Shown here one piece after another: positions 1-26,258 of a DNA stretch of 26,258 nt (its first letter is position 1; every line of letters starts with the position of its first letter). The DNA is from a virus. The stretch spans positions 1 through 26,258 of IMG/VR virus record IMGVR_UViG_3300032285_003008. One strand, given 5' to 3'. Under the pieces are notes generated by a model. The model was not told where the DNA came from, made no database searches, and worked only from the letters and a program-made list of their open reading frames with translations. The translations under genes were made by a program, and so were the position numbers.

Positions 1-1
1 C

Positions 2-232
2 CTGCAGCTCAAAGGCCGCTATACTCTTGCCAGCCGCTTGGCAGCTGCGCAGGCCGAAAGCAACGCCGCCGCACGTGACGCGGTGTTGGACATCGGCAAG
101 ATGATGGCACGCCGCAACCGCCGTGGCTGCTATGACGCCATGGTGCTGGCGGCTGCGCACTATCGCAATGGTGGCGAGGCTGCGCTGGCGGCGCATTGGG
201 ATGCGCGTGCGAAGCGCTTGGCGGGGGGCTGA
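2..232 (+). CDS. Small phage protein of unknown function, 5' end outside window
   Basis: The frame is open from the first bases of the window, so the true start is probably upstream. The visible part is about 76 residues, rich in Ala and Arg (for example DIGKMMARRNRRGCYDA), and is predicted to be mostly helical. It has no signal peptide or membrane segment. A TTG at 38 could in principle start a 64-residue version, but nothing resembling a strong ribosome binding site precedes it. The protein-like composition and its place at the head of a same-strand series of small genes support it. I do not recognise a family. Confidence 0.55.
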   Translation: MQLKGRYTLASRLAAAQAESNAAARDAVLDIGKMMARRNRRGCYDAMVLAAAHYRNGGEAALAAHWDARAKRLAGG

Positions 233-380
233 TGCCGAGGCTGATGGCGATGACGTGGCCGAGCTACCTAGCAGCGAACAAGCATGGGAGGCTTATGAGG
301 CTGGCGTGTGCGACGCTATCCATGCCGACTTGGCAACCTACACTAATGAACACTACGGCATTGAAACTGCCGATAGCTGA
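201..380 (+). CDS. Small acidic protein of unknown function
   Basis: A 59-residue reading frame whose C-terminal two thirds are acidic and protein-like (for example SSEQAWEAYEAGVCDAIHAD). It starts inside the preceding gene. The ATG at 201 is my choice; a GTG at 255 would give a 41-residue version without the Arg-rich beginning. A competing frame opens with an ATG overlapping the previous stop (232) and runs to 477, but its composition is Met/Arg/Trp-heavy, as expected of a shadow frame. An 83-nt gap without a recognisable element follows. The function is unknown and the start is uncertain. Confidence 0.4.
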   Translation: MRVRSAWRGADAEADGDDVAELPSSEQAWEAYEAGVCDAIHADLATYTNEHYGIETADS

Positions 381-463
381 CAATCCGGCAAGGCGGCGTC
401 ACTCCGGCGGCGTGCGCTTTGCCCGATTGCCATGCTGGCATTCGACAACGAAAGGGAAAGACA

Positions 464-682
464 ATGAAACCTCATAACGGCCATCGCTCGTGGAACGCAT
501 GGAACGTGTGCTTGTGGCTGCACAATGACGAATGGTTGTATCGCAAGATGGTGCTTACCATGGATGCACACAAAACCAACGCTTCGGCGGCGCGTGCTTT
601 GTTGCGCGACTTGGCCGGCCAGCGGACACCCGACGGCGGGCGCTACAATTTCACCACCATTCTCGCAGCGATGGAACACTAA
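464..682 (+). CDS. Conserved small phage protein with a Trp-rich N-terminus
   Basis: A 72-residue protein beginning MKPHNGHRSWNAWNVCLW. The ATG at 464 follows a purine-rich site (AAGGGAAAG) at good spacing, so I reject the longer frame starting at 419. The N-terminal pattern N-G-H-x-S-W-N-x-W-N-V-x-L-W, followed by N-D-E-x-L-Y, resembles a family of very short conserved phage proteins whose role is unknown to me. The C-terminal half is helical (SAARALLRDLAGQ). No membrane segment is visible. It sits 2 nt upstream of the next gene. The reading frame is well supported; the function is not. Confidence 0.75.
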   Translation: MKPHNGHRSWNAWNVCLWLHNDEWLYRKMVLTMDAHKTNASAARALLRDLAGQRTPDGGRYNFTTILAAMEH

Positions 683-684
683 CA

Positions 685-984
685 ATGACACTCACCTACA
701 ATGTGCAATTCAATTCAGGCGGCGTTGTGCGCTTCAAGGCCGAGGTGCCAGCGAAACCCGTGGGCATAGTGGGCGACTATCACAATGGCACGCCATATCA
801 GCCTGACACGGCCGAGGTGCGCGCGGCATTGCCGCATGCCTATCGTCGGGCTTTCGACCGCGCCGCCCTGTGGTGGCAACAAAACAGTATGAGCGGCCGG
901 CATATGCCGCTTATGCGTGAATTGTACGGCGTGAATGGCAAGCCGCTCGGCACACTATTCGCCACACCGAATTGGGTAGCATAG
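685..984 (+). CDS. Hypothetical phage protein
   Basis: A 99-residue protein starting MTLTYNVQFNSGGVVRFKAE. The N-terminus looks beta-stranded, the middle helical (VRAALPHAYRRAFDRAALWW), and the end is short and polar. The ATG at 685 lies two bases after the previous stop, with a weak GGA upstream, so translation is probably coupled. It has no signal peptide, membrane segment or recognisable motif. An 11-nt gap with a strong G-run leads to the next small gene. I do not recognise a family. Confidence 0.65.
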   Translation: MTLTYNVQFNSGGVVRFKAEVPAKPVGIVGDYHNGTPYQPDTAEVRAALPHAYRRAFDRAALWWQQNSMSGRHMPLMRELYGVNGKPLGTLFATPNWVA

Positions 985-995
985 GGGGCTTAACA

Positions 996-1079
996 ATGAC
1001 CATACTCAAAACCCTGGCCGAGGGCCTGGCATTCCTTGTCACGCTTGGCGGCGCCATCTTTTTGGTGGTGGTGCTATGA
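996..1079 (+). CDS. Tiny single-pass membrane protein
   Basis: A 27-residue product, MTILKTLAEGLAFLVTLGGA followed by IFLVVVL. It is almost entirely a hydrophobic helix after a short amphipathic start. A GGGGG run sits 8 nt before the ATG at 996. Its TGA overlaps the ATG of the next gene in an ATGA, which suggests deliberate coupling. Its place a few hundred bases upstream of the endolysin is compatible with a lysis accessory role such as a holin-like or antiholin-like peptide, but that is inference from location. A peptide this short could also be spurious. Confidence 0.5.
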   Translation: MTILKTLAEGLAFLVTLGGAIFLVVVL

Positions 1080-1375
1080 GCAACGGGAAGCAACATAAGG
1101 TTTTGCACACAAAAGCCCGGCGCAGGCCTGACATCATGGAGGTGGTGCGGGCTGGCTATCAGGATGCGGTGCAGGGTCTAGGCTATCGCGCGGCGTATGA
1201 TGCCCTGCCAAGCTGGCAGCAACGCAATTACGAAAGCGGGCGGCTTATGGCTACCGAGTTTCTTGCTACAGCCTCAAAGCCCGCCGCGTGGCCTGCTAGC
1301 GTTAGGCTACCGCGCCGCTTAGAGCCTGTCATTCAAACCGTGGCGCGCTCTTTTGTCCGGCAGCCCCCCGCGTGA
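1076..1375 (+). CDS. Hypothetical basic phage protein
   Basis: A 99-residue, strongly basic protein (MSNGKQHKVLHTKARRRPDI at the start, Arg-rich tail). It is translationally coupled to the upstream membrane peptide by an ATGA overlap. The middle is helical and aromatic (AYDALPSWQQRNYESGRLMA). It has no transmembrane helix and no cysteine pair. The stop overlaps a GTG that could start a further small gene. The frame is convincing from its overlap structure and composition. I do not recognise a function. Confidence 0.65.
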   Translation: MSNGKQHKVLHTKARRRPDIMEVVRAGYQDAVQGLGYRAAYDALPSWQQRNYESGRLMATEFLATASKPAAWPASVRLPRRLEPVIQTVARSFVRQPPA

Positions 1376-1602
1376 TACTGCCCGCGCGTAAACTCATTGC
1401 AACCGCGGCCTCGCTGGCAATTCTGTCATGCGGGGCCGCCCTTTACCTATGGTGGAACAATGATCGACGAGAAGCTCCTCACCGGCCTAGGCTGGATTGC
1501 GCCAGCCATGTGGTCGCCCCTGCTACAGGAACACATGGCGCGAGCCGGTATGACCGCGAAGCCTATCCGGGCTGCTATGGCGCTAGCCAATTTCGGGCAT
1601 GA
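1372..1602 (+). CDS. Possible small membrane protein or lipoprotein overlapping the endolysin gene
   Basis: A 76-residue frame starting with GTG in a GTGA overlap with the previous gene. Residues 6-27 form a hydrophobic segment (LIATAASLAILSCGAALYLW), followed by a charged, proline- and glycine-containing tail. The ILSC within it is close to, but not a textbook match for, a lipobox. The last 140 nt overlap the start of the endolysin in another frame. Overlapping lysis genes of this kind are known for spanins, so an outer-membrane spanin is one possibility. The overlap also means much of this sequence could be a shadow of the endolysin. No clear ribosome binding site is visible. Confidence 0.3.
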   Translation: MILPARKLIATAASLAILSCGAALYLWWNNDRREAPHRPRLDCASHVVAPATGTHGASRYDREAYPGCYGASQFRA

Positions 1603-2092
1603 GACACAGGGCGGGCGGCGGCTTGTCGAGAGCCTAGACTACAGCCCGGATCGCCTCGCGGCCGTGTTCGGGCCTCGCGCCACTACGCGGGCGCTCGATG
1701 CCTGCCGCCGGGTTGGACAGAAAGCCGACCAGCAGACAATCGCTAATGAGGTGTATGGCGGCGATTGGGGCGCGCGGAACCTTGGAAACAAGATGCCTGG
1801 CGAGGGGTTTGCATTTCGGGGGCGGGGCTTGATCCAGCTTACGGGCCGCTGGTCCTACGCGCGCGTGGCTAACGTGTTGGGCCGCGAATTGACCGACGAA
1901 TGGGTGGAAAGCATCGGCACGCCGGCGGGGGCTGCTGAGAGCGCGTGCGTTTGGTGGAGCAGGATGGGGTTGAACGATTTGGCCGACAAAGGCGACCTGG
2001 CCCGCGTGCGCAAGGCGGTCAATGGCGGCGCTGTAGGGCTGGATGACGTGAAGCACCGCTATGACCAAGCCCGCGCGCTGCTAGTGGGGTAA
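1460..2092 (+). CDS. Endolysin, glycoside hydrolase family 19 (chitinase-like)
   Basis: A 210-residue enzyme of the GH19 fold, used by many phages to cleave the peptidoglycan glycan strand at lysis. The general-acid glutamate is E48 in NFGHETQGG, which matches the HExxGG pattern of phage GH19 lysins. It is followed by the usual VESLDYS segment. The second conserved block, FRGRGLIQLTGRWSY, is at residues 119-133 with NEVYGGDWGARNLGN before it. There is no signal peptide, so export would need a holin. The ATG at 1460 has GGTGG six bases upstream; the longer frame from 1397 adds a non-homologous tail and is rejected. It is the last gene of the left arm and converges on a minus-strand gene. The length is typical for a single-domain phage GH19 lysin. 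Confidence 0.93.
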   Translation: MIDEKLLTGLGWIAPAMWSPLLQEHMARAGMTAKPIRAAMALANFGHETQGGRRLVESLDYSPDRLAAVFGPRATTRALDACRRVGQKADQQTIANEVYGGDWGARNLGNKMPGEGFAFRGRGLIQLTGRWSYARVANVLGRELTDEWVESIGTPAGAAESACVWWSRMGLNDLADKGDLARVRKAVNGGAVGLDDVKHRYDQARALLVG

Positions 2093-2135
2093 CGTATACC
2101 TTGCGCGCCTTGTGAGCATCGTTTCGCGCGGGATT

Positions 2136-2333
2136 TTAATTGGTTTTGGTTTTCATCCCGCGTTTATCCTTCTTTTTTTTGCCTCTACCGTTTGCCCATT
2201 GGCGTTTTTGCCCGAGTCGCAAGGCTATTTTCATGCGTTCAGCCTCGGTTAGGGACGCAACCTCTAATTCCGTGAGGTTTGCCCTAATCATTTCATTAGG
2301 CGTGAGCCAGAACCCACTAAAATTAAGAGCCAT
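2136..2333 (-). CDS. Small basic protein of unknown function
   Basis: A 65-residue protein, MALNFSGFWLTPNEMIRANL at the start, with an acidic helical middle and a very lysine-rich tail (residues 48-64). The ATG at 2333 is preceded by AAAGGAAG at ideal spacing, which makes it a credible gene although it stands alone. It converges with the endolysin, with a 43-nt gap. In that gap, GCGCG at 2103-2107 could pair with CGCGC at 2125-2129 ahead of T-runs as a weak terminator. The 5' side is the long gene-free stretch with the UUCG hairpin. The basic tail would suit nucleic-acid binding, but no domain is recognised. Confidence 0.65.
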   Translation of the reverse strand: MALNFSGFWLTPNEMIRANLTELEVASLTEAERMKIALRLGQKRQWANGRGKKKKDKRGMKTKTN

Positions 2334-2346
2334 GCTTGCTTCCTTT

Positions 2347-2421
2347 GCTCTGTTTGATGGGGTGAAGCTGGAGGCTGGGCACAGTTCCCCTTCCGAAGAA
2401 GGGGTTGCTCTGTTTGACGGG
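2347..2421. repeat. Pair of 15-nt near-identical direct repeats 60 nt apart
   Basis: GCTCTGTTTGATGGG at 2347-2361 recurs as GCTCTGTTTGACGGG at 2407-2421, differing at one base. The pair brackets the perfect hairpin at 2387-2404. The left copy lies immediately upstream of the ribosome binding site of the minus-strand gene at 2136-2333, so both copies are probably in or near its leader. They could be protein-binding sites. Confidence 0.55.
2387..2404 (-). promoter_or_regulatory. Perfect hairpin with a cUUCGg tetraloop (minus-strand RNA)
   Basis: On the minus strand the sequence is CCCCTTC-TTCG-GAAGGGG, a perfect 7-bp stem closed by the exceptionally stable C(UUCG)G tetraloop. No T-run follows, so it is not a standard terminator. 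It lies about 55 nt upstream of the start of the small basic gene and would fold in its 5' leader. A role in RNA stability or as a protein-binding element is possible. Confidence 0.5.
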
Positions 2422-2701
2422 TCCCATCAGTACGCCATCAGCCAGTCACCTTGCATTGCACCTCTAAAAGCCCAGGCTACCCGACGAGGGGGGCATTGGT
2501 GCAGTATCCTGCCTTTCGGCGCGGCGCTCGATAGCGGGCCATGCAAGCAACCCATCTATCTCCCCGGGGACGTTCGCTCCCCGCTTCTCAACCCGGTAAA
2601 CCGGGCATCATTCCGCCATGCCCTTGGCTTCGCATTGCCCATCACGCTCCTTATGGCGTTCTGGGATGCCCCGCATATGGCGGGTGGCTATAAACCACCC
2701 C

Positions 2702-2730
2702 TTGATTGACATAAGGTTTAGGCCTATAAA
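2702..2730 (+). promoter_or_regulatory. Rightward sigma70-like promoter
   Basis: TTGATT at 2702-2707, a 17-nt spacer and TATAAA at 2725-2730 form a good match to the bacterial housekeeping promoter. It points rightward, antisense to the replication-like operon, with no plus-strand gene downstream. The hairpins that follow suggest a short RNA product. Confidence 0.5.
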
Positions 2731-2736
2731 GAACCC

Positions 2737-2817
2737 CTGAGGGCCGTAGGCCAACCCCTTATGTGCCGAGGGGTTCGAGAGGGTCGCCTTGTCGAGGGGC
2801 GGCCCTTTCGCCGTTTT
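2737..2817 (+). ncRNA. Candidate small non-coding RNA of about 80 nt
   Basis: The start is inferred at about 7 nt beyond the -10 box at 2725-2730. The first hairpin pairs AACCCCT (2753-2759) with AGGGGTT (2769-2775). A second AACCCCT at 2732-2738, mostly upstream of the inferred start, could compete for the same arm if transcription begins earlier. The second hairpin pairs GGGTCGCC (2781-2788) with GGCGGCCC (2798-2805), an 8-bp stem with one G-U pair. It is followed by TTT and, five bases later, TTTT, which resembles an imperfect intrinsic terminator. It ends 10 nt short of the 3' end of the gene on the opposite strand. No open frame of note exists inside. The evidence is structural only. Confidence 0.35.
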
Positions 2818-2827
2818 AGATACCCAA

Positions 2828-3562
2828 TCAATCGTCGCGCTGCAAGCCCTTTTGCAGATTATCCAGCCGGATGCGCGCCGCCTCGGCATAGCTACTGCCG
2901 CTGTCGATCACGCGCTGGTAGCCCGCCATCAAAGCCCCGAGGCTCACAGGCGCTGCCCTATCCGCGCGTTCAGGCCGCATACGGTGCTCGCGCTCTGCTA
3001 TGGCCGCTTTCATGCGGTCGATCATCGCCTGTGTCTTCGCGTCATCCAGCGCCTTTTGCTCGGGAGTTAGGTCAGTGAAACTCACCTTTTTGGGAGCCTC
3101 CGGTGGCTTCCGCCGCGCGATGCGTTCCATCGCTAAAACCTTGCTGAACAGCCGGTTAGCCTCCGGTTGCACCACTGCCAGCACCTCGGATGCACTCGGC
3201 CAAAATTTACTCGCGCGCGCTAGGTCTATCAGCGCATCTTCTGTGAAAGCCTGTGCCGGAACCCTAGCGCATGCCTTCGCCACGGCTGTGGCCCATACCG
3301 CCGATTCCCGCGCGCTGGGAGGGTTGCTGAAGCCCGCGTGGATAGGTGCCACCCAGGACAGGATGAACGGCCCTGTGGGCGGCTGTAGAGCGCCCCTAGC
3401 CTGTTTTGCGGCCCGCTCAGCCTCTGCCACCAGTGAGGGGGCCAGCGCCGGCGGGCTATACTCACCGGGGCCAGTGTTAGCCTCCCGCCGCTGCTCATCT
3501 GCCACGGCCAGGCTAAGAGGCTGCGATAACTGCGGCATCCGCCTGACTACAATGTCACTCAT
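2828..3562 (-). CDS. Putative phage replication accessory protein (helicase-loader-like)
   Basis: A 244-residue protein. Residues 85-135 are helical and contain ARASKFWPSASEVLAVV. A phenylalanine-tryptophan-proline-serine turn leading into a helix recurs in phage primosome and helicase-loader-type proteins, so a replication role is inferred, weakly. Residues 165-205 are charged and probably coiled (LTPEQKALDDAKTQ onward), and the C-terminus is a helix of about 30 residues. The N-terminal 60 residues are low-complexity. It has no Walker motif, so it is not a DnaC-type ATPase. It is the last gene of the leftward operon and overlaps the upstream 36-codon gene by 8 nt. Confidence 0.6.
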   Translation of the reverse strand: MSDIVVRRMPQLSQPLSLAVADEQRREANTGPGEYSPPALAPSLVAEAERAAKQARGALQPPTGPFILSWVAPIHAGFSNPPSARESAVWATAVAKACARVPAQAFTEDALIDLARASKFWPSASEVLAVVQPEANRLFSKVLAMERIARRKPPEAPKKVSFTDLTPEQKALDDAKTQAMIDRMKAAIAEREHRMRPERADRAAPVSLGALMAGYQRVIDSGSSYAEAARIRLDNLQKGLQRDD

Positions 3563-3665
3563 CCCAGCCCCCCATCATTTCGCGCCAAGACGCGGCCACG
3601 GCAATAACCCCGCCAATGAGCGCCCCGAGGCACCCGGCCATAAACAGCCCTGCAATGGTCCACAT
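3555..3665 (-). CDS. Small single-pass membrane protein
   Basis: A 36-residue product starting MWTIAGLFMAGCLGALIGGV, a glycine-zipper-like transmembrane helix followed by a short acidic, tryptophan-containing tail. The ATG at 3665 overlaps the preceding stop as TGATG, which fixes the start; the longer frame from 3770 merely reads through the upstream gene. Its stop overlaps the next gene by 8 nt. It is locked between two putative replication genes. Its function is unknown; membrane tethering of the replication apparatus is one speculative idea. Confidence 0.55.
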   Translation of the reverse strand: MWTIAGLFMAGCLGALIGGVIAVAASWREMMGGWDE

Positions 3666-4144
3666 CAGAACAGCTCCTCCGCGCTGCTTTCGACGATCGG
3701 CTGCACCCGCCGGGCCAGGTCTTCCCTGTTGCCCACGGCCATATCCTTGCCAACGAAAAGCCCGCTCCACCCGTTTTCAATGCTTTGCCGGATGATGGCA
3801 GCGGGGTCGTGGCCCAGCCCGTAAAAACCCTCCAGCCGCGCGATGCAGAGAACCTTCGCGTGGGCCGTCCACGCCTTGCCGCTCTTCGCGGCGCGATATT
3901 GATCCCATTCCAGCCAGGCATCTGCCGGGATGCAGGGCGGCACCTCTACGCTTTCAACGATCCGCATGGCCGTCTTGTTTGCCGCCCGCTTGGGCTTGAC
4001 CGCGCTGCCGAATAGCTCGCCCTTCAGCCCCTCTTCCAGCAACCGCCGGCCCACATAGCTGCGCGTGTGCTCTGTGCGCTGGCTGATAGCCTCGATTGCG
4101 TCAAATATCTCATCCGGCACCCGGATCGGGATCGTTCTGCTCAT
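3665..4144 (-). CDS. Ribbon-helix-helix protein with a primosome-type C-terminal motif
   Basis: A 159-residue protein. Residues 2-40 (TIPIRVPDEIFDAIEAI, then helix TRSYVGRRLLEEGL) fit a ribbon-helix-helix DNA-binding fold: a basic beta strand followed by two helices. Residues 74-130 end with DPAAIIRQSIENGWSGLF. The pattern QSI-x-NGW-x-GLF, preceded by W-x-x-x-R and a tryptophan-containing helix, is common at the C-terminus of phage replication initiator and primosome proteins. It is the first gene of the leftward operon, with AAAGGGG eight bases before the ATG. Direct repeats just upstream could be its own operator. The combination suggests an initiator or a regulator of replication; the fusion is noted as unusual. 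Confidence 0.65.
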   Translation of the reverse strand: MSRTIPIRVPDEIFDAIEAISQRTEHTRSYVGRRLLEEGLKGELFGSAVKPKRAANKTAMRIVESVEVPPCIPADAWLEWDQYRAAKSGKAWTAHAKVLCIARLEGFYGLGHDPAAIIRQSIENGWSGLFVGKDMAVGNREDLARRVQPIVESSAEELF

Positions 4145-4187
4145 TGTATGCCCCTTTCACATTGTGCGCACTGTGCGCCTTGTATGC
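4144..4187. repeat. Clustered short direct repeats at the start of the ribbon-helix-helix gene
   Basis: TTGTATGC occurs at 4144-4151 and again at 4180-4187. TGTGCGC occurs at 4163-4169 and 4172-4178, including the palindrome GTGCGCAC at 4164-4171. Ribbon-helix-helix regulators typically bind short tandem or inverted repeats near their own start, so these are candidate operator sites for autoregulation. They lie directly over the putative leader of the gene. Confidence 0.4.
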
Positions 4188-4205
4188 GTAGGGGGTTTTG
4201 GTCAG
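4179..4205 (-). promoter_or_regulatory. Weak leftward promoter candidate
   Basis: On the minus strand CTGACC (4200-4205) and TACAAG (4179-4184) are separated by 15 nt. Each matches the sigma70 consensus at four of six positions, and the spacing is short. It would drive the replication-like operon starting at 4144. The left arm of the 12-bp inverted repeat overlaps it. Confidence 0.3.
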
Positions 4206-4361
4206 GCTTGCAAGGGGGGTTCCGCACTGGCATAACGTCCGGGCGGGTTTTGTCCTTTTCCCCGCATTGGTCTCTTCCCAAGCTATAAACTTGCCCTAGC
4301 CTCACCGCTGGGGCTTTTTTTTGCCTTTGCGCATTTTCCCGCTTGACCCGACCAAAACCCC
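4192..4361. repeat. 12-bp perfect inverted repeat, candidate operators
   Basis: GGGGTTTTGGTC at 4192-4203 is the exact reverse complement of GACCAAAACCCC at 4350-4361. The right arm fills the spacer of the rightward promoter and the left arm overlaps the leftward promoter candidate. A related GGGCGGGTTTTGTCC lies between them near 4242. This placement suits a regulator acting on both divergent operons. Confidence 0.5.
4298..4322 (+). terminator. Rho-independent terminator, rightward
   Basis: AGCCTC (4298-4303) pairs with GGGGCT (4310-4315) around a six-base loop, with one T-G pair, followed by a run of eight T. It lies upstream of the rightward promoter, so it would stop transcription entering from the left, such as antisense RNA across the replication operon. 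Confidence 0.65.
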
Positions 4362-4370
4362 ACCTAAAGT
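4343..4370 (+). promoter_or_regulatory. Rightward sigma70-like promoter of the recombination operon
   Basis: TTGACC at 4343-4348 and TAAAGT at 4365-4370 are separated by 16 nt. It is 38 nt upstream of the first gene of the long plus-strand operon, whose ribosome binding site GGAAAGGGA starts at 4391. The inverted-repeat arm at 4350-4361 lies entirely in the spacer, a classic repressor position. Confidence 0.5.
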
Positions 4371-4407
4371 GTGTGTCGCGCCACAAACCAGGAAAGGGAC
4401 AGCGCCA

Positions 4408-4632
4408 ATGGAAGAGGTTTTTTTCGGCAAATATCACGATAGCGGCGATTACTGGCAGGTGTATCTCGATATCGGAGAGGATACGGCCCAGATACAGGTC
4501 GTGCTGGATCATGATGACGAACAGCTTGTGCGTGACATCGTTTGGCTGCCGATCCAGATGCTTCCCGCTTTGGCTACGGCCATTAACGGCTATTTCGCTG
4601 GCACGAAGAAGCTGGTGGAGGTGGTGATATGA
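4408..4632 (+). CDS. Small acidic protein, first gene of the rightward operon
   Basis: A 74-residue acidic protein (MEEVFFGKYHDSGDYWQVYL at the start). It appears to be beta strands followed by a helix (LPIQMLPALATAINGYFAGT). The ATG at 4408 follows a strong GGAAAGGGA site; the longer frame from 4321 starts inside the promoter region and is rejected. Its stop overlaps the exonuclease start in an ATGA. Leading an operon of DNA recombination genes, it may be a DNA-mimic or regulatory protein, but that is speculation and no family is recognised. Confidence 0.7.
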   Translation: MEEVFFGKYHDSGDYWQVYLDIGEDTAQIQVVLDHDDEQLVRDIVWLPIQMLPALATAINGYFAGTKKLVEVVI

Positions 4633-5537
4633 GCGGTTTTAGCGCCGACGAGCGCCGCAGCGCCTGGTGGAGCACCGATAGCCGCCGCGCCGTGTCTGGC
4701 AAGGCATTTGAGGTGGTGGCCGAGAAGATTGGCAAGTCCGAGCGCCCCGATCTGAGCGAGGTGGAGGTGGTTCAGATGGGTCTCCGCATGGAAGCCACCA
4801 TCGCAGCCTTTGCCAGCGAGGAATTGGGCCAGCTTAAGGCTCTGGGCGATGCGGTTGCCACCCACCGGCAATATCCGTGGCTTAAGAGCCATGGCGACTA
4901 TATGGCTCAGGACAATTCGTTCCTCGTGGAGTGCAAAAACTACAACGCGCTGCATATCCACAACTATTCAGAGCCTGGCGAGCCTGTGCGGGTTCCCAAC
5001 GCCGATTGGGCGCAGTGCTGCCACGAAGCCGCCTGTTTCGGCGTGTCTACCGTCTATCTGTGCATCCTGTTCGGCGGGCAGCGGTTTCGCACCTTCCGGC
5101 TGGATTTCTCAGAGGATGAGATGGAAGGCCAAATCCAGAAGATGGCAAAGCTCTGGGCCATGGTGGAAACGAACACCCTGCCTGACCCGGAAAGCGTGTC
5201 TCAGTGCAAAGCGGCCTACCCGGCCAGCACTGAGGGCATCGCCACAGCCTCTCTGGAACTTGAGCAGGCCGCTAAGAGGCTTGCCGGCATCAAGGCGTCC
5301 ATCAAAGCCTTTGAGGCCGAGGAGGACCGCCTACAGACGGCTATACAGCGCGCCATGGGCGATGCCGGCGAAATGCACACGCTGGACGGGCGCACCCTCG
5401 CCACATGGAAGAGCGCGAAGCCCTCCAAGCGTTTCAGTGCGGACCTGTTCAAGGCCGCATACCCAGACATCTACGAGAGTTTCGTAGTTGAGCAGCCGGG
5501 AAGCCGGCGTTTCTTGTTGAAGGAGAGAGCAGAATGA
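4629..5537 (+). CDS. YqaJ-type viral recombinase exonuclease (PD-(D/E)XK nuclease)
   Basis: A 302-residue protein. The nuclease core is in residues 1-170. E55 is in MGLRMEATI, D90 in SHGDYM, and E101/K103 form the E-x-K of FLVECKNYN, followed by Q129 in DWAQCCHEA. This order matches the YqaJ/lambda-exonuclease-like viral recombinase fold, which resects double-stranded ends to expose single strands for an annealing protein. Residues 205-260 are a predicted coiled coil and the C-terminus (residues 262-302) is a small extra domain. The RecT-like annealing gene lies two genes downstream, forming a typical two-component recombination system. ATGA overlaps couple it on both sides. Confidence 0.85.
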   Translation: MSGFSADERRSAWWSTDSRRAVSGKAFEVVAEKIGKSERPDLSEVEVVQMGLRMEATIAAFASEELGQLKALGDAVATHRQYPWLKSHGDYMAQDNSFLVECKNYNALHIHNYSEPGEPVRVPNADWAQCCHEAACFGVSTVYLCILFGGQRFRTFRLDFSEDEMEGQIQKMAKLWAMVETNTLPDPESVSQCKAAYPASTEGIATASLELEQAAKRLAGIKASIKAFEAEEDRLQTAIQRAMGDAGEMHTLDGRTLATWKSAKPSKRFSADLFKAAYPDIYESFVVEQPGSRRFLLKERAE

Positions 5538-5782
5538 GTGATTGGAAAGAATGGCGCGTGGCGGATACCGACATCCCCAAGCGCATCAAGACCGTGCTGA
5601 TGAGCGCGGAACCGTCAATGACCTGGCAGGACGTGCTGGACATGACCGAGCGGGACATGATGAGCCTGCCCCACATGGGCAAGACGAACCGCGCCAATCT
5701 GCTGCATGTGCTGCGGGATGGCATGGCCGGCAAGCTCGTGAAGTGCAACAGGACGTTGGGCGAGGTGGTCAGCGATGTCTAA
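5534..5782 (+). CDS. Helix-hairpin-helix protein resembling an RNA polymerase alpha C-terminal domain
   Basis: An 82-residue protein. Residues 14-62 read as a single compact helical domain: DIPKRIKTVLMSAE, then WQDVLDMTERDMMSLP, then HMGKTNRANLLHVL. The layout (helix, DLL-like helix, 'M-x-x-L-P-x-M-G-K-x-N' hairpin, helix) closely follows the bacterial RNA polymerase alpha C-terminal domain and related helix-hairpin-helix DNA binders. It lies between the exonuclease and the annealing protein, with 4- and 8-nt overlaps. It could assist DNA binding by the recombination complex or contact host transcription. The fold is inferred from the sequence pattern only. Confidence 0.65.
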   Translation: MSDWKEWRVADTDIPKRIKTVLMSAEPSMTWQDVLDMTERDMMSLPHMGKTNRANLLHVLRDGMAGKLVKCNRTLGEVVSDV

Positions 5783-6518
5783 CATCGTTCCCATGGCGGA
5801 CATCCAGAAGATGGCGCAGGTGGCAGCCGATAGCAAAATGTTTGGCTTCAAAAACCAAGCAGAAGCTATGGCTATCATGCTGCTGTGCCAAGCCGAGGAT
5901 ATGCACCCGGCCATAGCCATGCGGGATTACCATGTGATCCAAGGGCGTCCCGCGCTCAAGTCTGACGCCATGCTCGCCCGCTTCCAGACATCTGGGGGCA
6001 AGGTGAACTGGACCTCATACTCGGATGATGTGGTGACCGGCGTGTTCAGCCATCCCCAAGGCGGCGACGTGAGCATCAGTTGGACCATGGAAATGGCCCA
6101 CCGTTTGGGCTTCACCAAGAAGGAGAATTGGCGCAACTACCCGCGCGCCATGCTCCGCGCCCGCTGCATTTCTGAGGGCATCCGCACCGTGTTTCCCGCG
6201 TGTGTGGCTGGTGTGTATACGCCAGAGGAAGTGGCCGACTTCACGCCGCCCAAGGGCGCTAGGGTGGTGGACGTTGTGCCAGAGCCTGAGCCGGAACCGG
6301 AGAGCGAATTGACCGTCCACCTCTTCAAGCCTGACGGCACGATCTACGCCAGCTTTGAAACTGAGGCGGAAGCCTACCAGGCCTACTACAAAGTTGTGGA
6401 CGGCATCGCGGCCAATCCGCGCATCCCCGAGGAGGAGAAACTGACCAAGTTGCGTAAGTTTAAGGCCGCAAACTTACATTGGATGGAACCCGAGACGGAA
6501 GAGGAACCCGCAGAATGA
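5775..6518 (+). CDS. RecT-like single-strand annealing protein
   Basis: A 247-residue protein. Residues 20-60 (MFGFKNQAEAMAIMLLCQAE onward) fit the start of RecT-family proteins, where a phage annealing protein binds single-stranded DNA. The segment YPRAMLRARCISEGIRTVFP followed by VAGVYTPEEV (about residues 122-152) is a highly characteristic RecT-family signature. The tail is acidic and Pro/Glu-rich (PEPEPEPE, about residues 168-176), with an extra C-terminal segment to residue 247. With the upstream YqaJ exonuclease it makes an exonuclease/annealase pair for recombination-dependent repair or replication. The start overlaps the previous gene by 8 nt. Confidence 0.85.
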   Translation: MSNIVPMADIQKMAQVAADSKMFGFKNQAEAMAIMLLCQAEDMHPAIAMRDYHVIQGRPALKSDAMLARFQTSGGKVNWTSYSDDVVTGVFSHPQGGDVSISWTMEMAHRLGFTKKENWRNYPRAMLRARCISEGIRTVFPACVAGVYTPEEVADFTPPKGARVVDVVPEPEPEPESELTVHLFKPDGTIYASFETEAEAYQAYYKVVDGIAANPRIPEEEKLTKLRKFKAANLHWMEPETEEEPAE

Positions 6519-6829
6519 GCAGCACATATGCAGACAAGCCCGGCAAGGGCGCAATCTTCAGCACCGAGAAGAAAAGCGAGAAAGGCCCGGACTACAAGGG
6601 CAACCTCGTGCTGGATCGGGATTACAAGGCCGGCGAACAGGTCAAACTGGCGGGCTGGCAGAAAACCAGCCGCCGCGGGCCGATGGTCAGTCTCAGCATT
6701 GACTCTTGGAAGCCCGATCCCGATTGGAAGCCCGATCCCGAAAAGGCGAAGGAGCGGGAGAACACGTATCGGCCAGGCGGTATGACCCGCTTCGACGACG
6801 ACGTGCCATTCAGTCCTGAGCATAGATAA
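6515..6829 (+). CDS. Small OB-fold-like protein, possible single-stranded DNA-binding accessory
   Basis: A 104-residue protein. Residues 10-67 alternate strand-forming stretches (KGAIFSTEKKSEKGPDYKGN, then VKLAGWQKTSRRGPMVSLSI) in a pattern seen in short phage and plasmid proteins thought to form a beta barrel. The C-terminal 35 residues are charged, contain a duplicated hexapeptide WKPDPD, and end in an acidic and basic mix (FDDDVPFSPEHR). It sits between the annealing protein and a resolvase-like nuclease, so a single-strand-binding or accessory role is plausible. It is not recognisable as a canonical SSB. The ATG at 6515 overlaps the previous stop; the longer frame from 6479 is rejected. 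Confidence 0.6.
   Translation: MSSTYADKPGKGAIFSTEKKSEKGPDYKGNLVLDRDYKAGEQVKLAGWQKTSRRGPMVSLSIDSWKPDPDWKPDPEKAKERENTYRPGGMTRFDDDVPFSPEHR
6706..6741. repeat. Perfect 18-bp tandem duplication
   Basis: TTGGAAGCCCGATCCCGA at 6706-6723 is followed without interruption by an identical copy at 6724-6741. It lies in frame inside the 104-residue gene and duplicates six codons (W-K-P-D-P-D). The perfect identity points to a recent slippage event or a repeat kept by selection. Confidence 0.9.
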
Positions 6830-7146
6830 TGGGCAAGGCGCAGCGCACCCGCGGCCAAGTTTTTGAGCGCGAAATAGTCAACACGCTGAAGGACGCCGGC
6901 ATAGACGCTGCGCGCAACCTAGACCAGACGCGCGATGGCGGTGGTGACATCGACCTTGGCGCGTACATGATCGAGTGCAAGCGCCGGGCCAGCATCGCCG
7001 TGTATGACTGGCTAGACCAATGCACACGCGCCGCCAGGCCGGGGCAAATCCCGCTGGTGGTGGCAAGGGGCGACAGGCGGGAAGCCGTTGTCATCCTGCG
7101 CCTAGACGATTTTATCCCAATGCTTGGAAAGGAAACAAAGGAATGA
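6829..7146 (+). CDS. Holliday-junction-resolvase-like PD-(D/E)XK nuclease
   Basis: A 105-residue protein whose sequence fits a minimal PD-(D/E)XK nuclease. There is an N-terminal helix with glutamates (RGQVFEREIVNTLKDAG, E13/E15), then aspartates in GGGDIDL (D40, D42), then E49-C-K51 in MIECKRR. Residues 53-70 form a helix and residues 74-94 a final strand pair (IPLVVARGD, AVVILRLDDF). The size and layout match archaeal-Hjc-type and phage resolvases that cut recombination intermediates. It completes the recombination module with the exonuclease and the annealing protein. Its ATG overlaps the preceding stop by one base (TAATG), which fixes the start. Confidence 0.75.
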   Translation: MGKAQRTRGQVFEREIVNTLKDAGIDAARNLDQTRDGGGDIDLGAYMIECKRRASIAVYDWLDQCTRAARPGQIPLVVARGDRREAVVILRLDDFIPMLGKETKE

Positions 7147-7205
7147 GCGAACCAGCAAAAGACGAAGCCGCCATACTCGCAGCAGCGCCGGGGGTGGAGC
7201 AATGA
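7143..7205 (+). CDS. Tiny 20-codon gene linking two operon genes
   Basis: A 20-residue frame (MSEPAKDEAAILAAAPGVEQ). Its ATG overlaps the resolvase stop and its TGA overlaps the ATG of the next gene. It may be a real micropeptide or simply a translational bridge that carries ribosomes from one gene to the next. The GGGGGTGGAG before its stop serves as the ribosome binding site of the next gene. No function can be assigned. Confidence 0.4.
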   Translation: MSEPAKDEAAILAAAPGVEQ

Positions 7206-7411
7206 GCGATGAGCGAGAAGCCGCGCTTCAAACGCTGGAATACGCTAGAGGCTACGCCGCCGCGTGGACAGAATGGAATGCATGCGCCACCGTGGCGAAC
7301 CCCCGTGACCGCGAGTTTCTGGATCGCGGTCGGGTGCAAGTGGGTGAGCGCAGCAGTGAGGCTGTCCGGGTGCTGCGTCAACTTCGCGCAGGACCGGAGG
7401 TGAAGCCATGA
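7202..7411 (+). CDS. Small helical protein, first gene of the junction-repeat array
   Basis: A 69-residue protein, mostly helical (ALQTLEYARGYAAAWTEWNA in the first half, QVGERSSEAVRVLRQL in the second), ending in P-E-V-K-P. The final codons GAG-GTG-AAG-CCA-TGA are part of the 16-bp junction repeat that also gives the next gene its ribosome binding site and start. GGTGGAG precedes the ATG at 7202. It has no membrane segment or known domain. The place downstream of recombination genes, among other small unknowns, suggests an accessory, perhaps host-directed, role. Confidence 0.65.
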   Translation: MSDEREAALQTLEYARGYAAAWTEWNACATVANPRDREFLDRGRVQVGERSSEAVRVLRQLRAGPEVKP

Positions 7412-7590
7412 GCAAGTCAGAATTGGAAAAAATAGCTTCTGATCTTCTAACGGTGGCCGGTGTTGCTATAGACCATTGGAACAATGGCAATGAAGAATTG
7501 GCGATAGCAGGACTGACGGGCTTTGTGCGCGGGCTTGCATCCGCCCTAGGTGCTCGTGCGGCTGCCATGAAAGAAGAGGTGAAGCCATGA
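7408..7590 (+). CDS. Small helical protein in the junction-repeat array
   Basis: A 60-residue protein starting M-S-K-S and ending E-E-V-K-P. The core is two helices (ELEKIASDLLTVAGVAIDHW and EELAIAGLTGFVRGLASAL), the second quite hydrophobic but not a clear membrane span. Start and stop both lie in copies of the junction repeat, giving an exact cassette. Its first four residues match those of the next gene because the DNA identity between the two junctions continues past the start codon. The function is unknown. Confidence 0.65.
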   Translation: MSKSELEKIASDLLTVAGVAIDHWNNGNEELAIAGLTGFVRGLASALGARAAAMKEEVKP

Positions 7591-7967
7591 GCAAGTCGTT
7601 GGATGAGTTGGATTCCGTCAAGGTAGAACTGGACGCCCTCCGCGCCGAGAACGCGCGGCTGCGGGAGGCGCTGCACGAGATTGCCGCAAACGCGGCTGTG
7701 CCGGGCTTTGAGCCAGAGCAGCGTCACGCCATTTGGCGGATGGCCCGCGCAGCATCAGGCCCATACGGACAAAAAGAGCGCAGAGCAAAAGCCCTGTCTG
7801 AACTGGCCGAGATAGATGCCGATCTGCTGGATATAGAGCCGGAGGTGAAGCCCGCATGGCCGCCCGCTGGCTGCATTCGGATTGATAGCTGCGAGAGGCA
7901 CGGCCAGTGCATGTATTTGGGATGCGTCAATCAGGGGAAGAAAGCAGCGCAGGAGGTGAAGCCATGA
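7587..7967 (+). CDS. Two-part small protein, apparent fusion of two former cassettes
   Basis: A 126-residue protein. Residues 5-35 are a leucine-rich coiled coil (SVKVELDALRAENARLREAL). Residues 36-85 are polar helices ending in E-P-E-V-K-P at about residue 89. After that comes a distinct 37-residue tail with three cysteines (CIRIDSCERHGQCMYLGC) that again ends E-V-K-P. The internal E-V-K-P is encoded by a 12-bp copy of the gene-junction repeat at 7841-7852, whose stop codon is lost, so the frame reads through. The cysteine tail could bind metal. No known family is recognised for either half. Confidence 0.65.
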   Translation: MSKSLDELDSVKVELDALRAENARLREALHEIAANAAVPGFEPEQRHAIWRMARAASGPYGQKERRAKALSELAEIDADLLDIEPEVKPAWPPAGCIRIDSCERHGQCMYLGCVNQGKKAAQEVKP

Positions 7968-8200
7968 CGCATAAGCCTGTGACAACCATGGATGAGCTAT
8001 TGGCGTTGGATTCTAAAAAAAGCTGGGAGGCGTATCTAAACACGGGAAAAGGCGACCCAGAGCCGGGCGATAATCACAGCCGGGCATATCATCATGGATG
8101 GCGCGTAAAAATGATGGATTTGGGAGAAATCCCGATCCCGCCAGAGCATCGGGAATTAACTCGCCAGTATATTAAGCATGCGCGGGAGGTGAAGCCATGA
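7964..8200 (+). CDS. Small hypothetical protein in the junction-repeat array
   Basis: A 78-residue polar protein (MTHKPVTTMDELLALDSKKS at the start). It has a helical beginning, then a glycine/histidine segment (DNHSRAYHHGWRVKMMDLG), a proline pair and a final helix ending R-E-V-K-P. The ATG at 7964 and the stop at 8198-8200 are both inside the junction repeat. Codon use is more AT-rich at its 5' end than in its neighbours. The G-D-x-x-S-x-A-Y-x-x-G-W segment resembles short phage proteins of unknown role. No function is assigned. Confidence 0.65.
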   Translation: MTHKPVTTMDELLALDSKKSWEAYLNTGKGDPEPGDNHSRAYHHGWRVKMMDLGEIPIPPEHRELTRQYIKHAREVKP

Positions 8201-8382
8201 GAGAACAGCAAACCACGGGCTGGCGCTTCGCCGTGCAGCGCATGGTTGACCGCCTGACGGGCGGCAGGGTTGATGCGCAAATGCCGAGCGGCAAGCCCAA
8301 TCACGGTGCGCGGCGCTACAACCGTATGGCCGCGCGCGGGACAGTGTTCATATCTGGGATGAGCCGGAGGATGAAGCCATGA
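8197..8382 (+). CDS. Small basic protein in the junction-repeat array
   Basis: A 61-residue, strongly basic protein (MREQQTTGWRFAVQRMVDRL at the start, then GARRYNRMAARG), ending R-R-M-K-P. It starts in one copy of the junction repeat and stops in another. The last copy carries an extra A, which changes the usual ending from V-K-P to M-K-P. The charge would suit nucleic-acid binding, but no domain is recognised. It is translationally coupled to the zinc-ribbon regulator downstream. Confidence 0.6.
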   Translation: MREQQTTGWRFAVQRMVDRLTGGRVDAQMPSGKPNHGARRYNRMAARGTVFISGMSRRMKP

Positions 8383-8942
8383 AGCCAAGGCAACGTGAGC
8401 CTATCACGCCAGAGGAACGTGACACGATACGCCAAAAACGGCGGGAAGGCGCATCGCTTGAAGAACTAGCCCAAGAGTTTCGCTGCTCGCCCATCACCGC
8501 CCGCCGCATATGCTCCAACGTGCTACCCAGAACCTGGCCCGGCCCACGCCCGAAAGAAGACAAGCCGGTCAGGCAGCGCGTCCGCTGGTCGCCCGAGATA
8601 ATCGGCGGCGTTAACCCCGGTGGCATCCGATGGACGCCCGAGGAAGACAAGCGGCTGTTTGATTTGCTGCAAGAAGGCTGCACGATCCGCCAAATAGCCG
8701 AAAAGCTAGACCGCAATTATGCCAGCGTGAAGGACAAAGTGGCCCGTCTATGGCGTGGCGGCGAAAGCCCGCGCAAGAAAGGCGCTGAGCCGCCCCTACC
8801 GCCTAGACAGCCTCGCGTGGTGAAGGAACAACCCAACACCAGCCGCGTGAAGTGCCTGAAGTGCCTTAAGGCATTTGATAGCTATGACCCACGGCGCAAC
8901 CGCATCTGCGCGCGGTGCAAAGACAGAGAGGACTGGAATTGA
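8379..8942 (+). CDS. DNA-binding regulator with HTH, SANT/GcrA-like and zinc-ribbon segments
   Basis: A 187-residue protein with three recognisable parts. Residues 11-46 form a helix-turn-helix (GASLEELAQEFRCSPITARR). Residues 84-124 form a Myb/SANT- or GcrA-like helix set (RWTPEEDKRLFDLLQEG, then IRQIAEKLDRNYASVKDKV). Residues 159-180 form a zinc ribbon with C159-x2-C162 and C177-x2-C180. Similar combinations occur in phage and alphaproteobacterial transcription regulators. It follows the small-gene array, with an ATGA overlap, and precedes the glycosyltransferase fusion. It may control late gene expression; that is inference. Confidence 0.75.
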   Translation: MKPRQREPITPEERDTIRQKRREGASLEELAQEFRCSPITARRICSNVLPRTWPGPRPKEDKPVRQRVRWSPEIIGGVNPGGIRWTPEEDKRLFDLLQEGCTIRQIAEKLDRNYASVKDKVARLWRGGESPRKKGAEPPLPPRQPRVVKEQPNTSRVKCLKCLKAFDSYDPRRNRICARCKDREDWN

Positions 8943-10240
8943 TGGATCACGTTAAACTTATGGTCGCCACGCCTATGTACGGCGGCATGTGCATGGGCTG
9001 GTATCAGCAATCCATGATGGGGCTGTCCAACGCCGTCAAAATGCGCGGCTGGGATTTCATGTCCACCATGCAATTCAATGAATCGCTTATCCAGCGCGCC
9101 CGCAACGCGCTCACCAAGGCATTCCTCAAGACAGACTGCACTCACCTGCTATTCATCGACGCGGACATCAAATTCGATCCGCAGCACATCATCGCCATGG
9201 TGGAAGCCGATCTAGACATCCTTGCGGGCATCTATCCCAAGAAGGAAATCAACTGGTGGAGCGTGGCTGAAGCCGTCAAGCGCGGCGTGCCGCATGAGCA
9301 GCTCAAGTACCACACCGGCAGTTTCGTGGTGAACCTGCTAGACGGGGCTTCCAGCGCCACCACACCCAGCAACCAGCCCTTGGAAGTGCTGAACGCCGGC
9401 ACCGGCTGTATGCTCATCAAGCGCCGCGTGTTTGAGGTTCTGGAACCCGTCACCGACACCTACATGAATGACGTTCTGGACCTGTCAGGCATTCTGAAGC
9501 CAGAACCGATCCACGCTTTCTTTGATGTCACGATCTGCCCGGAGAGCGAACGCCTGCTGAGCGAGGATTACCATTTCTGCCAAGCCTGGCGGCGTGCCGG
9601 CGGGAAGGTCTTTGTCGCACCTTGGGTGCAATTGTCCCATATCGGCACCTACGAGTTTGAGGGCCGTCTTTTGCAGGAGCGCCGCATGCCTGAGTTTACC
9701 CAAGACTGGTTCAGCCACAACATCCCCGGCTTGGAGCGCGTGATGTCGCTGCTACCGGAAAAACAAGCCTTCCTTGAAATCGGCGCGTTTGAAGGCCGCT
9801 CCACGCTCTGGTTTTGCGAACAACTACACAAGTCCTGCGGTTACATTGACGTAATCGACACATGGAGCGGAAGCGAAGAGCACGTCGGCATTGACTTTGA
9901 GGCGGTAAAACGCCGCTTTGATGCCAATGTTGAAGACAGAGACGAGGTACTGCCATTTAGGGGCAACTTGTTTCAGTTTATGGTTGACGGACGGGCCGAC
10001 TCTTACGACTTCATTTACATAGACGGCAGCCATCAAGCACCGCACGTTCTAGCGGATGCCTGCATGGCCTGGCCCATGCTCAAGAAGGGCGGCATCATGG
10101 TTTTTGATGACTACCTATGGGGCTTCAACGAGCCGCCCACACACACGCCCAAGATGGCCGTGGATGCCTTCATCGCCTGCTACCGTGAACAACTAGAAAT
10201 AGTCATGGAAGGCTATCAGTGGGGCATTAGGAAACTGTAA
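8942..10240 (+). CDS. Glycosyltransferase-methyltransferase fusion protein
   Basis: A 432-residue two-domain protein. Residues 1-250 resemble a GT-A glycosyltransferase. It has an N-terminal VATPMYGG strand, the metal-binding D-A-D at 73-75 in LLFIDADIKFD, an acceptor-side NAGTGCMLIKR (151-161), and a late acidic SEDYHFCQAWRRAGG. Residues 270-432 resemble a class I SAM methyltransferase of the Methyltransf_24 type: FLEIGAFEGRSTLW (277-290), D305 in VIDTWSG, FIYIDGSH (357-364) and GGIMVFDDYLWG (383-394). It could glycosylate and methylate a sugar on DNA, virion or host surface. It is the last gene of the rightward operon; its ATG overlaps the preceding stop as TGATG. Confidence 0.85.
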   Translation: MDHVKLMVATPMYGGMCMGWYQQSMMGLSNAVKMRGWDFMSTMQFNESLIQRARNALTKAFLKTDCTHLLFIDADIKFDPQHIIAMVEADLDILAGIYPKKEINWWSVAEAVKRGVPHEQLKYHTGSFVVNLLDGASSATTPSNQPLEVLNAGTGCMLIKRRVFEVLEPVTDTYMNDVLDLSGILKPEPIHAFFDVTICPESERLLSEDYHFCQAWRRAGGKVFVAPWVQLSHIGTYEFEGRLLQERRMPEFTQDWFSHNIPGLERVMSLLPEKQAFLEIGAFEGRSTLWFCEQLHKSCGYIDVIDTWSGSEEHVGIDFEAVKRRFDANVEDRDEVLPFRGNLFQFMVDGRADSYDFIYIDGSHQAPHVLADACMAWPMLKKGGIMVFDDYLWGFNEPPTHTPKMAVDAFIACYREQLEIVMEGYQWGIRKL

Positions 10241-10271
10241 TCTGGAAAACCGTTTTTTCTTGTGGCGGGGG

Positions 10272-10293
10272 AAGGTTTTTCAATCCAAACCTT
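10272..10293. terminator. Hairpin between convergent operons, possible bidirectional terminator
   Basis: AAGGTTT (10272-10278) pairs perfectly with AAACCTT (10287-10293) around an 8-nt loop. It lies in the 53-nt gap between the converging plus- and minus-strand operons. T-rich and A-rich flanks, including a T6 run at 10253-10258, are nearby. The stem is AT-rich, so the efficiency is uncertain. Confidence 0.4.
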
Positions 10294-10437
10294 TCACCGC
10301 CTCGCGGTACGTTTACTCTTGCGGAAAGCCTTGGCGGTAGGCGCACCCTTGCTGCCAGGCTTCCTCATCCGCTCGCCCGATCCGCGCGCTATCCGCCTAC
10401 GCTTGGCGTGGATGTTAGCATAAAGACCGTCACTCAT
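10294..10437 (-). CDS. Conserved basic phage protein of 47 residues
   Basis: A 47-residue, highly basic protein. The segments GLYANIHAKRRRIARGSGER and RKPGSKGAPTAKAFRKS strongly resemble a small protein found in many podovirus-like phage genomes, usually annotated as hypothetical. The ATG at 10437 overlaps the stop of the HNH gene (ATGA), with AAGAGGG upstream. It is the last gene of the leftward late operon. The charge suggests nucleic-acid binding or DNA packing in the capsid, but I know of no demonstrated role. Confidence 0.8.
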   Translation of the reverse strand: MSDGLYANIHAKRRRIARGSGERMRKPGSKGAPTAKAFRKSKRTARR

Positions 10438-10907
10438 GGTGCCCTCTTCATAAAGCAGCCAGTTTCTTGGCTTCTTGGGGGTGGATTTAAGACCGTAGGG
10501 TGCATTCTAGCATGCTCTACAAAGTGCATCACGCGCAAATTGACGGCGCGATTGTCGTTGTGAATGCCGTTGATGTGATCCACCTGCTCGCCGGGTTCCA
10601 GCGGCTTGATGAAAGCGTCCGCCACCAGCCTATGAACTAAAAACTGGCGAGCACATTTCGTTCTGGGACCGCCATCCCGCAACGCTATTTGAGCATAGGG
10701 ACGGCTGCGGCCAGCGTCTTTTTTGATGTCCAGCCGCATCACCTTCTCTTTGATAGGTACTTTGCAACCTTTCTTGCCACCACGAAATCGGGCTAACGAT
10801 TTGACCCGGCCCAAATCACTGACTTGATACCGGCCTTCATAACCCCGGACATCAAGCCAACGCTCGTTAGCTTCTGCATTTCCATCGACGCATTGCGGCT
10901 CTAGCAC
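10434..10907 (-). CDS. NUMOD4-HNH homing-type endonuclease
   Basis: A 157-residue protein. Near residues 18-45 is a NUMOD4 motif, WLDVRGYEGRYQVSDLGRVK, a DNA-recognition module common in phage homing endonucleases. The HNH core follows in the C-terminal half: FLVHRLVADAF, then EQVDHINGIHNDNRAVNLRV with the D-H and N residues expected, and EHARMH at the end. I choose the GTG at 10907 because AGAGGGG precedes it; an ATG at 10952 lacks a spaced ribosome site. The start lies inside the upstream gene (about 40-nt overlap). Free-standing HNH genes like this insert between phage genes and spread by cutting alleles lacking them. Confidence 0.85.
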   Translation of the reverse strand: MLEPQCVDGNAEANERWLDVRGYEGRYQVSDLGRVKSLARFRGGKKGCKVPIKEKVMRLDIKKDAGRSRPYAQIALRDGGPRTKCARQFLVHRLVADAFIKPLEPGEQVDHINGIHNDNRAVNLRVMHFVEHARMHPTVLNPPPRSQETGCFMKRAP

Positions 10908-11124
10908 GGCTACCCCTCTTAGACTTGTTTGCGATGGGAGCCATCCTAGCACAGAAGCTTTTCTTCCGGCCAGCTTCTTTTGCGTTTCGGGGATTGGGCG
11001 CAGGGGCCTTCAGACGGCTGCCGGTAGCCCTGTTGTACTTAGCCCTACCCTTAGCCGTGAGACCCGCCCCACGGCTCGCTGAGAGCTTCTCCCCGCGCCC
11101 TACGCTAAGGCTATCGCCAGCCAT
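10867..11124 (-). CDS. DUF6321-like conserved basic protein
   Basis: An 85-residue, very basic protein. The segments GAGLTAKGRAKYNRATGSRL and KKSFCARM followed by MRRWKC match, to my recollection, the conserved short phage/bacterial family DUF6321. The usual C-terminal R-W-K-C is present, so the protein is probably complete, with two extra residues. Its ATG directly abuts the stop of the large structural gene (TAA-ATG). The function is unknown. Being in the late operon, it may be a minor virion or DNA-associated protein. The HNH gene overlaps its 3' end. Confidence 0.75.
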   Translation of the reverse strand: MAGDSLSVGRGEKLSASRGAGLTAKGRAKYNRATGSRLKAPAPNPRNAKEAGRKKSFCARMAPIANKSKRGSRARAAMRRWKCRS

Positions 11125-13692
11125 TTACGCCTGAGCCTCAGTCCAAGACAGCAGCGCCGTGATGTTCGCCGCGGTGCCCGTCAGGTTGGTAGCCACAATT
11201 GTAAGCACGTCAGGGCCGTCAGGATACAAACCAGTCTGCGAAGTGGGCACCGTGTTGCTGGTGCCGCCGCCCAAGATGGAATTACCCAGATCACGCACCA
11301 CCGTCAGGTCTTCCTCCGTCAACGTCAGGTTGGTCGCACCACCCGAGTTGTTGGTGTAGAAACTGAAGATAGCCTCACCACCGGAGAAGCTGGTGGCCGC
11401 AGAGTGATACGCAATCTGCGACAGAGAAGACCCGCCCAAGCCCGCAAACGTGCCGGAAGCCGGGAAACCATTCAAATATGCCGACACGCGGAAAATGCCC
11501 GCCGACAGAATGCGTATGCCCGACAGCTTAAGCTGCATACGGTTGATGACTTCCTTGGTCCCAAGCAAACCAATGATGCCGGAATCCACCGCAGGCCCGA
11601 TACGCAGCGAAATAAGCGCATTGGTCGCAGAACCAGCCACCGAGATAGGTGCCGCCATGCCCGCCGTAAACTGGAACAGAAGGTCGTTCTGGAAGCCGCC
11701 GTCCATCACAACAGACGTGCCCCAATGCGACATAGAACCCGCCGCAGGGAAGGCGCTAGGCAGCGATGTAGCCGTATTAGCCAACTCCACCGCAACCGGG
11801 GCCGTAGCCGAGTAGGTGAAGGTCTGCGCCGCCGCATTACCGCCCGCAGCAGCCCTTGTGAGGCCCGTCAGGCTGGTGCTGGTCAGGCCAGTGTAGGTAA
11901 CAATCTCCACACCGCCCGCATTGCCCGCCGCCGTCACACGCGCCGCACCGGAAGGCGGGAAACCAGTGGTGCTGGCGACATTGATGGTCGTATCGCCCGC
12001 CGCCACGCTGGCCGTCAGGGTCGTAGTGGGCTGCAACGCCGCAGATTCATAGTGCGCCGGCAAGTTACCGCTGCGCATCCACGCTTCAGTGTTGATGTTG
12101 TTGTTCGCCAGCTTGTGGCAGTAGTAAATCTGACCGTTGGTGGCGCGCACACCCCAGCGGATGAAACCCGCGCCATACCAAGAGTAGTCAATATACCACA
12201 TCTGCATCTTGCCAAGATCAATGACGTAGCCGCTAGGGCCAGTGCCATCCAACTTGTCGATATTCCACTGCGATTGCGGAATGCGAACCTCAGTAGTCTT
12301 AGACGGGATCATATTGGCGTTGGTCGCGCTGCGATATTCAGGCAGAATGTACATCTGCGTGTCGCTGGTGATCGACTGCACGCGATAGCTCATACCGCGC
12401 AACACAATGTAATCGCCCGGCGCAACCTGCTTGCTAAACTGCGTGTTGGTGCCCACCACCGAGTTAGAACCGCTGGTGACCGATACCGTACCGCTAAGCT
12501 GAGCAGTGCTCAGACGCTTGACCGCATACAAGGTCTGACCGTCAAAATCGAAAAACACGCCGTTCTGCTGGTCGAAAATGCCGATCCGATGGTTCATGCC
12601 ATACCAAGACTGGGATGACACAAAAATCGGGAAGCCCGTGGCCGGCGAAACAGACGGGGCCGTGTTCACCACCGCCGTCAGGGACAACTGGCTGGCCGTA
12701 GCCACCTGCCAGGTGCCGTTATATTCAGCCTGATTGGCGTTGGTGATCTTGATGTAAGCGCCAGGCGTCAGATTGTGCGGAAACTTCGTGTTCACCGTGA
12801 TCGTGGTGCCAGAAGCCGTGATGCTGTCCACATAGAGCGCGTTCTTCAGAATGCTGCCGGTGCTCATCTGAAGCGCCTTGCCAGACTGATACCGGAAATA
12901 GCGCCGGGTCTGACGAATGAAGGACGCATTCGGGCTGCCAGAACCCGCAGAGAACTGCACACCACCATCATACGCGCGATGCACGTTGAAACCCGAGGGT
13001 GCCGCATACAACGAGGTAGTAGCGCCGCCAGCAGCCGTGATGGTGCCCGTAGGCGTGTTCACGGTGGTGAAGGTAAAGCTGTTGGTGTTAGGCACCGTAG
13101 CAACCACCCAAGTGCCGTTGGGCGGGTTTGTGGTGGCCGTGGTGCCAACAACGAAGATCGGGTTACCAACGCTCAGGCCGTGTGCATACGTTGTGGTAGC
13201 TGTGACGGTTGTGCCGGAATTGGTAAACGCAGCACCCGCACTGGCGCTAACCGGAATGCCCGCACCAGCGTAGAAATACCCGGAGTAGATGTAGGTCTTG
13301 TCGCTGTCGTAGCCGGTGCCGGTCACCGTGCCGCTGGTCAGGTTGTAAGTGAAGTTGGTGCCCGCTGAAACCGTGGCAACCACCCACCAGCCGTTCATAG
13401 CCTGCTGCGTAGCACCCGTGATGTAAACGGGCGTGCCCACTGCCGGCGGCGTTGTGGTAGCCACCGTCACTACGTTCGTACCCGCACCTGAAATGGCCGT
13501 GAAGGTCAGCGGCGCGGTGGGGATGTAATACGAAGTAGCGCGGTTGTTGGTAAGCTGGGCAAACTCCCACTTGGTGGGCTGCAAGCCATACTCAAAGTCC
13601 GTATCAATCAACGACTGAGGCGTTGAGACGCGGATTTTGGCAACGGCGTCTAGCTGTTCCTCTTGCGGAACTATGCGGAGAAGATCAGGCAT
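11125..13692 (-). CDS. Large beta-rich virion structural protein
   Basis: An 855-residue protein rich in Thr, Ser, Gly and Ala with few charged residues, typical of a phage surface or capsid-associated structural protein. Three related beta-sandwich-like units are visible at about 62-125, 150-220 and 288-345. Each contains an 'N-G-x-W-x-V-A-T' strand (NGWWVVATV, NGTWVVATV, NGTWQVATA). A segment at about 259-280 (IRQTRRYFRYQSGKALQMST) resembles a motif I associate with large structural proteins of aquatic phages. Further strand-rich repeats occur near 405-450 and 565-640. It lies well downstream of the tail genes in the leftward operon. It may be a head fibre, decoration or tail-associated protein. 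Confidence 0.8.
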   Translation of the reverse strand: MPDLLRIVPQEEQLDAVAKIRVSTPQSLIDTDFEYGLQPTKWEFAQLTNNRATSYYIPTAPLTFTAISGAGTNVVTVATTTPPAVGTPVYITGATQQAMNGWWVVATVSAGTNFTYNLTSGTVTGTGYDSDKTYIYSGYFYAGAGIPVSASAGAAFTNSGTTVTATTTYAHGLSVGNPIFVVGTTATTNPPNGTWVVATVPNTNSFTFTTVNTPTGTITAAGGATTSLYAAPSGFNVHRAYDGGVQFSAGSGSPNASFIRQTRRYFRYQSGKALQMSTGSILKNALYVDSITASGTTITVNTKFPHNLTPGAYIKITNANQAEYNGTWQVATASQLSLTAVVNTAPSVSPATGFPIFVSSQSWYGMNHRIGIFDQQNGVFFDFDGQTLYAVKRLSTAQLSGTVSVTSGSNSVVGTNTQFSKQVAPGDYIVLRGMSYRVQSITSDTQMYILPEYRSATNANMIPSKTTEVRIPQSQWNIDKLDGTGPSGYVIDLGKMQMWYIDYSWYGAGFIRWGVRATNGQIYYCHKLANNNINTEAWMRSGNLPAHYESAALQPTTTLTASVAAGDTTINVASTTGFPPSGAARVTAAGNAGGVEIVTYTGLTSTSLTGLTRAAAGGNAAAQTFTYSATAPVAVELANTATSLPSAFPAAGSMSHWGTSVVMDGGFQNDLLFQFTAGMAAPISVAGSATNALISLRIGPAVDSGIIGLLGTKEVINRMQLKLSGIRILSAGIFRVSAYLNGFPASGTFAGLGGSSLSQIAYHSAATSFSGGEAIFSFYTNNSGGATNLTLTEEDLTVVRDLGNSILGGGTSNTVPTSQTGLYPDGPDVLTIVATNLTGTAANITALLSWTEAQA

Positions 13693-13940
13693 TAGTAGAT
13701 TTTCCTTCCCGGCTTGGTCGTGGGGCTTTCCTTGGTGTTCATACGGTTCTCACCGAAACCCCAAATGCTCTGATAGCCACCCTTGGGCAGCGTGCCAGAG
13801 GTGTAGATGGGCACACCACCCGCGCTGTAATCCCGGGGCAACTGCGGGCGCACAACTTGGGCCTGCTCCTGCGGGTCAGACTGGGAATGCTTAAGCTGGG
13901 TCGATTGACCGGCTTGCTTGCTAATCCTGGGCTTCAGCAT
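13692..13940 (-). CDS. Small hypothetical protein of the late operon
   Basis: An 82-residue, Gln/Pro/Lys-rich polar protein (KQAGQSTQLKHSQSDPQEQA, then GGVPIYTSGTLPKGGYQSIW). It is predicted to be largely disordered and has no membrane segment. Its stop shares one base with the start of the 855-residue structural gene, and its start lies 20 nt inside the upstream membrane-protein gene. The overlap structure supports it as a real gene. A scaffold-like or linker role is conceivable; no family is recognised. Confidence 0.65.
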   Translation of the reverse strand: MLKPRISKQAGQSTQLKHSQSDPQEQAQVVRPQLPRDYSAGGVPIYTSGTLPKGGYQSIWGFGENRMNTKESPTTKPGRKIY

Positions 13941-14133
13941 AGGACTTCCTTTGACCTTTCAAACTGGGGATGTAAACGGCCAGGGCGAAGAATGCCACAA
14001 GAGCCAGACGTTCGTGACTCGGTTCTAGCATGGCCCAGCAAAAAAGCGAGAAAGTCATCAGCATGGCGAGCAGGGAAAAGGCCCGCTCCCCAAGTACCTG
14101 AAGCGAAATGCGGATAACCCGAACGGCGTCCAT
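13921..14133 (-). CDS. Small two-helix membrane protein of the late operon
   Basis: A 70-residue protein (MDAVRVIRISLQVLGERAFS at the start) with two hydrophobic helices at about residues 18-37 and 44-60 and a basic tail. The ATG at 14133 has GAGGG about 10 nt upstream, so I prefer it to ATGs at 14154 or 14181, which give 77- or 86-residue versions. The 'VRVIR-x-SLQVLGER' beginning looks like a conserved small membrane protein of podovirus-type genomes. It could be a holin-like or inner-membrane virion-entry component. A separate Pam3-gp28-type holin candidate is also present, so holin identity here is uncertain. Confidence 0.65.
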   Translation of the reverse strand: MDAVRVIRISLQVLGERAFSLLAMLMTFSLFCWAMLEPSHERLALVAFFALAVYIPSLKGQRKSYAEAQD

Positions 14134-14164
14134 GTGAATGTGTCCCTCTGTCATGAGACATCTT

Positions 14165-14374
14165 TTACTCTTCGTCCGCATCGTCGGTCAAGAAACCTAT
14201 ACCATAGGCATCGTCTGTGACCTTCTGCTTAATTTTCTCAAGATTGAGGGCGCGGTCGATCACGCGCATCTTGTCAATGAGGCTGGTCTCAGGGCTGTTC
14301 AGCACTTCCTTCAGCATCTTGCTGATAGCCGCTTCCAGATCGGGGTTGATGCCCTTGACGCTCTGCTTTGCCAT
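14165..14374 (-). CDS. Small helical phage protein (possible packaging accessory)
   Basis: A 69-residue protein, nearly all helix (LEAAISKMLKEVLNSPETSL, then IDKMRVIDRALNLEKIKQKV), with an acidic end. A good ribosome binding site (GAGGA) precedes the ATG at 14374. The pattern 'L-x-D-K-M-R-V-I-D-R-A-L-x-L-E-K-I-K' resembles short proteins seen next to packaging or structural genes of podovirus-like phages. A small terminase-type role is possible but not shown. It lies 5 nt after the 517-residue internal virion protein gene. Confidence 0.65.
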   Translation of the reverse strand: MAKQSVKGINPDLEAAISKMLKEVLNSPETSLIDKMRVIDRALNLEKIKQKVTDDAYGIGFLTDDADEE

Positions 14375-14379
14375 TCGTT

Positions 14380-15933
14380 TTAGTCCTCACCGGCAGGAAA
14401 CAACGGAACAAGCGCCGCTGGCGTGCGTTGGGTTTGTAGCGGGCCTTGTTCCAATCGTTGTTGCAAACGCACGGCAGGCTGCGTGCGCAAACCAACACCT
14501 AACGCTTGCTCCAATTTTCCCAGAGGCACCTGCGTAGAAGACCGCACTGTCGGTTCCCCACGCCCCCTAATACGCAAATCTTCTCCAAGTCTCGCCATTT
14601 CGTACAACGGGTTTCTTGTGGTTCCGTCTGCGTAATTGCGGTCAATCCGCCTCAATAATTGACCCAGACGCTCAGGACTAATGTTGCCGCGATCCGGTGC
14701 TAATTTCACAATAGTCATGGCGGTGCGGTATTGCGGGTTAAGCTCTGCAAGCCTAGCCGCCAATTCAGGATGGTTGCGCGCTACGCTGTCATCCATGGCG
14801 CGTACAACATCCATAGCAATCCGAGCGTCCGTGCTGTCTTTCGCTTCCCTAAATACGCGCAACATTTCAGTGCGGAGCCGTTGCAATTCTTCGCCAGTCA
14901 CGTTCATTGCCGTGATGCGGTTATTAGGCATTTGGCTCTGCAAGCCCCTAAACCGCTCAGTTAGGTTACTTGACAAAGAACCGGCGCTAGGGACACGCCC
15001 CGCCGCTAAATTTGCTTCTCGGTCAGCAATCGTTTCAATTGCGTTCAAAGCCGCCGTGTCTAACCTAAAAGTCCTGGGAGTTGCGCTTGGGGGGCCAATG
15101 TAAATGTTGTCGTATTTGGCTCCTAAAGCAGCCAGCCTATCCCTTAAATATTCAGGGGTTAACGCGCTAGTCTCTTCCCCCATGGCCCTAGAAGCAATAC
15201 TATTAGACACCCTTTGATTGTGCGCGCGAGCTGCCCCAAAACCTGCGGTTGACATAGGTTCATCGGCCCGCAGCTGCCCAGCTTCTAACCTATAACCTAA
15301 ACTTCTCGCTAACTCCGCCCTCTGCCTTACTTGAGGCTCAACCTCGCCAAGAACGCTCCGCGCCAATGACCCAGCCCCACTAACGGCAATAGGGAACGCA
15401 CCACCTAAAGCTGCCCCCAAAAGCGTTGGGTTGATCTTGTCGGTTATGCGATCTGCGTATTCTTCTTGCCCTGTAGGCGATGCCGCACCAAAAGCGCCAC
15501 CAACGCCAGCGCCTCGCGCCACACGACCACCAAGCGTAGCCGCGCGCAATGCACCACCTACAGGAACGGCAGCAGGGGCCAATTGACCGGCAAACGCAGC
15601 CACAGGCTCCCGTTCTTGCGCTTCTTGTCCTTGCTCTTGCGCAAAGCGGCTAATTGCTGCGCCAGCGCGGCCTACAGCGCCAGGTGCCAATTCCAAAGCG
15701 CCACCAACCAAGCCTGCGCCGCCACTTAATGCGCCTTGCGCAAAAGACGGAATAACAGAACCACCCGGCGTAGATTCAGAGCTATCCAAACCCATACGGA
15801 CGCCGCGGCCGAAACCAGTGCGGATTTGTTCAAACACGCTGGGCCGCTCTGTTGGTGTGGCAGGCGCGGCGGCGGGCGGGTCCCAAGGGTCTCTTGTCGC
15901 TGGCGCTTCAGGCGGGTCCCAAGGGTCTCTCAT
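14380..15933 (-). CDS. Putative internal virion (ejection) protein, 517 residues
   Basis: Residues 1-25 carry a tandem repeat of R-D-P-W-D-P-P. Residues 60-190 are Ala/Gly-rich and hydrophobic-amphipathic (LSGGAGLVGGALELAPGAVG), resembling the membrane-inserting segments of ejection proteins. Residues 195-480 are a long set of charged helices with a central 'RFRGLQSQMPNNRI' linker region. This build suits a podovirus internal core protein released into the host envelope at infection. It is the last of three large members in this stretch, with a 4-nt overlap with the next upstream gene. No catalytic motif is seen, so a role is inferred from composition and position. Confidence 0.65.
   Translation of the reverse strand: MRDPWDPPEAPATRDPWDPPAAAPATPTERPSVFEQIRTGFGRGVRMGLDSSESTPGGSVIPSFAQGALSGGAGLVGGALELAPGAVGRAGAAISRFAQEQGQEAQEREPVAAFAGQLAPAAVPVGGALRAATLGGRVARGAGVGGAFGAASPTGQEEYADRITDKINPTLLGAALGGAFPIAVSGAGSLARSVLGEVEPQVRQRAELARSLGYRLEAGQLRADEPMSTAGFGAARAHNQRVSNSIASRAMGEETSALTPEYLRDRLAALGAKYDNIYIGPPSATPRTFRLDTAALNAIETIADREANLAAGRVPSAGSLSSNLTERFRGLQSQMPNNRITAMNVTGEELQRLRTEMLRVFREAKDSTDARIAMDVVRAMDDSVARNHPELAARLAELNPQYRTAMTIVKLAPDRGNISPERLGQLLRRIDRNYADGTTRNPLYEMARLGEDLRIRGRGEPTVRSSTQVPLGKLEQALGVGLRTQPAVRLQQRLEQGPLQTQRTPAALVPLFPAGED
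15875..15930. repeat. 20-bp direct repeat encoding a duplicated N-terminal motif
   Basis: GGCGGGTCCCAAGGGTCTCT occurs at 15875-15894 and 15911-15930, a 36-bp period. It encodes the two R-D-P-W-D-P-P copies at the N-terminus of the 517-residue protein. The repeat reaches to within a few bases of the start codon. Confidence 0.85.
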
Positions 15934-17960
15934 GGAACAACCTCCCAGTTGTTGCGATCTTGCGCGTTGCCACCCCTAAAGCGATACGTTTTGCCATCCC
16001 TAGCCGTTTGAGTAGCCCCAACTTCCGGTTGAGCAGGCGCAGCGGTAGTGGCAGCAGGAGTTTCGGGCGCGGCGGGAGCAGCGGGGGGCGTGGCTGTAGG
16101 CTGCCCAGGCGCACGCGCTGCACCCGGCGTAACATCCCGAGGCGCAGTGACTTCAACATTGATTGGCGGATTGCGGAACACGCCTGCCGCGTCAACCTCA
16201 TTTGCCTGTCGTTCTTCAGGGCTATTAGCTGTGCGGCGTAATTGCCTTTCAGCTTCCCGTAGGCGATCTGCGTGTTGCAATATCTCGTTAGTTCTACGGT
16301 TCCCTATTCTCTCTCTGCCGGAACTGAGAATCCTTGTGATGTCTGTAACGGAATAAGGTACGGCTGCGTAAACCCTATCTCTTGCCGCTTGAGCGTTAGC
16401 TAATTGCTCGGGTGTGCCGCCGCCATTTCTAATGCTGGTGATGGCAAGGTCCATTTCTTGCCGCAACATAGCAAAGAACATATAATAGTTGATTCTAGCA
16501 TCGCCAGGCTGGGGAGCCGTTCTTGCAAAGTCAGCCAGCGCCGCTTGCGTCACACCACCGGGACGACCAGCCGCTTGGATGGTTGTAACTGAACGGGTCA
16601 AACCAGCAATAGCTTGTTGCATTGCGCGATCTTGGGAACTGGTAAACCTTTGCCCCATGTAAGCGGCCAATTGCGGCGTAACGCCTCGGCCCGGTTCAGT
16701 TAGAAAAGAGCCCAAAAGAGGAGGCGTTGCTGTTCCTGGCATAGACAGAACATTTTGAATGTCCGTCGCCGCAGAAACGGCAGCGTCCGACACGGCAGCA
16801 TTATACCGGAACTGAACCGCGTTGCTGCCTGCTGCACTTCCTTTAGGCGGCGGCGCTGGTAAGGGTTGCCCATCCGGCCTGAGAATGGGCGTTCCGTCAC
16901 GCCGCGCAAAATAGAAAGTACCTTCGCGTTCACCCGGAACAACAAGGGGCTGTTGGTTTGCAAGCTGCGCCTCGGCTTGCGCTGCCCTAGCCTGCAACGC
17001 ATCTTTGCGCGCCATCACTTGGCCCGTAACTTGCATAATTTGTTGCAATTGCTGGCTGCCACCCTCAAGGCCAGCACGCTCAGCCGCAATAGAAACAAGA
17101 GGCGCACCAAGGCGCGTCAACTCAATCTGCAATTGAGACCTAGCAGATTCCATATCAGTGCGCGCGGTTTCTTGGGCGCGTCGATACGCTTCTTGCAACG
17201 CTTGGTTCTGCGCTTGTATCTGACGCAAGCTGGCGTCAAAGTTACGGCGCTCTTTCTCGTACAGGTCTTGCCGCCCCTGACGCCAACCGTTCAGCATCCC
17301 TGTCATGGACGCCATAGCCGTCATAGCGCCGGTCTTGCCTTTGCCACCCAAAGCCTGGCCCGCAACCGCTAGAAGGCTGAACAGGGTGCCCATATCCGCC
17401 GCGGTGTCTTGCGTGGGCACAAACGCCGGGATTGGCCTTGGGGCGTTTTGCTCGGCGGCTGTGCGCTGCGCTTCCGCAAAAGTCCGCTGCGCATCTGCCT
17501 CGCCACGGGCTTGCGCTGTGCGAACACGCTGTTCAGTTTGACCCTGTTGCCCTGCCAATTCATCCAAACGCTGGCGGTTGGTAATGCCCTGTTCCGCCAA
17601 CCCGCGGATAGGTTCGGGCATTGCGCCAATAGCTCGCATAGCAGCGGCGTAGGAACCGGATTCAGGCGGCGGGGTTGTGCCAGTGCCGGTGGCCGCAGAA
17701 CGCGCTTCATCCTTACCCATGAGGCTTTTTGCGGCATCCGCGCCAGCCCCAGGAACAATGTTGGCTGCAAAGCGGCCTGTTGGCGCGGGCAAGTCTGCCG
17801 CAAACTCTGCGTTGCGATACCCGCCGGGTATTTCCGGCACGCCTGACCGCCGCTGGCTAAATGCCAACAACGCTTGCTGCATCTGGTCCGGTGGCAAGGC
17901 AAGGATAGCGTCCCGCTCTGCCGCCAGATCGGCGTTTTGACCGTAATTGGGTTCTGGCAT
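15930..17960 (-). CDS. Putative internal virion protein with a long coiled coil, 676 residues
   Basis: Residues 10-140 are mixed helices and loops. Residues 140-180 are Ala/Gln/Arg helices. Residues 185-225 are hydrophobic and Gly/Met-rich (FSLLAVAGQALGGKGKTGAM). Residues 228-350 form a long coiled coil (EKERRNFDASLRQIQAQNQA onward). Residues 380-590 look globular and helical, and the last 60 residues are a Pro/Ala linker with a final R-D-G-K-T-Y-R-F-R-G-G segment. Such a mosaic fits podovirus internal core proteins. The start overlaps nothing and is 3 nt from the previous stop; its stop overlaps the downstream start in an ATGA. No enzyme domain is evident. Confidence 0.65.
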   Translation of the reverse strand: MPEPNYGQNADLAAERDAILALPPDQMQQALLAFSQRRSGVPEIPGGYRNAEFAADLPAPTGRFAANIVPGAGADAAKSLMGKDEARSAATGTGTTPPPESGSYAAAMRAIGAMPEPIRGLAEQGITNRQRLDELAGQQGQTEQRVRTAQARGEADAQRTFAEAQRTAAEQNAPRPIPAFVPTQDTAADMGTLFSLLAVAGQALGGKGKTGAMTAMASMTGMLNGWRQGRQDLYEKERRNFDASLRQIQAQNQALQEAYRRAQETARTDMESARSQLQIELTRLGAPLVSIAAERAGLEGGSQQLQQIMQVTGQVMARKDALQARAAQAEAQLANQQPLVVPGEREGTFYFARRDGTPILRPDGQPLPAPPPKGSAAGSNAVQFRYNAAVSDAAVSAATDIQNVLSMPGTATPPLLGSFLTEPGRGVTPQLAAYMGQRFTSSQDRAMQQAIAGLTRSVTTIQAAGRPGGVTQAALADFARTAPQPGDARINYYMFFAMLRQEMDLAITSIRNGGGTPEQLANAQAARDRVYAAVPYSVTDITRILSSGRERIGNRRTNEILQHADRLREAERQLRRTANSPEERQANEVDAAGVFRNPPINVEVTAPRDVTPGAARAPGQPTATPPAAPAAPETPAATTAAPAQPEVGATQTARDGKTYRFRGGNAQDRNNWEVVP

Positions 17961-17963
17961 GGC

Positions 17964-19178
17964 TCAAGCCCCCGGAGTTGTGGTTGCCGGCTGCGCTCGC
18001 AACGCTGGCGTACCACCCAAGATAGAACCCAAGGCTTGGAAATACTGCTGCGATAGCTGCTGCGCCTGCTGGTTACCCGCAAGCCCGGCCTGAATGGCCC
18101 GCAGCGTGTACTGATCCGCAATACCGCTCGCTTGGAGGCCCGTGGTCGCTGCCAGGTTGCTGTACTGGCTGCCAAGGTTGCCCTGCGCCAAACCGGTTGT
18201 AATGCCGCTCTGCGCGTAACGGTCGCCAATCTGCTGCGTGGCAAGCCCCTGCTGATACTGGTTGCTCAACAACGCCTGCCGCAGCGCCTCCAACTGGTTT
18301 GCAGCCTGAGCCGCACCAACGCCACCAGACCTAGCCTGAGCCTGCGCCGCTTGCGCCTGTGCCGCTTGCAAGGATTGCGCGCTCATGGGGCTGAGAGCGC
18401 CCGCCAGAGCCTGCTGCGCCTGTTGGCTGCCCTGCTGCTGGTAGGGCGTTGCAAGGGCTTGTAGGGCTTCCTGCGCGGGCGCTGCGCGTGCCGCAACATC
18501 GCCTGCCGTGCCCGCCATCTGCGCCTGAAGTGCTGCTGCGCGCTGTTGGTCAACATTGGCGATGTTCTGGATTTGCTTTTGTGCGGCCTGAGCCTGCTGC
18601 TGCGCTGCCGATCTAGCCTGCAAGCCCATACCCAGCCCGGCACCGGCAAGGCCAAGGCGCGCAAGATCGGACCCGCCAATGTTGCCCAGCCCGCCAATGC
18701 CTAGCCCGCCAAGCAGTGATTGCAAAAAGTTTTGATCCGGCGCGGGCGCGTCAGCTCTCGCCGCAACTGCGGGGTTTATCGCGTCAAATTGCTGCCTAGC
18801 CTCAACCGCGCCAGGCGCATTGGGGTCAGGGGGTTCTGTGCCCGCAAGAGGATTAACAGGCTGCTGGACATCCGCACCCGGCGAAGCCCCCGCCTGCGGC
18901 TGAACAGGCGGTGCGGCAACGTCACTGCCGCTGTCACCAAATGTCGTGTTGGTGCCTTCGCCATAGTCCGCAAAGTCATCCTCAAACTCAGGTAGGCCAG
19001 TATCCGGGTTGATGCTGCCACGACCACCGCGGGCCTTCAGCAACGCAGCCTCCTGCGGCGTAATGTGGGCCAGCACCGTATCCCGGCCACGGCCCTTAGC
19101 GCGCACCTTCTTCGCCAACTGCCGCAGATCGACATCAGCCAAAGAATCAGTCTGCAAAGCGCGTGCCAACCTAGCCAT
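17964..19178 (-). CDS. Gln/Ala-rich virion protein, 404 residues
   Basis: Residues 1-45 are basic (RQLAKKVRAKGRGRDTVLAH). Then comes the segment ITPQEAALLKARGGRGSINP ending in T-G-L-P-E-F, which I have seen repeatedly in phage structural proteins of this type. Residues 85-150 are a Pro/Asp linker. Residues 150-190 are Gly/Leu-rich (LLGGLGIGGLGNIGG), possibly membrane-active. Residues 190-395 are Ala/Gln helices (AAQQQAQAAQKQIQNIANVD and similar). It overlaps the next upstream gene by 8 nt. It most likely belongs to the internal virion core or tail-associated set; the exact role is unknown. Confidence 0.65.
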   Translation of the reverse strand: MARLARALQTDSLADVDLRQLAKKVRAKGRGRDTVLAHITPQEAALLKARGGRGSINPDTGLPEFEDDFADYGEGTNTTFGDSGSDVAAPPVQPQAGASPGADVQQPVNPLAGTEPPDPNAPGAVEARQQFDAINPAVAARADAPAPDQNFLQSLLGGLGIGGLGNIGGSDLARLGLAGAGLGMGLQARSAAQQQAQAAQKQIQNIANVDQQRAAALQAQMAGTAGDVAARAAPAQEALQALATPYQQQGSQQAQQALAGALSPMSAQSLQAAQAQAAQAQARSGGVGAAQAANQLEALRQALLSNQYQQGLATQQIGDRYAQSGITTGLAQGNLGSQYSNLAATTGLQASGIADQYTLRAIQAGLAGNQQAQQLSQQYFQALGSILGGTPALRAQPATTTPGA

Positions 19179-20325
19179 ATGATGATCCTGTCGGGTCTGT
19201 TGTCCTCAGAGAAGCCGTATTCCAAGGAGACGGCCTACCAGAACTGTCTATAGAACTATCACCGGATATTGGCGAACTATATCCCGGATCAGTGCCGGTA
19301 GAAAGCAAACTTGCAAGCGCCGAAGAACTTATGGTGGACGGGGTTCCCGTAGTAGCTGCACCACCAGCAGCATCAGTGCCGCTCGGCGCACCGCCACCCG
19401 TTATGCCACCGCCCAAAGCACCACCAAGGCTACCCAAAGCCGCCGATGTGGCCCTGTTCTGCGATGTGCCCGAGGTCGTAGGCGTCATAGCCTGCCCAAT
19501 CAGGCTGCTAGAAAGCTGCCCGCCAAGCTGAGACGCCGCATTGCCCAGCCCCAAACCCTGCTCACCTAGCAAGTAGCTTGTCAGGCCACTACCACCGCCC
19601 GTTGCAGCCCCCCGCAACGCAGCCTGCCCAGGATCAGTGCCAGAAGCCGCCGCCCTAGCAGCGCCACTTGCAGCACCGCCCGCGGCCCCCGACAACGCCC
19701 CCGTAACGCCCCCGCCAAAACCGGTAGTGCCTAAGATTTCTCCCAAGCCCGCCCTAGCCCCACCACCTACCAATCCAGATACCGCACCACCCAGCGCGCC
19801 CAAGCCGGGGTCTTGCCCCTGTACCGCTGAAGTCAGCGCGCCACGCCCAGCCCCCACCAAGCTTTTTGCGCCAATGTCGGCAACGGTTGGATTGATGCCC
19901 GCACCCGTTGCCGCGTCGGCCAAAGAACCACTCAAATTGTTCAGTGTGCTTGCAACGCCTTTTATGGCATCGCCCACAACCTCAAGCACGCCAGTGCCCG
20001 CATTAGCAACCGCCGTGCCCGCCTCGATGGCCGGCAAAGCCGCCTCAATACCCGCAGCCCCCGCCGCGCTAATGCCGCCACCAGCCTCTACAGCAGCCGC
20101 CAGAGGCGCGGCCTCCGCTATAGCCGCCGTAGCCGTTTCGGCAACAATAGCGCCCTCGGCAATGCCTTCAGCAACGCCAGCCGCAACACCTTCAGCAAGT
20201 CCTATTGCAGCACCTTCAGCCAACCCCAACAACGGCGCAGCAGCACCCGCCGTCAGCACCGTGGCAACCGCCGCAACAGCAACGCCAACCCAAGCCAAAA
20301 AACCCTTTTTCTTTTTTTTAGCCAT
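19171..20325 (-). CDS. Gly/Ala-rich amphipathic virion protein, 384 residues
   Basis: Starts MAKKKKKGFLAWVGVAVAAV, a poly-lysine head followed by a hydrophobic helix. It then continues as alternating Ala/Gly/Ser-rich amphipathic stretches for more than 300 residues, and ends in a Ser/Thr/Pro tail. Such composition suits a protein that inserts into or crosses the host membrane during genome delivery. The length and position between the tail module and the large core proteins recall T7 gp14-like proteins, without clear sequence similarity that I can see. Its ATG shares one base with the previous stop. The mirror frame on the other strand is long only because of the composition. Confidence 0.65.
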   Translation of the reverse strand: MAKKKKKGFLAWVGVAVAAVATVLTAGAAAPLLGLAEGAAIGLAEGVAAGVAEGIAEGAIVAETATAAIAEAAPLAAAVEAGGGISAAGAAGIEAALPAIEAGTAVANAGTGVLEVVGDAIKGVASTLNNLSGSLADAATGAGINPTVADIGAKSLVGAGRGALTSAVQGQDPGLGALGGAVSGLVGGGARAGLGEILGTTGFGGGVTGALSGAAGGAASGAARAAASGTDPGQAALRGAATGGGSGLTSYLLGEQGLGLGNAASQLGGQLSSSLIGQAMTPTTSGTSQNRATSAALGSLGGALGGGITGGGAPSGTDAAGGAATTGTPSTISSSALASLLSTGTDPGYSSPISGDSSIDSSGRPSPWNTASLRTTDPTGSSYG

Positions 20326-20771
20326 TAGAGCGCCACCTCCACCACATACGCAGGCTCCATCTCACCGCCCGTGTATTGCATCTGCGTGCTCACGCTAGGC
20401 TGCAAACCGGCCCGCTGTAGGCCCATTTGCAAAACCCGCAGCATTGCAGGCTCCATCACTATCGTTGAAGCCTTTTTTAGGCCCATGTTGCGCAACGTGT
20501 TAGGCAGCACGGCTAGACGCTGCATAATCTCTTGCAAGCCTTCGCTTGTGTACATATGCAACTCGGCCTCGGTTGCCGGAAGCCACTTGCCCGCCATAGT
20601 AAGGCGGCTGATGGTAAACACCGTGCCGCCAATCCGCGCAAACTTCAAAATCCCCATCTTCGCCAAAGCGTTGATGTGAATTAATGCCTTTTCCGTTTCT
20701 TTTGGAGACCCGGTTTCTTGGTTGATCCCGTAACGCAAAATCTGGTTTGTGCTTTGCTGCTGTTCCGGCAT
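20325..20771 (-). CDS. Hypothetical protein of the internal virion/tail region, 148 residues
   Basis: A compact alpha/beta protein with a charged N-terminus (RYGINQETGSPKETEKALIH), a strand pair (ILKFARIGGTVFTISRLTMA), and helices around MYTSEGLQEIMQRLAVLPNT and MLRVLQMGLQRAGLQPS. The size and place recall T7 gp13-type proteins, and the C-terminal half loosely recalls acetyltransferase-like folds, but the resemblance is too weak to name. It shares single-base overlaps with both neighbours. The coding potential is high. Confidence 0.65.
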   Translation of the reverse strand: MPEQQQSTNQILRYGINQETGSPKETEKALIHINALAKMGILKFARIGGTVFTISRLTMAGKWLPATEAELHMYTSEGLQEIMQRLAVLPNTLRNMGLKKASTIVMEPAMLRVLQMGLQRAGLQPSVSTQMQYTGGEMEPAYVVEVAL

Positions 20772-21112
20772 CAGGTCAGCCCCAGCGCAACGGCAATTTG
20801 CTCATGGATCGACAAATGCGTGGCAAGCCAATCATAGAACGATTCCTCGTTGTTCCAGTCGGCATCCAGCATATTGAACGGGTTTTCCAGCCCCAAAAGG
20901 CTCGCAAACGCCTGGTGCTCAACCTGGTGGGGCAGCAACCAGTCGTCCAAATTGTCTATATCAACGTCCGCAAGCGGAAAAGCAGGCACCTGAATGCCCT
21001 GCGCAAAGAATGTCTCGCGGAATACCTGATGCTGCACGCTATTGACGAACAAGAACTCGCCTAGGCTGTCCTTGTCGCCAAATTTAACAATGCTGAGCGT
21101 GCCAAAGTCCAT
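20771..21112 (-). CDS. Acidic hypothetical protein of the late operon, 113 residues
   Basis: An acidic, aromatic protein (MDFGTLSIVKFGDKDSLGEF at the start), with paired segments NSVQHQVFRETFFAQGIQVP and HQVEHQAFASLLGLENPFNM that look like an internal duplication of an 'H-Q-x-F' helix. Three such units may exist, the last being the ATHLSIHEQIAVALGL helix. No cysteine or membrane segment is seen. It lies directly after the holin gene, with a one-base overlap (TGATG). No family is recognised with confidence. Confidence 0.65.
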   Translation of the reverse strand: MDFGTLSIVKFGDKDSLGEFLFVNSVQHQVFRETFFAQGIQVPAFPLADVDIDNLDDWLLPHQVEHQAFASLLGLENPFNMLDADWNNEESFYDWLATHLSIHEQIAVALGLT

Positions 21113-21276
21113 CAGCCACGCTTATCAGCAATCGACATGCCTACGCCAACCAGCGTGGACACTGCGCCAACGGTAGTATTGACGGTATCAGCGTCAACGT
21201 AGCCTTTAGCGACAAAAATGCCGCCAGCCAGAGTAAGCAAATGACGAAAAATGCCCAGCCACATGTCACGGTTCAT
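21112..21276 (-). CDS. Holin-like membrane protein (Pam3-gp28 type)
   Basis: A 54-residue protein starting MNRDMWLGIFRHLLTLAGGI. There are two hydrophobic segments at about residues 8-24 and 34-50, with an acidic turn between (Y-V-D-A-D-T-V) and the ending D-K-R-G. The order 'W-L-G-x-x-R-H-x-L-T-x-x-G-G-x-x-x-A-K-G-Y' and 'x-G-x-x-x-T-L-x-G' fits small phage holins of the Pam3-gp28 type. The ribosome binding site AGGAG sits at ideal spacing before the ATG at 21276. It is only 9 nt from the adjacent coiled-coil membrane protein gene, forming a possible lysis pair. The endolysin is far away on the left arm. Confidence 0.75.
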   Translation of the reverse strand: MNRDMWLGIFRHLLTLAGGIFVAKGYVDADTVNTTVGAVSTLVGVGMSIADKRG

Positions 21277-21285
21277 CTCAATCTC

Positions 21286-21516
21286 CTATTTGTCTGCTTT
21301 ACGGTCTAGCCTGTCAAAAATCTGCTTGAGCATGTCCTTCAGCTCAACAATGTCCTGCCGGTAATCGTCCTTGGATACATAGTTGAGGTGAAGGTCGCGC
21401 TCAATCTCTTTCAGATCGTGCTCCAACTCCTTCACCGCATCCCAGACAACCTTCACAAACCAGCCAATGGCTGCCCCTGTTGCCGCCACCGCGATGTTGT
21501 AAAGGTTCTGGTCCAT
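21286..21516 (-). CDS. N-terminal membrane anchor with coiled coil (XhlA- or spanin-like)
   Basis: A 76-residue protein. Residues 5-25 are a hydrophobic anchor (YNIAVAATGAAIGWFVKVVW). Residues 27-73 form a charged coiled coil (AVKELEHDLKEIERDLHLNY, then DIVELKDMLKQIFDRLDRKA). An anchor plus periplasmic or cytoplasmic coiled coil is typical of inner-membrane spanins and of hemolysin-XhlA-like lysis accessories. It sits between the tailspike and the holin. GGAGTGG precedes the ATG at 21516. No catalytic motif is present. Confidence 0.7.
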   Translation of the reverse strand: MDQNLYNIAVAATGAAIGWFVKVVWDAVKELEHDLKEIERDLHLNYVSKDDYRQDIVELKDMLKQIFDRLDRKADK

Positions 21517-21517
21517 C

Positions 21518-21622
21518 TTATTTTGCCACTCCGGCTAAAACAATTGCTATTTTTGGCAATGGCTGCTTTGCTGTGATTGCCAACTCACGCTTAGCCCATG
21601 TTGCTGCGTTAAGTTCTTGCAC
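21518..21622 (-). CDS. Possible 34-residue peptide filling the gap after the tailspike gene
   Basis: A GTG-started frame (MQELNAATWAKRELAITAKQ at the start) ending in a short hydrophobic run (IAIVLAGVAK). It overlaps the tailspike 3' end by 14 nt in another frame, and its TAA lies one base before the ATG of the membrane coiled-coil gene. The peptide looks protein-like and the genome leaves no other gap here. No strong ribosome binding site is seen. It may be a real small gene or a remnant of a longer tailspike end. Confidence 0.3.
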   Translation of the reverse strand: MQELNAATWAKRELAITAKQPLPKIAIVLAGVAK

Positions 21623-23219
21623 GGCAAAACCCAATGCCTGTGTCAAAATAAATAGTACCAACAGCTACGCCTGCTGTGGCGGCGGCTGCATTGCTTGCAT
21701 ATTCTCCTGCTATAGCGAGTTTTACAGACTCCCCATTACCTGAGCGAGAACCTATAATGTGGGTTGTCCCACCATATGCGGCGGGAAGTGATGTGTATAA
21801 TTGCCCCCAACGCGCCCCTGTAGCTCCCAATCCTCCGGTGGCATCTGTTCCCGGCTGAAATATACCCGCGCTTGTCCAATTAAATTTAAGATTTCCCGCA
21901 TTGTAAAATGACAAGTCGCTGGTAGCGTAAACTTGTTGCCACCGCAACACACCATTATGGTCAATATGCTGTTGCACCACCGTCCCGGACGACGCGGCCA
22001 AACCTTGCATTGTCAACACAATCTGGCTGCCGCTATTGGGGGTAACCTGCGAAGCACCTATAAATGCTCGTCCAGAATATTGCAGCGATCCCCCACCGCC
22101 AAGTAATGTATTTCCGCTCCACTCTAAATTATTAACAGTTGCTGCGTTAACGGATACGGTTTGTGTATAGGAAGCATTGTTTTTGTATTGACCGCCCTCA
22201 ATATTACCTAAAGTCAAGTTGCCGCTCAAAGCAATCCAGTTATTAGCAATGCTAACGCCGTAAATTGTGGCGGATGAGTACAATGGAGTGTTAGTAAAGT
22301 ACTCCACGTAATTGCCCTCAAACGTCAACGAGGAACCGCCAGTCATGCCTAAAAAGCACCATCCAGTTTCCGCGTCACTATCCCTAATAATCAAATTGTC
22401 AGTAGAGCCCGCAAACAATATTGTGTATGTGCCTGCTATGCCAGTGCTATAAAAATTTGTGTTAGTTATTAGAGTGTGGTGAGCTGACGTTGTGCTGTAA
22501 ATGCAATAAGACTGTATTGACTCAAAAAGGCACCCCTCAAACGTAACGGCATAAGAAGAAGCCATCTGGACGGAAAGGTCCATAAGAGAAAAACGGCAAT
22601 TTATAAATCTGGTTATGTTTGCATTTTCTAGCCGCAGGCCCTTACAGCCAGTATTGCCAACAACACTCAACCCACTAAAGGTGACTCCACTTCCGCCCCC
22701 AGGCACAGATGAGCTGCCCACATAAAATAAAAATCCAGTATATGACACGGCGTTTGTAACAACCGCTCCGTAGTCAAAAATAATATTGATTACCTTCCCC
22801 GGCGTTTTGGGAATTTGTATTTCGCTGGAAACCAAATAGGAGCCTATTGGAAACCTTACATTGCCTCCGTAGGTGGTGGATAAAGCGTAAGTGATTGCTG
22901 CCTGAATGGCCGCCGTATCATTGGCAATGCCATTTCCAACCGCGCCAAAGTCTTTGACGCTCACAACATCCCGCTCCTTACTCTGGACCGTGCGCGTGAC
23001 CGCGCCAGTGCCAGACTGCAAAAATGAGACATCAACGCTTGACATTGAAACGTTGGAAATGCTGCCGCCAGTGATCGACACGTTAGCTAGGCTGTTTGTG
23101 CCGTTGCCAATGCCGTTAATCCCGTTTACCACCGTCAAAAAGTTGTTATCCAACTGCGACAGAGGAATTGGGCCGGTAGCCCCGGCAAACGTGTTCGGAA
23201 TGGTGATTGGAAGCGCCAT
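21609..23219 (-). CDS. Tailspike with pectate-lyase-like beta-helix
   Basis: A 536-residue protein. Residues 1-80 form the virion-attachment end (PITIPNTFAGATGPIPLSQL onward). At 84-110 comes the characteristic entry DVVSVKDFGAVGNGIANDTA of right-handed beta-helix tailspikes and GH28/pectate-lyase-fold proteins, where the D-F-G-A-x-G-x-G and D-T-A-A-I-Q-A-A-I elements are conserved. Residues 115-390 are repeated short strands with Asn/Ser/Thr turns. The end resembles common phage tail-fibre termini (AGVAVGTIYFDTGIGFCRAR). It likely binds and degrades host surface polysaccharide. The gene is clearly lower in GC than its neighbours, as expected for a swapped host-range gene. Catalytic residues cannot be placed by eye. 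Confidence 0.85.
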   Translation of the reverse strand: MALPITIPNTFAGATGPIPLSQLDNNFLTVVNGINGIGNGTNSLANVSITGGSISNVSMSSVDVSFLQSGTGAVTRTVQSKERDVVSVKDFGAVGNGIANDTAAIQAAITYALSTTYGGNVRFPIGSYLVSSEIQIPKTPGKVINIIFDYGAVVTNAVSYTGFLFYVGSSSVPGGGSGVTFSGLSVVGNTGCKGLRLENANITRFINCRFSLMDLSVQMASSYAVTFEGCLFESIQSYCIYSTTSAHHTLITNTNFYSTGIAGTYTILFAGSTDNLIIRDSDAETGWCFLGMTGGSSLTFEGNYVEYFTNTPLYSSATIYGVSIANNWIALSGNLTLGNIEGGQYKNNASYTQTVSVNAATVNNLEWSGNTLLGGGGSLQYSGRAFIGASQVTPNSGSQIVLTMQGLAASSGTVVQQHIDHNGVLRWQQVYATSDLSFYNAGNLKFNWTSAGIFQPGTDATGGLGATGARWGQLYTSLPAAYGGTTHIIGSRSGNGESVKLAIAGEYASNAAAATAGVAVGTIYFDTGIGFCRART

Positions 23220-25159
23220 TAGAACCTAGCCCTCATTTCATATTCGAGTTCAAGAGTGTTTAACGTAAACAAGGCGTTAGACGCCGTAATCGTCAAACCT
23301 AGGTACTTACCGTATTGCTGGGCATCGCTCTTATAGAGGGTGTACCCATTGTTGTACCAACTTATAGTCGTGCCGCTAGAGTTTGTCCACGGAATCGTAC
23401 TGCCGACCGAGTTTGTCCAGTTGACGTAAGTGATGTCTATGCCCGTTAGGCTTGACTTCACCTCGTTGTCTATGGTCGCACTCAAAGTGCCTACAGTCGT
23501 GGTGGTGGCTTCAATTGCGGCTTTGAGCGCCTGCTTGTCCCTAATCGGGTCCGTCAGCGGCCACAGCGCGCTTCTGACAATGACGTTAGCGCCCGCGGTG
23601 CTGCTGTTATACAGCTTGTACAACCCGGTGCTGGTAGTGCCATACAACGAGATAACACCGCTCACCGGCACACTGGTCACATAATTCAGCGCACCCTGCG
23701 AGGTGAAAAACCACCGCTTGTCAAAAAACACTGCCTGAATTGGCCGCGCCGTATTAGTCAATGGATCGTTGTAGGTAAACGACCAAGCCGCGCACAGAAT
23801 GTTGTTCAGCAGTACCTGGCCGCCGCTCACCGGCTGCGTAAAATCAATTAGCGGGAAAATGCCGTCCAACTGGGTGCTGAGCTTGCTCGTCGTAGAACCC
23901 ACCAGCGCATACACGCCGTAGTCGTTCATAAACAACACTGACCGGAAATACGGAAAGATGGTCATGTTGCGCTTGGTGCCCACCGAAGCACTGGCGTTGG
24001 TGTTGGTGAAAATCGTCGTGCCGTTTGTTTGTACACGAACGTCCGAAAAGACGTTGATGCTATCGTCGCCAAACACATACAAGAAGTTGTTGGCCGGTAG
24101 CAGCGCCGTAATGTTGTTGTGCAGCGTCTCATCCGTCAACAGGATGTTGCCCGCGCTCACGCTCACGAAATCGTTGTATTTGCCCGCTGCCGAATAATAA
24201 ACGGTTCGCCCCTGCGCCACCCAGACCCGCCCCGAAAACGTAGAGACATCCACGCTTTGGTCCGTACTAGCCACACCCTGCGCAATGGCCGCTCCCGATC
24301 CAAACGTAACCGTTGGCGCAGAGGTGTATCCAGACCCGTTGTTGGTCATGATGATAGCAATGACCGCGCCGCCAGACACAATTGCCGTGCCCGCAGCGCC
24401 TGTACCGCCGCCACCAGTAAAGGTAACGCCTGGCGCGCTAGAATACCCCGTACCGCCGCTTAGGACGAGCGCAGAGGCCGTTCCTTTGGCAAAGCTAAGG
24501 GTACTACACACCGCAGCCGCGCTAGAGCCTCCACCGCCCGTAAACGTGATGCTGGGGGGCGACGTATAACCAGACCCCGTTTCCGTAAACAGCAACCCGC
24601 TTACCGCACCAGCCGTTATCAACGCTTGGGCAACAGCCTGCACACCGCCCGTTTCATTAGGGGCGCCAATGGCTACAGACGGCGCTGAAGTGTAACCAGA
24701 ACCGCCGTTGGTTATGCCGTAAGCCGAGATAGAGCCGATCGACACAACATTGCTGGCATCCCAAGTGAACAACCCGTTGTTAGAGTCAATGATAAGGATG
24801 CGGTCGTTCTTCCACTGCGCAATACGGACGCCAGCGGCCGAGAATTTACCCGCAGCGGCCATCGTGCCGCCTGTCGCCGTGTCAATGCGGTAATACTGCG
24901 CCCCGCCGTTGGTAAAGAACGCCACAACGTAGTCCACGTTCTTAATGCTGCAACTGTACAGCGCCGCTGGAGTACCGCTCCAAGTAAACAAAACGCTCGA
25001 TTGCAGCCCTAGCGTCTTGATGTTGCCGAAACCAATAGGCTGCGCGTTCTCTAGCCACGCAAACTCATCATTATCAATGGCCGTGCGGTTAGCTTGGGTG
25101 TTTACACCCTTAAAGTTCTTTACGACCTGATAAGATTTTCTCTGCTCTGCCGCGGCCAT
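23219..25159 (-). CDS. Tail nozzle-like protein (gp12 type) with an inserted glycine-tyrosine repeat domain
   Basis: A 646-residue protein. Residues 10-130 contain [26 protein letters not shown] and a G-N-I-K-T-L-G turn, then strands such as [16 protein letters not shown]. This layout fits tail tubular protein B/nozzle proteins. Residues 145-300 hold four tandem copies of a G-S-G-Y-T-S-A-P-x-V-x-F unit (153, 195, 236 and 275). Residues 305-640 return to a beta-propeller-like pattern ([38 protein letters not shown]). It shares one base with the tailspike start and lies 1 nt after the adaptor gene stop. The nozzle assignment rests on position and N-terminal style. Confidence 0.75.
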
Positions 25160-25160
25160 G

Positions 25161-25796
25161 TTAGTACGGCGTGCTGTAAGGGTCAGGCATACGGCGCGTG
25201 AAAGTGGTGTTAATCACCGACATCGCCTTGGCCTTATACTGGTTCAAGAATATCTCAGCCTCGCCGTAGGATTGCTCCTTAAACTTGGCCGTGTGGCAGG
25301 CGTAGTAAGCCACAGGGTCAGTCCACGGGCTGATGATGGTGTCCGTATCGGTTGTGTTGACCAGATCAGTTGGCAGGATGATCGTATCCAGTTCCATCTG
25401 GTAAACTTGGTCAGGCACCGGGCTAAGGTAGAACGACTGCTGCCCATACACCGAAAAGGCAATCGGGCGGCCAATGTAGTTCTGCCAAAACCGCAATTCG
25501 GCGTTAAACTGGGTCCAAGGCAGGTAGCGCAACGGAATGCGCGTGTTGCCCCAGTACAAATTGATGTTGAGGATGTCCATCGTCTGAATGCCGCTCGGGA
25601 GCGCGCTAAACTGATAGACTTCTTGGTTTGTGACCGTGTTTACGGTCTGAATGGTGCGCAAGCACCCCGTATCACGCACCAAACGCTGGCGCGCGGCGTT
25701 GATGTAATCGGTTAGCTCAGAGTCAGACCAAAAGTTGGCGTTTGCGTCATGCAAAAGCCGCCTGCACTGCGTAATGTAAGTCTGAAGGGTAGCCAT
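25161..25796 (-). CDS. Tail adaptor protein (gp11/tubular protein A-like)
   Basis: A 211-residue protein. Residues 1-45 ([20 protein letters not shown], then [18 protein letters not shown]) match the helical N-terminus of phage head-tail adaptor proteins, where W-S-D-x-E-L-x-x-Y-I-N-x-A is a frequent signature. The middle is beta-rich ([40 protein letters not shown]), and the C-terminal helices include a [11 protein letters not shown] motif. It is next to the nozzle gene, as in T7-like tails, and overlaps nothing. GGAGAG lies just before the ATG. Confidence 0.8.
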
Positions 25797-25808
25797 TTAC
25801 TCTCCAAC

Positions 25809-26093
25809 TCATGATACGAGTGCAATAACCTTGGTTCGTTCCTCTTTCGGCTCCTCGTCGGAGATAACAAACCGATCCAACCGCTTCAAGCCGTTTGCAA
25901 CGTCATTTGCCGTCACAGCCCAGCCTAACCTGGCAAGCACGGGAATGCGATCACCCATTCCGTACCCAAAGACGTGCCGCGCAACCTCCAAAGGCACCAT
26001 AACGGCCTTTCCGGGCGGGAACGCGTACTTGTTCCCATGCCACATATCCTCAAAAGGCTCTTTAGTGCCGTTGGTAACCCACACATCACTCAT
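25809..26093 (-). CDS. Small hypothetical structural-region protein
   Basis: A 94-residue protein (MSDVWVTNGTKEPFEDMWHG at the start). It is largely beta with a later helix and an acidic, lysine-containing tail. The segment KYAFPPGKAVMVPLEVARHV, followed by G-Y-G-M-G-D-R, looks like small head-completion or neck-region phage proteins. I choose the ATG at 26093, which overlaps the upstream stop in an ATGA; a start at 26114 adds seven unsupported residues. Its position before the adaptor gene suits a virion component. No family is named. Confidence 0.7.
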   Translation of the reverse strand: MSDVWVTNGTKEPFEDMWHGNKYAFPPGKAVMVPLEVARHVFGYGMGDRIPVLARLGWAVTANDVANGLKRLDRFVISDEEPKEERTKVIALVS

Positions 26094-26258
26094 AGCGAGA
26101 CGACATCGCCCCAAACGGAAATGTTCACCGCCGAGTTAGCAACGCCCGTACCCACTTTCAGGAACAACACAGGCGCGGTGTAAGCCGTAGTGGCCGCACC
26201 AGAAGCCAGCGTCAAATCCTGCCAGGTGTTGGCAGCCGACACGTTGCCCAGCGTCTGA
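26090..26258 (-). CDS. C-terminal end of a virion structural protein, cut by the window edge
   Basis: The last 55 residues or so of a minus-strand gene that enters from the right. The visible part is beta-rich and uncharged (SAAN-TWQDLTLASGAAT, then APVLFLKVGTGVANSAVNIS) and ends V-W-G-D-V-V-S-L. The style matches phage coat, decoration or fibre proteins. Its stop overlaps the next start (ATGA). The start and total length cannot be seen. Confidence 0.6.
   Translation of the reverse strand, partial: QTLGNVSAANTWQDLTLASGAATTAYTAPVLFLKVGTGVANSAVNISVWGDVVSL

What the first reader, a model, noticed from the sequence alone, without database searches (positions are those of the whole stretch)
7396..8382. 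A reused 16-bp gene-junction sequence stitches a row of small genes
GGAGGTGAAGCCATGA occurs at five successive gene boundaries, with a sixth degenerate copy inside a gene. Each copy is at once the end of one gene (E-V-K-P-stop), the Shine-Dalgarno site and the ATGA start of the next. The proteins are unrelated to each other apart from this shared tail. Selection for a good ribosome site alone would not conserve all 16 bases. Shared junctions could let homologous recombination insert, delete or reorder single-gene cassettes without breaking translation. The phage's own YqaJ/RecT-like pair lies immediately upstream. This differs from CRISPR, from bacterial REP sequences and from ordinary operon overlaps, though it is reminiscent of start-associated repeats described in some mycobacteriophages.
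Basis: partly seen in the sequence, partly recalled or inferred. Interest (0 to 1): 0.78.

Follow-up and report, generated by a model that had tools for sequence, protein, structure and literature searches.

The report
Reused junctions stitch swappable phage genes
In this uncultured bacterial virus a row of small unknown genes is joined end to start by copies of the same short sequence, and comparison with about 40 related or gene-sharing viral fragments shows that genes are swapped, lost and gained at these joints without breaking the neighbours.

Summary
Five successive gene boundaries carry the sequence: three exact copies, one with a 1-base change, one with a 1-base insertion. Shuffling predicts about 0.2 copies.

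In 19 related contigs the 13-base core GGTGAAGCC[A/G]TGA occurs 20 times inside the variable slot between the rusA-like and HTH genes, and never outside it (367 kb, both strands). Gene content of the slot differs almost everywhere: empty in one relative, five or more genes in others. Homology blocks begin and end at the junctions far above the null. Single genes move as exact junction-to-junction units, also into phages with unrelated cores. The copy inside gene C is a former junction.

The exact 16-mer is not special in itself: a permuted-spacer control 16-mer is also common in viral contigs, and both cluster locally between unrelated small genes. So local reuse of a start/stop junction looks like a wider phage habit.

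Junctions as exchange breakpoints are shown. Homology-directed exchange by the phage's exonuclease/RecT pair is inferred and rivalled by RBS hitch-hiking plus selection. New variant of known kinds (start-associated sequences, T4 PeSLs, lambda nin chain).

The parts
4629..5537 (+). YqaJ/RecE-like exonuclease
   Evidence: phrog_434 E=1.2e-46; 83-100% identical in close relatives
5775..6518 (+). RecT-like annealing protein
   Evidence: phrog_561 E=5.9e-28; used to find the relatives
6515..6829 (+). single-strand DNA-binding protein-like
   Evidence: phrog_18154 E=4e-7
6829..7146 (+). Holliday-junction-resolvase-like (PHROG name RusA-like), conserved left flank of the variable slot
   Evidence: phrog_244 E=1.4e-20; 88-96% identical in relatives
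7143..7205 (+). 20-codon 'empty cassette' MSEPAKDEAAILAAAPGVEQ*: common start module fused to common tail module
   Evidence: start and tail modules match separate parts of genes of relatives; same form in L129 10694-10754
7190..7205 (+). degenerate junction GGGGGTGGAGCAATGA (3 mismatches)
7202..7411 (+). small gene A (69 aa), tail PEVKP
   Evidence: 82% DNA match to L249 from the tail module upstream through the next junction
7396..7411 (+). junction copy, exact
7408..7590 (+). small gene B (60 aa), tail EEVKP
   Evidence: moves with its upstream junction: homologue in L137 at 6155 behind a different gene
7575..7590 (+). junction copy, 1 mismatch
7587..7967 (+). small gene C (126 aa), two former cassettes fused over an old junction
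   Evidence: L104 homologue is 72 aa and ends in EVKP* at the corresponding place (87% DNA)
7841..7852 (+). fossil junction GGAGGTGAAGCC inside gene C
7952..7967 (+). junction copy, exact
7964..8200 (+). small gene D (78 aa), tail REVKP
   Evidence: phrog_4460 E=1e-6, unknown function
8185..8200 (+). junction copy, exact
8197..8382 (+). small gene E (61 aa), tail RRMKP
   Evidence: exact-unit match to L143 3096-3281; homology starts at the junction and stops at the next ATGA
8366..8382 (+). junction copy with one inserted base GGAGGATGAAGCCATGA
   Evidence: sequence
8379..8942 (+). helix-turn-helix / D5-like regulator, conserved right flank of the slot
   Evidence: PF13936 E=9e-10, phrog_323 E=2e-14

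Best explanation
The region is a swap slot in the recombination operon of a tailed phage, filled with small accessory genes. Each gene boundary is a stop/start overlap (ATGA) embedded in a repeated 13-30 bp block that serves as the tail of the left gene and the ribosome site and start of the right gene. A crossover anywhere in the block leaves the left gene's end, the right gene's ribosome site and both reading frames intact, so genes can be inserted, deleted, replaced or shuffled one unit at a time. Shown here: the repeat; its confinement to the slot; different gene content between relatives; homology edges at junctions; the same upstream gene followed by four different downstream genes and the reverse; exact-unit matches in phages with unrelated cores; an empty slot, empty 20-codon cassettes and a fossil fused junction. 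Inferred: that the repeat's homology itself promotes the exchanges, most likely by exonuclease resection and single-strand annealing by the phage RecT, or Erf in other carriers, during co-infection or with a resident prophage. The longer tail and start modules (24-50 bp) reach the minimal pairing length reported for Redbeta; the bare 13-17 bp joints would work only rarely. Also inferred: that the shared joint persists because it is both a strong ribosome site and a safe crossover point.
For: GGTGAAGCC[AG]TGA 20 copies in 13.1 kb of slot against 0 in 367 kb outside. K codon before P-stop is AAG in 30 of 30 tails, while AAG is 60% of Lys codons overall, so the conservation is of DNA and not only of protein. 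HSPs of 100 bp or more: 51% of left ends lie within -15..0 of a start, null 5.7%. Base-level edges: gene E, gene B, the HTH gene behind unrelated upstream genes, and the L133 empty slot. Cross-lineage units: L146/L051 93.5% over 553 bp with left edge at -10; L143/L249 with edges -12 and +3; L219/L244 with edges -30 and +10. 49 junctions: 16 upstream and 22 downstream families in 34 pairings, and the EVKP frame is open at all 51 clade and pool junctions. Fossil junction. Bases identical upstream of starts between contigs: mean 4.6 in the slot, 1.2 at comparable starts elsewhere. Exonuclease/RecT pair nearby. Redbeta minimal pairing segment 23-27 bp (PMC3945230).
Against: The ssb|rusA slot gains whole genes exactly with 0-4 bp of shared upstream sequence between unrelated arrangements, so homology is not needed for exact insertion. 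Many joints share only 13-17 bp, below the Redbeta minimum. Records with unrelated cores that carry the joints lack a RecT relative, and most lack a detected annealase, though many are fragments. The 16-mer alone is a common viral start site. The pool contigs were fetched by tail patterns, so their long shared tails are partly by selection.
Confidence: 0.58

Rival explanations
1. Hitch-hiking: cassettes are exchanged by illegitimate recombination anywhere, and selection keeps only gene-exact joins. Because the ribosome site of each gene lies in the last codons of the gene before, a moving gene carries the block along and leaves EVKP-like tails. The repeat is a by-product, not a promoter of exchange.
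For: Gene-exact insertion without any repeat at ssb|rusA. The joint contains everything a gene needs to be translated. Many joints are shorter than known minimal homologies.
Against: The joint dissociates from both neighbours: the same downstream gene (HTH) has several different joints, and the same joint serves 22 downstream families. The joint is always in the EVKP frame (51 of 51), although a join in the frame that stops at GGTGA would also be viable. Homology often covers tail plus start (24-50 bp), more than a ribosome site.
Confidence: 0.27
2. Translation-only element: the block is held by selection for strong, coupled translation (or binds a phage factor), as proposed for mycobacteriophage start-associated sequences; breakpoints there are incidental.
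For: GGAGGTG is a perfect Shine-Dalgarno 5 nt from the start. Confined to early small genes, as SASs are (PMC3203893).
Against: The AAGCC spacer and the upstream RAALEV/AAAPGV bases have no pairing role, yet are shared. Starts elsewhere in the same genomes do not use the block. The lysine wobble base is fixed. Homology edges concentrate there. No stem-loop or inverted repeat.
Confidence: 0.1
3. Tandem duplication of one ancestral small gene followed by divergence beyond recognition, leaving only the ends alike.
For: Some genes share start (MSEPAKDEA, MSK) and tail modules; two empty start+tail cassettes exist.
Against: Interiors are different families, many shared intact with other phages. Array neighbours in other phages show no homology either. 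Tails vary while the joint stays.
Confidence: 0.04
4. Shared short functional C-terminal peptide (degron or docking tail VKP).
For: K-P end is invariant in the window.
Against: Fixed AAG codon; tails vary (EVKP, GVKP, KWKP, AGKP, RMKP); other lineages have EVTA, EIAP or LGEKE tails at their own reused joints.
Confidence: 0.01

Closest known systems
Start-associated sequences (SAS/ESAS) of Cluster K mycobacteriophages (PMC3203893)
   Same: Short asymmetric repeat with Shine-Dalgarno at starts of unrelated non-structural genes; bases conserved beyond rRNA pairing; the authors suggest possible use as homologous recombination targets.
   Different: SAS is GGGATAGGAGCCC, mostly before genes with more than 50 bp of intergenic DNA, half with 17-bp inverted repeats. 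Here genes overlap by ATGA, the repeat codes the left gene's tail, there are no inverted repeats, and junction-bounded exchange is demonstrated.
PeSLs (promoter early stem-loops) of T4-type phages (Arbiol 2010, Comeau 2014; read only as cited in PMC4503421 and PMC3950731)
   Same: Repeated regulatory element between small accessory genes that marks and mediates modular shuffling.
   Different: PeSLs are intergenic promoter/stem-loop units acting at transcription; here the element is a coding stop/start joint with no promoter or stem-loop.
nin region of phage lambda (a chain of ATGA-overlapped small genes)
   Same: Dispensable small genes linked by stop/start overlaps in the early region; mosaic among lambdoid phages (nin literature recalled; comparison to accessory regions in PMC4378225).
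   Different: Inspection of the lambda nin junctions (J02459) shows stop/start overlaps but no near-identical junction sequence reused from gene to gene.
Rad52-like annealase-driven mosaicism (De Paepe 2014, PMC3945230)
   Same: Phage annealases recombine short, diverged homologies; here an exonuclease/RecT pair lies next to the slot.
   Different: There homology is whatever happens to be shared; here a short joint recurs at each gene boundary.
Protein fragment shuffling in phages (PMC10684548)
   Same: Cassette proteins here also share internal modules (DALRAENARLREAL, AIRAAGWAVVPVEPTEEM) with otherwise different proteins.
   Different: The reported cases are domains of larger proteins of known classes; here the shared DNA lies in tiny unknown proteins and at their joints.

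Membership tests
Start-associated sequences (SAS) | 13-bp consensus GGGATAGGAGCCC | tested here: not met
   Repeat is GGAGGTGAAGCCATGA
Start-associated sequences (SAS) | Repeat sits at the ribosome site of unrelated non-structural genes, one orientation | tested here: met
   all on + strand, in front of unrelated early genes, none elsewhere
Start-associated sequences (SAS) | Genes mostly preceded by intergenic gaps over 50 bp | tested here: not met
   4-nt ATGA overlaps
Start-associated sequences (SAS) | 17-bp inverted repeats upstream of about half (ESAS) | tested here: not met
   No inverted repeats in 7100-8450
T4 PeSL cassettes | Early promoter plus stem-loop between genes | tested here: not met
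   No + strand promoter-like site at the joints and no stable stem-loop; sigma-70 consensus scan only
T4 PeSL cassettes | Element marks sites of modular shuffling | tested here: met
lambda nin-type chain | Dispensable small genes linked by stop/start overlaps in the early region | tested here: inconclusive
   Overlaps and absence of the whole set in L133 seen; dispensability for growth not testable here
Integron-type cassette array | Integrase and recombination sites at gene ends | not tested
   No dedicated integrase search was run; the joint has no inverted repeats as attC sites would

The most novel reading that the evidence does not exclude
Many phages keep a lineage-specific start/stop joint that is reused between neighbouring unrelated small genes and acts as a snap-fit connector: a recombinase-guided, site-tolerant cassette system without a dedicated integrase, maintained because it makes the accessory region easy to rearrange. 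Support: EVKP, EVTA, EIAP/EVTP and LGEKE joints reused in phages of 35-68% GC.
Probability: 0.25. Interest if true: 0.85.

Novelty: new variant of a known kind. Interest (0 to 1): 0.62.

Why it matters
How phage accessory genes swap with gene-exact precision is usually put down to random joining plus selection. Here the joint itself is repeated, lies inside coding sequence, and coincides with natural breakpoints across unrelated phages, so the question becomes directly testable: change the joint, keep the ribosome site, and measure exchange. It also gives a simple way to find accessory arrays of unknown small genes: search for locally reused start/stop joints.

Tried and rejected
Cultured relatives: none; best RecT matches are 49-65% to uncultured spring phages, and window DNA has only weak hits. 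Host: the tail 24-mer pattern gave one unrelated bacterial contig in 84,980 species genomes, so no host could be named. Literature search for nin boundary sequences returned nothing readable. Functions of cassette proteins: Pfam, PHROGs and NCBIfam give none beyond unknown families; the padloc scan failed because of one bad coordinate and was not repeated. RNA structure or inverted repeat at the joint: none. A first frame script failed on an off-by-one and was corrected.

Full report
OBSERVATION. The window holds GGAGGTGAAGCCATGA exactly at 7396, 7952 and 8185, with one mismatch at 7575, and up to three mismatches at 7190, 7841 and 8367; shuffles give 0.24. The 8366-8382 copy is better read as one inserted base. 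The repeat finder recovers the same seven places as one 18-nt family with no inverted repeats. So there are five successive boundaries as reported, a sixth degenerate boundary at 7190, and one internal copy. Each boundary is an ATGA stop/start overlap; the block supplies the last codons (E-V-K-P or variant) of the left gene and a perfect Shine-Dalgarno site for the right gene. Read in the three frames, the 16-mer stops translation in two (GG-TGA and CA-TGA), and the third runs in frame into the next gene. The five proteins share only Met1 and the final K-P.

SETTING. The array lies downstream of an exonuclease, a small ORF, a RecT-like annealing protein, an SSB-like protein and a Holliday-junction-resolvase-like gene, and upstream of an HTH regulator. 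The window is a 26,258-base fragment of an uncultured phage. Searches with RecT, the resolvase and the HTH protein gave about 28 close relatives, all with the same flanking order where the contig reaches. No cultured relative exists in the phage collection.

THE SLOT IS VARIABLE, THE FLANKS ARE NOT. Flanking proteins are mostly 75-100% identical, but the interval between resolvase and HTH runs from 0 bp (L133) to over 1.5 kb (L129), with different genes in almost every contig. In L133 the resolvase stop overlaps the HTH start directly: its left side matches the window's resolvase end up to ATGA and its right side matches the window's HTH start from ATGA. This is an empty site with the breakpoint at the start/stop overlap.

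THE JUNCTION IS CONFINED TO THE SLOT. In 19 clade contigs, GGTGAAGCC[AG]TGA occurs 20 times in 13.1 kb of slot and 0 times in 367 kb elsewhere on both strands; AAGCC[AG]TGA 34 times against 9. The lysine codon in the K-P tails is AAG in 30 of 30 cases although AAG makes up 60% of lysine codons (427 of 716) in these genes. These tails are partly related by descent, so the implied odds are not a clean P value, but the wobble base is not needed for the ribosome site or for the amino acid. Bases identical immediately upstream of starts average 4.6 between contigs in the slot and 1.2 at comparable overlapped starts elsewhere.

EXCHANGES ARE BOUNDED BY JUNCTIONS. For DNA matches of 100 bp or more between slots, 51% of left ends fall within -15..0 of a start (null 5.7%, maximum of 300 random sets 11%) and 17% of right ends within -1..+6 (null 2.9%); pairs are not independent, but the effect is large. 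Worked cases: gene E of the window and L143 match from about 15 nt before the start through the next ATGA and not beyond; gene B and L137 match from the joint on, behind unrelated genes; the HTH gene follows unrelated genes with identity starting at GGTGAAGCC. Across unrelated phage types: L146/L051 93.5% over 553 bp with left edge at -10; L143/L249 edges -12/+3; L219/L244 edges -30/+10. The same upstream gene (ending ...AARAALEVKP, or AARAALKVKP in L257) is followed by four different genes in L140, L051, L092 and L257. Altogether 49 joints from 32 contigs show 16 upstream and 22 downstream families in 34 pairings, and the EVKP frame is open for at least 40 codons at 51 of 51 clade and pool joints. 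Records of 50-60 kb that carry these cassettes have no relative of the window's RecT or of its 646-aa structural-region protein; two records carry an Erf-type annealase instead.

FOSSILS. The internal copy in gene C lies where the homologue in L104 ends with EVKP* (72 aa), so gene C is a fusion across an old joint. The ORF 7143-7205 is just the common start module joined to the common tail module, an emptied cassette; L129 has the like. Besides the joint, longer modules recur: the start ATGAGCGAACCAGCAAAAGACGAAGCC, a 42-bp coiled-coil block, an AIRAAGWAVVPVEP block, and two tail blocks of about 30 bp. Exchange edges also fall on the start and coil modules, so shuffling is not only at gene joints.

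CONTROLS AND LIMITS. (b) Both sets show local reuse: 12 of 114 and 9 of 120 loci have a second copy within 700 bp on the same strand, while each core is absent from the other set (0 in about 2 Mb), and the downstream proteins are not recognisably homologous. Some of these loci are near-duplicates. In loci not chosen by any joint pattern, similar joints lie close together more often than after permutation (12 pairs; within-locus mean 3.1, maximum 10 of 300), including GGGAGAAAAGGATGA, GGAGATAGCCCCATGA and AAGGAGGCCAAGCCGTGA types. (c) In the neighbouring ssb|rusA slot whole genes are gained exactly at ATG with only 0-4 shared upstream bases between unrelated arrangements: gene-exact insertion does not need, and does not create, a repeat. 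(d) Identity across joints with unrelated neighbours has a median of 16 bp, and 12% reach 23 bp; the search core fixes 12-13 of these bases and the pool contigs were fetched by long tails, so this is an upper view. The reported minimal pairing segment is 23-27 bp for Redbeta and 31-34 for RecA (PMC3945230).

MECHANISM. Shown: joints are reused, confined, and coincide with exchange edges. Inferred: homology at joint plus tail or start modules guides strand annealing by phage annealases after exonuclease resection; the joint's layout makes such crossovers harmless to both genes, so recombinants survive and the joint spreads. The main rival is hitch-hiking of ribosome sites with cassettes plus selection. 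Independent assortment of joints from both neighbours and the constant frame favour homology; the ssb|rusA control and the short joints favour the rival.

COMPARISON. Closest are start-associated sequences of Cluster K mycobacteriophages, whose authors suggested a possible recombination role (PMC3203893), PeSLs of T4-type phages (cited in PMC4503421 and PMC3950731), and the lambda nin chain, whose joints overlap but do not repeat a near-identical sequence by inspection. No defining consensus, inverted repeat or promoter stem-loop of these is present, so this is filed as a new variant that works like them, not as a member.

Noticed in passing
window 8942-10240: Glycosyltransferase-like and methyltransferase-like genes are one 432-aa ORF here but two separate genes in L133, L138, L143, L145 and L149; natural fusion or assembly artefact.
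   Followed up: no
ssb|rusA interval: L129 8862-9660, L132 3190-3638, L135 2773-3771: Second variable slot with single inserted genes (by reading only: PAPS-reductase-like, HNH-like, cytosine-methyltransferase-like) and no joint repeat; used as a control.
   Followed up: partly
L140 7000-7033 compared with window 7120-7146: A second joint type: the resolvase gene's end CTTGGAAAGGAAACAAAGGAATGA also ends an unrelated gene in L140.
   Followed up: partly
window 7626-7673 and many relatives: A 42-bp DNA block coding DALRAENARLREAL recurs inside otherwise different small proteins and is itself an exchange edge.
   Followed up: partly
L072 4171-5271 (35% GC phage), L111, L061, L011, L037: Runs of EVKP joints (a WVKP/KVKP variant in L037) between unrelated small genes in phages unrelated to the window.
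   Followed up: partly
L298, L314, L339, L365 (control set): EVTA joints GGAGGTGACAGCATGA reused between unrelated neighbours, found only because the pattern was used as a control.
   Followed up: partly
L224 4486-5020, L225: Sister lineage has its own reused joint GGGAGAAAAGG(A/C)ATGA, with LGEKE/LGEKA tails, at the same slot.
   Followed up: partly
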